Assembly (NCBI GenBank): GCA_949388605.1
Contig: CASKJV010000012.1
Coordinates: forward strand, 1-58,221
Length of the DNA stretch: 58,221 nt
Direction: 5' to 3'
Source of the DNA: an uncultured Clostridia bacterium
GTDB lineage: Bacteria; Bacillota; Clostridia; TANB77; CAG-508
The position numbers and the translations under genes were made by a program. A model generated the notes under the pieces. It ran no database searches. It worked only from the letters and a program-made list of their open reading frames with translations, and was not told where the DNA came from. The number at the start of each line of letters is the position of its first letter. Within the stretch, counting starts at the first letter, position 1. Below are positions 1 to 58,221 of the stretch, one piece after another.

Positions 1-75
1 TACAAAGCTAAAGCCTACGTTTCTACCGGCATAGCCGGAAGTTATCTTTATAATAGAAAGAAGAAGGTGTGTTAA
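1..75 (+). CDS. 3' end of an unidentified gene (partial)
   Basis: Frame 1 is open from the window edge to a TAA at 73-75, ending in the basic tail YLYNRKKKVC. It is richer in G+C than what follows and ends just before a hairpin terminator. The family cannot be recognised from 24 residues, and a chance open frame is possible. Confidence 0.3.
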   Translation, partial: YKAKAYVSTGIAGSYLYNRKKKVC

Positions 76-86
76 CCTTCTTCTTT
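57..86. terminator. Bidirectional hairpin terminator
   Basis: GAAGAAGG and CCTTCTTC form a stem around an 8-nt loop, flanked by A-rich and T-rich runs. It lies between the convergent end of the partial plus-strand frame and the stop of the minus-strand small gene at 95, so it probably serves both. Confidence 0.6.
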
Positions 87-94
87 CATTTGCA

Positions 95-277
95 TTATGG
101 CTTCCAACCATAAGCTGGCGAAATAATTGGAACTTCAATACCTTTTTCTGCGCATACTCTCATATAAGTTTCAGGAGAAAGATTATCTCCTAAATGCTTA
201 CAAATTGCATGATGCATCTGCATACGATCTTTCAGTTTTTCATACACAGATTCAATAACTACGTTTTCATTAGCCAT
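95..277 (-). CDS. Small conserved-looking hypothetical protein, 60 aa
   Basis: The start chosen is the ATG at 277, because AAAGGAGG sits 8 nt upstream. A longer in-frame reading to 349 has no such site. The protein begins MANENVVIESVYEKLKDRM and ends SPAYGWKP, and is soluble and mildly charged with two Cys and two His (HHAICKHLG). I do not recognise the family. It lies just outside the outermost rlmD-derived att site (501-520), so it may be chromosome flanking the island rather than cargo. Confidence 0.6.
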   Translation of the reverse strand: MANENVVIESVYEKLKDRMQMHHAICKHLGDNLSPETYMRVCAEKGIEVPIISPAYGWKP

Positions 278-420
278 ACCAACTACCTCCTTTATAAATT
301 TAACATAATAGCAGGCTGTGATGTCGAAATCACAAATTAATAAGTTCAATTATATTATAATATATTATGCTAAAAAGGCAAATTTTATGTTAACTCCTTG
401 TATCTTTCGTTTTATATTTA

Positions 421-520
421 TACTTATGTTTACTTAATTGCCACAAAATCCTCAAAACCGTATCAAAATCAAGTATTACATGTCTTGCTTTAGTTGTAGT
501 ACTGATATACATTCCACATG
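421..520 (-). other. Outermost rlmD 3'-end fragment with att-like core
   Basis: Read on the minus strand from 520, this fragment encodes HVECISVLQLKQDM then a stop, the natural ending of an RlmD/RumA protein. The 20-bp core at 501-520 (ACTGATATACATTCCACATG on the plus strand) matches the cores at 4319, 9875, 17926 and 25684. It is therefore probably the chromosomal 3' piece of rlmD pushed 25 kb away by successive insertions. The rest of 278-794 holds only A+T-rich DNA and the direct repeat at 666. Confidence 0.65.
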
Positions 521-665
521 TTTTCATGTAAAAATTTTTTAATATTTTTTAGAGTATGTTAAATAACTTTAAAGCATTGAAATTCTAATAAATTTTACCA
601 TTTTTTTGATAAATTTTAACAATATCAACATTTCCAAAATTCAAGGCTTTTTTGTAATTATTTTT

Positions 666-689
666 ACTTTGGTTAGATTTTAGTTAGAT
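666..689 (+). repeat. Left copy of a 24-bp direct repeat bounding the integrase block
   Basis: A 24-bp sequence starting ACTTTGGTTAGATTT recurs exactly and in the same orientation at 4218-4241. It contains two TTAGAT units. The pair encloses the MFS gene, hairpin copy A, excisionase and tyrosine integrase, so it is either the target duplication or arm-type integrase sites of that element. Confidence 0.6.
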
Positions 690-794
690 GTTTTTAGACA
701 TAACAGAATATCTGCTATTTATAATATTAATTTATTCAATTCTAACAAAACATTATTAATTATTGAAAAAACAACTTCTAAAAATAAAAAAATA

Positions 795-2012
795 TTATTT
801 TTCTTTTTGCTTTAATTTATCACACAATTTTTTATTAATAAATATCTCTATAATACTTAATCCTAATAAAATAAATTCTATTACAATTAGCTGATAATAC
901 ATTAATATTAATGTAAAAATAGTGCTTAAAATCAATGTTCCTAATCTTCTATAAACTTCAATTTTAATTATAATTTCTTGTTGTTCTTCTTTGTTAGAAA
1001 TTGTTAATGCAACATCTTCTATATATGTTTGGAATGAATCTCTTATTGCTAATATTAAAAAAAATCCTAAAGACATAATTATTACTTTACAAATAAATAT
1101 AGAATCTAAAAAGTGTCCTATAATAAGCAATAAAAATGCTAATACTAAACATATTGTTAGAACTATACTCATTTTATCTTTTATCTTCAAATATACTTTT
1201 CCAAATATTACATTTCCCAGTAATCTTGCAATCCTTGATACAAAAACTATTGTTGTTATGTAGTATGTTACCACTTCAACAGATAAAAATTTTTGAAAAT
1301 CATATTGTATAAATAATTTACTATTGTTTTGTCCCATTTTTATTATTGAATAAAATACTGCATTTGATAGTATTACATATATTATTGTTGATGTTATTTT
1401 TAATTTTTTGTGTTCTTTTTTGATTTCTGGCTCCTCATTAGCTTTTACCTCATAATATAAAAATGCAGTTCCCACAACTAATACGTATATTATTATTGAT
1501 AAATACATTGGTAAATACTGATTTACATTAAACATTTTTCCAGCTACTAATGCTGTAAATAATGTTATAATTGCATATATAATTTTTGACTGATTTCTTA
1601 TTTTAAAATAGTCATCTTTTCTATTTATGGCTTTTAAATTATTCTTTAAAATTATTTCATCCATGTTCAAAAACATAACAGCTAATTCATGTATGCTTTT
1701 ATATAATAACATTGCAATAAAGGATTTTCCAAATGTTAATATTAAAGATGCAATTAATAACATTATTGAGCCTAGTCTTAAAGAATTTACATTGCCTACC
1801 TTTTTTACAATATTTAATATTATTTTTTGAAATATAATGCATATTATCAATGCAACCATTGTCGTTGCTGTTATTTGACTTGCATTTAATCCTTTTACCA
1901 ATGTTAAAAATAATGTATCTATTGGCACAAAAAATATTAAATCTCCTGTAAATGCTGCAAATAATGGATATATTTTTATACTTCTGTTTATTTTCTTTAT
2001 TTCTTGTTCCAT
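795..2012 (-). CDS. MFS-like multi-pass membrane transporter, 405 aa
   Basis: The protein is highly hydrophobic, with about 12 predicted membrane segments starting at YPLFAAFTGDLIFFVPIDTL and ending at IVIEFILLGLSIIEIFI. The basic connecting loops suit a major facilitator. Substrate is unknown. The start is an ATG with an AGAGAG-type site upstream. It is the only cargo gene of the block between the 24-bp repeats (666 and 4218) and points away from the integrase. Similar exporters occur in the cargo of the other blocks (6842, 16076), so membrane transporters seem to be common passengers here. Confidence 0.7.
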   Translation of the reverse strand: MEQEIKKINRSIKIYPLFAAFTGDLIFFVPIDTLFLTLVKGLNASQITATTMVALIICIIFQKIILNIVKKVGNVNSLRLGSIMLLIASLILTFGKSFIAMLLYKSIHELAVMFLNMDEIILKNNLKAINRKDDYFKIRNQSKIIYAIITLFTALVAGKMFNVNQYLPMYLSIIIYVLVVGTAFLYYEVKANEEPEIKKEHKKLKITSTIIYVILSNAVFYSIIKMGQNNSKLFIQYDFQKFLSVEVVTYYITTIVFVSRIARLLGNVIFGKVYLKIKDKMSIVLTICLVLAFLLLIIGHFLDSIFICKVIIMSLGFFLILAIRDSFQTYIEDVALTISNKEEQQEIIIKIEVYRRLGTLILSTIFTLILMYYQLIVIEFILLGLSIIEIFINKKLCDKLKQKEK

Positions 2013-2312
2013 TTTTTATAATCTCTCTTTCTTTTTATTCACTATTATTTTTATATAACTTTGTTATTTTCTTTCATCAAAATATAAAAAACATTGTATT
2101 ATTGCTTAGTCTTGATATAGTTTTTTCTAACTATACAACCTACTATTACTTTCATATATATTTTTCAATATATTAAAAAAGCTATTCTGCACTTTTATTA
2201 TTTTAATCATTTACTTTATATCATAAAATACTAAATTTTCATAGTATTTATGTAAAAAATACACCGAAGTGTACGCACTCTGCATTTTATCCGCATAAAA
2301 ATAATTTTTGTA

Positions 2313-2400
2313 GAGCATTAGAAAGCTTGTCTTTCTAAATTTTTTTAGGAAATGCTCTGCTTTCCTTATCCTGCCATTAAATTTTTTTGAAATTTAAGGG
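2313..2400 (-). other. Conserved hairpin motif, copy A (diverged)
   Basis: An 8-bp stem TTAGAAAG/CTTTCTAA closes the loop CTTGT. It sits inside an outer stem GAGCATT/AATGCTC, followed by CTTTCC and CTGCC and a second stem TTAAATTT/AAATTTAA. The order hairpin - TTTCC(T)GCC - hairpin is shared with 6756, 10199 and 18250, but stem sequences differ compensatorily. A degenerate iteron (ACACCGAAGTGTAC) lies at about 2261-2274. Function unknown; structured RNA or a recombination/nick site are both possible. Confidence 0.5.
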
Positions 2401-2553
2401 TAATAAAATTTTCTGATAAAAATATTATTGTTACACTTTTTAATGTTTAACATAATTTTTTGCAAAAACATTGCAAAATTCTGCAGTATACTTTTAAAAA
2501 TTAACTTGCTATACTTTTCTTATAAATATATTTTACTTGTTGGAGGTATTGCA

Positions 2554-2763
2554 ATGAATAATAAATACTATAAATCTATGTTTAAAAATTATCCTGATGT
2601 TGTAAATGTTAAAGAACTTCAATCAATGTTAGGTGGTATTAGTAAACAATTAGCCTATTATCTATTACAGAATAATATTATAAAGTCCATTAAAATTGGT
2701 CGACAATATAAAATTGCTAAAGCTGATGTAATTTTATATCTTACGGAAAAAAATTGCTCATAA
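2554..2763 (+). CDS. Excisionase-like MerR/HTH_17 DNA-binding protein, 69 aa
   Basis: The ATG at 2554 is preceded by TTGGAGG 7-12 nt upstream; the upstream in-frame extension is hydrophobic and unlikely. The sequence VVNVKELQSMLGGISKQLAYYLLQ is a helix-turn-helix, followed by IKIGRQYKIAKADVILYL, the wing and closing helix typical of excisionase-family (HTH_17) proteins. It lies 90 bp before the tyrosine integrase and runs the same way, as in many int/xis modules. The probable role is directionality control of excision. Confidence 0.75.
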   Translation: MNNKYYKSMFKNYPDVVNVKELQSMLGGISKQLAYYLLQNNIIKSIKIGRQYKIAKADVILYLTEKNCS

Positions 2764-2853
2764 CTAGATTTTTGATTAAATATATGCTATTATAATTCCA
2801 ATATTATAAATAGTAGGTAAATTCAATTCTGTTATGAACGAAAGGAGTTATTT

Positions 2854-4148
2854 ATGCAAAATGTAACAGAAAACCTACGAAAACAAAATATAACTGTTAG
2901 TTTACACGAAAAAAATAATATATATCAAGCAATAATCAATTATAAAGATGATAATAATAAAAGAAAACAAAAATGGGTTTCCACTGGAATTAAAGTAGCT
3001 CGTGGTAATAAAAGACAAGCTTTGCAAAAAGCCGAAAAATATAGAGAACAATTTGAAAAGTCATTTAATTTACAAGAACGCATTAAAAAGGAAAATTATG
3101 AACAAGCTAAAAAGTATATGTTATTTAGAGAAAAATTGCATATAATGGATTCTCATAAAAATTATGATGAGAATATTCTATACTTTGACTACTTAAAACT
3201 ATGGATTGAAAAGATAAAAAGTAATCTTGAATTAACCACCTATACATCTCACTTACAAATGATTAATTCTAGGATTAAGACTTATTTTGCTTTAAATCCT
3301 ATTAAGTTATTAGAATTAGAGCCTATACATATTCAAAACTTTTATGATATTTTGTTAGCTGATGGATTAAAACCTACTACTGTTATTCGTTATCATGCTA
3401 TTATTAGAAAATCACTTGATTATGCTTTTAAAAATGATTTAATTGTTAACAATCCTGCTGATAAAGTAAAACGTCCTAAGAAAAATATTTTTGTTGGTTC
3501 ATTTTATTCTGAAAATGAATTAAATACACTTTTTGAAAAATCTAAAAGTGAGATCCACTTCATTTAGTTATTTTATTAACTGCATTTTATGGTTTGAGAA
3601 GAAGTGAAGTTTTAGGCTTAAAGTGGTCTGCTATTGATTTTGAAAATAAAACAATAACTATTAAACATACTATTGTAGAAATTAAGGTAAAAGGAAAATA
3701 TAAAATTTTAGGTAAAGATAGAACTAAAACAAATGCTAGTCATAGAACTTTACCTTTGACAGATGAAATTATAGTTGCCTTAGAACTGGCTAAAAGGCAA
3801 CAAAAATATTATAAAAGAAAATTTAAGAAAAGCTACAATACAAAATATGAAGAATATGTTTGCTTAAATCCTGACGGTTCTATAATAAAACCTGATTATG
3901 TTACAAGGCATTTTCCTTTACTCTTAAAAAATAGTGGTTTAAGGCATATTAGATTTCACGATTTAAGACATTCATGTGCTAGTTTATTGTTAGCAAGAAA
4001 TATACCTATGAAAGCTATTCAAGAATGGCTTGGACATTCTGATTTTTCTACTACTGCTAATGTATATGCTCATTTAGATATAAATTCTAAATTACTATCT
4101 GCTGAAGCTATTTCTTCTGCTTTTAGTTTTGAGAATTTAAAAATCTAG
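2854..4148 (+). pseudogene. int: Tyrosine recombinase (phage-type integrase), frameshifted
   Basis: Two frames together make one integrase of about 430 aa. The first (2854-3567) has the AP2-like arm-binding domain (YQAIINYKDDNNKRKQKWVS) and the SAM-like core-binding domain. The second (from about 3553) has the catalytic domain: GLRRSEVLGLKW (catalytic Arg), HDLRHSCASLL (His-x-x-Arg), LGHSDFSTTANVYAH (His and Tyr). One base is missing at about 3551-3553 (AGTGAGATCCACTT), which breaks the frame between the core-binding and catalytic domains. Unless this is a sequencing error the integrase is dead and the block can move only with outside help. The RBS GAAAGGAG precedes the start. Confidence 0.85.
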
Positions 4149-4217
4149 CTTAGTATTTTTTCTAAACTAGATTTACTTACAATTTTTCATAATTTTTTTA
4201 TATTTAATTAAAATTAT

Positions 4218-4241
4218 ACTTTGGTTAGATTTTAGTTAGAT
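4218..4241 (+). repeat. Right copy of the 24-bp direct repeat
   Basis: Identical to 666-689 over 24 bp and in the same orientation. It lies 70 bp past the integrase stop, the usual position of an integrase attachment or arm site. Confidence 0.6.
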
Positions 4242-4318
4242 ATAAAAAATAAATTTTCTAACATTTAATCTATCTATCCTTACAGTAGAAATAATTTCAA
4301 AGTTATTTTAAATTAAGA

Positions 4319-4338
4319 ACTGCTACACATTCCACATG
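4319..4338 (-). other. att-like rlmD core at the end of the serine recombinase gene
   Basis: ACTGCTACACATTCCACATG is one of five copies of the 20-bp rlmD segment encoding the conserved HVECV region. Here it overlaps the last codons of the recombinase (ending MWNV), the typical layout where a recombinase gene abuts its own attachment site. Confidence 0.65.
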
Positions 4339-6023
4339 TGTTGTTTCTCTCTGGTTGCAGTATTATTTGAATGTTGTTTATCGCTTGTAGCAGTATATTT
4401 ATCTTTGCAATTTATCTCTGTTCCATTTTTGCAAATAAACCTTATTGTATATGGATTTATTGCTCCATCTTCTAATGTTTCTCCTATAATTACTTTATCG
4501 ATTAAACATTCAAACACATCTTTATCAAATTTCGGCATTATATCTATATTTTTAAATAAACTTTTAAACTTGTTCAATCTTAATTTAATGCTTTCTGTTC
4601 TATTTGTTTCTTTTAGTAGGCTTTCAATTTTGTTTTCTGTTTTCAGTAATTCTACATTTAAGTTATCAAATTTTTCTGTATATTGTTCCTTATTGATTTT
4701 GCCTTCTAAATTTAGCTCTAATAGATTAGCCAGTTTCTTGCTTATTTTTTCTTTATCTTTTTCTAGCTTTGTTACTATTGTTTCTGTAGTATTTTCTTTT
4801 AAGATATTTTCTATTTTATCTAAAAAGTTTTCTACTACTTTTCTGTTATCATTACAGAGTATTCTATATCCTTGTACAAAACAATCTTCTAGTATTTCTT
4901 CTGGAATTGCTTTACAATGTGGGCATTCTTCTTTTCCATGTTTTGCTCTTTTTATACATTGCCATACTGCCTTTGCACAATTTCTATTTGCATTCCAATT
5001 TCTTCTTGTAAGTAAGCTACCACAAAAACCACAATACAGTTTACTACTAAAAGGATATTTTTTGCTATAGTTATCATTTCTTCTCCCTGTTTCTCTGTTA
5101 CCTGCTCTCTTTGTTCTTATTTCTTGAACTCTATCAAATAACTCTTTGCTAATAATTGGCTGATGATGTTCTTTTAAATAGTGCTTGTCTGCTTCTCCTA
5201 AATTGCTTAATCTTTTATGTGATATTGGATCTATTGTAAATGTTTTTCCCATTAGCACATCTCCAATATATTTTTCGTTTTTTAGGATTCCTCTTATTGT
5301 TGATTCGCACCATTTTGTTCCGCCTTTTGGTGTTTTAATACCTTTAGCAGTTAATTCTTTTGCTATGGTACTTGAGCCTACTCCTTCTACATATCTTTCA
5401 AACATATATCTTACAATATTAGCTTCATCTTCATTGATTGTTATTTCCTTTGTTTCAAGATTATAGTTATATCCATAACAACCATTATAACCAATTAGTT
5501 CTCCTCTGTCTTTTTTCATTTTTAAGCCTAGTCGAACGTGTGAAGATATGTTTTCGCTTTCTTGTTGTGCCATTGCACTTAATACTGTTAGCATAATTTC
5601 TCCTGATATTTGTAAAGTATTAATTCTTTCTTCTTCAAAATAAATAGCAATTCCTTTTTCTTTTAGCAGTCTTACATATTTTAAGGTATCTACTGTATTT
5701 CTTCCAAATCTTGATATTGATTTTGTGATTATCATATCAAATTTGTTTTGTGTTGCATCTTGCATCATTTTCATAAATCCATCTCTTTTGTAATCTAATG
5801 TTCCTGTTATTCCTTCATCTGCATAGATGCCAACATATTTCCAATCACTATTACTTTTAATTTTTTCTTCATAATACTTTAGTTGAGAATTATAACTGTT
5901 TATTTGTTCTTCTTTTTCTGTACTTACTCTTGCATAAGCACATACTCTTAAATTTCCTTTTATCTCTTCTCCTGTTGTTCTATTAATTCGACCTTTTTTC
6001 TTCTCTATAACTTGTACTTTCAA
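4323..6023 (-). CDS. Large serine recombinase, 566 aa
   Basis: The N-terminal resolvase domain has VCAYARVSTEKEEQ with the catalytic Ser near residue 34, and SISRFGRNTVDTL. It is followed by the recombinase domain (GYNGCYGYN onward) and a zinc ribbon at roughly residues 325-370 (LYCGFCGSLL, then CIKRAKHGKEECPHC). A C-terminal coiled coil follows. Full length for the family. It probably catalyses integration at the 3' end of rlmD, because its own 3' end carries the att core. It is preceded by a 61-aa gene and a good promoter with a leader hairpin. It is the only intact recombinase in the rlmD island, so it may also act in trans on the recombinase-free blocks 3 and 4. Confidence 0.9.
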   Translation of the reverse strand: MKVQVIEKKKGRINRTTGEEIKGNLRVCAYARVSTEKEEQINSYNSQLKYYEEKIKSNSDWKYVGIYADEGITGTLDYKRDGFMKMMQDATQNKFDMIITKSISRFGRNTVDTLKYVRLLKEKGIAIYFEEERINTLQISGEIMLTVLSAMAQQESENISSHVRLGLKMKKDRGELIGYNGCYGYNYNLETKEITINEDEANIVRYMFERYVEGVGSSTIAKELTAKGIKTPKGGTKWCESTIRGILKNEKYIGDVLMGKTFTIDPISHKRLSNLGEADKHYLKEHHQPIISKELFDRVQEIRTKRAGNRETGRRNDNYSKKYPFSSKLYCGFCGSLLTRRNWNANRNCAKAVWQCIKRAKHGKEECPHCKAIPEEILEDCFVQGYRILCNDNRKVVENFLDKIENILKENTTETIVTKLEKDKEKISKKLANLLELNLEGKINKEQYTEKFDNLNVELLKTENKIESLLKETNRTESIKLRLNKFKSLFKNIDIMPKFDKDVFECLIDKVIIGETLEDGAINPYTIRFICKNGTEINCKDKYTATSDKQHSNNTATREKQHMWNV

Positions 6024-6090
6024 AATTAACCTCTCTTTCTCAAGTTTAGAGAATCTTTATGTGCTTATTATACATCAAAAATTAATATTT

Positions 6091-6276
6091 TCAAATACCT
6101 ATATGAGTTAAATTATATTCTTGTAAAATATTTTGCTTTAATTCTAAATATCTGTTTTCTTTAATTAGTCCTGCATTAAATGTTTTGTTTAGTATTGCTA
6201 TTTTTATACTGCAATTAAAAACATTTTCATTTAGTTTGATGTTTTTCGCATTATCAAAATTGATTTCATATAACAT
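6091..6276 (-). CDS. Small recombinase-associated protein, 61 aa
   Basis: ATG at 6276 with AGGAGGAG upstream. The C-terminal half (FNAGLIKENRYLELKQNILQEY) resembles the SHOCT-like helix found in short proteins encoded next to serine recombinases of Clostridia elements. It lies 67 bp upstream of the recombinase on the same strand and probably shares its transcript. A role in recombination control is inferred only from position. The cotJC element has a similarly placed 44-aa gene (37019-37153). Confidence 0.6.
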   Translation of the reverse strand: MLYEINFDNAKNIKLNENVFNCSIKIAILNKTFNAGLIKENRYLELKQNILQEYNLTHIGI

Positions 6277-6326
6277 AAAAATTCTCCTCCTTGAATGATT
6301 TAAATTTCAAAAAAGGCAACAGAAAA

Positions 6327-6352
6327 AGCCAGTCGGCTAGCTTCGACTGACT
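6327..6352 (-). terminator. Leader hairpin/attenuator upstream of the recombinase operon
   Basis: AGTCAGTCG pairs with CGACTGGCT on the minus strand, then a T-rich tail follows. It lies between the promoter at 6381-6409 and the first gene at 6276, so transcription must read through a terminator to reach the recombinase. This suggests attenuation or silencing of the recombinase. Confidence 0.55.
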
Positions 6353-6380
6353 TCTTGTTTTCACATTTTTTGATAATACG

Positions 6381-6409
6381 ATTATATTATGCTGTTCTAC
6401 AAAGTTCAA
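6381..6409 (-). promoter_or_regulatory. Sigma-A-type promoter for the recombinase operon
   Basis: On the minus strand TTGAAC is followed after 17 nt by TATAAT, a near-consensus housekeeping promoter. It lies inside a spurious 68-codon frame (6266-6472), which argues against that frame being a gene. The iterons at 6466-6668 lie directly upstream, placed as operators would be. Confidence 0.7.
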
Positions 6410-6465
6410 TTCCCGTTTTTTTCCCTTTTTTCTATTAAAATTGATAAAGTATTGATTTTTAGCAT

Positions 6466-6668
6466 AGTACACTAAGTGTACTTGTATAAAATTTTTTAAA
6501 ATTTATTTTTATAATCTATATTTGAAGGTTCACTTAGTGTACTTATTGTTAATTTTATTGAAATCTCTAGTTCACTTGGTGTACTTGTTTTTTAATTTTA
6601 GCAAATTTTGAGTACACTTGGTGAACTAATCTCTATATTTTTATAAAATTTAGTACATTTAGTGAACT
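6466..6668. repeat. Five palindromic iterons
   Basis: 17-bp units at 6466 (AGTACACTAAGTGTACT, a perfect palindrome), 6527, 6569, 6611 and 6652. The consensus is AGTNCACTNNGTGNACT. Spacing is about 40-60 bp. They look like binding sites for a dimeric regulator or a recombination accessory protein. The same units recur at 9939-10080, 17990-18131 and 42103-42138. Confidence 0.75.
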
Positions 6669-6755
6669 TTCGCACTCTGGTAGATATTTTTTAGCCATTC
6701 ATTTGGTGAATTTTTACATCAAATCTGCTTAAAACATCTGTTCTTTTATTAAGTC

Positions 6756-6829
6756 TTGAAAGCTTGTCTTTCAATGTGTGTAGGCGATGTGTGAATACTC
6801 GCTTTCCTGCCCTCAATTTTAATTGAGGG
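6756..6829 (-). other. Conserved hairpin motif, copy B
   Basis: Stem 1 TTGAAAG/CTTTCAA with loop CTTGT, a short stem GCGA/TCGC, the linker TTTCCTGC, then stem 2 CCCTCAATT/AATTGAGGG. It lies just after the stop of the EamA gene (minus strand), but no T-run follows, so it is not a plain terminator. Positions 6792-6829 are identical to 11263-11300. Confidence 0.6.
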
Positions 6830-6841
6830 ATAAAGGATTTA

Positions 6842-7711
6842 TTATATACACGATAAAACTAAAACACACATAAATATTCCTAATATCATCAAATATTTCT
6901 TCCAACTTATTTTTTCTTTTAATATCAATCTTGAAGCTAAAATTGTTATGATAATAGAACTTGTACTAATTACAGAAACAATTGAAACATTTCCATCTAA
7001 TAATGCAAATCTATTAAATATGGAAGATGAAACATCTAATAATGATTGTAATACAAAATATCCTTTATTATTTATCTTGCTGATATCTATGTAATTCCAA
7101 TTTTTCGTTATTAAGCAATATGCAAATATTCCTATTACAATTATTATTGCATAATTGAACATTACATATAATGGACTTTGATACTCTGTAATATATATCT
7201 TATTTATAAAATCTGAAATTCCATAAAATAATACAACTCCCCATGAATACATTATAGCTTTTTGTTTTGCTTTTTTATTTATTTCTTCCTCATCATTTTT
7301 CTTATCTCTTGCTATCATTATAGATAATGTAACTAAAATTCCAGAAATTATTAATTGTAAGATTGTAAATTGCTCTTTTAAAATCAAAATGCCTAACAAA
7401 AATGTTACAATTACTTGTGTTCTTTGTATTGATGATGTTATAGCCACCTTTCCATATTTGATAGCTGAAATCGAACAATAAAATCCTATTGATTGTATTA
7501 TAATTCCAGGTGACATTTTAATTATATCTATAAAATTTAATCTCTCAATAATTTGTGGATTAATAATTAAACTAACTAAAATCATAGCACAATGATAAAT
7601 TAACATTCCCATTATTGCTATTCTTTTTGGTTCATTATTTGAACATTTTTTAATTGCAATTGCAACAAATCCCCAAATTACTGTTGATAGCAAGCAGTAA
7701 TATAACCACAT
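6842..7711 (-). CDS. EamA/DMT-superfamily transporter, 289 aa
   Basis: Ten hydrophobic segments in two five-helix repeats, from LYYCLLSTVIWGFVAIAIKK to YLMILGIFMCVLVLSC. The motif LGILILKEQFTILQLIISGI in the first repeat and ASRLILKEKISWKKYLMILG in the second are classic EamA signatures. It is probably a metabolite exporter in the cell membrane, substrate unknown. It is the last of four closely spaced minus-strand cargo genes (9212 to 6842), which look like one transcript of small-molecule-modifying functions. Confidence 0.8.
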   Translation of the reverse strand: MWLYYCLLSTVIWGFVAIAIKKCSNNEPKRIAIMGMLIYHCAMILVSLIINPQIIERLNFIDIIKMSPGIIIQSIGFYCSISAIKYGKVAITSSIQRTQVIVTFLLGILILKEQFTILQLIISGILVTLSIMIARDKKNDEEEINKKAKQKAIMYSWGVVLFYGISDFINKIYITEYQSPLYVMFNYAIIIVIGIFAYCLITKNWNYIDISKINNKGYFVLQSLLDVSSSIFNRFALLDGNVSIVSVISTSSIIITILASRLILKEKISWKKYLMILGIFMCVLVLSCI

Positions 7712-7723
7712 ATATTATTTCTC

Positions 7724-8164
7724 CTAATTTTCATATATATTATCATTTATTTTTAATACCATTCTTGTCCAATGTGTTTTAAATCCTAATCTTTCGTATA
7801 AATCTTTTGCAATATTATATCCAGATACTTCTAATGACATATCCTTATCTTGTTCTTTTGCCATGTCAATTAACTTATTCAATGCTATTGTTCCTATTCC
7901 TTGACCTCTATATTTTTCATCTATAAAAAATCGATATAAATATATTTCTTTTTCGTGATTTTTTATCCCTATAAAACCAACCATTTCATTCTTATATATA
8001 ATTTTATAATATTCTTCGTTTTCTTCAAAAGTCAACTCTTCTGGTTTTATAATTCTTAATTGATATATTGGATCAACTGTATTATGATGTTTCCATTCTT
8101 CTATAATCCATTCTCTAAAATAATTATTGTTTTCTTTTTCTAATTTTATATCTAATTTTTCCAT
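7724..8164 (-). CDS. GNAT-family N-acetyltransferase, 146 aa
   Basis: The acetyl-CoA-binding signature is FIDEKYRGQGIGTIALNKLI (Q/RxxGxG/A) near residues 85-105, followed by LEVSGYNIAKDLYERLGFK, the usual C-terminal GNAT strand-helix. Substrate unknown. It lies 12 bp upstream of the EamA gene and 36 bp downstream of the nucleotidase, so the genes are probably cotranscribed. A resistance or detoxification role fits the neighbouring exporter but is only inferred. Confidence 0.85.
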   Translation of the reverse strand: MEKLDIKLEKENNNYFREWIIEEWKHHNTVDPIYQLRIIKPEELTFEENEEYYKIIYKNEMVGFIGIKNHEKEIYLYRFFIDEKYRGQGIGTIALNKLIDMAKEQDKDMSLEVSGYNIAKDLYERLGFKTHWTRMVLKINDNIYEN

Positions 8165-8200
8165 ATATTTATTTTCCTTTCTATGTTTATCTTAAATAAA

Positions 8201-8755
8201 TCAATTCTTTATCTTTTCATATATTTCTTCCCAACTATCAATTCTATCTAAATTTGTTTTATCTTTTATATTGCTTTTGCTATTAAATAATATGGTTTCA
8301 ATTCCTAATTCATTAACTCTATTACAATTTGCAATAGAGTCATCTATAAATAAATCTATGTTTTCATTTTTGCAAACATTTGCTTTATCAAAATCACAAA
8401 TTAATTTATCATAGTGAATATTATTGTTTTTTAATTCTTCAATAGTAGTTTTATATTCATCATTATATAAAGTTTTATCTCTTGCTGTAATAACTATTAT
8501 TTCATGCCCTAACTCTTTAATTTTATCAATATACTCTGCGACTTTAGGTTTAAAAGGTGTGCTAGCAATAACTTTATCATAATATTTTTTTGCAAATTCA
8601 AGTTCTCTTTCTTTCATTTTCTTTGGTAAATTACTATATGAAATATTATTATCTTTCAAATATTTTATATCTACATCAAAAAATTCTGCTATATATGGCA
8701 TTAAATAATCAAATGTATCTGCCATTGTATCATCTATATCTATTCCTATTTTCAA
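8201..8755 (-). CDS. HAD-family 5'(3')-nucleotidase (NT5C type), 184 aa
   Basis: The N-terminal motif MKIGIDIDDTMADT carries the DxDxT nucleophile. Motif II is VITARDK, and FIDDSIANC provides the acidic motif IV. Length and layout fit the NT5C/YorS class of deoxynucleotide or phosphatase-like HADs. It lies 19 bp after the GNAT gene at 8775-9212. The probable role is dephosphorylation of a nucleotide or related small molecule in the cytoplasm. Confidence 0.8.
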   Translation of the reverse strand: MKIGIDIDDTMADTFDYLMPYIAEFFDVDIKYLKDNNISYSNLPKKMKERELEFAKKYYDKVIASTPFKPKVAEYIDKIKELGHEIIVITARDKTLYNDEYKTTIEELKNNNIHYDKLICDFDKANVCKNENIDLFIDDSIANCNRVNELGIETILFNSKSNIKDKTNLDRIDSWEEIYEKIKN

Positions 8756-8774
8756 CTTTTTCTCCTTTTCAAAT

Positions 8775-9212
8775 TTATTTTATTTGTTTTACAAATGCTT
8801 TATCTCTATTTTCATCATATCCTAGTTTTCTATATAATTCATGTGCACTATTTCTATGAAATCCACTAAATAACCATATCCTTGTTATATTTTCTTGTTT
8901 TGCTATTTCTTCAGCTTTATTCATTAGTTTTGTTGCAATTCCTAATCTTCTATATTCTTCTCTTATTGCTAGATCCCATATAGTTGCATCTTTACCTGAT
9001 GGCAATGTTAAAATATTTAAAATTACTGTTCCTACTAAATTATCATTTATATAATATCCTAATACATGAATATCTTTATTATCTTTAGATATTTTATATA
9101 AATTTTGCATTTTCTCATAACTTATATTATTATTAAAAACATTCTTTAATATTTGTTGTAATTGTTCTAAATCTTTTTCCTCTATATTACTTACTATGTT
9201 ATCTCTTTTCAT
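8775..9212 (-). CDS. GNAT-family N-acetyltransferase, 145 aa
   Basis: The motif DLAIREEYRRLGIATKLMNKAEEIA is the acetyl-CoA loop, and LFSGFHRNSAHELYRKLGYDE is the closing GNAT motif. First gene of the 9212-6842 cargo run, started by ATG with GGAG upstream. Its promoter must lie in the repeat beginning at about 9265. Substrate unknown. It is not a close copy of the other GNAT here. Confidence 0.85.
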   Translation of the reverse strand: MKRDNIVSNIEEKDLEQLQQILKNVFNNNISYEKMQNLYKISKDNKDIHVLGYYINDNLVGTVILNILTLPSGKDATIWDLAIREEYRRLGIATKLMNKAEEIAKQENITRIWLFSGFHRNSAHELYRKLGYDENRDKAFVKQIK

Positions 9213-9348
9213 TTCTTACTCCTACTTTAAATAAATATCTTCTTTAATCTTTTCTTACTAATTTATATCATAGATTTACAATTTTTCATAGTATTTTGCC
9301 AATATTTACAAAACATATTTATCCTTACATTTGCTTAATTACCACAAA

Positions 9349-9421
9349 ATCCCCAATAAAAATAATGTCAAGAGTGAACGAAGTGAGTACATTTGCTCTT
9401 GATATTATTTTTATTGGGGAT
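9349..9421. terminator. Long hairpin at block boundary
   Basis: ATCCCCAATAAAAATAAT pairs with ATTATTTTTATTGGGGAT, and the stem continues through TCAAGAG/CTCTTGA to a loop of about 20 nt. The diverged copy is at 17396-17470. Long A/T-flanked stems like this can end transcription on either strand. Confidence 0.5.
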
Positions 9422-9441
9422 TAGAACTTGTCTGCAAATGT

Positions 9442-9473
9442 ATAGGACGAATTTTTTAATTTTTTCGTCCTAT
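9442..9473. other. Covarying hairpin, copy 1
   Basis: ATAGGACGAA pairs with TTCGTCCTAT. In the other repeat (17532-17563) the arms are ATAGCACGAA and TTCGTGCTAT: one G-to-C change is matched by a compensating change opposite. Pairing therefore appears to be conserved. Confidence 0.55.
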
Positions 9474-9742
9474 GATTTTTATAAGCCAGATTTCATTAAA
9501 TTTTCGTCCCATAAAAAATAAGCATCAGTGCATATCTACTGACACCCATTTAATAAAGTTTCTCTATAACTCATTTTAATAAATTTCTTCTATCTATTGA
9601 AATATCTTACTTAATCTTATATCCACTAACCAACACAACCTATACCTGTTATGCCTACCATAGACACAATCGCAAATTATCTAGCATTTCAAACACTTTT
9701 CTCTATTTTCTAAAAATCCATTTATGTGTTTCCACTTACCAC

Positions 9743-9904
9743 TTAAGCGACTACTTTCACTTTCACAACCAAATTTTGATGTTTTTCTTTTCCAAATCTG
9801 CCTTTCTCCTCAAAACTTATAATCTCCGAAACCATATCAAAATCAAGTATTACATGTCTTGTTTTAGTTGTAGCACTGCCACGCACTCCACATGGCTCAC
9901 ACAT
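9743..9904 (-). pseudogene. rlmD-tail frame, 53 codons, with att core
   Basis: The frame starts MCEPCGVRGSATTKTRHV and ends VVKVKVVA. Its middle (DFDMVSEIISFEEKGR) is related to the last residues of the chromosomal RlmD frame (EFTAVEDFISFERKGK). In a second frame the same DNA reads HVECVAVLQLKQDM-stop, a normal RlmD ending. The att core is at 9875-9894. No RBS precedes the ATG, so this is more likely a displaced 3' end of rlmD than a working gene. Confidence 0.5.
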
Positions 9905-9938
9905 AGGCTGTAGTTTGTTTTTTACTTTTATATTTTTT

Positions 9939-10080
9939 AGTTCACTTAGTGTACTTGTTACTTATTCTTCTCTAAAGTCTAGTTCACTCGGTGTACTTGC
10001 TTTTTTATGTTTGTAATTTTCAGTTCACTTAGTGTACTAATCATTAATATTTTACAAAATCCAAGTACACTTAGTTAACT
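9939..10080. repeat. Four palindromic iterons
   Basis: Units at 9939 (AGTTCACTTAGTGTACT), 9981 (AGTTCACTCGGTGTACT), 10022 and 10064 (AGTACACTTAGTTAACT). They follow the AGTNCACTNNGTGNACT consensus of 6466-6668 with about 42-bp, roughly four-turn, spacing, putting the sites on one face of the helix. Confidence 0.75.
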
Positions 10081-10198
10081 TTTTTAAGTTTTTAGTTTAC
10101 CATTTTTAATTTTAACGAAGAATAGCGGGTTTGAGCCAGTTCACCGGATGGATTTTTACATCATTTTTACATCACTTTTTATCTCTTTGATTAATACT

Positions 10199-10268
10199 AG
10201 AAGGCTTGCCCTTCTATGTGTGCAGACATTGCGTTAAGGATGCTTTCCTGCCCTCATTTTAAATGAGG
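10199..10268 (-). other. Conserved hairpin motif, copy C
   Basis: Stem AGAAGG/CCTTCT, then TATGTGTG, GCTTTCCTGCC and stem CCTCATTT/AAATGAGG. Compared with copy B, both stems have changed on both sides so that pairing is kept. The stretch 10269-10487 that follows has no gene, only A+T-rich DNA with a weak inverted repeat around 10365. Confidence 0.6.
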
Positions 10269-10487
10269 TGTTTTGCTCTTGAAAATGCTTATGTCTACTT
10301 AATTAAATATGCCTATCCTTAAATCCTCTTAATTGAAAAAGAATGTGCTTTTAAAATTAAGTGAAGGTTGTGCGACAGCACATTTATTTAACCTTGACTT
10401 AATTTTATAAAGCACATTAGAATACATTATGTAGGATTTCTTCTATTAACCACTTAATTTATTTTATCCTTTGTAAGTTCAAATTTT

Positions 10488-11108
10488 TCAAAAGTTCTTT
10501 AAATTATACTTTTTATCATATATATTTATATATTCTGGAAATTTCTTTATCCATTTATACAAATCTTGTGTATCGTGAAAAGAATATAATTTATATCCAT
10601 CTTTTGTAGTATATCTCTGCTGCATATTTAAAAAACTTTCAATAAATTTTTGTCCATCCTTTGTTTGTCCTTCTGCACACATATTTAAAAACTTAATGCC
10701 ATTTTTCATTAAATTTTGTATTTTTTCGTGCATGCCTTTTAGTAAATAACTTAATACTAATTTATCTTCTCTATATTCAATATCAATAGCTATCGCTGAA
10801 AACAATAAGTAATATGTTCCTTCTAATTTATATTGTAATAAAGTATCTTTATTTATTTCTGTATCTTCTAATTCATTTATCATAAATTTGTTAAATTGCT
10901 CTTTAGATAATGGTAATAACGTTATCTCTCCTACTATTTTATTTTTATTATTATCCCTTACAAATATATGTATATCTGAATTTTTGTTATCCCATTCAAT
11001 TGTTTGTTCTATTCCTGCTATAGTTGATGGATTTAAATATTCATGTTCTATCTTCCAAACATCTTCAAAATCTTTATTTGTATGTTTAAACTCTACTTGA
11101 TATTTCAT
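10488..11108 (-). CDS. GNAT-like protein, 206 aa
   Basis: The arrangement VRDNNKNKIVGEITLLPL (central strands), AIDIEYREDKLVLSYLLKGM (where a GNAT acetyl-CoA loop should be) and NMCAEGQTKDGQKFIESFLN suggests a divergent acetyltransferase fold. The glycine-rich loop is missing or degenerate (YREDKLVLSYLL), so activity is doubtful. It lies alone between hairpin copy C and a truncated PHP gene remnant. Function unknown. Confidence 0.55.
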   Translation of the reverse strand: MKYQVEFKHTNKDFEDVWKIEHEYLNPSTIAGIEQTIEWDNKNSDIHIFVRDNNKNKIVGEITLLPLSKEQFNKFMINELEDTEINKDTLLQYKLEGTYYLLFSAIAIDIEYREDKLVLSYLLKGMHEKIQNLMKNGIKFLNMCAEGQTKDGQKFIESFLNMQQRYTTKDGYKLYSFHDTQDLYKWIKKFPEYINIYDKKYNLKNF

Positions 11109-11116
11109 TTTAACCT

Positions 11117-11259
11117 CTATTCTTGCTTTATTTTATAACTTCTATTTTTTAAAATTTGTACTAATTGTTTAATATCTTTTATCTCTACTTCTGTAATAAT
11201 TCCACCTCGTGCCAAGTCATCTAACCTATGAAAATCTGAACCAGATGTTAATATTTTAT
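11117..11259 (-). pseudogene. 3' remnant of a PHP-domain phosphoesterase gene
   Basis: The minus frame reads LTSGSDFHRLDDLARGGII and continues to a TAG at 11117-11119. SGSDFH-x-x-x-DLARGGI is a hallmark of the C-terminus of PHP-domain metal phosphoesterases. Everything upstream is missing: the frame is cut at about 11260, exactly where the 38-bp sequence shared with 6792-6829 begins. A recombination event at the hairpin motif therefore truncated this gene. Confidence 0.7.
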
Positions 11260-11262
11260 GTT

Positions 11263-11300
11263 TGAATACTCGCTTTCCTGCCCTCAATTTTAATTGAGGG
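11263..11300 (-). other. Conserved hairpin motif, partial copy E
   Basis: 38 bp identical to the right half of copy B (6792-6829): TGAATACTCGC, TTTCCTGC, then CCCTCAATT/AATTGAGGG. Stem 1 is missing and is replaced by the cut PHP gene. This marks a recombination junction inside the block. Confidence 0.65.
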
Positions 11301-11341
11301 GGCTCGTTGAAATTTTATTTATGTTTACTTGATTCATATTG

Positions 11342-12349
11342 TCATTCATCTAATATTCCATCTACTAATTTTTTCAATTCATCTCTATTCGGTAAATACA
11401 ATTCATATTTAGACACAAATAAATTACTATCCATTCCATAGGTAGCATATTCTACCAACAATTCATCTTTATTTCTTGTTAGTATTATTCCTATAGGTGG
11501 ATTATCATCTGGCATATTCTCTTCTTTAGCAAAATATCCCATATACATATTCATTTGTCCGACATCCTCATGTTGAACAGAATTTATTTTTAAATCTATC
11601 AATACAAAACATTTCAAGATTCTATGATAAAAAACCAAGTCACAATGATAGTGTCTATTATTAACAAGTATAGGATATTGTCTTCCAACAAAAGTAAATC
11701 CTTTTCCTAATTCCATTAAAAATTTTTGTAAATTATCAATAATCTTTTCTTCTAATTCACTTTCTTCATAAATTGCTTTTTCTGGCATATTTAGAAATTC
11801 TAATGTATATGTATCTTTTATTATATCTTCTGGCTTTTGAATTTGTATTCCCTCTCTTGATAAATCTAATATTCCTTGTTTGTCTTTGCTAGCTGCCAAT
11901 CTTAGAAATAATGAACTATTCATTTGTCTTTTTAAAGTTTCTATATTCCAATTCTCATTTTCAATTTGTTTTTCGTAAAAATTTCTCTCTAATTCGTCAT
12001 CTAATTTTATTAACTCACAAAAATGAGACCAACTCAATTTGTCAGATATATTCTGACAAATTGGATAATATCTATAAAACTTTCTCATATTATTTAAATT
12101 TGGTCTACTATATCCTCTTCCAAATCTTAATTTTAAATCTTTTGATAAATTTGTTAATAATGCTTCTCCATATTTTGCTTTAAAAGATCCACCTTGTTCA
12201 AATTCAACAATATATTTTCCTATACTCCAATATGCTTGTACCATATTTGTATTTACAGATTTTGCTATATTATATTTGGCTTCATTTATAATATGTTCAA
12301 TTCTTTGTATTAATTCTATATATTCTGAATTTTCTGTTAAATCATTCAT
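11342..12349 (-). CDS. YhcG/DUF1016-family PD-(D/E)xK nuclease, 335 aa
   Basis: The N-terminal DUF1016 domain has AYWSIGKYIVEFEQGG and GRGYSRPNLNNMRKFY. The C-terminal nuclease domain has FVGRQYPILVNNRHYHCDLVFYH and FVLIDLKINSVQHEDVGQMNMY, giving the catalytic D...(D/E)xK. The usual ExK appears as DLK. The family is linked to restriction, defence and mobile DNA. It directly follows the zinc-hook ATPase gene on the same strand (62 bp), so the pair may be one defence operon. Confidence 0.8.
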   Translation of the reverse strand: MNDLTENSEYIELIQRIEHIINEAKYNIAKSVNTNMVQAYWSIGKYIVEFEQGGSFKAKYGEALLTNLSKDLKLRFGRGYSRPNLNNMRKFYRYYPICQNISDKLSWSHFCELIKLDDELERNFYEKQIENENWNIETLKRQMNSSLFLRLAASKDKQGILDLSREGIQIQKPEDIIKDTYTLEFLNMPEKAIYEESELEEKIIDNLQKFLMELGKGFTFVGRQYPILVNNRHYHCDLVFYHRILKCFVLIDLKINSVQHEDVGQMNMYMGYFAKEENMPDDNPPIGIILTRNKDELLVEYATYGMDSNLFVSKYELYLPNRDELKKLVDGILDE

Positions 12350-12411
12350 ATATAAAAACCTCCTTCAAAATTTGTCAGAAATCATCTAACAAATTCAAAT
12401 ATTTTATTAAT

Positions 12412-15024
12412 TTAATTCATATTATCTATAATACTATCCGAATTAACTGCTAACACAGGTCTGCCAACATTATCATTTACATGTCTCAAATAACTCAAAA
12501 AATTTTGCTCTGCTTTCTTTTTTGTACATTCAATCTCATTTTGACTATAGTCTACTTTTATCTGTGTTATTAATCCTCTTATCATTGTGTCAATAAGTAT
12601 TTGTTCATATTCTAATGAGCAATTCACTTTAAACAAATCTGCTATTATTTTATGTTCTAAGTCATCTTTAATATAAAATATTTTTTTGTCTTCATATAAT
12701 ATTTCTATCATATTATTTAAATATGCATCATCTTTAAATAATTTATAATTAGATATTATATCATGCATGCTTTCTATTAATTTTTGCATATATTCATTCA
12801 CAGTATACCTGCCATTTTTAGTATCTTTTATTATCTTTGTTGACATATTTAACAAATCTTTTGTTGCATCTGAATTAATGTTATCTTTAAGAAATTTTAT
12901 ACATTCTTCGCTATCTGCTTCTAACTTCGGATTAGATATAGAAATTATGCTATTTATAAATGTTTCTAAAAACTTTCTCATATATATTGCTACTCTATAT
13001 AAATTTTTCTTTTCAACATAACATATATTATTATTCGTTTCTATGTCTTCTAATAATTTATGGATTAGTTTACTTCCTAATTTTATATCATCCATAAAGA
13101 TAAATTGTGTATCTATTCTTTCACACCTATTTGAGAATAATCGCAATAATTCAAAATGCTTTGTATATTTATCATTTTGTAATTGTATAACTGCATAATC
13201 TATGTTATGTGATAGAATTATTATATTATCTATTTTTCCTTCTTTAACATCATTATAAAAATAATCTTCTATAATAGCTTGAAATTTAAAAAAGTTATTC
13301 CAATCATTACTATTGACAGGATCATCTAATACAATAACTACTTTTTCATTTTCTTTCAAATGTTCTATTGTATTTTTTACATAGCTAAAGAAAATCGTTA
13401 ATGCAAGAACATTTTTCTCGCCTTCACTTAAATTGTTTAAAAAGTCTTTCTCGTCTGATATTAATTCTATAGTAGTTTCTGCATTATCTGCTTTACTTAA
13501 ATTAGATTTTATATTAAGTTTAATTCTTGGTTCATATATCCCTTCAAATGTACTTATATATTTTTCTATTTTCTTTATATATTCTTGTGTATCCATTTTT
13601 ATCTTTTCTGATAACTGTTTTTCTTTTTTTATAATTTCATCTTTTATTAAAGTCTTTTTTAACTGATTTCTTAATTCATTAGAATCTAAATATAGTTGGT
13701 ATGCTCTAACCTTAATTTCTTCTGTTTTTGTATCTTCTTTTATTAATATTTTCAGATAATCTTTCATAATATTGCAAAATATTTTTGCTTTTTCTAAATC
13801 CTTCACTATTCCCTTATAGTAATTTTTACTTTCATATTCTTTCCTATATAATTCTTTTATTATATTTACTTTTTTTACTATTATTTTTACAATTTTCGCT
13901 TCTTTTTCCCTTTTAGTTATTGTATACCAATTTTCTTTATTTATTGCATTAAATTCTTGTTCTATATTTGTCATTATATCAACTATGTTTTTTAGTTCCT
14001 GAGTATATTCTCTCAAACTACTTATATATGAATTTTTCAACATTGTAGTATAATCTTCTTTTATTTCTTCACTTATATCATTTCTACAATATAAGCATTT
14101 ACTAAAATTTATTGGTTTATGATATTTATGTCCTTCATTTATCCATATATCTACATTTTTTATTTCTATATTCGTTCCTTGTAAAGTTTCATTCAGAAAT
14201 AATTCTTCATCTTTTTGAAGTTTTAGAACAATTTCATAGTCTTTTTTCTTTTCTTCTAAATCCTTTACTATTCTATTAAAGTTGCCAATTTCTTTAATTA
14301 TACTTTCTTCATTTATATTCTCCAATATTTTCTCGTTCAGTGAATCTATTCTCTTATTTATTGACTTTTCTTGCTTATTATAAGCTTCTTTTAAAAACTG
14401 TATTAATTCTTCTTTAATCTCTTTTTCACTATATGTCTTTTTTATATTTGGTAACTCTAATTCTTTTATGTATTCTTCATCATCAATCTTTGTAATATCA
14501 ACTTCTATTTTTTCTTTACTTAAATCTCCTTGCAATTTCTCTACATATTTTTTTAAAGTATCATCATCAATATAATTCATAATAAACTTTTCAAAATCAT
14601 CATTGTATTCTTGATTTTCTTTTAATAGTTCTTTTACTATATCTTTAAAATCATTTTTAAATAAATCTGGTTGGATTAATTCTTTATTATATTCTCTCTT
14701 TTTTACTCTTAATGTATTTAAAGTTTCATTGTCTTCCTTACTTGTATCTCCAAGAAATATTTGTTTTAATCTACTCCTATTTTTAGTATCTGCCTTATAT
14801 CCATTGTCAGATGTAGAAATATAGATATTGTTATTAACAAAATCTTGACTAAACACTAAATGTATTTCTTTCACTCCATCAACTACTATTTCTTTATTAT
14901 TTTCTATACTTCTAGCAAATGTAGTTTTTCCTGTTCCATTAGGTCCATATATAAAAGAATATTTTTTAGATATATTCACATTAATTTGTTTTTTTGTTTT
15001 TAAATTTTCATACTTATATATCAT
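12412..15024 (-). CDS. Zinc-hook AAA (AAA_13) ATPase, RloC/PrrC-like, about 870 aa
   Basis: Walker A is YGPNGTGKTTFARS near residue 35, a long coiled coil is split by CLYCRNDI (one half of a zinc hook) near 312, the ABC signature is NLSEGEKNVLAL near 540, and Walker B is VVIVLDDPVNSND near 570. The switch His is in ILSHNIDYAV. After the ATPase comes YMRKFLETFIN (R-x3-E) with a His 71 residues on. PrrC and RloC anticodon nucleases use an Arg-x3-Glu...His triad. I infer a possible tRNA-cleaving abortive-infection protein. The His spacing differs from PrrC, so nuclease activity is unproven. The start at 15024 (M5 of the longest frame) has GGAGA upstream and overlaps the end of the YgjV gene. Confidence 0.7.
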   Translation of the reverse strand: MIYKYENLKTKKQINVNISKKYSFIYGPNGTGKTTFARSIENNKEIVVDGVKEIHLVFSQDFVNNNIYISTSDNGYKADTKNRSRLKQIFLGDTSKEDNETLNTLRVKKREYNKELIQPDLFKNDFKDIVKELLKENQEYNDDFEKFIMNYIDDDTLKKYVEKLQGDLSKEKIEVDITKIDDEEYIKELELPNIKKTYSEKEIKEELIQFLKEAYNKQEKSINKRIDSLNEKILENINEESIIKEIGNFNRIVKDLEEKKKDYEIVLKLQKDEELFLNETLQGTNIEIKNVDIWINEGHKYHKPINFSKCLYCRNDISEEIKEDYTTMLKNSYISSLREYTQELKNIVDIMTNIEQEFNAINKENWYTITKREKEAKIVKIIVKKVNIIKELYRKEYESKNYYKGIVKDLEKAKIFCNIMKDYLKILIKEDTKTEEIKVRAYQLYLDSNELRNQLKKTLIKDEIIKKEKQLSEKIKMDTQEYIKKIEKYISTFEGIYEPRIKLNIKSNLSKADNAETTIELISDEKDFLNNLSEGEKNVLALTIFFSYVKNTIEHLKENEKVVIVLDDPVNSNDWNNFFKFQAIIEDYFYNDVKEGKIDNIIILSHNIDYAVIQLQNDKYTKHFELLRLFSNRCERIDTQFIFMDDIKLGSKLIHKLLEDIETNNNICYVEKKNLYRVAIYMRKFLETFINSIISISNPKLEADSEECIKFLKDNINSDATKDLLNMSTKIIKDTKNGRYTVNEYMQKLIESMHDIISNYKLFKDDAYLNNMIEILYEDKKIFYIKDDLEHKIIADLFKVNCSLEYEQILIDTMIRGLITQIKVDYSQNEIECTKKKAEQNFLSYLRHVNDNVGRPVLAVNSDSIIDNMN

Positions 15025-15550
15025 ATTTTTCTCCATCCTCTAGTATTGTATTTTTTATTGCACATTTTTCTATATCATTCTTATAAACTTCATAAACACC
15101 AATCAGTAATAAAATTAAATCTCCTAAAACCATAAACCAACTTTTATAGTAAATATAATATGAACCATAAAATATTCCAGTTGTTATTCCAGAAATTCTA
15201 ACTAATTTCATATCTGACTGCCATAAACAATATGTTCTAATCATTGAACCTATTGTTGGTAAGAGAGAAATCCAACCTGCCCATGATAAATAACAATTTA
15301 TTATAATTATACTTTCAAAAAATAATAAAACAATTAAATATACTAACTTACTAAACTTTTCTTTGTTGATGAATATAAATGTCCTTATTAAATTTATTAT
15401 ACTTAATATTGCTCCTGTAAAAGCTGATATAATAAAATCATATACCGCTTCAAAAAAGCAATTTAATGATTGTACATATAATGATTTTTTTCTATCTTTA
15501 ATACATATACTTACAAATAATGCTACAAATGCTAATATACTAAATATCAT
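15014..15550 (-). CDS. YgjV-family membrane protein, 178 aa
   Basis: Six hydrophobic segments, starting MIFSILAFVALFVSICIKDRKK and including GWISLLPTIGSMIRTYCLWQ and GSYYIYYKSWFMVLGDLILL, fit the YgjV inner-membrane family, whose function is unknown. Its 3' end overlaps the start of the AAA ATPase, implying translational coupling. It lies 11 bp after the histidine phosphatase gene. Confidence 0.7.
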   Translation of the reverse strand: MIFSILAFVALFVSICIKDRKKSLYVQSLNCFFEAVYDFIISAFTGAILSIINLIRTFIFINKEKFSKLVYLIVLLFFESIIIINCYLSWAGWISLLPTIGSMIRTYCLWQSDMKLVRISGITTGIFYGSYYIYYKSWFMVLGDLILLLIGVYEVYKNDIEKCAIKNTILEDGEKYDI

Positions 15551-15561
15551 TTCTATTACTC

Positions 15562-16095
15562 CTAAAATTCATATTCTCTTATTTCACAATTTTTTAAATT
15601 TTCTGGTGGTAGCTCTCCATCTTTATCTATTCCATAAAAATATGCTTCAATGGCTCTAGCTGTTCCACTATGTGTTACTAAAAGGATTGTACTGTTTTTA
15701 TAGTTATTTTTTATTTCTTCTAATAGATTATTAATTCTGTTACATAGTTCTACTACTGGCTCAATTTTCATTTTACTTTCATTTTTATAGTAATTGTAAA
15801 TATCACCTTCCTCTGTTTCACAATCTTTTCCTTCAAATTCGCCTAAATCTCTTTCTATGAGTTCTTTTTTATAGATTATATGTAAATTTTTATCTTGATT
15901 AATAATTTCTGCTGTTTTCTTTGTTCTTTTTAACGGTGAACACATAATTAAATCTATATTTAACATATTAAACTTCTCTTTTGCTTCATATGCTTGTCTA
16001 ATTCCTACTTCATTTAATTCAGTATCTTGTTTTCCCTGTATTTTTCTATCTACATTCCAACTGGTTTGACCATGTCTAAGTACATATATTTTCAT
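15562..16095 (-). CDS. Histidine phosphatase (phosphoglycerate-mutase-like), 177 aa
   Basis: The N-terminal catalytic motif is LRHGQTSWN (RHG), with MCSPLKRTKKTAEI carrying the second phosphate-binding Arg and LVTHSGTARAIE the second catalytic His. It belongs to the GpmB/CobC-like branch of small-molecule phosphatases. It overlaps the membrane-protein gene by 20 bp, so coupled translation is likely. Substrate unknown. A relative at 29861-30481 belongs to the backbone. Confidence 0.85.
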   Translation of the reverse strand: MKIYVLRHGQTSWNVDRKIQGKQDTELNEVGIRQAYEAKEKFNMLNIDLIMCSPLKRTKKTAEIINQDKNLHIIYKKELIERDLGEFEGKDCETEEGDIYNYYKNESKMKIEPVVELCNRINNLLEEIKNNYKNSTILLVTHSGTARAIEAYFYGIDKDGELPPENLKNCEIREYEF

Positions 16096-17287
16096 TTTCT
16101 TCTCCCTTTTTTATTACAATTCCATTTTTATCAATTACAAAATTTCTATGAAATATCATATTTACAGTAATAAATTGATATAGTGATGATGTTACTTGTC
16201 CCATTCCTGTGCAATAGGGTGATCTTAACAATGACATTATCATTCTTAATATTCCTGCAAATAATTTATTAGATGTTACTTTTATTTCATATTCTTCTAA
16301 CTGCAAATAACTTGTTTTTATACTATATATTGGATAAATTATAAAGTTAATTAATTCAAAGCTCAAATATATAGCTGTAATTTTCAAGTCTAAATCATAG
16401 TATTTTAAAGAAACTACAAGCATTATAAAAACAGTTGTAAGTAGAATACCTAATAATTTATATGCATTCATTTTATGATTTTTATAGTTAAATTCCTCTT
16501 TACTTATGTCTATTTTAGCAACTGTTTTTATAGCTTCAAATGAATCCCATTGTGTATCTGTTATTAATGCTACAAAATTTAATGCTAATACATATTTTTC
16601 TCCAAATTGTAATGCATTACTTAATCCAAATAAAAATATTAAGAAAAATAATATATTATTACATATCTCAACTGATTCATATTTTAAACAATTTATAATA
16701 TTAATTTCAAATCTAAATTTTTTATATTGTTTTATTGTAACATATACAGTATATATCAATATTGCTATCAATGTAACAACCACAATTTGCATTTTATTTT
16801 TTAATATTATTGCAGATAATATCAATATAATAAAATTTAACAAATTTAATTGCATACAATATTTATTAGCCAATTTTTCTTTATCTTCAAAATATAATTT
16901 CTCTAATACAAAAGAAAATACTAATTGTATATATAATTGACAAATAGAATATAAAGCAAATTCTTTATAAACCTCATAATCCATATTCATAAACTCTATA
17001 TATTTTCTTACATTAATTGCAAATATTCCAAATACAATAAATCCTACTATCATTCCTATTGTCATTCCTGACAAAACTGCATTATTATTTTTATCTTTTT
17101 CTTTACTTATATTAGCACCTGTTGCAAATATACTTTTCATTAATGCCCATATAAATTGTAGAGGATATGTTAATGTAAATACATTTATCAAATTTTTATC
17201 TACAAGTAATCCTAACATAAACCATGAAAGTATTGGTATTAATGAAAATATTGCAGAATTAAAACTTATTCGTAATAATCTTTTCAT
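16076..17287 (-). CDS. MATE-like multidrug/flippase-fold membrane protein, 403 aa
   Basis: About 12 hydrophobic segments with the spacing of MATE/polysaccharide-flippase proteins, beginning LRISFNSAIFSLIPILSWFM. Conserved polar sites are GDTQWDS-like (ALITDTQWDSFEAIKTVAKID) in the second half. The C-terminal RMIMSLLRSPYCTGMGQVTSSLYQ is unusual. Probably an exporter; substrate unknown. First gene of a four-gene minus-strand run with a phosphatase, YgjV and the AAA ATPase. Confidence 0.65.
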   Translation of the reverse strand: MKRLLRISFNSAIFSLIPILSWFMLGLLVDKNLINVFTLTYPLQFIWALMKSIFATGANISKEKDKNNNAVLSGMTIGMIVGFIVFGIFAINVRKYIEFMNMDYEVYKEFALYSICQLYIQLVFSFVLEKLYFEDKEKLANKYCMQLNLLNFIILILSAIILKNKMQIVVVTLIAILIYTVYVTIKQYKKFRFEINIINCLKYESVEICNNILFFLIFLFGLSNALQFGEKYVLALNFVALITDTQWDSFEAIKTVAKIDISKEEFNYKNHKMNAYKLLGILLTTVFIMLVVSLKYYDLDLKITAIYLSFELINFIIYPIYSIKTSYLQLEEYEIKVTSNKLFAGILRMIMSLLRSPYCTGMGQVTSSLYQFITVNMIFHRNFVIDKNGIVIKKGEENENICT

Positions 17288-17395
17288 CGTTTTCTCCTAT
17301 TCTTCTATTTTATACCATAAATCAACAATTTTTCATAGTGTTTTACCAATATTTGCAAAACATATTTATCCTTACATTTGCTTAAGTGTCACAAA

Positions 17396-17470
17396 ATCTC
17401 CAATAGAAATAATGTCAAGAGCGAGTGATAACGAGTTCATTTTACTCTTGATATTATTTTTATTGGAAAT
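17396..17470. terminator. Long hairpin at block boundary, copy 2
   Basis: ATCTCCAATAGAAATAAT pairs imperfectly with ATTATTTTTATTGGAAAT, continuing TCAAGAG/CTCTTGA. It is homologous to 9349-9421, with a loop rich in GAGTGATAACGAG. Confidence 0.45.
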
Positions 17471-17531
17471 TAAAATTGGTATGCAAATGTTATAGCACAG
17501 ATTTTCTTAAATTTTCGTGATATAGAAATTC

Positions 17532-17563
17532 ATAGCACGAATTTTTTCAATTTTTCGTGCTAT
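17532..17563. other. Covarying hairpin, copy 2
   Basis: ATAGCACGAA pairs with TTCGTGCTAT. The compensatory change relative to 9442-9473 (GG/CC to GC/GC) keeps the stem. Confidence 0.55.
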
Positions 17564-17793
17564 AAAAAATAAGCATCAGCACATATCTACTGACACCCAT
17601 TTAATAAAGATTCTCTATAACTCATTTTAATAAATTTCTTCTATCATTTGAAATATCAAGCTTTACCTCATATCTACAAATCAGCACTACTTATATCTGT
17701 TATGCTCACAGTAGATACAATTTCAAATTTTCCAGTATTTCAAACACTTTGCTCCATTTTGTAAAATTTTATTTATGTGTTTCCACTTACCAC

Positions 17794-17955
17794 TTAAGCA
17801 ACTACTTTAACTTTCACACCCAAATTTTGATGTTTTTCTTTCCCAAATCTGCCTTTATCCTCAAAAGTTATAATCTCTGAAACCATATCAAAATCAAGTA
17901 TTACATGTCTTGTTTTAGTTGTAACACTGCCACGCACTCCACATGGCTCACACAT
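17794..17955 (-). pseudogene. rlmD-tail frame with att core, second copy
   Basis: Same 53-codon layout as 9743-9904 (start MCEPCGVRGSVTTKTRHV, stop TAA at 17794-17796), with the 20-bp core ACTGCCACGCACTCCACATG at 17926-17945. There is again no RBS. This is the third displaced rlmD 3' end in the island. Confidence 0.5.
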
Positions 17956-17989
17956 AGGCTGTAGTTTGTTTTTTACTTTTATATTTTTT

Positions 17990-18131
17990 AGTTCACTTAG
18001 TGTACTTGTTACTTATTCTTCTCTAAAGTCTAGTTCACTCGGTGTACTTGCTTTTTTATGTTTGTAATTTTCAGTTCACTTAGTGTACTAATCATTAATA
18101 TTTTACAAAATCCAAGTACACTTAGTTAACT
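17990..18131. repeat. Four palindromic iterons, second cluster
   Basis: Units at 17990, 18032, 18073 and 18115, identical to those at 9939-10080 with identical spacing. Confidence 0.75.
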
Positions 18132-18249
18132 TTTTTAAGTTTTTAGTTTACCATTTTTAATTTTAACGAAGAATAGCGGGTTTGAGCCAGTTCACCGGAT
18201 GGATTTTTACATCATTTTTACATCACTTTTTATCTCTTTGATTAATACT

Positions 18250-18320
18250 AGAAGGCTTGCCCTTCTATGTGTGTAGACATTTCGTTAAGCATGCTTTCCT
18301 GCCTTCAATTTTAATTGAAG
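18250..18320 (-). other. Conserved hairpin motif, copy D
   Basis: Stem AGAAGG/CCTTCT, then TATGTGTG, TGCTTTCCTGCC and stem CTTCAATT/AATTGAAG. The second stem differs from copy B by a C-G to T-A pair, again keeping pairing. It lies 20 bp after the NACHT stop codon. Confidence 0.6.
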
Positions 18321-18340
18321 TAAAATTAATGACACCTGAT

Positions 18341-21301
18341 TTAATCGTTAGGAAATATGTTTTTTAAATCTTCCTCTATTTTTTTAGAAACTTTTTTAAA
18401 CAATGGCTGTTTATCAAAATATTCAAACATTGTTGATGAATTCCATTTTGTTATCTCCATTTCTGGTTTTCCCATCTCTTCTAGTAAATACTTCAGTTCT
18501 TTTTCTTTCTCATTAGTCTCGTCTCTTTCTACAAGTTTAATATATGGATATTCTACTGTTTGATTAGTTTTATATGAACTAATCAATGTTCCCATCTCAA
18601 ACATATGCTTTTTACTCTCGTCTTTATATACATATCCAAAAAATTTTTTAGGTCCTCTCTCATAATTTTTCATATATTCCTTTATTTTATAAAATTTTTC
18701 TTCTACAACTTCTCTATAAGCAATTTCAGATAAATAATAATATTTAGAAACATACTTAAGTATATTTTCATTACTATATAAATCCCACTGATAACACAAA
18801 TTAGGTCCTAAATCTTTTATATTTAAATCCGAATTTGTTAACATATAATTTCTGCAATTCTTTTCATTTTTAGTAAAAAATAACATCAAATAAAGCATAC
18901 TATTATGATTAATTTTATTTTTTAAATAATCATATATTACCCTTGAATCATTTTCATATAAAGATAATTTTATTTCACTTTTCAAGCTTTTATGTAATTT
19001 CTTTAATTCTTGTTCTAACATTTCGTATATTAAAATGTTATCTTTACATATAAGTAGAAATCTATTGTTTTTTACTATATTTTTTAATTGTTTGCCTATA
19101 TATTCAAAAGCGATTTCTCTATATGAATATATATTAAATTTACTATTTTTAAAATTATAAAAACTAATTGGATACATTGGATCATTTATTTGCAAATTAC
19201 CAAATTGTATCTCTATATCGTTTCCATCTTTATCCTTCATATACATTTTTGGTTTTTCTTCATCTTCTTCAATAATTACATCTTCGTTTTCATCTTTCAA
19301 TATAAAGAAGTGATAATGTAGACTATCATTAGTAATATTTCCTCTAATACCTATTTTATATTCCTTAATATTTCTGTCACTATATCTATCCCATGGATTT
19401 ATAAGCTGTTTCAATTCATAAAAGTTTTCATCTATCACTCTTTCATACGAATCTTTTAGTTGTTTTAAAATTGAATATTTTAAACTTAAATCTATGTCTT
19501 TGACTTTTAATTCTTTATAAAAATTATATTTACTATCTAAGCATTTAGATAAAAGTTCTATGTTTTCTTTTTCTAATTCATTAAATATAATTTTTTGTTT
19601 TTCTTCATCTTTACACATTCCTACTAAAAATATTATAATTTCATAAAAATTTTTATCTTTAATATTTCTATTTATAAATTCATATATATTTTTATTATCT
19701 TGTCTATATATGTATTCAGCTATAAAATATTCTTTAAATGAATAATGATAGAAATCAAATTCATACTCATTTTTTATAATAATTCCTGTGTCTAAAATTT
19801 CTTCCTCTATTTCATCTCTAGTTAAAGTTCCTACATATTTGTCAATAATTGTATCCATATCAGTAGCCCAATTGAAGTCACAACAAGCATAATCCTGTAT
19901 TATATTTCTTCTTTTCTTTGTATCTAATTTTATTTCCACATTTTTATTTTTAGGTCTCAAATCTATAAGATGCTCTAAAAACACCTTGTACAAAATTGCT
20001 TTATTTTTTGGTATTTCTTTATTATTATTTTTATAAACAAAAGTTATCATTGATAACAATAATGGATTTTTCATTAGTTCTCTAATCTGTTTATTGTCTG
20101 AACTATATATCCTATAATACTCATATTTTCCTATATTCTTTTCTATGTATTCTTTTATCTGTTCATCTGTAAGTTCCTCTAAGATATACTTTTTTAAGTA
20201 TTCATCTAATTCGCCAAAGTAATTATTATTTCTACATGTACATATAATCTTAGTATTTATTCCTTTAGACAAATTAATTATTTCATTAATAAAAGATTTT
20301 CGTTCTTTTTTTATCTCATCAATTCCATCAATTAATAAAATATATTCACCATTTATCACTTTTTCTCTTATGGATTCAATAGTAATATAGGACACATTAT
20401 ATTTTAGTGCATTATAAATAGCTTCTTCAATTGAAAAATAATTTTTTTGCCATCCTTTAGCAGTAATAATTATTGGTATAGTATTTTTTTCTTCTTTAGC
20501 ATATTTATTCAATATCTCTAATTCTATTAACTTTAATAAATATGTTTTTCCTATTCCAACACTACCTAATATTAATGCTTTATTTTCTTTTAATATATCT
20601 TTATATTCAATTTTTTTAGAATCTTCTAATGTTAAATTCATAAGTGAACATATATTATATAAGTCATTATCACATTTTAAGAATCGATTTATTCCTTCCG
20701 TTAAATAGCTAATATTTTCATTTAGTTTATTTTTACAATATTCTAAATATATCAATTTTTCATTTTTTATATCTGCATTATCTTCATTTTTTCTCTTAAT
20801 GAGATTATTATAGTTTAATATTTCATTTAACTCTTGCCAACATTCTTCTAAATTCACAATTTTATTATTAAATAAAATCTTATCTGCCACATAATTTTGT
20901 AAGCTGTATATTATTATATCTTCTCCATTAGTTATAACGTATATAACACATCTTGACCACATTGCATAAAATGATGCTTGATACTTTGCATCTTCAAGCT
21001 TTTCTCTTGGCTTTTTTAATTCTATAACAATCAATGAATTATTCATAACCCAATCTATTCCGTTTTTATCTCTATGATCATTTGCATTATTTTGTTTGAA
21101 GGCTATAATATCAGCTCTTTTACAATTTAAATCTTTTCTCCCATCTTTTCCATAAATTGGGTACTCTTCTGCAATATTCTCACTTGGATACTTTAACAAA
21201 TCTAACAAAGGATTTATTATTTTACTTCTCACTTCAGTCTCTTGAACTATATTCTCTCTTTGTATTTGTTTCACATATTCTTTTATATTTAATACACTCA
21301 T
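18341..21301 (-). CDS. NACHT NTPase with N-terminal restriction-like endonuclease, 986 aa
   Basis: Residues 1-150 resemble the type I restriction HsdR N-terminal domain: EYPIYGKDGRKDLNCKRADI and SLIVIELKKP give a PD-(D/E)xK site. A NACHT module follows: Walker A LGSVGIGKTYLL near 245, Walker B LLIDGIDEIKKE near 322, sensor IICTCRNNNYF and winged helix NPLLLSMITFVYKNN. The C-terminal 500 residues are a helical, probably sensing, region with no motif I recognise. Bacterial NACHT and Avs proteins sense phage and activate N-terminal effectors. Here the effector would cut DNA. It lies 4 bp downstream of abiEii. Confidence 0.8.
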   Translation of the reverse strand: MSVLNIKEYVKQIQRENIVQETEVRSKIINPLLDLLKYPSENIAEEYPIYGKDGRKDLNCKRADIIAFKQNNANDHRDKNGIDWVMNNSLIVIELKKPREKLEDAKYQASFYAMWSRCVIYVITNGEDIIIYSLQNYVADKILFNNKIVNLEECWQELNEILNYNNLIKRKNEDNADIKNEKLIYLEYCKNKLNENISYLTEGINRFLKCDNDLYNICSLMNLTLEDSKKIEYKDILKENKALILGSVGIGKTYLLKLIELEILNKYAKEEKNTIPIIITAKGWQKNYFSIEEAIYNALKYNVSYITIESIREKVINGEYILLIDGIDEIKKERKSFINEIINLSKGINTKIICTCRNNNYFGELDEYLKKYILEELTDEQIKEYIEKNIGKYEYYRIYSSDNKQIRELMKNPLLLSMITFVYKNNNKEIPKNKAILYKVFLEHLIDLRPKNKNVEIKLDTKKRRNIIQDYACCDFNWATDMDTIIDKYVGTLTRDEIEEEILDTGIIIKNEYEFDFYHYSFKEYFIAEYIYRQDNKNIYEFINRNIKDKNFYEIIIFLVGMCKDEEKQKIIFNELEKENIELLSKCLDSKYNFYKELKVKDIDLSLKYSILKQLKDSYERVIDENFYELKQLINPWDRYSDRNIKEYKIGIRGNITNDSLHYHFFILKDENEDVIIEEDEEKPKMYMKDKDGNDIEIQFGNLQINDPMYPISFYNFKNSKFNIYSYREIAFEYIGKQLKNIVKNNRFLLICKDNILIYEMLEQELKKLHKSLKSEIKLSLYENDSRVIYDYLKNKINHNSMLYLMLFFTKNEKNCRNYMLTNSDLNIKDLGPNLCYQWDLYSNENILKYVSKYYYLSEIAYREVVEEKFYKIKEYMKNYERGPKKFFGYVYKDESKKHMFEMGTLISSYKTNQTVEYPYIKLVERDETNEKEKELKYLLEEMGKPEMEITKWNSSTMFEYFDKQPLFKKVSKKIEEDLKNIFPND

Positions 21302-21305
21302 ATTT

Positions 21306-22151
21306 TTACTTCCTTAATGTTAATGTTATTTCTTCTAAAGCATGTATCGTATTTTCATAACTAATATCTTCAGCATAACTAAACTTGCTCTGATAGTTCT
21401 TCCAATGTTCCTTTAAAGTTTTACTTTCTTTTATAGCTTCCACTATCTCATCAATATTTTTCAAATTATCTATAGACTCTCTATATTCAAACTTCTTTAC
21501 AATAGCTTGTCCTAACAATTCTTTATCAAAATTTTGCTGTTGTGTAGTCCAAAGTATATAAATATCATAAAAATCCCTTGCTCTCGTTGTATCGACATTT
21601 CTTGAAATTATAGTTTCAAGTTTATCTGCTATTACTGTTTCCATATTATATGCAAGTATTTCTATAGAACGATCTTCAAACATTAAATCAAAATTATAAT
21701 TTACTTCTTTTGGAACAATTACATCTCCTGTTGTTATATCCAATTTCATAGGTACAACTAATTTATCAAATTTTGCCTCTAATGATACTCTATATCCTCC
21801 ATATTCATCTTCTTGTCTTATTTCTTTTATGTTTCTAAATTCAAAAGTTACACCATCATTTAAGTCTATACTAAATATTTCGTTTAATATATTTTCAAGG
21901 TTATCTTTTTCTAAATCAAAACCTTTTATTGTTGCATCCATATCTAGTGTATTTCTCATATCTATTCCAACTATAGCTGTTATTAACATTCCACCTTTTA
22001 ATACAAATTTATATTTATAATTTGATACTGAAATTCTTTCTAATAATCTCTCCAGCATATAGTTTTGTAAAATAATATTTTCATTTACATCAACTTTTGC
22101 TGACATGTTTTTTATCCATGCTTTTAATTGTGCTCTATTCTTAGCTATCAT
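21306..22151 (-). CDS. abiEii: AbiEii-type nucleotidyltransferase toxin, 281 aa
   Basis: The sequence KFVLKGGMLITAIVGIDMRNTLDMDATI is the nucleotidyltransferase signature (GG-x-x-L then D-x-D), and later ILAYNMETVIADKLETIISR and RARDFYDIYILW are conserved in AbiEii/JHP933 toxins. The family is a type IV toxin that modifies tRNA and arrests growth. It overlaps the antitoxin gene by 4 bp (ATGA), so translation is coupled. Confidence 0.9.
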   Translation of the reverse strand: MIAKNRAQLKAWIKNMSAKVDVNENIILQNYMLERLLERISVSNYKYKFVLKGGMLITAIVGIDMRNTLDMDATIKGFDLEKDNLENILNEIFSIDLNDGVTFEFRNIKEIRQEDEYGGYRVSLEAKFDKLVVPMKLDITTGDVIVPKEVNYNFDLMFEDRSIEILAYNMETVIADKLETIISRNVDTTRARDFYDIYILWTTQQQNFDKELLGQAIVKKFEYRESIDNLKNIDEIVEAIKESKTLKEHWKNYQSKFSYAEDISYENTIHALEEITLTLRK

Positions 22152-22741
22152 AGCAACACCTCCAAGTATTTTCTTACTTCATCTTCAACATTAAATAGTT
22201 TTGCATATTTATGTAGTTTTATCGAATTTCTATCTTTTCTTTCTGCATATCTTTTCATACTATCAGCAAATAATGCAATCTCGATTTTCTTCTTGTTCCT
22301 AATAATGTCACAAATTGTTCTTTCTAAATCATATACTTTCACTTTATTCCCATATGGTGTTTTCATTTCTGTTATACCTATTTCATATAGTTCATCTTTT
22401 AAATAGAAAAATTGATAGTTTTTATCTTTAATTAATACATTATTATAATAACTTGGTATTGTTAATTGATATTTTATAGGTGTCCTATCGCATAAATCGT
22501 GAAAATATAAAGCTGTTTCATGTGAGAATATCCCCTTTTTACAGATAGCTTGTATAATAAAATATTTATCTTCTAATGTGTCTGCACTTATATAGACTCC
22601 TCTTGAAACCCTTTCTATTATTCTTTTTTCAATCATTCTCGTTAAAATTTTACTATTAATTCCTATCTCTTCTACCTCTTTTGCTGTTATTATTCCATTA
22701 TTCTTTTTTAATAATTTTTTTATTATATCTATATTTTCCAT
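22148..22741 (-). CDS. abiEi: AbiEi-type antitoxin/repressor, 197 aa
   Basis: The N-terminal winged helix (NNGIITAKEVEEIGINSKILTR, RVSRGVYISADT) is the AbiEi_4 HTH. The C-terminal domain has DLERTICDIIRNKKKIEIALF, typical of AbiEi. It should neutralise the toxin and repress the operon. A 21-bp perfect inverted repeat just upstream (22757-22806) is the expected operator. Confidence 0.9.
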   Translation of the reverse strand: MENIDIIKKLLKKNNGIITAKEVEEIGINSKILTRMIEKRIIERVSRGVYISADTLEDKYFIIQAICKKGIFSHETALYFHDLCDRTPIKYQLTIPSYYNNVLIKDKNYQFFYLKDELYEIGITEMKTPYGNKVKVYDLERTICDIIRNKKKIEIALFADSMKRYAERKDRNSIKLHKYAKLFNVEDEVRKYLEVLL

Positions 22742-22756
22742 TTTTTCTCTCCTTTT

Positions 22757-22806
22757 TTGCCGGAAACTCTCGTAAATATCGTATCATTTACGAGAGTTTC
22801 CGGCAA
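22757..22806. promoter_or_regulatory. Perfect 21-bp inverted repeat, probable AbiEi operator
   Basis: Two arms of 21 bp (left begins TTGCCGGAAACTC, right ends GAGTTTCCGGCAA) flank an 8-bp spacer. It lies 15 bp upstream of the abiEi start. AbiEi proteins are known to bind inverted repeats upstream of their own gene. It is unusually G+C-rich for this DNA, so selection on the sequence is likely. Confidence 0.7.
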
Positions 22807-22915
22807 GCATTTATATAAAATTTGTTAAAAAATATTGATTTTAATTAAAAATTCTATTATATTTTTATTAAATGATTGAGAAGGCTCATTTCTGTGAGCA
22901 GTTATGATTTAGAAT

Positions 22916-22942
22916 GGAGCTTATATAAAAATATATAAGCCC
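22916..22942. terminator. Hairpin terminator
   Basis: GGAGCTTATAT pairs with ATATATAAGCCCC, followed by AGTTTTTG on the plus strand. It lies between the GNAT gene (minus) and the AbiE operator. A smaller stem GCTCA/TGAGC is at about 22884-22899. Confidence 0.45.
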
Positions 22943-23007
22943 CAGTTTTTGTTAAAAATCTTCGTAACTCTTAAATCATTTACAAAAATTTTCGATATAC
23001 TTAAATT

Positions 23008-23493
23008 CTAACTCTCAAAATAAAATGCTAATCTTGAATTATTTCTAATAAATTTTTCTTCAAAATTATTATTTGTAAATTTTTTTATAGTATTTCTCCA
23101 AAATTTTTGAGCTGTTTCATTTTTTACTAATGTTCTAACTTCCCATTTTCCTTTATATAACTCAAACATTTTATTGGCCATAAATGTACCTGCTCTCATT
23201 TTTCTATACTTGTTAAGAATAAAAAATTCAGCTATTTCGTTCATATTTTCTTTATTAAATCTCTGTAAAACAAAACCTGCCAATTTATTATCACATTTTA
23301 ATATATATGGATGTCTATTTCTCTCTTGCCAATATCTTTCCACATATTTATTCATTACATATAATCCAGAATCTAACATTGTGAATGTTGCAGTTTCATC
23401 TTCAAAAAAACTCAGTTCATATGTATATAATTGCATCAAATTATAAATTACATTTTTATCTTTTTCTTCTACTTTTATTAATTCAAATTTCAT
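23008..23493 (-). CDS. GNAT-family acetyltransferase, 161 aa
   Basis: YILKCDNKLAGFVLQRF and EFFILNKYRKMRAGTFMANKMF give the GNAT core. The pyrophosphate loop RKMRAGTFMA corresponds to RxxGxG/A, and RTLVKNETAQKFWRNTIKKF is the closing motif. Good RBS GGAGGAG 5 nt upstream. Substrate unknown. It directly follows a methyltransferase remnant, so the cargo here has been shuffled. Confidence 0.8.
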   Translation of the reverse strand: MKFELIKVEEKDKNVIYNLMQLYTYELSFFEDETATFTMLDSGLYVMNKYVERYWQERNRHPYILKCDNKLAGFVLQRFNKENMNEIAEFFILNKYRKMRAGTFMANKMFELYKGKWEVRTLVKNETAQKFWRNTIKKFTNNNFEEKFIRNNSRLAFYFES

Positions 23494-23506
23494 TTTCTCC
23501 TCCTAA

Positions 23507-23754
23507 TTATTTTTTGTGTATTAAAACATGATAATGATATGAATCAAATAATTTTTCCTTTTCTTCATAATAATCTATAACTTGATATATATTAATAATT
23601 TCAAAATCTTTAAATAGTTCTTTTACTAAATTATAATCTACATAGAATTGTGGTATTTTATATTCTGGTCATTCTTCCATTCTCAATCTTGTATTTTCAT
23701 CAATCAAAGACCAATCTTCTTGTTTGAATCCCCATGTATCTTTTGATCCTAATG
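23507..23754 (-). pseudogene. Remnant of a SAM methyltransferase gene
   Basis: The minus frame reads LTLGSKDTWGFKQEDW and later IPQFYVDYNLVKELFKDFEI and YHYHVLIHKK-stop, the C-terminal part of a class I methyltransferase similar to Bacillus-type UbiE/MT11 proteins. An internal TGA sits at 23669-23671 and the SAM-binding half is absent. The remnant begins immediately at the stop of the reverse transcriptase gene, so it was truncated by the insertion or exchange that brought the RT. Confidence 0.65.
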
Positions 23755-25083
23755 TTAGATAGCATTCAATTCTTTTTCTTTATATTCTAATTTTACATTT
23801 TTATTTACATTATCTAATTTTTTATTCAAATTTTTCCATGCATTTCTAACCTGTCTATCAAACTCTGCATCTTCTTTAAAAATATCTTTTGCTCTATTTA
23901 CATATGATAAAAAATTTCCTTCTTTGATCTTTTTTGTATTTGCTCCTAAATGAGAATATTGTTTATAAATCTTTCTTCTTCCTATATTCCTATTCAACTT
24001 ATTGCTATATCTATTTATTGTCTTTACTCTAGCATACATTTTTGTATAAAATTTTGAAACTGTCTTTTCTATAATCTTTATCTTATTTCCATCATAGCTA
24101 AATCCCAAATAATCAATTTTTGCATTTTTATTTATTATTTCTAAATTTTCTTTATTTAATTCAGCTATGCTATCATCACATTTTATAAAATATTTAGTTT
24201 TATTTTCACTTAATTTTAAATTAGGGATACTATTCACTAAATCCTTTATTTGATTGCAAATAAGTTTTCCTTCTTCAATATTAGGAATTGCTATAAATAT
24301 ATCATCCGAATATCTTCTAAATATTCCATTATGTGATGTTATTAAGTTATTAATTAAACTATCAAATTTAATCATGTAAATATTTGATAATATAGCACTT
24401 ATTGGAGAACCTTGTACAATTCCAAAATCTCCTTTATTATTATTCAATAATTTCTTTTTTATTTTCCTAAATTCTTCTATTTCAAAGAATCTATTAATTT
24501 TGCTTAATTCTTTTTCTTCTATATTAACTTCTTTTAAAATATCTTCTAGCTCTATATATGAAAATTTGCATACATTTTTTAATACCTTATATAAATCTAT
24601 TGATATACTATCTTTTTCAACTACATATTTAATTTTTTGCTTTAAATATTTATGATTCAATGTATCAAAAAAATTTGAAAAATCTGAAACAATAATAAAT
24701 GCCTCTTTTTGTTCTTTTAAATACCTCATTACTTCATGAGCAAAATGTATATTACTTTTATGAAGATTGGTTCTGTATGCTATTACCGCTCTATTCAATC
24801 CTAATTTTTTTACTTTTCGGTTATATCTTTCATTTAATAAATAACTATAATATTGATAAATATACCTATCTATATGAGAAGCATAATATATTTCTCTTTC
24901 TTTATACTTGCATTCTTCTCCATTATATTTTCTTCTTCTATCTGTATAATGTATGAATGGAAAAAAAGGATGCTTTGCTACACATTCTTTGTTCATTACA
25001 TACGGAATATATTTTTTATAATTATTCTTTTTATTATCAAAATGAGGATAATTTCTTACTTTAAATACTTTTTCTTTTTTCAT
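23755..25083 (-). CDS. Defence-type reverse transcriptase (UG/DRT, DRT2-like), 442 aa
   Basis: The N-terminus has NYPHFD and HPFFPFIHYTDRRRKY. RT motif A is IIVSDFSNFFDTLNH and motif C is FRRYSDDIFIAIPN, with YSDD as the catalytic pair, and GIVQGSPISAILSNIYM before it. There is no maturase or nuclease domain. The YPHFD...HPFFPF start and the VIAYR/SNIHFAHEV block resemble the 'unknown group' RTs of the DRT2 sort rather than retron or group II RTs. DRT2 systems use a structured RNA encoded upstream as template. Here a 447-bp stretch rich in hairpins lies upstream (25084-25530). Anti-phage function is inferred. Confidence 0.75.
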   Translation of the reverse strand: MKKEKVFKVRNYPHFDNKKNNYKKYIPYVMNKECVAKHPFFPFIHYTDRRRKYNGEECKYKEREIYYASHIDRYIYQYYSYLLNERYNRKVKKLGLNRAVIAYRTNLHKSNIHFAHEVMRYLKEQKEAFIIVSDFSNFFDTLNHKYLKQKIKYVVEKDSISIDLYKVLKNVCKFSYIELEDILKEVNIEEKELSKINRFFEIEEFRKIKKKLLNNNKGDFGIVQGSPISAILSNIYMIKFDSLINNLITSHNGIFRRYSDDIFIAIPNIEEGKLICNQIKDLVNSIPNLKLSENKTKYFIKCDDSIAELNKENLEIINKNAKIDYLGFSYDGNKIKIIEKTVSKFYTKMYARVKTINRYSNKLNRNIGRRKIYKQYSHLGANTKKIKEGNFLSYVNRAKDIFKEDAEFDRQVRNAWKNLNKKLDNVNKNVKLEYKEKELNAI

Positions 25084-25089
25084 ATAAAA

Positions 25090-25310
25090 TCCAATGCCTG
25101 TCAGTCCAGTCCGATAGATATCTAATTGACTGACAGACCTGTACCTTCCTTATAATATAAAAACGATGACTCTTTTCTTATATTATAATCTATCTTTTTT
25201 CTCCTCACCATAGGAATTATATGGTATATTATAGAGGAGGGTGCAACGATGAACACAATCTTAACAGATATATTCAAAGTGCTTACAATTGCATTGAATT
25301 GCACTAATTA
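25090..25310 (-). ncRNA. Candidate structured template RNA upstream of the RT
   Basis: Four hairpins sit in a row upstream of the RT start: CTGTCAGT/ACTGACAG (about 25098-25135), TTATAATATAA/TTATATTATAA (about 25150-25189), CTCCTC-ACCATA/TATGGT-GAGGAG (about 25201-25240) and AGTGC/GCACT (about 25278-25305). On the minus strand one frame stays open for about 61 codons through all of them (25304-25122). DRT2 template RNAs give a repeated cDNA with a stop-free frame. That mechanism is only suggested here; ends and expression are unknown. Confidence 0.5.
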
Positions 25311-25530
25311 TGAGAATATTATTGTAAATATTTCTTGTTTAGCACTTGCAATTGTTTCAATTATATCTCCCACAACAAATTTCATAGGACATTTGCATTA
25401 TATCATCTTTTTTTACATTCTTCAATACTCCCGAACAAATTTTTCATTTTTTTAAAAAATAAGATGCTATTAACACCTTATTCCTAATTCAAGTTTTATC
25501 TCCAAACATTCATTTATTTTTCATTATCAA

Positions 25531-27024
25531 TTATACTACTCCGCACACCATATCAACTTCTATCGTTACTTTAATTTTATTATTTTCTACTCGTTTAACC
25601 TTATTTTTTCCTTTTCTCTCAAAACTAATGAAATCCTCAACAGCAGTAAACTCAACTATTGTATCGAATCTTTTAGATATAGCACTGCCACACATTCTAC
25701 ATGACCGTGTAAAAGGAAACATATCACAAATCGATACTTCTTTTAAATCATATTTTTCTTCTAAGATTTTTAAATCTCTTGCAAGAGTTGCTGGATTACA
25801 ACTTACATAAACAATTCTTTTTGGTTTTATTTGCATAAGAGTATCTAAAGCAGTTTTATCACAACCTTTTCTTGGCGGATCTACAAAAACAACATCAGGA
25901 GTTATATTTCTTTCTTTTATAAATTCTGGTAAAGTTTTTTCAACATCACCAACAAAAAACTCTGAATTTTTAATATTATTTATTTTTGCATTTTCTTTTG
26001 CATCTTCTATAGCCTGTGATACTGTTTCTATACCATACAATTTTTTTATTTTCTTTGATGCGAAAATTCCAATTGTACCAATTCCACAATATAAATCAAA
26101 TACTGTTTCTTTTCCTGAAAGTCCTGCACATTCTACTACTTTACTATATAATTTTTCTGTTTGAATTGGATTTACTTGATAGAAAGACATTGGAGATATT
26201 TTAAATTTGAAATCACCTAAATAATCATATATGTATCCTTCTCCATAAAGCACTTCATTTTCTTGTCCTAAAATTACATTTGTATTTTTATTATTTAGAT
26301 TTTTTACAATTGTTTTTATTTGAGGATATTTCGAAGTAATATACTTTACTAATTCAGATTCTTTTTCTATTTTCTTTGTATTTGACACTAATGTTACCAT
26401 TACTTGATTTGTTTTTTTACCAATTCTAATTACAATATGTCTTATACTTCCTTTTAAATTTTTTTCATCATAAACTTTAATTTTATTTTTTACTATAAAA
26501 TCAAAAATATCATTTGCTATATCTTGACTTAATTTATCTTGAAGCATACACTCTTTAGTTTCAATTATTGAGTGTGTTCTTTCTGCGTATACTCCCATTA
26601 TTGGATTTCCATTATAATCTTTTCCTACTGGATATTGCAATTTATTTCTATAATTGCAAGGAGTATCCATTTTCAAAATATCTATGATTTGTACATTTCT
26701 TCCTAACGCTTTTCTTAAAGTAGATTCTACTGAATTCTTTTTTATTTCTAAAGTATAATCATAGTCAATGTGTCTTAAATTACATCCACCACATCTTGAA
26801 AATGTGTTACAATCTGATTCTTTTCTATATTTTGATTTTTCTATAATTTCTATCACTTTCCCATATGCAATAGAAGTTTTAACTTTTAATATTTTTATTT
26901 TTACTTTCTCATCTTTTATGGCTTTAGGTATAAAAACTGTTATTCCATTTATTTTAGCTATCCCTTCCCCTTGAAAGCCATTATCTATTATATCAACAAT
27001 ATATTCTTCATTTTTTGCTATCAT
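25531..27024 (-). CDS. rlmD: 23S rRNA (uracil-C5)-methyltransferase RlmD/RumA-type, 497 aa, altered C-terminus
   Basis: Domains in order: TRAM (VDIIDNGFQGEGIAKINGI), iron-sulfur cysteines CNTFSRCGGC near 72-80 and a further Cys at CMLQDK, SAM site VFDLYCGIGTIG near 316, DPPRKGCD and the nucleophile loop VYVSCNPATLARD near 403. After MFPFTR the frame reads SCRMCGSAISK instead of the family's HVEC. One extra A at about 25704 (plus strand) shifts the frame; without it the end would be HVECVAVLYLKDSIQ. The HVE glutamate is the family's general base, so this copy may be impaired unless it is a sequencing error. This is the insertion target of the island. Confidence 0.85.
   Translation of the reverse strand: MIAKNEEYIVDIIDNGFQGEGIAKINGITVFIPKAIKDEKVKIKILKVKTSIAYGKVIEIIEKSKYRKESDCNTFSRCGGCNLRHIDYDYTLEIKKNSVESTLRKALGRNVQIIDILKMDTPCNYRNKLQYPVGKDYNGNPIMGVYAERTHSIIETKECMLQDKLSQDIANDIFDFIVKNKIKVYDEKNLKGSIRHIVIRIGKKTNQVMVTLVSNTKKIEKESELVKYITSKYPQIKTIVKNLNNKNTNVILGQENEVLYGEGYIYDYLGDFKFKISPMSFYQVNPIQTEKLYSKVVECAGLSGKETVFDLYCGIGTIGIFASKKIKKLYGIETVSQAIEDAKENAKINNIKNSEFFVGDVEKTLPEFIKERNITPDVVFVDPPRKGCDKTALDTLMQIKPKRIVYVSCNPATLARDLKILEEKYDLKEVSICDMFPFTRSCRMCGSAISKRFDTIVEFTAVEDFISFERKGKNKVKRVENNKIKVTIEVDMVCGVV
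25684..25703 (-). other. att core within chromosomal rlmD
   Basis: ACTGCCACACATTCTACATG (plus strand) is the fifth copy of the 20-bp core and marks the chromosomal edge of the island. The frame-changing extra base at about 25704 is directly next to it. Confidence 0.65.
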
Positions 27025-27066
27025 TTTTTCCTCATCACTTCTTTATAATCTTTTATTTTTCTACTG

Positions 27067-27537
27067 TTATCTACTTCCTCTTGTTCTACCTCCAGATTCT
27101 CTTGTTCTTTCTTGTCTTGATTTATTTTTTTCCTTTTCTTTTACTCCACCATTTCGTTCACGTTCTTCTCTATTTAAGATCAAATCCTTTTCTTCTCTTT
27201 TTCGTGCTTGTTCTTTAAAATTTTTCAATACATTAGCTATTCTATTTAGAGTCTCTGTATCGCATCTCAGCCTATCTTCAAAAGATTGCCTTTCAAGTTT
27301 TCTCTTTTTCTTCTTTTTCAATTTTTCAAAATATTTTTCATCTATTATTTCATCAGTTTCTAGTTCTGAAATTACAGTTTCAAATTCTTCTACTGATTCT
27401 ATCTTCTTTATTTTTTTCTTTATTTCTTTTAATTTCTTTATTTCTTCTTTACTTTTTTTCTTTTTTTGAATTTTATTTATTAATAAATTTGATTTAAAAA
27501 TACTACTAAGTTTTTTCATAAAATTATTTTTTTCCAT
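27067..27537 (-). CDS. Lys/Glu-rich coiled-coil protein, 156 aa
   Basis: Highly charged, with runs such as KIQKKKKSKEEIKKLKEIKK and a basic, glycine-rich tail ending RESGGRTRGSR. It probably forms a coiled coil and may bind nucleic acid. No family recognised. The position between rnr and rlmD and a common strand suggest an RNA-related role, but that is inference. Downstream (27541-27824) is non-coding with an imperfect hairpin GTAAGTTATATAGT/AACTATACTTAC at about 27673-27707. Confidence 0.55.
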   Translation of the reverse strand: MEKNNFMKKLSSIFKSNLLINKIQKKKKSKEEIKKLKEIKKKIKKIESVEEFETVISELETDEIIDEKYFEKLKKKKKRKLERQSFEDRLRCDTETLNRIANVLKNFKEQARKREEKDLILNREERERNGGVKEKEKNKSRQERTRESGGRTRGSR

Positions 27538-27824
27538 TTTTCATTCCTTTAATAATTTATTATATAAAACCTTTAGCAAAATTTGCAGATTTCTTAGTTT
27601 TTTGAGCAAAGCTAATTAGAAATAAGTTATGCATATTCAATATTTCTTAACTGTAGAATTTTAATTCGTACAAGTAAGTTATATAGTAAATTTATTAACT
27701 ATACTTACATGAGGTGAGTTACAAATTAATATATAGCATAAAGAAGAGCTATTTAAAAATATATATTTGGTTTTATAATGTTAAAAACAACTCTTTTTCT
27801 ATTTAAATTTATTTTAAAATATTG

Positions 27825-29825
27825 TTAATTTTCGATAAACTCTTCATCCTTAAAATACATGTCATATTCTACTTCATTTTTATCTGCTACTAATTCAAAG
27901 GCAATTTTTCTAAGTAATTTATTTGCTTCAATTACTCTAATTTTTACTTGATCTCCAATTTTAAATTTTCTATTTGTTCTTTCACCTATTAATGTTTTTC
28001 TGTTTTCATCATAAATGAAATATTCATTTCCCATATTTTCAAATCTTATTAATCCTTCTACTGTACTTTCTAGTTCTACAAACATACCAAAGGATGTTAT
28101 TGAAGATACAATTCCAAAATATTCTTCTCCTATTTTACTTTCCATAAATTCAGCTTTTTTAATGTCTTCAGCATCTCTTTCTGCTTTTGTTGCTGTCTTT
28201 TCTGCTTCTGTTGATGTTTTTGAATATTTTTCTGCTTTTCCTTCTAGTTCAATCATTCTTTCTTCTGGTAACATATAATTGTTTTCTAAATACTCAGAAA
28301 TAACTCTATGAATAAATAAATCTGGATATCTTCGTATTGGAGATGTAAAGTGACAATAATATTTACTAGCTATTCCAAAATGCCCTTTATTTTGGTTTTC
28401 ATATTGTGCAAGTTTTAAAGTTCTTAGAATTAAAGTTGATATTACTTTTTCATATTCAGTATCTTTTAATTTTTCAAGAACTTCAGCAAAAGCCTTTGGT
28501 CTTATATTATCTCTAGTAACTTTTATTTTTTCTCCTATATTAAATAAAAATTTATTTGTTTCTATAATTTTATCATAATCTGGCTCTTCATGAACTCTAT
28601 AAATAAATGGTGATTCTAACCAATAAAATTTTTCTGCAATAGATTCATTTGCAGTTAGCATAAATTGTTCTATAATTTCATTTGCAAAAGTTGTTTCATA
28701 TTTTTTTACTTCAATTACTCGTCCATTTTCATCTAATATAATTTTACTCTCTGGAATATCTAAATTTAAATATCCTTGTTCAATTCTTCTTTTCTTTAAT
28801 ATTAAAGCTAGTTCTTCCATTAATTTAAAATTATTTATATATTTCTCATATTTTTTTAGAACTTCTTCATCTAAACCATTTATAATTTTATTTACATCTG
28901 TATATGTCATTCTTTCAGTTACTTTTATTACTGATTTATAAACATCTACTGATAAAACTTTTCCTTTATTATCAATTTCCATGCTACAAGATAATGCAAA
29001 TCTATCTTTACCTGCATTTAAACTACATATTCCATTTGAAAGTTCAAAAGGTAGCATTGGTATAACTCTATCAAACATATACACACTTGTGCCTCTTTTT
29101 ATAGCTTCTTTATCTAATTTACTACCATCTTTTACATAATAGCTAACATCTGCTATATGAACATCTAAAATATAATTTCCACTTTCATTTTTAGAAACAC
29201 AAATAGCATCATCTAAATCTTTAGCATCTTCTCCATCTATAGTAAAAATTATATTTTGTCGTAAATCTCTTCTGTTTTTTATATCTTTTTTATTTATTTC
29301 TTGAGATATTTTTTGTGCTTCTTCTTGTACAAATATAGGAAATTCATTTGGTAAATTAAATTCTTTTATTACTGAAAGCATATCAACACCTGCTTGATTT
29401 ATATTTCCAAGAACTTCAATAATTTCACCTTCAGCATTTTTCCCTTTTTCAGGATATTTTATAATTTTGGCAATTACTTTATCATTACTTTTTGCTTCTT
29501 TACATTTGCTTTTAGATATAAAAATATCTGTACCGAATTTTTTATCATCTGGTACTACAAATCCAAAATTTTTAGATTTTTGAAAAATTCCTACTATTGT
29601 TTCTCTTTCTCTTTTTACTATTTTAACAATTTTGGCTTCTGCTCTTTTTGTTCCTTCTTTTTTCTTATATATATTTACTTGAACTGTATCTCCATCTAGA
29701 GCTTTATTTACACTATTTGATGGAATAAACAAATCTTCATCTAAACCTTCTACTTCAACAAAACCAAAACCCTTTTCATTTGCTCTAAAAATGCCTTCAA
29801 TTTTCTTATTTTTCTTTTTACTCAT
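27825..29825 (-). CDS. rnr: Ribonuclease R, 666 aa
   Basis: Cold-shock/OB domains at the N-terminus (GIFRANEKGFGFVEVEGLDE, GIFQKSKNFGFVVPDDKKFG), then the RNB catalytic domain with TIDGEDAKDLDDAICVSK (the Asp cluster that binds Mg) near 205, and PIRRYPDLFIHR. A C-terminal S1 domain (GEEYFGIVSSITSFGMFVEL) and a lysine-containing tail complete it. It degrades structured RNA 3' to 5' in the cytoplasm. It lies 35 bp after the phosphatase gene, as in the usual secG-rnr clusters of Bacillota (where smpB often follows, absent here). Confidence 0.95.
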   Translation of the reverse strand: MSKKKNKKIEGIFRANEKGFGFVEVEGLDEDLFIPSNSVNKALDGDTVQVNIYKKKEGTKRAEAKIVKIVKRERETIVGIFQKSKNFGFVVPDDKKFGTDIFISKSKCKEAKSNDKVIAKIIKYPEKGKNAEGEIIEVLGNINQAGVDMLSVIKEFNLPNEFPIFVQEEAQKISQEINKKDIKNRRDLRQNIIFTIDGEDAKDLDDAICVSKNESGNYILDVHIADVSYYVKDGSKLDKEAIKRGTSVYMFDRVIPMLPFELSNGICSLNAGKDRFALSCSMEIDNKGKVLSVDVYKSVIKVTERMTYTDVNKIINGLDEEVLKKYEKYINNFKLMEELALILKKRRIEQGYLNLDIPESKIILDENGRVIEVKKYETTFANEIIEQFMLTANESIAEKFYWLESPFIYRVHEEPDYDKIIETNKFLFNIGEKIKVTRDNIRPKAFAEVLEKLKDTEYEKVISTLILRTLKLAQYENQNKGHFGIASKYYCHFTSPIRRYPDLFIHRVISEYLENNYMLPEERMIELEGKAEKYSKTSTEAEKTATKAERDAEDIKKAEFMESKIGEEYFGIVSSITSFGMFVELESTVEGLIRFENMGNEYFIYDENRKTLIGERTNRKFKIGDQVKIRVIEANKLLRKIAFELVADKNEVEYDMYFKDEEFIEN

Positions 29826-29860
29826 ATCTCTCCTTAAATTTTTTATACATTTAAATATTT

Positions 29861-30481
29861 CTATTTAATAGTATTACCAAATTTTATTCCTTTAGTTTCT
29901 ACTATAGTAAATTTTTCATTATCATAATCTAATACTGTAGTAGCTACATCGTCAATTTTTTCTATTTTTCTATCTACTTTTAGTATATTTTTAAATATAC
30001 TTCTATGTACCCCTCCATGTGTTACTATTGCAATTGTATTTAGTCCTTCACTATCTTTTATAATAGAGAAAATTGCTTTTTTCACTCTGTTATCAAATTC
30101 TCTAATATCTTCTCCTCCTAGAAATGTCTTACCATAATAATATCCTATGTTATTATATTCTTCTTTTTCAAATACATAAGAAAATATTTCCTTAGCTAAG
30201 TCTTTATTTACACCAGATAAAATACCATAAGAATTCAATTCTCTTATGTCTTCTATAACTTTTAACCCTACTTTTATATTTTCATTAAGTATTTCTGCTG
30301 TTTGATATGCTCTTTTATATGGACTAGTATATATTTTTTCTATTTTACAACAATCTAACTTTTTTGTATTTTCTTTTACTTTATTTTTTCCATTTTCTGT
30401 TAAATCGAAATCTGCAATTCCACCATAGCAATCTTCTATATCATCTATAGACTCACTATGCCTTATTAAATAAATTTTCAT
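29861..30481 (-). CDS. Histidine phosphatase family protein, 206 aa
   Basis: LIRHSESIDDIEDCYGG has the RH catalytic core, with the usual G replaced by S. YTSPYKRAYQTAEIL and AIVTHGGVHRSIFK supply the second Arg and His. It resembles CobC/GpmB-like phosphatases, so likely a small-molecule phosphatase. It lies between secG and rnr on the same strand and may be cotranscribed. Confidence 0.85.
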   Translation of the reverse strand: MKIYLIRHSESIDDIEDCYGGIADFDLTENGKNKVKENTKKLDCCKIEKIYTSPYKRAYQTAEILNENIKVGLKVIEDIRELNSYGILSGVNKDLAKEIFSYVFEKEEYNNIGYYYGKTFLGGEDIREFDNRVKKAIFSIIKDSEGLNTIAIVTHGGVHRSIFKNILKVDRKIEKIDDVATTVLDYDNEKFTIVETKGIKFGNTIK

Positions 30482-30575
30482 ATTATTTTATAATCTCCTT
30501 ATTATTGTTTTACAAAATTCAAAAAAAGATTCATATAATAAAAATTGCATAACCTTTTCCTATTATATAAAAAAA

Positions 30576-30596
30576 GCAGCACAAAAAATGCACTGC
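30576..30596 (-). terminator. Terminator after secG
   Basis: On the minus strand GCAGTGCA pairs, with two G-T pairs, with TGTGCTGC and is followed by seven T. It lies 15 bp past the secG stop. Confidence 0.7.
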
Positions 30597-30610
30597 CTCG
30601 TTTTATCTTT

Positions 30611-30859
30611 TTAAACAACATATAAAATTCCTATTGTAAGTGTTAATATAGCAAACATAACCATTAAAATTATTGTGGCTTTTTTTATTTTTCCTTCAGT
30701 TGTTTTTCCTTTATTTTTTTCATAAAAATTATTTGCAGAGGCACCTACAATTGTTCCTGAAGCTCCACCATCTTCTTTATTTTGTTTTAATATTAATCCT
30801 ATTAAAGTGAAAGAAACTATTGCATAAATAGCCATTAATACATATTTTAATATATTCAT
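30611..30859 (-). CDS. secG: Preprotein translocase subunit SecG, 82 aa
   Basis: Two membrane helices (LKYVLMAIYAIVSFTLIGLIL and ATIILMVMFAILTLTIGILY) flank a loop with GGASGTIVGAS, the classic SecG signature. It assists the SecYE channel. The start at 30859 has GGAGGG upstream; a longer frame would need a non-ATG start. The 320 bp upstream to cotJA (30878-31197) is non-coding and must hold divergent promoters. Confidence 0.9.
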   Translation of the reverse strand: MNILKYVLMAIYAIVSFTLIGLILKQNKEDGGASGTIVGASANNFYEKNKGKTTEGKIKKATIILMVMFAILTLTIGILYVV

Positions 30860-31197
30860 ATTCTGTATTCCCTCCAATTTTCTTCTGTTATTGACTATTT
30901 AAGTTTAACATAACAGAATTTAAAAATCAACTATTTTATAAAATATTTTATTCCATAATTCGCCATTTTTCGACTTTTTTATCAACATTATTTATTTTTT
31001 GAACAAAAGAATCACTTTTAGAAGCATAAAATCTTTCAAATAAATTTAATTACTCCATATTTTCTTTTAACATATATTTATATATCACTTATTTATTTTT
31101 CATACTATTATATATATCTATGTGATTATTTGTTATCACTCACAAATTTACATAATTTCCATATAATATAATATATAACTCAAAAGGAGGTATTTTT

Positions 31198-31506
31198 ATG
31201 TGTAGTTGTAATTGTAATCGTAATTGTAACTGTGAGCGCAATCACAATTGTAACTGTAATCGCGATCGTAATTTGAATTATAATAATTCTTTTTATGAAG
31301 AGTATAGAGTTTCAAATATGAATTGTTCTCCATTTCCTATAAATTATTTATATGGTCATGCTTATACTCCAAATCAAATCATGAGTAAGACTTATGATCC
31401 AGCAACAGGACTTCAAAATGGAAGTATTTTTCCAGAACTTATAAGTCCTTATTGTCCTGGTCAATCAATAGATTTTATAAATTATCTAAGAAATGGAGGA
31501 AATTAA
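31198..31506 (+). CDS. cotJA: Spore coat protein CotJA with Cys/Asn-rich N-terminus, 102 aa
   Basis: The C-terminal half, AYTPNQIMSKTYDPATGLQ then NGSIFPELISPY, matches CotJA. The first 25 residues are a repeat-like Cys-Asn-Arg stretch (CSCNCNRNCNCERN), an unusual extension that could bind metal or cross-link in the coat. AAAAGGAGG precedes the start. First gene of cotJABC, which in Bacillus is made in the mother cell under sigma-E. A CATATAAT lies about 20-30 bp upstream but I cannot define a -35. Confidence 0.85.
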   Translation: MCSCNCNRNCNCERNHNCNCNRDRNLNYNNSFYEEYRVSNMNCSPFPINYLYGHAYTPNQIMSKTYDPATGLQNGSIFPELISPYCPGQSIDFINYLRNGGN

Positions 31507-31507
31507 A

Positions 31508-31786
31508 ATGGCAAAATGTTGTAATAATGGTTGTAATAACCACAATAAAGCTAGTTTATTACATGAAATAATGTCTTTAAACTTTGCAATTAATGATTTA
31601 GTATTATATTTAGACACACATCCAACTGATTCTAGAGCAATAAATATGCATAATGAATATAGCGAAAAAGTAATTTCACTAACAGAACAATATCAAAATT
31701 TATATGGACCATTAACAGTCAATTTTTCTTCAGAAACTTGGGATTGGATTGACGAACCATGGCCTTGGGAAAGGGGTGCTTATTAA
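31508..31786 (+). CDS. cotJB: Spore coat protein CotJB, 92 aa
   Basis: LLHEIMSLNFAINDLVLYLD then THPTDSRAINMHNEY and WDWIDEPWPWERGAY are near-diagnostic for CotJB. The start at 31508 follows GGAGG located at the end of cotJA. An N-terminal CCNNGCNNHN echoes the Cys/Asn-rich tract of CotJA. Its stop overlaps the cotJC start (TAATG), so the operon is translationally coupled. Confidence 0.95.
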   Translation: MAKCCNNGCNNHNKASLLHEIMSLNFAINDLVLYLDTHPTDSRAINMHNEYSEKVISLTEQYQNLYGPLTVNFSSETWDWIDEPWPWERGAY

Positions 31787-31983
31787 TGTACTATTATGTA
31801 AAAAGCTTACAATATCCTATAAATATAAGAAACAGAAATCCACAGTTAGCTAAAAATATTATTTCTCAATATGGTGGTCCAGATGGCGAGCTTGGTGCTT
31901 CACTTAGATATTTATCACAAAGATTTGGTATGCCTGATCAAAAATCAAAAGCAATATTAAATGATATTGGAACTGAAGAATAA
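31786..31983 (+). CDS. cotJC: 5' part of interrupted cotJC, 65 aa
   Basis: Encodes residues 1-65 of the manganese-catalase-like coat protein CotJC (LQYPINIRNRNPQLAKNIIS, QYGGPDGELGASLRYLSQRF, ILNDIGTEE). It breaks off at GTEE, followed at once by TAA contributed by the inserted element. The next expected residues (LAHLEMVG) are found 10.3 kb downstream in the correct frame (42253). The break falls within the EExxH metal-ligand motif, so this half cannot make an active site. Excision of 31975-42252 would restore a 211-residue protein. Confidence 0.95.
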   Translation: MYYYVKSLQYPINIRNRNPQLAKNIISQYGGPDGELGASLRYLSQRFGMPDQKSKAILNDIGTEE

Positions 31984-32003
31984 GTAATAAAATGATGTCA
32001 ATA
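31975..32003 (+). other. attL of the cotJC element
   Basis: Core GAAGAA at 31975-31980, then an 11-nt spacer and the arm ATGATGTCAATA (31992-32003). The same arm at the same distance follows the core at 39985, which identifies it as the element-side (P') recombinase half-site. Confidence 0.8.
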
Positions 32004-32042
32004 TTTAAAATCAATAGTTATAGCCTTAGTAGTGAGCAAAAC

Positions 32043-32071
32043 TTGCACTTTTATGTAAATTGTAGTATAAT
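32043..32071 (+). promoter_or_regulatory. Sigma-A-type promoter of the 80-aa gene
   Basis: TTGCAC, 17-nt spacer, TATAAT. It lies 66 bp before the start at 32137. Confidence 0.7.
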
Positions 32072-32136
32072 GTAAATAGATTCAAGGTTGATATATACAA
32101 CATTTTCATTGCAGTACAGTGGAAGGAGAACACATA

Positions 32137-32379
32137 ATGAAAACAACTTATCAACAATTACAACACGAAAAAGACCCTAATCTCTCATACCTCAGATACA
32201 ACTCTGCTCCCTATAAAGGAACTGAGTTAGAAATCATTTATCGGAAAGCCTATTATGACGGGCTTGATGTAGAACCTGGTAGAAGTTTCCCGTTGGAAAA
32301 GCTCACCGGCGCGAAACGGGCAGCTTATCTTCATGGATATTTCACAGGAGATTATGAGTCGTTATACGCAGATGATTGA
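32137..32379 (+). CDS. Hypothetical protein, 80 aa, atypically G+C-rich
   Basis: The start at 32137 has AAGGAG 8 nt upstream; the longer reading begins inside that site. The protein has YNSAPYKGTELEIIYRKAYY and GAKRAAYLHGYFTGDYESL, soluble and aromatic-rich. Family not recognised. Base composition is clearly higher in G+C than surrounding DNA, which suggests recent acquisition. It has its own strong promoter and terminator, and faces the radical-SAM operon head-on. A substrate role for those enzymes is conceivable but unsupported. Confidence 0.65.
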   Translation: MKTTYQQLQHEKDPNLSYLRYNSAPYKGTELEIIYRKAYYDGLDVEPGRSFPLEKLTGAKRAAYLHGYFTGDYESLYADD

Positions 32380-32380
32380 T

Positions 32381-32426
32381 ATCGGAAAAGTTCCCTGGTG
32401 ACAGTTTACCAGGGAGCTTTTTCGAT
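32381..32426 (+). terminator. Terminator of the 80-aa gene
   Basis: Near-perfect stem with core TCCCTGGT/ACCAGGGA extended by ATCG-AAAAG/CTTTT-CGAT, beginning at the stop codon. Confidence 0.85.
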
Positions 32427-32435
32427 AAGTAAAAA

Positions 32436-32474
32436 AAGTTACTGGCTATATGATTTACATATAGCCAGTAACTT
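32436..32474 (-). terminator. Terminator of the radical-SAM operon
   Basis: Perfect 17-bp stem (AAGTTACTGGCTATATG and its complement) with a 5-nt loop. On the minus strand it ends in a run of seven T, 20 bp past the last radical-SAM stop. Confidence 0.9.
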
Positions 32475-32493
32475 AGCAATAAAATTAATAATT

Positions 32494-33528
32494 TTAAGGA
32501 TTATATTTCAGTAAAATATCTTCATTATCTACCCAACTTCCATTTAGATTTCCATTGGGATGAAATATCATTTCATAAACAATATCACTATTAGCATCCT
32601 TCTCTTTCTTTTGAACTCTCAAATCTGCTGATTCGGAGCAGACAGCGACACCTTTGTAATTATAGATTTCTACATAATAGTAGTATCCTAAAATATTTTT
32701 CTCTGGTTCGAATCTCTTGTCTTTGTCTACTTCTTTCCAAACAGAATTTAGCCTTACTTTATTATCCTGACAATACCGCATTTTTTCAAGATTTATCATT
32801 GTTTTTTCATCGTAATCCATAAGTTCTCTAAAAATCACATTATCAATTCCAAATTTTCTGTAGAATTCTATATAGTCAACCATTCCTGGAACATCATGAA
32901 TTCCCTCTTTTAATAACAAACAACTCAATCTTGGACGAAGACCTTTGTATAAAGCATATGGAATAATAACTGATAAATCCTCATTGGTACAGCCTTTTTC
33001 ACCACATGGATATGGCATAAGTTTTTGGTTTATTGAGTCATCGTAATGAGCTTTACTGATATTTAGATGATCAAACTTTGCATCAATCAAATAATCAATA
33101 ATTCTTTTACCAGCAATTTCTTTTAGTAAAACTGAGCCATTTGTTGTAATAGTTTTTTTCCTAATATTATATTTATTGAGAAGCTTAACTATTCTAACAA
33201 ATCTTGGAGAAATAGTTGGTTCTCCACCTGTAAGTGATACACTTACATTCAGAGGTGCAATTTTAGCAAGAACTTCTTCCAATCTTCTGAAATATTCATC
33301 ATCATCTTCAATTTTTTCTTTTTTATATATTTTGCTTTTATTTTCATACCGAAGCTGTGCAACACAAAATTTGCAATCTGCATTACAATAATCATCTACA
33401 AAAATTGATAAATTACAATTGCCATATACTTTTTTAGGCATATCAAACTGAAAGTCTATAAGTTCTTTATCTTTAATATCAAAATCTGCTTGCCTTGTGT
33501 ATCGAATTTTTTCAAAAGTACTGCTCAT
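32494..33528 (-). CDS. Radical SAM protein, 344 aa
   Basis: The cluster motif is DYCNADCKFCVAQ (CxxxCxxC) near residue 53, the SAM-binding motif is SLTGGEPTISPR (GGEP) near 100, and KTITTNGSVLL follows. Later KFGIDNVIFRELMDY and the C-terminal IFHPNGNLNGSWVDNEDIL are shared in pattern with the next gene and with 45012-45770. No SPASM cysteine cluster is evident. Third gene of a three-gene operon; 14 bp after its neighbour. Reaction unknown. RBS GGGAG. Confidence 0.8.
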   Translation of the reverse strand: MSSTFEKIRYTRQADFDIKDKELIDFQFDMPKKVYGNCNLSIFVDDYCNADCKFCVAQLRYENKSKIYKKEKIEDDDEYFRRLEEVLAKIAPLNVSVSLTGGEPTISPRFVRIVKLLNKYNIRKKTITTNGSVLLKEIAGKRIIDYLIDAKFDHLNISKAHYDDSINQKLMPYPCGEKGCTNEDLSVIIPYALYKGLRPRLSCLLLKEGIHDVPGMVDYIEFYRKFGIDNVIFRELMDYDEKTMINLEKMRYCQDNKVRLNSVWKEVDKDKRFEPEKNILGYYYYVEIYNYKGVAVCSESADLRVQKKEKDANSDIVYEMIFHPNGNLNGSWVDNEDILLKYNP

Positions 33529-33542
33529 AATATTCTCCCTTC

Positions 33543-34526
33543 CTAAAACAATAGTGTCTTAGAAACATCATTCCAATTAGTATTTACTAATCTACCATCT
33601 GCATAAAAAATTAAATCTCTTATAATTTCCGGATTAGCAGTATTTTTTTCTAAATAACATTTTACAAGTTTATCTCTATAATAAAAATGCTTGACATTAT
33701 AATACAATCCATTAATTGTATATGCATATAAAAAAGCCGACCGATGCTCAATAGCATGACAAATTTTCGAAATATCTACAAACTGTTCCTGATAATTCCA
33801 ATATCCATCCTTTTCAGGATCAATTGGAACTGGTTCTCTAAAAATCACCGTATCAATTCCCAATTGTTCATAATGTTGGCAATACTGTAGCATCTGATCT
33901 AAATTGCTCATAAAACTTTTTTGTAAAGTACAACCCATACGCGCTCTCATATTATGTGCATTACAGAACTCAGCAATTTCAGATATTTGCTTTTCTGTTA
34001 AATCACCTTTTGTTTTCATTATACGATAGTTATCTTCTGGTGAAATTGCATGTCGACTAATATTTATATTGTTCAGGAAACCATTTTCATGCATATGCTC
34101 CAAAATAGATTTTCCATCAACAATGTCAAGAAGTCCTGTACCATTAGTGGAAAATGATCTAATTTTGTATCCATATTTATGTATAAGTTTCATAATTTCA
34201 GGTAAGCGTTTAGATTTTGTAGGTTCTCCTCCTGTTATCATGATAGATGGATTAAGTGGTTTTAAATACTGTAGAATGTAATCCAATCTTTTTAAATACT
34301 TCTCGTCATCCATAATTTCTTCTGAACACAAGAAATTGTTCTCATATTTATTCATGCAAAAAGAACAATCAGAATTACAGGCGTTAGTCACGTAAATTGT
34401 AAGCCCCACATTACTGTAAATATCATACATTTGGCCAGCGATTTCCATTTTCTTTATTGTGTATTTTCCTACATCATGAGTTTCTGTTTTGGGACGTCCA
34501 ACTGGTTCAAATTTTATTGTATTCAT
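33543..34526 (-). CDS. Radical SAM protein, 327 aa
   Basis: CxxxCxxC motif in VTNACNSDCSFCMNKYE near 50-60, then IMITGGEPTKSKRLPEIMKL and RSFSTNGTGLL. The second half carries GIDTVIFREPVPIDPEKDGY and ends LIFYADGRLVNTNWNDV. It is a paralogue of the downstream gene. Its start overlaps the upstream radical-SAM stop by 4 bp (ATGA), so the two are coupled. Substrate unknown. Confidence 0.8.
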   Translation of the reverse strand: MNTIKFEPVGRPKTETHDVGKYTIKKMEIAGQMYDIYSNVGLTIYVTNACNSDCSFCMNKYENNFLCSEEIMDDEKYLKRLDYILQYLKPLNPSIMITGGEPTKSKRLPEIMKLIHKYGYKIRSFSTNGTGLLDIVDGKSILEHMHENGFLNNINISRHAISPEDNYRIMKTKGDLTEKQISEIAEFCNAHNMRARMGCTLQKSFMSNLDQMLQYCQHYEQLGIDTVIFREPVPIDPEKDGYWNYQEQFVDISKICHAIEHRSAFLYAYTINGLYYNVKHFYYRDKLVKCYLEKNTANPEIIRDLIFYADGRLVNTNWNDVSKTLLF

Positions 34527-35209
34527 TCTGCTATTCTCCTTTTCTCATAATCACTTCTTGCTACAAGGTCTTTACCAAAACATGTTCCATCACATGCATA
34601 AATAAACCAATCATCAATATTCTGAACAATAACTGGTTTAGAATATCCCTTTTCATTTTCATATTTACCATAACTTTGCAAATAGAAAATATTGGATATT
34701 TCTTTCAAACCAGCCTCTTCTACTAAATCCACAATCCAGTCATCTCCATGACGAAGTCTAACATTTAAAATAATATCAAAATTTGGATTATCTTTTGATA
34801 ACTCGTAAAAATCTTTACATTTTTTTACAATTTCATTATCAATTTGATATAACCAATAATTTACGCTAATTTTAATTATAATAGGAATATTATTGGATTT
34901 TCCAAATTCTACTAATTTATTAAAATGTTCATCAAGTAAAAATCCATTTGTAAGAATAATTACTTTTAAACATCGTCCTGTTTCAACACCATATTGTAAA
35001 AAAGAATACATATCTTTATGTAGTAATGGTTCTCCGCCTTCAATTTGAAGTTCAAAAGGATTTTCTTTTGAATCAATAATTTTTTTGAATTCTGCAAAAC
35101 TCATATATGTACTGTTCTTTGAGCTCGACCACATACAGCAAAATTCACAATCAGCATTACAGCTATTTGTGATATTTATATATTGCCGTATTTTCATTTT
35201 CGTATCCAT
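34523..35209 (-). CDS. Radical SAM protein, compact, 228 aa
   Basis: The start at 35209 is chosen because AAAGGAGGTATTT precedes it and a strong promoter lies at 35292-35320, within the longer open frame. Motifs: NITNSCNADCEFCCMWSS, then FELQIEGGEPLLHKDMYSFL and VIILTNGFLLDE. It is shorter than usual, close to a bare radical-SAM barrel. The end ACDGTCFGKDLVARSDYE has two Cys that might bind a further cluster. First gene of the operon. Confidence 0.8.
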   Translation of the reverse strand: MDTKMKIRQYINITNSCNADCEFCCMWSSSKNSTYMSFAEFKKIIDSKENPFELQIEGGEPLLHKDMYSFLQYGVETGRCLKVIILTNGFLLDEHFNKLVEFGKSNNIPIIIKISVNYWLYQIDNEIVKKCKDFYELSKDNPNFDIILNVRLRHGDDWIVDLVEEAGLKEISNIFYLQSYGKYENEKGYSKPVIVQNIDDWFIYACDGTCFGKDLVARSDYEKRRIAE

Positions 35210-35291
35210 AAATACCTCCTTTAAAATTATTAATTTGTCAATGTACTCACAATGACTTATTGCCAATATAATTCTACAATAAATCGAGCGT

Positions 35292-35320
35292 ATTATATCA
35301 TGGTTTACGTAAAGTTTCAA
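35292..35320 (-). promoter_or_regulatory. Sigma-A-type promoter of the radical-SAM operon
   Basis: On the minus strand TTGAAA, a 17-nt spacer and TATAAT. The spacer CTTTACGTAAACCATGA resembles that of the promoter at 53118. This makes the operon likely active in vegetative cells, before excision. Confidence 0.75.
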
Positions 35321-35431
35321 TGTTTTTTATTAATTTACATAAATTAATTTTCTATTTTATTTATATATATAATAATTTTCTAAATACTATTCAATTTAAT
35401 ATAAAATCTGACAACTTCTATTAAACTAACT

Positions 35432-36970
35432 CTATATCTTTGGAAAAATATTAAGTTCGAATTCAGTTGAATCAGATGTTTTTTTTATACTTTTTTCTCT
35501 TTTTAAATATGTGATTTTGAAAACTAAACTTTTTAATAAAACATTTTTTTCTTCAGCATTTTCCAACTTTTTATATAGTTCCATAATATTTTTTAATTTA
35601 GGTATTTCAATTCTTTCTTTATCAGATTTTAATATAGTTGTATTGTATTCATTTAATCTATTTTCCAAATTTCGAATATTGTTTTTTATCTTTTTCGAAC
35701 GACTAATAAATTCCTCTTTACTATAAATATTATTTTCTAAAAGTTCATATATTTTATTAAGTTTAGAATTTTCTCTTTCTAATAATTTTTGTAATTCAAG
35801 AATATTATTTTCAAGTATTAAATTATTACTAAACTTTAAATTTTCTAAAACTTTATAATCAATAATATAGTTTTGAAAATATATTTGCAAAGCTTCAATT
35901 ACTTTATTTTCAACTATATATAGTTTTGAGCTTATATTATCACATTTTGAATTAGAACACATAAGAACTTCTGGTTTATTATATTTGTTATATGGTCGCC
36001 TTTGCATTGGTTTACCACATTTTTCGCAAAATATAATTCCTACTAGTGGATTTTTAACAATATTATTATGCTTTACTTTTGGAGTATTTTGTTTTCTTTT
36101 TTCTTGCACTAATTCCCAAATTTTATTATCAATAATTGCTTCATGTAATCCATCATAAATTAAAAAATTAGAATTACGTGGTCTAGTAATTATAATTCGT
36201 CCATCTTTTGTCTTCTTTTGTTGTTTCCTTCTATTCCAAACAACTTTACCTATATATGTGGGATTAGACAATATATCTTTAACAGAAGAAGCTGTCCACT
36301 CTTCTGCAATTCTAGGCTTTACTCCCATATTATTTAATTGTTTTACAACTGAATTTATTGTATTATTTTCAATTAAATATAACCTAAAAATTTCTTTTAC
36401 AATACAAGCTTCGTTTCTATCTATTGCTAAACTATAGCCTTTAGAATTTTTTAATTTTATTCTTGTATATCCAAATGGAGGAATATTTCCTACAAATTTG
36501 CCTTCCTGAACTGAAATTTCGCGTCCTCTTTGTAAACGTCTATTAATTGTTTTGTATTCTCTTCTAGACATAAATAACCCAAACTCGAAATACTCTTCAT
36601 CAAATTCGTTATCTGGATCATATGTTTTTACTGGTGTAATAATTTTAGTATGAGAATACTTAAAAGCCTTTAAAACCTTACCTTGATCACTGGTATCACC
36701 ACGAGCAAGTCTTTCTACTTCAACAACTAAAACACCTGTCCATGTTTCATTTTCTACATCTTGTAAAAGTTTCTGCATTTCTTTTCTTTCATTAATTGTT
36801 TCACCACTTACAACTTCTCTATAAATTTTACCAATAGCTAAATTTCGTTTTTGAGCTAAAGTACTTAATATTTTTTCATGTCTTGCTAAAGTCTCACCTT
36901 CTCCATATTTTTCAGCTTCAATATCCTCTCTTGATTTTCTTAAATATATTGCATATGTTTCATTTGGCAT
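35432..36970 (-). CDS. SpoIVCA-like large serine recombinase, 512 aa
   Basis: The N-terminal YAIYLRKSREDIEAEKYGEG has the catalytic Ser near residue 12. YLRKSR-x-D-x-EAE-x-GEGETLARH is the style of the skin-element recombinases SpoIVCA and its clostridial relatives. VVEVERLARGDTSDQGKVL follows, then the recombinase domain (GKFVGNIPPFGYTRIK) and a zinc ribbon (IFCEKCGKPMQRRPYNK, CSNSKCDNIS). A coiled-coil C-terminus ends FELNIFPKI. The start at 36970 has AGAGGGGAAG upstream; the longer frame lacks an RBS. It is the probable enzyme for the attL x attR deletion that rebuilds cotJC. Confidence 0.9.
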   Translation of the reverse strand: MPNETYAIYLRKSREDIEAEKYGEGETLARHEKILSTLAQKRNLAIGKIYREVVSGETINERKEMQKLLQDVENETWTGVLVVEVERLARGDTSDQGKVLKAFKYSHTKIITPVKTYDPDNEFDEEYFEFGLFMSRREYKTINRRLQRGREISVQEGKFVGNIPPFGYTRIKLKNSKGYSLAIDRNEACIVKEIFRLYLIENNTINSVVKQLNNMGVKPRIAEEWTASSVKDILSNPTYIGKVVWNRRKQQKKTKDGRIIITRPRNSNFLIYDGLHEAIIDNKIWELVQEKRKQNTPKVKHNNIVKNPLVGIIFCEKCGKPMQRRPYNKYNKPEVLMCSNSKCDNISSKLYIVENKVIEALQIYFQNYIIDYKVLENLKFSNNLILENNILELQKLLERENSKLNKIYELLENNIYSKEEFISRSKKIKNNIRNLENRLNEYNTTILKSDKERIEIPKLKNIMELYKKLENAEEKNVLLKSLVFKITYLKREKSIKKTSDSTEFELNIFPKI

Positions 36971-37018
36971 ATCATTCTTCCCCTCTATATTTAATAGAAA
37001 TTGCTTAGATTTCATTAT

Positions 37019-37153
37019 TTATATATATTTTTTATTTATTAAGTTAATTATAATGTTATCTATATATTCTTTTTGAGTAGTAATATTCTCAACAATATTA
37101 TCATTATAAAATTTTATAGTAGTTCCTTCTAATTTATATTCTTTTAATATCAT
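37019..37153 (-). CDS. Small recombinase-linked protein, 44 aa
   Basis: Reads MILKEYKLEGTTIKFYNDNI and ends INLINKKYI, with GAGGTGATT as RBS. It lies directly before the recombinase, as the 61-aa gene does before the other serine recombinase. A role as directionality factor is possible but only by position. A CATAAAGT at 37171-37178 resembles a sigma-E -10 box; no convincing -35 is visible. Confidence 0.55.
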   Translation of the reverse strand: MILKEYKLEGTTIKFYNDNIVENITTQKEYIDNIIINLINKKYI

Positions 37154-37199
37154 TTAAATCACCTCTATAAACTTTATGAAAAAAATATGCAAACAGAAT

Positions 37200-37434
37200 T
37201 GAAATTTTCTAAATCACCCAAATTTTATAACTATATTTTATTGAGTTTTTCTTCGCTATCGCTCGAAAATTCCTACAATAGAACCAAAGTAGATGTTATG
37301 ATAATTACAAAATACAAAAATTTACTAAATCGTCCACGTATTTGTTCGAAGCGCCAATTTTGTTGTACAAAATTGTGTGCAAAAATTAGCGAAGCTTTTA
37401 TTTAGTCGGAAGTGCAGAGTACTTTCCTACTAAA
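37200..37434. other. Non-coding, hairpin-rich stretch
   Basis: Contains CAATTTTGT/ACAAAATTG around a 3-nt loop and a long stem ATTTAGTCGGAA...TTTCCTACTAAAT (about 37400-37434). It also has several TTCG-rich segments unlike the surrounding A/T-rich DNA. The open plus frame here (37187-37405) has no RBS or recognisable family. The stretch could encode a small RNA ending at the terminator that follows. Confidence 0.4.
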
Positions 37435-37472
37435 TAAAAAATACTCAAGACTAATTGTCTTGAGTATTTTTT
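37435..37472. terminator. Perfect bidirectional terminator
   Basis: AATACTCAAGAC pairs with GTCTTGAGTATT, with A6 and T6 flanks, loop TAATT. Confidence 0.85.
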
Positions 37473-37560
37473 ATTATTATACTATACATATAATAATTTA
37501 AATTTTATTAAAAAAGTTCAATATGCCTAATCCAATTTATTTGTATCAGTCATTTTCTTC

Positions 37561-37625
37561 TTGATGATATTAATATCTAAAAACAATATTTATAATCTTT
37601 GCTATTGACAATAAAATATTAATTT
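37561..37625 (+). repeat. Relic of an element left end
   Basis: TTGATGATATTAATA, then TTTGCTATTGAC 37 bp after its start and AAAATATTAA, matches 39999-40060 (TTGATGATGTCAATA, TTTGCTATTGAC at the same distance). The core to the left is lost. It marks a third, older module end inside the cotJC element. Confidence 0.55.
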
Positions 37626-38794
37626 TTATTTAGTTTTATCATTAATCGTGCATAATATATTATTGCAATTGAAACGCAAATTAATAATATTTTAAAGTAA
37701 AGCATGTTATTAAGAAAACTAATAGCAAAAAGTATTGTATAACCAATAATTCTAGCAATATTAAGTGAGACTTCAGATATTACTTGATGTTCTGCTAAAT
37801 AATCTTTAGTTATTACTTTATAATTATTAATTATGCTATATCGTTTTTCTTCAGCATTATTAACTAATAATATTAGAAATATGTTATTTATTAAATTATA
37901 TATAATTACAGTTGCTTTATTTATATTAAATAATAGAAGTATAACTCCTAATACAGACATAATAGTACTTATAATTAGTACAGTAGTATTATTTTCTAAT
38001 TTTCTTTGAAATATGTATACAGAAACTATTGAACAAAATGAAAATATGCTTGTTAAAACTCCTAAGCTAATATTAGTTTTAAAAGTAAGTACAATCATTA
38101 TTGTTACTAATGTCTCTAAGAGATAATGAATAATTCCTTCACAGAACATTATTTTATAGAAATCTTTTATTTTTTCCTTTTTAATCTCTTTTAAATATTT
38201 AACAAAACTAGTTAAACTATATTTTTTTGTTTCAGTTAAATCCTTTTCTTTTATTAGTAGCGAAAAAGAAAACTGTATAATAGATAAAATTACTACAACT
38301 GTTGCTACACTTGAAAAAGATGTTAATTCTATAGATGCTCCAAATATAAATGGAAAAATAATCTTTAATGTTTTTGATAACATAGACTTAGTAGAAACAA
38401 ATTTATTCGAAACATCATTTGCATATTCATTTACTAATAAATGACCTGATGACCATAAAAAACCTTGCACAATTCCATAAATAATACCAAGATAAATGTA
38501 ATAATTAACTATGTTTTCTTTTAATATTGAAATTGTTAACACATATATACAATATAAAACAATACCAAACCTAAAAATAGGTACCTGCATTTTATTTTTT
38601 ATAATTTTTCCTAAAGTTAGAAAAGTAAGTACTATAAATATGAAAGACATTATATAAAAAACAGAAATTATTTTATAATCATAATTAGTTAGTGTATAAA
38701 AATAAGCTACCATAAATGTATTAATAAACATATATAATATATTATTTATTAATAAAGATCCCATAAGACCAATAATACTTCGTTTCTTTTCCAT
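37619..38794 (-). CDS. MFS/YqgE-type transporter, 391 aa
   Basis: About 12 hydrophobic segments starting LMGSLLINNILYMFINTFMV, with the central basic loop KEIKKEKIKDFYKIMFCEGI typical of the YQGE family of putative MFS transporters in sporeformers. The sequence GIVQGFLWSSGHLLVNEY is conserved in that family. Substrate unknown. It lies alone in module 2 of the cotJC element, between the relic left end (37561) and a recombinase remnant. Confidence 0.7.
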   Translation of the reverse strand: MEKKRSIIGLMGSLLINNILYMFINTFMVAYFYTLTNYDYKIISVFYIMSFIFIVLTFLTLGKIIKNKMQVPIFRFGIVLYCIYVLTISILKENIVNYYIYLGIIYGIVQGFLWSSGHLLVNEYANDVSNKFVSTKSMLSKTLKIIFPFIFGASIELTSFSSVATVVVILSIIQFSFSLLIKEKDLTETKKYSLTSFVKYLKEIKKEKIKDFYKIMFCEGIIHYLLETLVTIMIVLTFKTNISLGVLTSIFSFCSIVSVYIFQRKLENNTTVLIISTIMSVLGVILLLFNINKATVIIYNLINNIFLILLVNNAEEKRYSIINNYKVITKDYLAEHQVISEVSLNIARIIGYTILFAISFLNNMLYFKILLICVSIAIIYYARLMIKLNKN

Positions 38795-38860
38795 ATTTCG
38801 ACTCCTTCTGTAATTTTATATCATATACTGTTTAAAATTTCTATATTTTAAAGTAAAAAA

Positions 38861-38925
38861 TTAAATTAATTTAGGTATCTTAAGATATATATGTAATTCA
38901 AAATTAGTAAGCACAGAGTCTTTTA
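38861..38925 (-). pseudogene. Remnant of a serine recombinase 3' end
   Basis: The minus frame reads KDSVLTNFELHIYLKIPK, aligning with DSDPSNFELHIYPKIPKY at 40704 and SDSTEFELNIFPKI at the end of the intact recombinase. Only the last ~20 codons remain, with a frame break just upstream. Confidence 0.65.
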
Positions 38926-38999
38926 TAGATTTTTTTTAATATGTAATTCAAGCTTCATCAGCTGACTGCATTTAAGAAAAATTTTGGGTATTAGTATTT

Positions 39000-39857
39000 T
39001 TATATATAGATTATTCTAGCAATTGTAGCTTTAGATTCTTGATTTTTTATTAATTTATAAAAAGAATTATAATTCTCACTTCCTATATTACATATAAAAG
39101 AATTACCTATGGCAGGAACTGTTATTATCATATTATTTTCTCTAGTTAATACTATATGGAATGAACCATATATAGGACTTATTGTATTAATTTTAAAATG
39201 CTGATTAAGATTTATACTGGTATTATAATTTAAAGAAATATCTGTATTACTAAAAATAATATTTTTAAATTCTGTATCATGTATATTAAAAAAATTAAGA
39301 TTTATATTTTGTTCAAAAAAATTATGTATATAAATATTTTTCGTATAAGTTATACTATTAAGAGAAAGATATTCATCCAAATTATACATATCTATTAATT
39401 CCTTTAAAGTATCTGGTTTGCAATATGAATTTAAATATGTGTAGTAATTATTAGTATTTTCAAATTTTAATGCAATTGCTACATTTTCAGAAATATTTTT
39501 TATTTTATGAATATATGCAGTTGTATATATTTCAGCATGGATAAATTCATTAAATTCTGTTAAAGATACTTTATTTATATAATTATCTATTAAATTCTCA
39601 TTAATTTGACTAGAACTAATAGCTTTATAAATATTATTATTAAAATTTATTTCTGAATACTGGTTAGAAAGATTTGAATTATTACACTCAGTATAATCAT
39701 TTATTTTTGAACTTATTTTTATTTCTTTATCAATAACAGTATATTTTAAGTTATCAATTTTTCCTTTTTTTAAAATAATAATATTATTTTTAACTAATAT
39801 TACTATAATAATTACGATAACTAATATAATTAGATAGTAAAATTTTTTCATTATCAT
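39000..39857 (-). CDS. Membrane-anchored extracellular protein, 285 aa
   Basis: An N-terminal KKFYYLIILVIVIIIVILVK is a signal anchor. The rest is polar, Asn-rich and free of membrane segments, so it probably faces outside. Strings such as HIVLTRENNMIITVPAIG suggest a beta-rich fold. No family recognised. Very A+T-rich with few Cys, as expected for exported proteins. It lies just left of the internal att site at 39967. Confidence 0.55.
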   Translation of the reverse strand: MIMKKFYYLIILVIVIIIVILVKNNIIILKKGKIDNLKYTVIDKEIKISSKINDYTECNNSNLSNQYSEINFNNNIYKAISSSQINENLIDNYINKVSLTEFNEFIHAEIYTTAYIHKIKNISENVAIALKFENTNNYYTYLNSYCKPDTLKELIDMYNLDEYLSLNSITYTKNIYIHNFFEQNINLNFFNIHDTEFKNIIFSNTDISLNYNTSINLNQHFKINTISPIYGSFHIVLTRENNMIITVPAIGNSFICNIGSENYNSFYKLIKNQESKATIARIIYI

Positions 39858-39966
39858 TCCTCGCTTTAAATATCTTCCCCTTTCTCTTTTTTAATAAAAA
39901 CATTTTTCAATTATATAGTTATATAAATTGATATTTATATAGCAAAATATAGAATTTTAATTTGAG

Positions 39967-40010
39967 TGACATCATCAGCATAAGGAAGAACTAGCACATT
40001 GATGATGTCA
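39967..40010. other. Internal att site with perfect 11-bp dyad (P-P' hybrid)
   Basis: TGACATCATCA and TGATGATGTCA flank a core GAAGAA (39985-39990). The left arm sits 18 nt before the core as in attR (42235), and the right arm 11 nt after it as in attL. GAAGAACTAGCACAT (15 bp) is identical to attR/cotJC. This is what results when a second element integrates into the attL of a resident one. Confidence 0.75.
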
Positions 40011-40129
40011 ATAGCCAAAGACAGTGATTACAACTTTTGCTATTGACTGTAAAATATTAAATTTTATCTAAAAATCTTTTATATTCTAGCTCTATTTGTT
40101 TTGTATCAGCAACTGGCTTATCCCAGTGT

Positions 40130-40633
40130 TTACCGAAAATATGTATTATAATAATCTAACAATAATTCTATTTTTAACCATTCTTCTTTATTAATTATTT
40201 GTAATAAACCAGCTATTCTATTTACCATAAACTTGTTTAATGTTTTCATATCTTCTTGTGATAATTTTCCTTCGCTATGCATGTCTTCTACTGGTCCATT
40301 TCTAAACAAATAATGTGTTAAAGCAATAGAAATAGTATCTATATTATCTTTATTTAGCAATCTCTCTTTAGAACCTTGATTTAAATTTTTAAATAAATTT
40401 TTGTTAAAATCTTCACTAAAGAATTTTTTTAGAGTATAGTTAATCTGTTTTATGTCCCATTTTTCTCTTTTACTTTTTACTTGTGATTTACTTACATCAT
40501 ATAAATCTGCTATCATGTTGTCTGTGTGTTCTTCAAAAAGTTCTTCTAATTCTTCTTTTGTTATATTATTCCATTCTAGCTTTTCGCCTTTATTTTTTCT
40601 TTCAACTAATTCTTGATATAAATTTTTTTCCAT
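40130..40633 (-). CDS. Hypothetical protein with HTH-like region, 167 aa
   Basis: TKEELEELFEEHTDNMIADL then YDVSKSQVKSKREKWDIK looks like a helix-turn-helix. The rest is helical (ISIALTHYLFRNGPVEDMHS, GLLQIINKEEW). Family not recognised. RBS AAAGGA. It is the first gene of module 3 of the cotJC element, running toward the internal att site. It may be an element regulator, but evidence is weak. Confidence 0.5.
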   Translation of the reverse strand: MEKNLYQELVERKNKGEKLEWNNITKEELEELFEEHTDNMIADLYDVSKSQVKSKREKWDIKQINYTLKKFFSEDFNKNLFKNLNQGSKERLLNKDNIDTISIALTHYLFRNGPVEDMHSEGKLSQEDMKTLNKFMVNRIAGLLQIINKEEWLKIELLLDYYNTYFR

Positions 40634-40703
40634 TTTCTAATCCTTTCTTTTTTCTTATATTACTACAATTTATCTGAATTTTCAACAAATATAATTAGAA
40701 CAT

Positions 40704-41015
40704 TTAATATTTAGGTATTTTAGGATATATATGTAATTCAAAATTACTAGGGTCAGAGTCTTTCTTTATAGCTTTTTCTATTTTTAAATAAGTAACTTTA
40801 GCAATAATGCTTTTTAACAAGATATTTTTATCTTCAGCAGTTTCTAACTTATCATATAAATCAATGATATATTCTAATTTAGGTATCATCATTCCTTTTT
40901 CATTTTGTATTTCATAATTTTTATTTAAGAGTTCATTGTATTCTTTGAATTTACTTTTTAAACTCTCAATATTACCAATTGTACTATTCTTTTTTATAAA
41001 ATTATAATAATACAA
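40704..41015 (-). pseudogene. C-terminal fragment of a serine recombinase, 103 codons
   Basis: IPKLEYIIDLYDKLETAEDK and NILLKSIIAKVTYLKIEKAI align with the C-terminus of the intact recombinase (IPKLKNIMELYKKLENAEEK, NVLLKSLVFKITYLKREKSI). The catalytic and zinc-ribbon domains are gone. It shows that module 3 once had its own recombinase. Confidence 0.85.
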
Positions 41016-41074
41016 TTGACAAAAGAACGAATGTTTAATAATATGTAACCAATAAGAGATGAGGTCGATATTAT

Positions 41075-42091
41075 ATGGATAATAAATTAATTGGAAATGA
41101 AAAAAACTTGTTAATTTACAAAAATGAAGAAGGAAATATAATTGTAGATGCCATATTTAAAGATGAAACATTATGGCTAACACAAAAAGGAATGTCAAAA
41201 GTATTTGATGTGCAAGTACCAGCTATATCTAAACAATTGAAGAATATATTTAATGATGAAGAGTTAGTAAAAGATTCAGTTGTTTCCAAAATGGAAATAA
41301 CTGCAGATGATGGAAAAAGATATAATACAGAAGTATATAACTTGGATGCAATAATAGCAGTTGGATACAGAATAAATTCTAAAAAAGCAACTCAGTTTAG
41401 AATTTGGGCAACAAAAATATTAAAAGAATATATGATAAAAGGTTTTGTATTAAATGATGAAAGATTTATTAAAGGCAATAAGTATGATACTCAATACTTC
41501 GATGAATTACTAGAAAGAATAAAAACAATTAGAGTAAGTGAAAGAATGGCTTATCAAAAAATAACAGATTTATTTATAGCAACAGCAGTTGACTATAATT
41601 CAAATTCAGAAGAGGCATATACATTTTTCAAAATTGTTCAAAACAAATTGCATTATGCCATTTCTGGACATACAGCTGCAGAACTTATTTATAATAGAGC
41701 TGATTCAAATAAAGAACATATGGGACTTACAAATTGGAAAAATAGTCCAGATGGCTTAATATATAAATATGATGTAACAATAGCTAAAAATTACTTAAAT
41801 GAAGAAGAATTAAAAAAATTAAATGATTTAACTAATTTCTTTATTGTGTTTGCTGAAGATGAAACAAGGGAAAGACATATAATGACAATGCAAAATTGGA
41901 TTGATGCAACAGATGATTTATTAAAATTTAGAAGAAAAAAGATACTAGATAATGCAGGTTCTATATCACATAAAGAAGCTATAGAAAAAGCTGAAAATGA
42001 ATACGAAAAATTCAAAGTAAAACAAGATATACAGTACATTTCTAGTATGGATGAAATGTATCAAAGATATTTAAATGAGAATAAAGAATAA
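41075..42091 (+). CDS. RhuM-family protein, 338 aa
   Basis: Begins ENLLIYKNEEGNIIVDAIFK then DETLWLTQKGMSKVFDV, a KilA-N/ANT-like DNA-binding start typical of RhuM (virulence RhuM family). FRIWATKILKEYMIKGFVLN and the Fic/Doc-like C-terminal segment (AISGHTAAELIYNRADSNKE) follow. RhuM genes are common on phages, islands and near restriction systems; their role is unknown. Two iterons follow directly (42103-42138). Confidence 0.85.
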   Translation: MDNKLIGNEKNLLIYKNEEGNIIVDAIFKDETLWLTQKGMSKVFDVQVPAISKQLKNIFNDEELVKDSVVSKMEITADDGKRYNTEVYNLDAIIAVGYRINSKKATQFRIWATKILKEYMIKGFVLNDERFIKGNKYDTQYFDELLERIKTIRVSERMAYQKITDLFIATAVDYNSNSEEAYTFFKIVQNKLHYAISGHTAAELIYNRADSNKEHMGLTNWKNSPDGLIYKYDVTIAKNYLNEEELKKLNDLTNFFIVFAEDETRERHIMTMQNWIDATDDLLKFRRKKILDNAGSISHKEAIEKAENEYEKFKVKQDIQYISSMDEMYQRYLNENKE

Positions 42092-42102
42092 AAATATACA
42101 CA

Positions 42103-42138
42103 AGTTCACTTAGTGTACTAAAGTTCACCGAGTGAACT
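42103..42138. repeat. Two palindromic iterons in the cotJC element
   Basis: AGTTCACTTAGTGTACT (42103) and AGTTCACCGAGTGAACT (42122, a perfect palindrome about its centre). Same consensus as the clusters in the rlmD island. They lie about 110 bp before attR. Confidence 0.7.
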
Positions 42139-42234
42139 TATTAATTTTACAGCCAATAGCACTAAATTTTTATTGACGACTTATCGGCATATAATGCTTT
42201 GTAATGTCTAAAGCCATAACACAACCATTTAAAT

Positions 42235-42258
42235 TGACAACGTCATAGTACCGAAGAA
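42235..42258 (+). other. attR of the cotJC element
   Basis: Left arm TGACAACGTCAT (42235-42246), similar to TGACATCATCAG at 39967, then core GAAGAA (42253-42258), which is already coding sequence of cotJC. Confidence 0.8.
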
Positions 42259-42699
42259 CTAGCACATCTTGAAATGGTTGGTACTTTGGTTCATCAATTA
42301 ACAGATGGAGCAAGTCCTGAAGAATTAGAAAGAGCTGGTATGGGTGCTTATTATACTGATCATGGTTGGGGTGTATACCCTCAAGCTGCTTCTGGATTTC
42401 CTTTTTCTGCTTCAGTATTAGCTGTAAAAGGTGATCCTATTGCTGATTTAACAGAAGATTTAGCAGCCGAGCAAAAAGCTCGTGCAACTTATGAAAAATT
42501 AATTGATTTATGCAAAGATGATAGTGATGTTGTAGATGTATTAAGATATTTAAGAGAACGTGAAGTCGTTCACTTCCAAAGATTTGGAGAAGCATTAAAT
42601 GGAGTTCAAGAAAAATTATATCAAAGAAATAAATTTTATTTGAATAATAATAACAGTAATAATAATAATAGTAATAATTCTTGCAATTGTAAAAATTAG
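42253..42699 (+). CDS. cotJC: 3' part of interrupted cotJC, 148 codons without a start
   Basis: From the core GAA GAA the frame continues LAHLEMVGTLVHQLTDG, then YYTDHGWGVYPQAASGFPFS, DPIADLTEDLAAEQKARATY and REREVVHFQRFGEAL: the rest of the CotJC manganese-catalase-like fold, including the second ExxH. It ends in an Asn-rich tail with a final CNCKN, echoing the Cys/Asn tract of CotJA. There is an internal ATG at 42274 but no RBS, so on its own this half is silent. Joined to 31786-31980 it gives full-length CotJC. Confidence 0.95.
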   Translation, partial: EELAHLEMVGTLVHQLTDGASPEELERAGMGAYYTDHGWGVYPQAASGFPFSASVLAVKGDPIADLTEDLAAEQKARATYEKLIDLCKDDSDVVDVLRYLREREVVHFQRFGEALNGVQEKLYQRNKFYLNNNNSNNNNSNNSCNCKN

Positions 42700-42713
42700 T
42701 TTTATATAAAACG

Positions 42714-42740
42714 AAAGCCTTCTAAAAAAAGAAGGCTTTT
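42714..42740 (+). terminator. Terminator of the cotJ operon
   Basis: AAAGCCTTCT pairs with AGAAGGCTTT, followed by a T-rich tail, 15 bp after the cotJC stop. Confidence 0.85.
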
Positions 42741-42900
42741 ACTTTTAATAATTTCTATTATTTTTTATAAGTATATAAAGTTTTTATTGTAAAATGAGAA
42801 ATCTCATTTAGTCAGCAAATTTATATTATCTTATTTTATATTATAAAATAAAAAATGTGATACTATATAATATACAAGTTACATTATAAATCTTTATATA

Positions 42901-43524
42901 TTATCTTATAAAATTAGTATATTTTTTAGAATTTTCTGGATATTCAATTCCTGCTTTTTTCCCAGCTTCAATACATTTTAGCATCCAAGCCATATTCTTT
43001 CCTAAATTATACATTGTTTGAATCCCTTCTTCATCTTGTGATGTTTCTTCACTATTATTTCCATGAATTGTATTCCAATATGTAGATGAAACAACTGGCA
43101 TTTGATTTATTGTAAAATATTTATTTAAAACATCAAAAGAAGCACTTGTTCCAGCTCTTCTTGCACAAGCAATTGCAGCTGCAGGCTTAAATTGAAATGC
43201 CTTCTTTCCTGCATAAAATACCCTATCTAAAACAGATAAAATTCTTCCAGTTGGATGAGCATAATATACTGGTGTTCCAAATATAAATCCATCACATTCT
43301 TCTGCTTCTTCTATAATTTCATTTACAATATCATCATTAAAAATACATCTATTTGATTTACTTTTTACACAAGCACCACATCCTATACAATCATTAACTG
43401 GTTTATTTCCTAATTCAAAAATAATTGTATCTATTCCTTCTTCTCTTAAAGCTTCTGACACTTTTTTTAAAGCTGAATATGTTCCCCCTTGTCTAGGACT
43501 TCCATTCACTAATAAAACTTTCAT
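42901..43524 (-). CDS. NADPH-dependent FMN reductase / flavodoxin-fold iron-sulfur protein, 207 aa
   Basis: VLLVNGSPRQGGTYSALKKV is the flavin phosphate-binding loop. CIGCGACVKSKSNRCIFNDD is a short Cys motif typical of the iron-sulfur flavoprotein-like subgroup. GTPVYYAHPTGRILSVLDRVF binds the isoalloxazine ring. Cytoplasmic redox enzyme, substrate unknown. RBS GAGGAAATATT. Monocistronic by appearance. Confidence 0.85.
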   Translation of the reverse strand: MKVLLVNGSPRQGGTYSALKKVSEALREEGIDTIIFELGNKPVNDCIGCGACVKSKSNRCIFNDDIVNEIIEEAEECDGFIFGTPVYYAHPTGRILSVLDRVFYAGKKAFQFKPAAAIACARRAGTSASFDVLNKYFTINQMPVVSSTYWNTIHGNNSEETSQDEEGIQTMYNLGKNMAWMLKCIEAGKKAGIEYPENSKKYTNFIR

Positions 43525-43802
43525 AATATTTCCTCCCCAATTTATAGATATTTTTATTATTAATTATATATTATACCATAATTAAATATTTTGTGTTTTC
43601 AATTTCGAATATTTCTATAAAAGAAAAGAGAAACTTTTAACGCTTTCAAATATTTTAAATATATTTAAGTGCTAATCATTCCTGTATATAACTTATATGT
43701 AGTTCATTCCACACAATTAAGAAATATTTTTACAAATTAAAATTTTGAGCAACGTTTCTCAAAACTTTATATTATAAAAGTTACTATAATATAAAAAACT
43801 AT

Positions 43803-43828
43803 AAAAGCCATTTTATCGAATGGCTTTT
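43803..43828 (-). terminator. Terminator of the ZIP gene
   Basis: AAAAGCCATT and AATGGCTTTT form a 10-bp stem, 14 bp after the stop at 43843. Confidence 0.75.
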
Positions 43829-43842
43829 AAGTAATTCATATT

Positions 43843-44620
43843 TTATCCCAAACTCACATCTAATATCATCATTATCAAAAATCCAATTGTAACACCAATT
43901 GTCCCATATTTGGATAAATGACATATGCTTTGAGATTCGGGAATCAATTCATCGACAACAACATATATCATTGCACCAGCTGCAAAAGCTAATAAATATG
44001 GTAATACTGGCACAACCATACTAGTAAGTAAAATAGTAATTATTGCAGCAATTGGTTCAACTATTCCTGATAGAACACCATAAATAAATGCTCTTGTTTT
44101 TGATACCCCTGTACTTTTAAGTGGCATTGAAATAATTGCTCCTTCCGGAAAATTTTGAACAGCAATTCCTATTGCTAAAGCAAATGCAGCTGCCATAGTA
44201 ATTCCAGAGCCTACAGTTAAACTACTAGCAAAAACAACACCTACAGCCATGCCGTTCTGGTATGTTATGCAATGTTACTGCTAAAATAAGCATTGTTGTT
44301 TTATTAAGTTTAAATTTTTTAATTCCTTTAACTACATTATTTTCTAAATGTGGTACTATTACATCTATTAACATTAAAAAAAATATTCCTAGAATAAATC
44401 CTATAGTAGCAGGTATCCATGCAATTACCCCTTGCTCCTCTGCCATTTCTATTGACGGGATTATTAATGACCATACTGAAGCTGCTATCATAACTCCTGA
44501 AGCAAATCCTAATAATATTTTTTCAACTTTAGGATTTATTTGGTTTCTCATAAAAAAAACCATTGATGCTCCTAATGATGTTCCTATAAAAGGAATGGCA
44601 ATTCCTAATGCTAAATCCAT
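43843..44620 (-). pseudogene. ZIP-family metal transporter, one-base frameshift
   Basis: Two overlapping frames form one ZIP protein of about 258 aa: LALGIAIPFIGTSLGASMVF to LAVTLHNIPE, then MAVGVVFASSLTVGSGI to MMILDVSLG. The metal-binding HNIPEG and the second QNFPEG motif belong to the ZupT/GufA type. One extra G at about 44254 (plus strand) turns HNIPEGMAVG into HNIPERHGCR. The break lies exactly at a metal-site motif. It may be a recent mutation or a sequencing error. Confidence 0.85.
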
Positions 44621-44867
44621 TTTTCATTCCTTTCTAAATCTTATTTTGAAAAAACGAACATTTTATATTAGATAAAAAAATCCACTTCAATGTTCGCTAT
44701 TTTCCTTATATATACTATTCACTAGACAAAAAAATCGTAACTATATTATGTATTTTTAATATCAATATTTTAATTTTTTCTACATTTATTGCAATATTAA
44801 CAGCTTGACTATTCATTTACTCTTTTATTTATTTTTGCGTAAAAGTTCTAAAAAACAAAAAAAGCTC

Positions 44868-44889
44868 CCCAAGGATAAATATCCTTGGG
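44868..44889. terminator. Terminator of the radical-SAM gene at 45012
   Basis: CCCAAGGAT/ATCCTTGGG stem with loop AAAT and A/T-rich flanks on both sides. The remaining sequence 44621-45011 shows no gene. Confidence 0.8.
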
Positions 44890-45011
44890 CAACCTTTTTT
44901 ATTTTATCAGTAGTAATTAAGTTTTTTTCTTTTCTGACTACTTAGCATACAAATTAGTATTGCAAAAACATCTCTCCTTATCATAATTAAAAGGAATTAA
45001 ATTACCTAAAA

Positions 45012-45770
45012 TTATTCATTCCAAGAACCATCCAAATAGTCGTCCAATTCCTCATGGCACCAAGTCTTGTTGTAATTTCCATTAGGATAAACTTTTGGCA
45101 CTGTCGGTTCATCAATAATGTTTGTTTCACCATGTATACATTTCTTTATTCTTACTCCTTTATAAAATGTATACATATATGAGCCATTTCTCTGCCATTC
45201 TAAAGTATCCAGCAATTCCCAAATTTCTGCATTTTTGCAGAGTTCCTCAAAATCTGGTGTGAAATACATACTGATGGATCTTCTGAAAAATCCCTCTGTG
45301 TATTCTATAAAGTGTTCCAGCTTTTCCATAGTAAGATCAGCATCACCAGATAACTTGATGTTTATCTTATCTGACCATTTCCGCCAGAAGTCGATTTCCT
45401 CATCACTGTTGACAGTAATCTGTATCGAATCATAGTATGGAATTAACTGGATTATCTTATCCTTAAGAATTCCGTTGGTGCTCATCATGACAAGAAATCC
45501 TTTGCTGTGAACCAATTCAGCAATAGCAATCAATTTGTCTGTTGCCAAAACTGTTGGTTCTCCCCCCAGCAATAGCACTTCCAACTGCTCGTCTGTATGG
45601 CTTCTTATAAGGTTTAGAAACTTATCAATTGTTTCCAGCGAAATTACTTTGTTGGACGTTCTAATGAACTTATCGATACAATGTTTGCACCGATTATTAC
45701 ATATATGTGATGTAACAATGTCCACATGATCCAGTTCGACTCTTCCCATTGGTAATTTAATTTGATCCAT
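45012..45770 (-). CDS. Radical SAM protein, 252 aa, outside the element
   Basis: CxxxCxxC in TSHICNNRCKHCIDKFIRT near 25-35, then EVLLLGGEPTVLATDKLIAI and LVMMSTNGILKD. The C-terminal KVYPNGNYNKTWCHEELDDY matches the pattern of the element's radical-SAM proteins (IFHPNGNLNGSWVDNED). Codon and base use is more G+C-rich than its neighbours, suggesting transfer. RBS GGAGG. Reaction unknown. Confidence 0.8.
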   Translation of the reverse strand: MDQIKLPMGRVELDHVDIVTSHICNNRCKHCIDKFIRTSNKVISLETIDKFLNLIRSHTDEQLEVLLLGGEPTVLATDKLIAIAELVHSKGFLVMMSTNGILKDKIIQLIPYYDSIQITVNSDEEIDFWRKWSDKINIKLSGDADLTMEKLEHFIEYTEGFFRRSISMYFTPDFEELCKNAEIWELLDTLEWQRNGSYMYTFYKGVRIKKCIHGETNIIDEPTVPKVYPNGNYNKTWCHEELDDYLDGSWNE

Positions 45771-45846
45771 ACTTTATTTCCTCCTGTTTTTTATAAATTT
45801 GTTAATAAGATCAAAATATATACTTATAAAATATACGTATGTTAAT

Positions 45847-45875
45847 ATTATAATATATTGACATAATATAGTCAA
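45847..45875 (-). promoter_or_regulatory. Sigma-A-type promoter of the radical-SAM gene
   Basis: On the minus strand TTGACT, 17-nt spacer, TATAAT, 77 bp upstream of the start at 45770. Confidence 0.7.
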
Positions 45876-45914
45876 CTATGATGATTATTTTTTCTATAAT
45901 ATTCATTTTGTAAA

Positions 45915-45954
45915 AAAATAAGGCTCTTTTATTACAAAAAAGAACCTTATTTTT
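45915..45954 (-). terminator. Terminator of the rubredoxin gene
   Basis: AAATAAGGTTCTTTTTT and its imperfect partner AAAAGAGCCTTATTT on the minus strand, ending in seven T. Confidence 0.75.
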
Positions 45955-45982
45955 CTTTTGTTTTAAGCAAATAATATATATA

Positions 45983-46120
45983 TTATTCTTCTACTTTTTC
46001 AAACATTTCTTTTCCTACACCGCAAAGTGGACAAACCCAAGAATCTGGTAAATCTTCAAATTTTGTTCCTTCTACAGCTTCATCATAAATATAACCACAT
46101 ATTGTACATTTATATTTCAT
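45983..46120 (-). CDS. Rubredoxin, 45 aa
   Basis: Reads [20 protein letters not shown] and, after [25 protein letters not shown]. The two CxxCG knuckles bind one iron. It is slightly shorter than typical 52-aa rubredoxins. AGGAGGT lies 7 nt upstream. It is a small electron carrier in anaerobes, likely partner of peroxide or superoxide reduction. The gene is short and easily missed. Confidence 0.9.
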
Positions 46121-46305
46121 ATTATTTACCTCCTATTAAATATATATATTATTATTATTATATTTTTAATACCTATTGTCAATATTTTTTTTATTTTTTC
46201 ATCCAGTTACTTTCTTTTTTTCAAATAAACTATTTAATATTTGTTTATCGTTTACTACATACTTTTTCTATAATTATAAGACTTATTTTACTTATATAAC
46301 ACCAA

Positions 46306-47010
46306 CTAAAAAGATATTGATTTTTTAAATGTGCCTTTTTTACCCTTTAATACAAATAATAAAATCCCTGAAATTAAAAATGTTACAGTATAAGTAATTA
46401 AAATTACACTCCAGTTTCCATATAATATATTACTTCCTGCTATTGTTGAAGATATGATTGAAGGAAATCTAGCAAAAGTTGATATTAATAAAAATTCTAT
46501 TGGATTAATAGGAAGTAATCCGCCAATATACACAAATATATCTTTAGGTAATCCTGGAATAAAAAAAGCAAAGAATAATAACATTCTTATTTTATTCGGA
46601 TTATTCCACATTTTACTATTTTCTATTTTAGAAATTTTATCTTCTGAAACAAAGGTACATATAAATTCTCTTCCAAATTTTCTAACTAATAAATAAATTA
46701 ATAATGTAATAACAAATATACCACAATATAATACTAATAATCCTCCCCATGTCCCAAAACACATTCCTGCAAGTAATTCTACTGGTTCACCTGGTAATAT
46801 TGGAAAAAATATTTGTGCAAACATTAATCCAATTATCATAATAACTCCTTTTATTCCAGTATTTTCTATATTATTTTTAAATTGAGTTCTTCCTTCTTCT
46901 GTAGATATATTCTTAAAAATTGGTAAAATTTTTATTGTCATAAAAATCATAATTAATAATATTACTATTAAAATACTTGCTCTAAAAATTTTTATTTTTT
47001 TATTCTTCAT
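46306..47010 (-). CDS. TVP38/TMEM64 (DedA-like, SNARE-associated) membrane protein, 234 aa
   Basis: Multi-pass protein with FFPILPGEPVELLAGMCFGT, GREFICTFVSEDKISKIE and FFIPGLPKDIFVYIGGLLPI then FARFPSIISSTIAG, matching the VTT domain. The family includes lipid scramblase or flippase-like proteins. It overlaps the end of the glycosyltransferase gene by 11 bp, so the two are coupled, suggesting joint action on membrane lipids or glycolipids. Confidence 0.85.
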   Translation of the reverse strand: MKNKKIKIFRASILIVILLIMIFMTIKILPIFKNISTEEGRTQFKNNIENTGIKGVIMIIGLMFAQIFFPILPGEPVELLAGMCFGTWGGLLVLYCGIFVITLLIYLLVRKFGREFICTFVSEDKISKIENSKMWNNPNKIRMLLFFAFFIPGLPKDIFVYIGGLLPINPIEFLLISTFARFPSIISSTIAGSNILYGNWSVILITYTVTFLISGILLFVLKGKKGTFKKSISF

Positions 47011-48253
47011 ATTTTACTCCAATCTTATTAATACAATTAAAACTTAAAATATTTTCTAAAGTAATATTTCTAGTATGTTCTATTCTTTCCCATTTTGTTT
47101 TCTTTTCAAACAAGGCAACTATATTTATTGGTACCCATGATAAATAAAACAAAGGTAAAAAAATAATTCCTTTAATATAGTTTTTTATTTGTTTTTGATT
47201 AATTTTTACAATTCCAGTAACTAATATTATATTACTAAAATAATATAGTATCAACAATATTATTTTAGATAAATAATTAATTTTTCTATATGTAAAAAAG
47301 TCTACCATCACTTGTAAGACAATATTAAATGTTCCTATTAATTGAACTAATGGAGCAGTTAAAAACATTATTGATTCTAGAGAACCAAAATTTCTATTTT
47401 TAAATAAATCTTTAAAAATCTTTCTCCAATATACTTTTAAACATTGTAAAGTTCCAATAGACCATCTTTTTCTTTGTTTCCAAGAAGCGTCAAAACTAAT
47501 TGGTTGTTCATCATAAGTTATTGCTTTTTCTACAAAAGCAATTTGCTCATTATTTAGTCCACAATTTACATTTAGTTCTATATCTTCTGTAATTGTTAAT
47601 GAATTATATCCATTTTCATTTAAATATTCCTTTGATATCATAAAACCTGTTCCATTTACAAAACAAGATTTATTTATATTCATTCTTGCTCTATTCATAA
47701 AGTAATTTTGAATCATATAATGAAGTGAATGAGAACTTGATATCCATGTATCAGATGGATTTTTACTATCTCTATATCCTTGAGCAACTCTATACCCATT
47801 ACATAAAGTATTGTTCATTTCACTTATAAAATTAGGATGTACAATATTATCTGCATCAAAAATCAAATATGCATCATAATCCTTTTCTCTTAAATATTTA
47901 AATGCATATCTTAACACATCACCTTTAGAATTAGTTATTACATTTTTGCAATCTATTATTTTAGCATTAAAACTTTTGGCAACTTCTTCTGTATTATCAT
48001 CACAATTATTTGGAATTACAAAAATATCATATTTATCTTTTGAATAATTTTGATTATTTAATGTTTCAACAAGATTACCTATGACTAATTCTTCATTTCT
48101 AGCAGGTATAAGTATTGCAAATTTTTTCTTAATATTATTTTTATATTCATTTCTCTTTTCTCTAAATGCGAATATTGCAATTAATACATAATATAACATA
48201 TAGGTTATTGATATAAAATTGATTAATAAAATTACTGTTTTTAACAAGTTCAT
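47000..48253 (-). CDS. Family 2 glycosyltransferase, 417 aa
   Basis: One N-terminal membrane helix, then FAILIPARNEELVIGNLVET (GT-A start), AYLIFDADNIVHPNFISEM (DxD metal site), ITEDIELNVNC (base Glu-Asp) and KQRKRWSIGTLQ (Q/RxxRW). Three C-terminal helices follow. The architecture matches processive synthases such as those making polysaccharide or glycolipid. It is probably a membrane enzyme; the product is unknown. Confidence 0.85.
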   Translation of the reverse strand: MNLLKTVILLINFISITYMLYYVLIAIFAFREKRNEYKNNIKKKFAILIPARNEELVIGNLVETLNNQNYSKDKYDIFVIPNNCDDNTEEVAKSFNAKIIDCKNVITNSKGDVLRYAFKYLREKDYDAYLIFDADNIVHPNFISEMNNTLCNGYRVAQGYRDSKNPSDTWISSSHSLHYMIQNYFMNRARMNINKSCFVNGTGFMISKEYLNENGYNSLTITEDIELNVNCGLNNEQIAFVEKAITYDEQPISFDASWKQRKRWSIGTLQCLKVYWRKIFKDLFKNRNFGSLESIMFLTAPLVQLIGTFNIVLQVMVDFFTYRKINYLSKIILLILYYFSNIILVTGIVKINQKQIKNYIKGIIFLPLFYLSWVPINIVALFEKKTKWERIEHTRNITLENILSFNCINKIGVKYEE

Positions 48254-48413
48254 AATATCGCCTCTTTAATAACTTTCATTTTCTATTGTTTTCATTATAT
48301 AAAAACTTTATTAAGAAAAAAGATATAATTTATTAAGATTTTATTAATGTAGTATTACGAATCAGCAGGATTTTCTTAATCATCAAATTGCAACAAAAAC
48401 TGTATCTGAAAAG

Positions 48414-48445
48414 CAAAACGCCGAGCTTAAAAACTCGACGTTTTG
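48414..48445 (-). terminator. Terminator of argS
   Basis: CAAAACGTCGAG pairs with CTCGGCGTTTTG on the minus strand, then CTTTTC, 14 bp after the argS stop. Confidence 0.8.
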
Positions 48446-48458
48446 GGTTTTATAAAAT

Positions 48459-50165
48459 CTACATTTTATTTGGCATTTCTATTCCAAGTAAGCTCGCACC
48501 TGTTTTCAAAACAGTTCCTACAGCTTTACTTAAATACACTCTAGCATCTTGAATATCTTTATTATCATCTATAATTTTATTTTCATTATAGAAATTACTA
48601 TAAGCTTGAGCAAGTTCTATTAAATATCTTGCTAAAAGTGATGGTTCGTTTTTTTCTACAACTGACATTAAAATATTTTCAAAATTATAAAGAACAGAAA
48701 TTACTTTTAGACTTTCTTTGTCTTGTAAAACTTCAAACTTTACATCTTCTATATTTGGAATATAACCTGCTTTTTCTAAAACGCTTTTTGTTCTTACATA
48801 TATATATTGAATATATGGTCCAGTTTCTCCATTAAAATTTAATACTGTATTCCAGTCAAAAACTTGATCTTTAATAATTGTACTACATACATTATTAAAA
48901 ATAACAGCTCCAATACCAATCTTTTTAGCTTCTTCTTCTTTATTTTCCATTTCTGGATTTTTATCTTCTATTACTTTTTCAACTCTATCTATAGCTTCTT
49001 GTAATAGCTCATCAACTTTTATAACAGTTCCCTCACGTGTAGACATTTTTCCAGTTGTTAATCTTACCATTCCATAAGCAACATGTTCTAATCCATTTAA
49101 ACATTTCTTTGGTAAATCTAAACACTTTGCAACTTCAAAAATTTGTTTAAAATGAAGATTTTGTTCATACGCAACAACATATAAACATTTATCAAAATCA
49201 TATGTTTTTGCTCTATATAAAATTGCTGCTAAATCTCTTGTTGCATAAATTGAAGACCCATCTGATTTTTTTATTATGCAAACCCCAAGACCTTTATCTT
49301 CCAAATCTACAATTTTAGCTCCTTCTGAATCTTTTAAGCAACTATTTTCTTGTAATTTTTCAACCACTTCATCCATCTTGTCTGAATAAAATGCTTCTCC
49401 ATTAAATGAATCAAAAGTTACTCCTAATAAATCATATATTTTTTGAAATTCTTTTAAACTTAAGTTTTTGAATTTATTCCATATTTCAACATAATATGGA
49501 TCTCCATCTTCAATTTTTTTAAAATTTTCTCTACATTGTTCTAGAACACTTTCATCTTCTTTACAAAGATTATTTATTCTAACATATATATCCATACATT
49601 GATCTATAGGATTATTTTCTAAATCATATTCTGTTCCCCATCTTTTATATCCTTCAATCATTTTTCCAAATTGAGTTCCATAATCTCCTAAATGATTAAT
49701 ACCAATTGCATTATATCCTAAATATTTATATATTTTATATAAAGCAGAGCCTATAACAGTATTTCTTAAATGTCCTATATGAAAAGGTTTTGCAATATTA
49801 GGTGAAGAATATTCTACAATAATAGTTTTATCTTTTCCTGTTTCATTTGATCCATAATTGTCATTCTTCAAATCTATTTCAGTTAACACACTTTTAGTTA
49901 ATTCTAATTTGTTAATATAAAAATTTAAATATCCCCCAACAATATTTACTTTTTCGACATTATTATCTTCTTCAATTTTTTCTTTTAATTCAGTGGCTAT
50001 AACTGGTGGTGCTTTTTTTAATACTTTTGCAAGTTTAAAACATGGAAATGCGTAATCTCCCATATCTTGATTTGGCGGTATTTCTATATAACTATATATT
50101 TCTTCTAAATTTAAATTAGCAGCTTTTGCAATTTTTTCTGCAACAATCTTTTTAAAATTAATCAT
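48459..50165 (-). CDS. argS: Arginine-tRNA ligase, 568 aa
   Basis: The N-terminal ArgRS additional domain, then SSPNIAKPFHIGHLRNTVIG with the HIGH motif near 130. VRLTTGKMSTREGTVIKVDE is the KMSKS-like loop near 370. A C-terminal anticodon-binding DALR domain (NFNGETGPYIQYIYVRTKSV onward, ending MPNKM) completes it. Attaches arginine to its tRNA in the cytoplasm. The reported length is normal. RBS GAGGT. Confidence 0.97.
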   Translation of the reverse strand: MINFKKIVAEKIAKAANLNLEEIYSYIEIPPNQDMGDYAFPCFKLAKVLKKAPPVIATELKEKIEEDNNVEKVNIVGGYLNFYINKLELTKSVLTEIDLKNDNYGSNETGKDKTIIVEYSSPNIAKPFHIGHLRNTVIGSALYKIYKYLGYNAIGINHLGDYGTQFGKMIEGYKRWGTEYDLENNPIDQCMDIYVRINNLCKEDESVLEQCRENFKKIEDGDPYYVEIWNKFKNLSLKEFQKIYDLLGVTFDSFNGEAFYSDKMDEVVEKLQENSCLKDSEGAKIVDLEDKGLGVCIIKKSDGSSIYATRDLAAILYRAKTYDFDKCLYVVAYEQNLHFKQIFEVAKCLDLPKKCLNGLEHVAYGMVRLTTGKMSTREGTVIKVDELLQEAIDRVEKVIEDKNPEMENKEEEAKKIGIGAVIFNNVCSTIIKDQVFDWNTVLNFNGETGPYIQYIYVRTKSVLEKAGYIPNIEDVKFEVLQDKESLKVISVLYNFENILMSVVEKNEPSLLARYLIELAQAYSNFYNENKIIDDNKDIQDARVYLSKAVGTVLKTGASLLGIEMPNKM

Positions 50166-50266
50166 TTTTTACCTCTTCACTTTCATTTTTAGCTTTGTTC
50201 ACAATCTATTATTATCAGTATTACTAATACAATTTTCTAAATTATATTAGTACAAAAGACAATTAT

Positions 50267-50719
50267 TTACTTTTTTACTTTCTTCCTTTTGTAAAATAGT
50301 ATTTCTTTTATTTTCAAGATAGCCAACATTCCACAAACACCAGTCGAAAATCCTAAAGAATCTAAATATACATCAAATACACTTCCATGCCTTCCATCTA
50401 CCATTAATTGATGTATTTCATCTATTGATGCATACCATATTCCTAAAGCTATTGATATAACAATAACTTTTCTATCTGACCATTTATATGTAGCAAATAG
50501 TAATGTAAATAATATTCCACCTAGACCATATTCACTAAAATGAGCAAGTTTTCTAACATATGGTTCTACAATATCTATTATTTCTTCATTACTAGTAAAA
50601 AATTCCACTAACTTTCTACTAGTTCCTGACGACTGCCCTCCATCCTGTCCAGAAAGTCCAAATACTAATATTGCCCATGCAATTATTAATAACAATAAAA
50701 TTAATCTTTTTTTCTTCAT
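50267..50719 (-). CDS. VanZ-like family membrane protein, 150 aa
   Basis: Four hydrophobic helices. FGLSGQDGGQSSGTSRKLVE near the start, RKLAHFSEYGLGGILFTLLF and SIDEIHQLMVDGRHGSVFDV are the VanZ signature. Function uncertain; VanZ gives low-level teicoplanin resistance in enterococci. It lies 9 bp after the RNHCP gene on the same strand. Confidence 0.85.
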   Translation of the reverse strand: MKKKRLILLLLIIAWAILVFGLSGQDGGQSSGTSRKLVEFFTSNEEIIDIVEPYVRKLAHFSEYGLGGILFTLLFATYKWSDRKVIVISIALGIWYASIDEIHQLMVDGRHGSVFDVYLDSLGFSTGVCGMLAILKIKEILFYKRKKVKK

Positions 50720-50728
50720 AACAAAACT

Positions 50729-51037
50729 TTAATTTTCCTTTACGCTCAATTTAATAATTAAATCCATATTATCATCTTCTGCAGCTTTATTTCTTCTAAT
50801 AGCTCCACATTTTTGGCATTTAAAAATTATTACATATCCTTTTCGATTATTTATATCTAACCCTATTGGCTCTAAGATTCCATGACATTCTTCTAGTCTA
50901 TCTCCTGGATTTATATCTACATGTTTTGAATGTAAACAAACAGGACAATGGTTTCTACAAGAATACCCTAATTTTTTCACTTTATTGCCACAATTTTCAC
51001 ATATAAATTCTTCGTCAATTACAATAAAATTTGCCAT
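50729..51037 (-). CDS. RNHCP-domain zinc-ribbon protein, 102 aa
   Basis: FICENCGNKVKKLGYSCRNH then CPVCLHSKHVDINPGDR gives the RNHCP signature with two CxxC knuckles, and FKCQKCGAIRRNKAAEDDN adds a third. Members are predicted zinc or nucleic-acid-binding proteins of unknown function. It shares a strand with VanZ and the nucleoside kinase. Confidence 0.85.
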   Translation of the reverse strand: MANFIVIDEEFICENCGNKVKKLGYSCRNHCPVCLHSKHVDINPGDRLEECHGILEPIGLDINNRKGYVIIFKCQKCGAIRRNKAAEDDNMDLIIKLSVKEN

Positions 51038-51079
51038 TTTTATAAATTTGTTAACATTAAAGTTAACTCCTCCTTTTGA

Positions 51080-52723
51080 TTAATCTTCAAATATACTGCC
51101 CCCAATAAATTCTCGTAATAACGAATTATTTGGAATCATTTCTGATGGCATTGTTTCGAAATATTTAAGTAATACTATTAATCTTCTTGCTTCACTATAT
51201 TCTCTAGAACTTTCAGGTATTTCTTCTAATAATGGCATTGCATATTTTTTTAATACAGCTAATTCATATACAATTGAAGAATTAAACATACAATCAGCTT
51301 CTTCTTGATAAGGGAATATATTTTTCTGTTCTCCTCTATTTACTGAATACCATGTTTTTAAAGTATGCTCTGCAGTATAATTTCTAAAATTATAGTCTCT
51401 TACAATTCTTCTTATTAATCTTGTATCTGTAGTTGAAATTCTATTATAATAATCTATATTTAATACTGTTAAATCACTAATATATACTTTAAATTTATTT
51501 TCTTTAGGGATTAGATTAGTTAATTTATCATTCATACAATGAATTCCTTCTATAACAAGAATTTCATCTTCTTCCAATTTTAAAGTATTACCTCTATATT
51601 CCTTTTTACCTGTTGTAAAATTAAATGTAGGAAGATTAACTTCTTTTCCAGCTAATAAATCAACTAATTGACTGTTAAATAATTTTAAGTCTAATGCTTC
51701 TATGCATTCAAAATCATAGTTACCATTTTCGTCTTTAGGTGTCTCTTCTCTTTCAACAAAATAATTATCAACTGAAATTGTAACTGGTTTTATTCCATTT
51801 ACTTTTAAACTCATTCCTAACTTACCAGCAAAAGTTGTTTTTCCTGATGAAGATGGTCCTGCAATTAAAACCATTCTAACATTTCCATGTTCCTTTATTT
51901 TTCTAGCAATTTCAGCAATTTTCTTTTCATGTAAAGCTTCTGAAAATAAAATTAATTCTTTAATTCCATTTTCTTCTCTTATTTTTCTATTTAATCTATT
52001 TACAGTATTTATTCTCATTAATTTGTTAATTTCAACATATTCGTCCATTGCAGAAATTAGCTTTAAAGATTCTTTTGTTTCTTGTAAGCAGTTAGGCTCA
52101 GCTTTACTTGGATATTTTACTAAAAATCCATCTCTATATTTTACAAAATCAAAAATCTTTGCAAATCCTGTAGAAATTGGCATAGTACCATAAAAATAAT
52201 TATAATAATCTTCACAATAATATAAAGATACTTTATCTTTATCTATAGCTGTTTGAAGCTTACCTTTCATAGTTTCTTCTTTTTTATAAAATTCTTCTGC
52301 TTCTTTTTGTGTCATTATTACTTTTGTAATTGGTAAGTCTTTTTCAATTATTTCTATCATTTTTAATTTTACTTTTGCAACCATTTCTTCTGTTACTTCC
52401 ATATTATCAATAGTTCCAAACATTGCATTTGATAATTGATAATTAACTGTTAATAATGCTTCTGGATATACTTCTGAAAAAGCTTTACACATAACAAAAA
52501 GTAATCCTCTTATATATATAATTCTTCCATCTTTATCTTCTCTATTTATAAATTCAATTTCACCACCATGAGTAATTGGTAGATTTAATGATTCTATTGT
52601 ATTATTAAATCTAGCCGCAATAATATCTTTAATTTTACTTTTTTCAATTTGTTCTTTTAAAGCCTCTTTTATTGTAAGACCTTCTTGAACTTCTATATTA
52701 TTATTTTCATAAGTTATTTTCAT
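51080..52723 (-). CDS. TGS-domain nucleoside kinase (uridine-kinase-like), 547 aa
   Basis: An N-terminal TGS-like segment (NNNIEVQEGLTIKEALKEQI), a threonyl-tRNA-synthetase-like second domain, and a kinase domain with Walker A VLIAGPSSSGKTTFAGKLGM near 290 and VISVDNYFVEREETPKDENG. VIEGIHCMNDKLTNLIP and DTRLIRRIVRDYNFR match uridine kinase/phosphoribulokinase proteins. Start at 52723 chosen for its AGAGGAA site. The natural substrate is not certain. Confidence 0.85.
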   Translation of the reverse strand: MKITYENNNIEVQEGLTIKEALKEQIEKSKIKDIIAARFNNTIESLNLPITHGGEIEFINREDKDGRIIYIRGLLFVMCKAFSEVYPEALLTVNYQLSNAMFGTIDNMEVTEEMVAKVKLKMIEIIEKDLPITKVIMTQKEAEEFYKKEETMKGKLQTAIDKDKVSLYYCEDYYNYFYGTMPISTGFAKIFDFVKYRDGFLVKYPSKAEPNCLQETKESLKLISAMDEYVEINKLMRINTVNRLNRKIREENGIKELILFSEALHEKKIAEIARKIKEHGNVRMVLIAGPSSSGKTTFAGKLGMSLKVNGIKPVTISVDNYFVEREETPKDENGNYDFECIEALDLKLFNSQLVDLLAGKEVNLPTFNFTTGKKEYRGNTLKLEEDEILVIEGIHCMNDKLTNLIPKENKFKVYISDLTVLNIDYYNRISTTDTRLIRRIVRDYNFRNYTAEHTLKTWYSVNRGEQKNIFPYQEEADCMFNSSIVYELAVLKKYAMPLLEEIPESSREYSEARRLIVLLKYFETMPSEMIPNNSLLREFIGGSIFED

Positions 52724-52805
52724 ACAAATTCCTCTTTTCAATAATGTATTTTTTAATTTGCAATTTAGTAAAAAGCTTTATATTAAAAGCCATCTATGGT
52801 TTTCG

Positions 52806-53003
52806 CTAATACATAAAATAAATTAAAGTTCCGCCAACTATAGAAAGTAAAAATCCAAAGATTTTTAAACCTAAAGTTGCTTCATTTTTATCTCCAAAAC
52901 CAAAATATTTTTTTACTATTGGTCTTGCATCATATATATATTTAACACCTATTGCTAGTGATATAGCTCCTATTAATAGTAAAAATAGTCTCAATTCTAA
53001 CAT
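52806..53003 (-). CDS. Small two-helix membrane protein, 65 aa
   Basis: LFLLLIGAISLAIGVKYIYD and LKIFGFLLSIVGGTLIYFMY are two membrane helices around a polar loop (DARPIVKKYFGFGDKNE). It resembles Imm17-type small membrane proteins, but that is only a loose match. RBS AAGAGGA. A short stem AAAACCAT/ATGGCTTTT follows at about 52785-52804. Confidence 0.6.
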   Translation of the reverse strand: MLELRLFLLLIGAISLAIGVKYIYDARPIVKKYFGFGDKNEATLGLKIFGFLLSIVGGTLIYFMY

Positions 53004-53117
53004 CCTCTTTTTCTTAAATTTTAACGTATATATTGTATAATCTTAAGCCATTTTTGTCAATTGAATACGGTGAATTCTTTGTGAAATATAAAATATCAAT
53101 CTAGTTTATTTCGTTTC

Positions 53118-53146
53118 TTGAAATCTTTACATAATTGTGCTATAAT
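53118..53146 (+). promoter_or_regulatory. Sigma-A-type promoter
   Basis: TTGAAA, 17-nt spacer, TATAAT; 46 bp before the start of the 75-aa gene. Confidence 0.75.
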
Positions 53147-53191
53147 AATACTAGCTTTACAAAAACTATATATCAAATGGAGGATGAGATA

Positions 53192-53419
53192 ATGACTATT
53201 ATCAGACCTATTGAAATCGAAAAAGGATCCACTGAAACAGTTGCAAAGCTTCTTCAGGCTGAAATCAATAAGATTGAAAAAGAAGAAAGCGGGAAATTAA
53301 TCTCTGTAGTATCAATTGGAGATGGAATAAAATTAAACCTTTCAGCTGCAACACCATGGGAAGCCGAAGTTAAAATAAAACGGTTTCTTGCTGTATTTTC
53401 AAAACAAGAGGATTGGTAA
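53192..53419 (+). CDS. Hypothetical protein, 75 aa
   Basis: The start at 53192 has GGAGG 8 nt upstream. The protein (IRPIEIEKGSTETVAKLLQA, VVSIGDGIKLNLSAATPWEA) is soluble with an alternating helix-strand look. Family not recognised. It is more G+C-rich than neighbours and is the only plus-strand gene in this stretch, with its own promoter and terminator, so it may be acquired. Confidence 0.65.
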   Translation: MTIIRPIEIEKGSTETVAKLLQAEINKIEKEESGKLISVVSIGDGIKLNLSAATPWEAEVKIKRFLAVFSKQEDW

Positions 53420-53439
53420 ACACCAATCCTCTTGTTTTT
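53405..53439 (+). terminator. Terminator overlapping a stop codon
   Basis: CAAGAGGATTGGT pairs with ACCAATCCTCTTG followed by six T. The gene's TAA lies in the loop. Confidence 0.9.
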
Positions 53440-53527
53440 TATATAACAGGAAATTCTCTTTGGACTTCCTATTTTTAATTGTTCAAATAAAACAAATTAG
53501 AAATAAGTTATACGATAAATATAAATT

Positions 53528-55576
53528 TTATATTTCAATTCTATCCTTAAACTTCTCATCCACTAATTTTCTTAATGGCATATTTTCTTCTTTTTCTAAT
53601 AATGGATCTTTTCCAATTATTTCAATTGCTATTGCTTGTACTAATTTTAAAAGGTTTATATCTTCAAACAAATTAGCAATTTTAAATTCTGGAATTCCAT
53701 GTTGTTTTGTTCCAAAAAATTCTCCTGTACCACGTAATTCTAAATCTTTTTCTGAAATAATAAATCCATCATTTGTACTTGAAATTACTTTCATTCTTTC
53801 TCTTATAATTTGTGAATTTCCTTGATATTTTAAAATACAATACGACTGATATTCACCTCTTCCAACTCTTCCTCTTAATTGATGAAGTTGTGCTAAACCA
53901 AATCTTTCAGCATTTTCTATAATCATTATATTACTATTTGGGACATTTACTCCAACTTCGATTACAGTAGTAGAAATTAAAATATCTATATTTCCATTTT
54001 TAAATTCTTCCATTATAGAATCTTTTTCTTTTTGTTTCATTTTTCCATGTAAATATTCTACTTTATAATTTGGAAATATATTTTTTTGGTAATTTTCATA
54101 AATTTCCATTACTGATTTTGCATTTATTTCTTCATTTTCTTCTACTAATGGACATACTACATAACATTGTCTTCCTTCATTAACATTTTTAGCAATAAAA
54201 TTATTTACTCTTTGTTCCAATCCTTTAGTAACCGCATAAGTTTCAATTTTCTTTCTATTTGGTGGAAGTTCATCTATTATTGAAATATCTAAATCTCCAT
54301 AAAGAATTAATGCAAGTGTTCTAGGAATAGGTGTTGCTGTCATAACTAAAACATCTGGATTATTTCCTTTTTCAACAATTGTACTTCTTTGCCTAACTCC
54401 AAATCTATGTTGTTCATCTGTTACTACCAATCCTAATTTATTAAATATTACATTCTCTTCTAAAACTGCATGAGTTCCTATTAAAATATCTATTTCGCCA
54501 CTTTTCAAACTTTCTAATATAGCTTCTTTTTTCTTTTTAGTTATACCACTTATTAAAAGTTCACATCGTATTCCAGAATCTTTTAAAATATCATTAAATG
54601 ACTCTAAATGTTGAGTTGCAAGAATTGCCGTAGGTGCCATTATAACTGCTTGATATCCAGATTTTACTGCTTTGTATGCAGAAATTAACGCAACTATCGT
54701 TTTACCAGAACCAACATCTCCTTGTAAAAGTCTATTCATTGGCTTGGAAGTTTCCATATCATTATCAATTTCTTCTAATACTCTAAGTTGTGCTTTAGTT
54801 AGCTTAAATGGAAGAGAATTTATAACATCAGACATTTTAGCTTCTTTACTAAATTTAATTCCTGGTTTATTAGTTTCATATTTATTTTTTAATCTTAATA
54901 GTGCAAGTTGCATTGAAAATAATTCTTCAAAAGCCAATGTTGTTCTAGCCTTATTAAAAGTTTCAAAATTATCAGGAAAATGAATTTGTTTTATTGCTGT
55001 ATTATAGTTATACAAATTATATTTTTCTAACATATATTGTGGTAGTACTTCTTCTAAATCACCATTCACTTCTGAAAGTCCAGCTTCTATGATTTTTCTA
55101 ATTACATTTTGGCTCAAATTATATGTAAGTGGATATATAGGTATAATTTTTCCAGTATTTTTATTTGAATCTTCTGGTTCATATACTGGTGATTGCATTT
55201 CAATTCTTCCTGAAACTCTTGAAACTCTTCCATAAAATTTGTATCTTACATTAGATTTAAAAACATTTTTTAAATATGGTTGATTATACCATGTAATTTG
55301 GCATGTTCCAGTTTCATCTCTAACAATAAGTTTACATAGCATAAGGTTTTTTCTAATTCTTAATTCATTAATTCTTCCTACTGGATACGCACAAATTAGA
55401 GCTTCCTCACCATGCATCAACTCGTTTATTTCTTTTACTTTTCCTCTATCTTCATGTTCTCTTGGAAAATATGTAATTAAATCTTTTAATGTATTTATTC
55501 CTAATTTATTTAAAAGAGTAGCACGATTAGGTCCTACTCCTTTTATGTATTGAATATTTTTTTCTAAATCTATCAT
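53528..55576 (-). CDS. recG: ATP-dependent DNA helicase RecG, 682 aa
   Basis: The N-terminal wedge/OB domain (YIKGVGPNRATLLNKLGI; LIVRDETGTCQITWYNQPYL), Walker A LLQGDVGSGKTIVALISAYK near 275, VVTDEQHRFGVRQR (DEQH) near 375 and VMTATPIPRTLAL follow. RGRVGRGEYQSYCILKY is helicase motif VI. It remodels stalled forks and branched DNA. Start 55576 is preferred: AAAGAGGAATT lies directly upstream and the longer frame has none. Confidence 0.95.
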   Translation of the reverse strand: MIDLEKNIQYIKGVGPNRATLLNKLGINTLKDLITYFPREHEDRGKVKEINELMHGEEALICAYPVGRINELRIRKNLMLCKLIVRDETGTCQITWYNQPYLKNVFKSNVRYKFYGRVSRVSGRIEMQSPVYEPEDSNKNTGKIIPIYPLTYNLSQNVIRKIIEAGLSEVNGDLEEVLPQYMLEKYNLYNYNTAIKQIHFPDNFETFNKARTTLAFEELFSMQLALLRLKNKYETNKPGIKFSKEAKMSDVINSLPFKLTKAQLRVLEEIDNDMETSKPMNRLLQGDVGSGKTIVALISAYKAVKSGYQAVIMAPTAILATQHLESFNDILKDSGIRCELLISGITKKKKEAILESLKSGEIDILIGTHAVLEENVIFNKLGLVVTDEQHRFGVRQRSTIVEKGNNPDVLVMTATPIPRTLALILYGDLDISIIDELPPNRKKIETYAVTKGLEQRVNNFIAKNVNEGRQCYVVCPLVEENEEINAKSVMEIYENYQKNIFPNYKVEYLHGKMKQKEKDSIMEEFKNGNIDILISTTVIEVGVNVPNSNIMIIENAERFGLAQLHQLRGRVGRGEYQSYCILKYQGNSQIIRERMKVISSTNDGFIISEKDLELRGTGEFFGTKQHGIPEFKIANLFEDINLLKLVQAIAIEIIGKDPLLEKEENMPLRKLVDEKFKDRIEI

Positions 55577-55895
55577 AATTCCTCTTTTACTATATTTATT
55601 AGCTATTTTATAGAACATAATAGTCACTTTTAACATTCTCAAATATTTAAGTGGCTCATCTTTCCTCTGTATAACTTCATTAACATATAATTTTATTTTA
55701 TAAAATTATTGTTCCAAACAATTTAGATATAAAATCTTTGTTTTTTAAGTTTTGTTATGTTCAAATTTTATCACAAGTATATATCTTTTTCAACAATTAA
55801 AATAAACATACATTTAATCATATTTTTTATGATGCTTTTCTACTTTATTATTAAAAATACTATTAATAATTAAAATTTATTTTTATAAATAACAT

Positions 55896-57194
55896 TTAAA
55901 CTTTTACTTCTATCTTTTTATTTAATACTATTGTTTCTTCTTTTATTAATTTTTTTCTTATATATAATCTTAAATAGATTGTTCTAATAATTCTATCAAT
56001 TCCACAAGCAACTGACAATCCAATTAATCCTAAATTAGCATATTTTACAATCATTACAAGTGGTATTCTAACACATATACCTCCTATTAAAGCAATATTT
56101 CTAATTGCTTTTGTATCTTTTTTTGCCGATACATATGCTTGATAATTTATTGTTCCTACACTTGCAACAAATTCAAGTGCATATAACCAAATATATGGAT
56201 TACAATCTTTCCATGGAATTGCTCTTCCAAGTAACCACCAAGTTGGATATATAATTACTATTGATATAAAAATAGAACACATAATACCATATACTTCCAT
56301 AGTATCAACTTTGTTTATTAGCTCTTTTTCTTCATTTTCTATATCATTAGAATATATAACTAATAATCCAGAATAATATCCTTCTGCAATTTCAGTTATT
56401 GTATCTGATACTGTTATACATGCACAATGAATTGCATAAATATTAGTTCCAAAAGAGCTTGCAATTCTTGTATATACAATATTTACTATTCTTTGAATTA
56501 CTTTATTAAAGATTAAATCTTTAGAATATTTTATAATCTCTTTAACATATTTCATAGATACTTTTCCAATATTAAATTTAAATGCAATAAATAATAATAT
56601 TGTACTAACTAATGTAGATATTAATGTTGCTACATAAATTCCTACTTCATTGTATCCTAATTTTATACTAAGTAAATCACCTGTAATATTAATAAATGAA
56701 GTAATTAAAGTAATAATAAATAAAGTTCTATTCTTTTTATTTATTTGAAGATCACTTCCTGGAATATATCCTATTGAATAAAATGGAAGTTGTATTGCTT
56801 TCAATTTTAGAATAATAGTTAATATATTTCTAGCATCTGATTCTAAATTATATATATATGTAATTTTTTCAGCAAATAAATATATAAATAAACTTGTTAT
56901 AATACCTAAAATTAATTCTATAGCAATTCCTGTAGCATTTATATCTTTAGAATTTTCTTTATCTCTTACCAAAACTATTCTATGTGCACTTGCAATACAC
57001 CCTTGAATTGTATTAATTGCCCAATTTAAAGTAATAAATGAAGAAAATACAATAATTGCTGTTTTTCCTATAGAATTAGATATTGATCTATCTATAATTA
57101 TTAGTACTGTATTTGTAAATTCAACAACTATATATGGAAGAACAAATATTAATGCTTTTAGTATTTCTTTTTTGGGATACTTTTTTTTATTCAT
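55896..57194 (-). CDS. MATE-family efflux transporter, 432 aa
   Basis: Twelve hydrophobic segments. FVLPYIVVEFTNTVLIIIDR at the start and NWAINTIQGCIASAHRIVLV then QLPFYSIGYIPGSDLQINKK are typical of MATE proteins with two six-helix halves. Probably a cation-driven drug or metabolite exporter. The 253 bp before the next gene downstream is non-coding. Not closely similar to the MATE-like cargo at 16076. Confidence 0.8.
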   Translation of the reverse strand: MNKKKYPKKEILKALIFVLPYIVVEFTNTVLIIIDRSISNSIGKTAIIVFSSFITLNWAINTIQGCIASAHRIVLVRDKENSKDINATGIAIELILGIITSLFIYLFAEKITYIYNLESDARNILTIILKLKAIQLPFYSIGYIPGSDLQINKKNRTLFIITLITSFINITGDLLSIKLGYNEVGIYVATLISTLVSTILLFIAFKFNIGKVSMKYVKEIIKYSKDLIFNKVIQRIVNIVYTRIASSFGTNIYAIHCACITVSDTITEIAEGYYSGLLVIYSNDIENEEKELINKVDTMEVYGIMCSIFISIVIIYPTWWLLGRAIPWKDCNPYIWLYALEFVASVGTINYQAYVSAKKDTKAIRNIALIGGICVRIPLVMIVKYANLGLIGLSVACGIDRIIRTIYLRLYIRKKLIKEETIVLNKKIEVKV

Positions 57195-57400
57195 TTAATT
57201 TTCCTTTTACAATATTAATTTTGTATTTGCATTTTACCACAAATACCATTTTCCTACAAGAAATTACTTATTAAATAATAAAAGTAAACATCATATAATA
57301 TATACAATATAACCTTTATATTGAAATTGGTTACTTCATGCCATATGTTTGTAAGGCTTTATATAATAGAAATACTTCTAAATTTTGGGTTATGTAAAAA

Positions 57401-57431
57401 ACTACTTATACATAATTAATGCATAAGTAGT
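57401..57431 (-). terminator. Terminator of ytfJ
   Basis: ACTACTTATGCAT pairs with ATGTATAAGTAGT on the minus strand, then six T. It lies 20 bp past the ytfJ stop. Confidence 0.85.
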
Positions 57432-57451
57432 CTTTTATATTATTTATATTT

Positions 57452-58000
57452 TTATAATTCTCCTCCAAAAGTCTCGTCATCTTCAAATTCTTCTTCAACT
57501 ATTTCTACTGGTTTTGATTTGATTTTTTTTATTAATTTTCCCTTTTTAGTAACTGAATTTTTTTGTTCTTTATCTTTCGGTTTATCTTGATTATCTAGTG
57601 TTTTGTCCATTATACTGTCTGCTTTTTCCATTAGGTCTGGTACATAATCCATTAATTTTTCTATTGCTGAATTATGTTCTATAGGTAATACTTTTATTGA
57701 ATCTTTTTGAACAATTACAAATGCTACTGGATTTATTGAGATTCCAGCACCACTACCTCCACCAAAAGGTAATCTATATTGTACTTCTTCTTCCTTGTCT
57801 TTTTTCTTATATTCATCTACTGTTTCTCCTTTAAATTCACTACCTCCAGCAGCAAATCCTACAGATACTTTTGAAATTGGTATTATAACCATACCATTAC
57901 TTGTTTCTATTGGTTCTCCTATTATAGTATTAACGTCTATCATATCTTTAATACTGTTCATAGCAGTTTCCATTAATCCTTCTATTGGATGTTCGCTCAT
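57452..58000 (-). CDS. ytfJ: Spore protein YtfJ/GerW, 182 aa
   Basis: HPIEGLMETAMNSIKDMIDV then GMVIIPISKVSVGFAAGGSE, FGGGSGAGISINPVAFVIVQ and LPIEHNSAIEKLMDYVPDLM are the GerW signature. Known members are sporulation products needed for normal germination. The charged tail (about residues 130-182, DKEQKNSVTKKGKLIKKIKS and later) is longer than in Bacillus. RBS AAGGAA. The remaining DNA to 58221 shows no gene. Confidence 0.9.
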   Translation of the reverse strand: MSEHPIEGLMETAMNSIKDMIDVNTIIGEPIETSNGMVIIPISKVSVGFAAGGSEFKGETVDEYKKKDKEEEVQYRLPFGGGSGAGISINPVAFVIVQKDSIKVLPIEHNSAIEKLMDYVPDLMEKADSIMDKTLDNQDKPKDKEQKNSVTKKGKLIKKIKSKPVEIVEEEFEDDETFGGEL

Positions 58001-58221
58001 AAATAATTCCTTCTTTCTTACTTTAAAATACTTTAATTTTATTATCTACAAATTATTTTAAAGATATTCAAAAGAATTAAATAAATTGTAATTTGTAGGG
58101 TAGATTTCATTTTCAAAGATTATTAATATGTATATAAAAATTTTATTATAATATTTTTCTTACTCTATATCATAATTATTAACAAAATTATATTATTCAT
58201 ATCCAGTTCCTAGTTCAAGCT
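58001..58221. other. Non-coding upstream of ytfJ
   Basis: A+T-rich. I see no gene and no clear promoter pair for ytfJ. Confidence 0.5.

Follow-up and report, generated by a model that had tools for sequence, protein, structure and literature searches.

How can a spore-coat gene that is cut in two by inserted DNA still be read as one gene? CotJC is described as an inner-coat protein (PMC8745062, in part), and interrupted sporulation genes have been reported as single cases, namely sigK, spsM, spoVFB, gerE and yabG (PMC10747680, in part). Among the open-access papers listed by searches on the subject, no title or abstract opening reports an interruption of cotJC. The window, by which we mean the whole 58,221-nucleotide stretch analysed, lies on contig 12 of a 2.13-Mb metagenome-assembled genome of an uncultured Clostridia bacterium (G000).

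The cotJC gene is split in frame at a six-base repeat

In the window, cotJC belongs to a cotJA-cotJB-cotJC operon, with CotJA and CotJB identified directly upstream by Pfam, and is itself found in two parts:

31198–31506, plus strand: cotJA (PF11007, E 6.5e-11)
31493–31786, plus strand: cotJB (PF12652, E 1.1e-27)
31786–31983, plus strand: 5′ part of cotJC, codons 1–65 and a TAA stop supplied by the element
42247–42699, plus strand: 3′ part of cotJC, host sequence from 42259 onward

The left half starts with ATG at 31786 and runs for 65 codons to ...NDIGTEE at 31980, immediately followed by TAA. The frame of the right half is open from 42247, passes through GAAGAA at 42253–42258, continues with CTAGCACATCTTGAAATG (LAHLEM) in a translation that reads LAHLEMVGTL..., and ends with a stop at 42699. 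The two GAAGAA repeats are in one codon phase and are spaced by 42253 − 31975 = 10,278 bp. The junction coordinates thus confirm the original prediction of an in-frame split with GAAGAA in the same phase at both ends. Its further claim that a single 10,278-bp deletion rebuilds CotJC also holds, as 33 uninterrupted loci can be aligned to the joined reading in one continuous stretch, the best at 91.7% identity over 193 amino acids. It had stated in addition that the break divides the EExxH motif and leaves both halves useless. This is only partly borne out: EELAH is still readable at the start of the right half because GAAGAA is repeated, and what is missing there is the start codon and the first 65 codons. 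A second full cotJC was looked for in the G000 genome and none was found, and both halves of the locus are open and conserved. The sole other match to the Mn-catalase family, a 168-residue protein encoded on contig 50, was rejected as a second cotJC because it is a distant paralogue.

The same cut recurs in related genomes and in viral contigs

The comparison with related genomes revealed both the same insertion point and uninterrupted copies of the gene. When junctions were read after a PF05067 search of 76 genomes, the same cotJC codon was cut in 12 of the 48 genomes of the genus, that of the window included. Both halves lie on one contig in nine of these (G000, G005, G007, G012, G016, G021, G029, G031 and G039), with inserts of 3.7–10.7 kb; in G047 the halves are on two contigs, and G032 and G008 have one half with an arm. 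An alignment of six of these recombinases was then used as a query, and the best 80 of at least 465 relatives in named genomes were kept. Among these best 80 loci, 75 have cotJC in fragments, with the cut falling between codons 57 and 69; of the other five, four have no cotJC match and one (L113) is uninterrupted. The 80 loci are assigned to Clostridia, Clostridium, Clostridiaceae or Eubacteriales, and some come from wild mice, chicken or goat ileum. A cotJC fragment is also present in 18 of the best 80 viral-contig loci, in all 18 cases cut at the same place, and in the phage record MT835739.1 an attP-like site adjoins the recombinase. We regard the shared cut as more than chance because the same codon and the same arms are found in so many genomes.

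Attachment sites and the crossover point

The ends of the insert and one position inside it have the features of recombination sites, a short core being flanked by imperfect inverted arms as in skin-like elements:

31975–32008, plus strand: attL, core GAAGAA (31975–31980) and left inner arm, 22.3 bits
39957–40018, plus strand: internal att site, core GAAGAA (39985–39990) with the right arm of element 1 and the left arm of element 2, left-type 38.3 bits, right-type 15.4 bits
42225–42258, plus strand: attR, right inner arm and core GAAGAA (42253–42258), 32.9 bits

With the true ends set aside, the best chance match in the window scores 4.8 bits for left-type and 9.0 bits for right-type arms. In the best 80 of at least 465 recombinase relatives, GAAGAA forms the core of 56 left junctions, in L133 one base out of step owing to an upstream frame break. 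At the right junctions of the same set the second codon is GAA in 49 of 49, and the first varies (GAA 28, AAC 8, AAA 6, TAC 4, and GAC, TAA and AAT 1 each). Since the second codon is constant and the first variable, the crossover must fall in the second GAA. An independent comparison points to the same position: with the GA of the second GAA codon as the centre, the left arm is 70% identical to the reverse-complemented right arm, compared to 18–35% at twelve other offsets (30 loci with two junctions). For single arms in the 80-locus att scan the threshold was 16 bits; weak single arms in viral contigs were left uncounted, because the best score there, 27.8 bits, exceeds this threshold, although some of these contigs carry true sites.

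The insert consists of two tandem elements

An arm-matrix scan of the window resolves the 10.3-kb insert into two tandem elements with a third att site between them. This reading rests on the third site having the same core and both arms. The elements contain the following:

31981–39990, no strand: element 1, 8,010 bp, with an intact recombinase, extending from attL to the internal att site
32119–32379, plus strand: 86-residue ORF, 81% identical to the ORF that occupies this position in the element of G021, without Pfam or PHROG match
32494–33528, 33543–34526 and 34523–35320, minus strand: three radical SAM cargo genes, PF04055 in each
35432–37015, minus strand: large serine recombinase (PF00239, PF07508, PF13408; phrog_95 integrase, E 1.2e-96; 9dxh, E 2.1e-42)
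37019–37153, minus strand: 44-residue ORF, candidate directionality factor, directly upstream of the recombinase and conserved in related elements
37619–38794, minus strand: cargo ORF of 391 residues, without Pfam match
39000–39857, minus strand: cargo ORF of 285 residues, without Pfam match
39991–42258, no strand: element 2, 2,268 bp, without an intact recombinase
40130–40633, minus strand: 167-residue ORF, with a counterpart in the tandem locus L260 (10332–10835), the likeness being judged by eye
40704–41015, minus strand: C-terminal remnant (103 residues) of a second recombinase, 78% identical over 98 residues to the G005 recombinase
41075–42091, plus strand: RhuM-family gene, recurrent cargo (PF13310, E 2.4e-98)

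The original description of a single 10.3-kb skin-like element therefore needs amending: the att sites, the recombinase and the conserved halves are skin-like, and the elements are two in tandem, not one. The SpoIVCA-like recombinase that it placed inside is present as the large serine recombinase of element 1. No phage structural genes were recognised in the window element. The locus L260 (G438) is similarly built, with a broken recombinase, a similar 167-residue ORF, a RhuM-family gene and an attP-like junction followed by a second element with a complete recombinase. Two-armed internal sites also score in L117, L133 and L134 in the att scan of the best 80 of at least 465 relatives. By sequence, L133 and L260 are one locus.

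The recombinase of element 1 has a complete reading frame that includes Resolvase N-terminal, Recombinase and zinc-ribbon domains. Its best relatives among solved structures are those of the SPbeta recombinase YokA, by itself and as a fusion with YotN (9dxh, 9dxd). The gene may start at 36970, because homologues begin at residue 16. Relatives of the 44-residue ORF stand in front of the recombinase in most searched loci (64 matches in about 116 loci plus the window, duplicates included), and no PHROG family match to it was found. Its designation as a candidate directionality factor is a guess from position. A terminator-like intrinsic stretch often precedes this ORF, as judged by eye. Sporulation promoters were sought before the small ORF and the cotJ operon, and no firm motif was found at either place.

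cotJC is an insertion hotspot

Codon 65 is one of several places at which the gene is cut, and judging from the sequenced loci cotJC is a hotspot with about six cut positions. Cuts lie near codon 36 in G153 and G142, near codon 103 in L077, L084, L128, L130, L137 and L138, near codon 118 in G002 and near codon 136 in G015 and L096. Near codon 79, the insert in G036 spans about 40 kb and includes genes for terminase, head and tape-measure proteins. A second cut downstream is found in 17 of the best 80 of at least 465 loci, where the right piece ends at codon 100–147 with no contig end; L081 and L144, which stop at a contig end, were left out of the 17. The next piece lies within the same locus in seven of these (L077, L084, L096, L128, L130, L137 and L138). 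In G084, cotJC is in four pieces on three contigs. Among 66 family genomes, all chosen from genomes with a match, 32 have a full-length cotJC match in one frame; the 34 without one are a mixture of elements, frame breaks and contig ends.

Selection on the halves and apparent mobility of the elements

We calculated pN/pS from full-length, stop-free halves, which dropped 32 right and 7 left split loci that were recut, truncated, frame-shifted or viral. The median for split genes is 0.243 for right halves (37 sequences) and 0.186 for left halves (59), compared to 0.183 and 0.201 for the corresponding parts of intact genes (24 each). Under simulated neutral evolution pN/pS was 0.93, and 11 of 500 copies had no stops. 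For the right half in the window, comparison with near relatives gave pN of 0.05–0.08 and pS of 0.30–0.49.

After four duplicate loci had been dropped, recombinase distances showed no correlation with those of the right cotJC half (r 0.002, p 0.48, 35 loci) and a weak one with those of the left half (r 0.247, p 0.02, 49 loci), which does not support domestication through co-inheritance of recombinase and cotJC. Instead, the elements seem from these distances to be horizontally mobile between hosts. Since the distances do not track each other, the insertions may be recent, and the low pN/pS values may date from before insertion.

In G000 both sigK (231-residue frame) and spoIVA (502-residue frame) are uninterrupted. 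Among the 31 genomes tested, G004 and G053 are without a cotJC match, a spoIVA match or a strong sigK match, G055 has sigK and no spoIVA match, and G002, an 89% complete genome with a split cotJC, has no spoIVA match. The pattern in G004 and G053 speaks for the excision mechanism proposed below, and that in G002 against it.

Frame breaks at CGG codons

A separate lead concerns frame breaks in the cotJC genes of relatives. All 17 distinct adjacent breaks in non-viral loci are +1 shifts with CGG at the break, and decay was accordingly dropped as their explanation. By eye, the extra C precedes a glycine codon. In loci L070–L149, a +1 shift at an in-frame CGG near the end of an ORF leads into an extension of 80 or more codons in 48 of 153 cases, compared to 3.6% for all codons and 14.8% for AGG, the codon that ranks next. 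The contrast is weak in viral contigs, with 496 of 2371 (21%) for CGG and 13% for all codons. The ZIP transporter gene in the window has such a CGG-N site, where the C lies at position 44254. The two pieces of this gene correspond to the two ends of the Zip family, and the frame is uninterrupted in three relatives. The arginine anticodons in G000 are TCT, ACG and CCT only (ARAGORN on 34 tRNA hits). On the basis of these anticodons and the CGG-linked +1 shifts, CGG looks like an unassigned codon at which the ribosome would slip to GGN. A search of the open-access literature found nothing clearly reporting such shifts.

Comparison with known gene-interrupting elements

The cotJC element can be classed by its sequence as a further case of the known skin-like kind: it lies in a sporulation gene, deletion between repeats restores the frame, and it encodes a serine recombinase. 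SPbeta in spsM of B. subtilis, whose YokA and YotN we take to be SprA and SprB of the spsM system, uses the same recombinase family, and precise excision rebuilds the host sporulation gene. The present case differs from SPbeta in its target, in the absence of recognised phage structural genes, in the tandem arrangement of two elements and in its candidate directionality factor, which is unrelated in sequence as far as compared (no PHROG match). The skin element in sigK of Bacillus subtilis and Clostridioides difficile likewise interrupts a gene of a spore former and uses a serine recombinase, whereas sigK is uninterrupted in G000 and a structural coat protein rather than a regulator would be switched on here. 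Closer in some respects is gin in gerE of Bacillus cereus ATCC10987 (GirC, GirX), which likewise has a serine recombinase, a small target gene and no recognised phage genes, with a direct repeat of 9 bp compared to 6 bp in cotJC (PMC5595907, in part). According to the same source, however, gin is a single element of 28.6 kb that has three recombinase genes and occurs in one strain, whereas the cotJC elements are small, occur in many species and are tandem or multiple. In Clostridium and Bacillus, further sporulation genes that harbour elements are yabG (yin) and spoVFB (vfbin); yin was reported to be unique to one strain, in contrast to the cotJC site, which is used across a family of uncultured Clostridia (PMC10747680, in part).

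Proposed excision and its alternatives

In the mechanism that we propose, two tandem elements of one large-serine-recombinase family occupy codon 65 of cotJC. A directionality factor, possibly the 44-residue ORF, would switch the recombinase to excision, and the recombinase would join the GA of the second GAA codon either between attL and attR or in two steps via the internal site. This would restore the CotJC frame, and the DNA released would be 10,278 bp in one step or two circles of 8,010 and 2,268 bp. Excision would be timed to the mother cell in sporulation, where loss of the element would cost nothing because the mother-cell chromosome is not inherited. We are nearly certain that the element and its sites are as described. 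That precise excision is possible appears highly probable from the conserved att sites, the intact recombinase, the conserved halves, the uninterrupted sigK and spoIVA and the lack of a second cotJC. Its timing to sporulation, suggested for the mother cell by analogy with skin, SPbeta/spsM, gin and yin, is somewhat likely, and as a whole explanation we hold the proposed mechanism to be reasonably likely. Against the mechanism stand the lack of an established sporulation promoter, the poor agreement of recombinase and cotJC distances and an attP-pattern search of 390 family genomes, which yielded no joined cotJC copy or free circle; the pattern matched 21 genomes, 19 with attR-type and two with attP-type sites (G438 and G496), that of G438 being the tandem junction. 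At exact match the pattern was absent from viral contigs.

The insert could instead be a mobile element of the ordinary kind, with phage ancestors or phage relatives, for which the conserved cotJC serves as attB; it could excise, but excision would not be tied to sporulation, and cotJC would be off and its loss tolerated. We consider this rather unlikely. The apparent passage of elements between hosts, the cut at the same place in 18 of the best 80 viral-contig loci with related recombinases, the attP-like site next to the recombinase of phage MT835739.1 and the lack of an established sporulation promoter all speak for it. However, interruption is very common and yet the halves are open and conserved, carriers retain sigK, all but a few of those tested retain spoIVA as well, and the relatives SPbeta (spsM) and gin (gerE) excise in sporulation (PMC5595907 and PMC10747680, both in part). 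A dead relic, in which element 1 is no longer excisable and cotJC is a pseudogene, is very improbable: the terminal attL arm does score lower than the internal left-type arm (22.3 compared to 38.3 bits) and element 2 has only a recombinase remnant, but the recombinase frame of element 1 is complete with all three domains, and both cotJC halves are open and conserved, the right one with the low pN relative to pS given above. We give virtually no credence to an assembly chimera, even though G000 is a 56-contig assembly with an estimated contamination of 6.4%, because the same junction and arms recur in dozens of assemblies from different samples.

Implications for sporulation in the family

Because one clean deletion would remove both elements and many related species share the cut, cotJC is probably assembled at the DNA level during sporulation. 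More tentatively, and with slightly less than even confidence, cotJC may be a DNA-spliced gene throughout this family of uncultured gut Clostridia. Several distinct serine-recombinase systems would act at about six sites, often two per gene and sometimes in tandem, so that three or even four pieces would be joined by successive deletions in each mother cell. A family-wide hotspot in a coat gene, where insertions are tandem or multiple and phage relatives use the same site, provides many natural replicates. With these one can ask why sporulation genes are targets of mobile DNA and whether such insertions are made harmless by developmental excision, and the cotJC elements supply a set of recombinases whose att sites are well defined.

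Cargo of the gene-splitting elements

The DNA that divides cotJC in the window carries the following genes:
32494-35320, three consecutive radical SAM genes, within the element
41075-42091, RhuM-family gene, inside the element

RhuM-family genes are also found in the elements of three fetched loci (L047, L096 and L260) and of the genomes G007, G016 and G021, and this cargo spans at least two recombinase types, that of site A, apparently the window's own cotJC insertion site at codon 65, and that of the codon-118 site of G002. In G039 (locus L041), the 10.7-kb element separating the cotJC halves has V-type ATPase genes (V_ATPase_I and two ATP-synt_ab subunits) as its cargo, which is unusual for a gene-splitting element. 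Outside the element in the window, the ORF at 45012-45770 resembles a further radical SAM gene, as judged by eye from a CxxxCxxC motif.

Phages and related recombinases

Codon 79 of cotJC in G036 (L048-L050) is occupied by a phage of ~40 kb, apparently complete, whose integrase is related to that of the window (44% identity). A 47%-identical recombinase is present in a human-gut phage record (L266, MT835739.1), and directly behind it, at about 4580-4636, lies an attP-like inverted repeat with the core AACGAA. Three loci with close relatives of the recombinase (L085, L104 and L147) show, over the sequence that was fetched, neither a cotJC fragment nor an att arm that could be recognised; either these recombinases have a different target or the contigs are short.

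Two-piece sigK matches and frame breaks at CGG

Two-piece matches to sigK occur in relatives (G005:C34, G050:C31, G048:C26 and C35, and G001:C5 and C29), of which some are frame breaks and others perhaps insertions or contig ends. In the window, the ZIP transporter gene has a frame break:
43843-44620, minus strand, +1 frame break with CGG, the C of CGG at 44254

The cotJC genes in L035, L036, L053-L063, L244 and L246 contain +1 frame breaks with CGG at every break, and the G031 recombinase likewise has a +1 frame break with CGG. At the breaks in the window, the cotJC loci and the G031 recombinase, removal of the C from CGG yields GGN, which encodes glycine. The 34 tRNA hits of the window's genome (G000) include no tRNA-Arg(CCG). 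CGG thus looks like an unassigned codon that is passed via +1 slippage.
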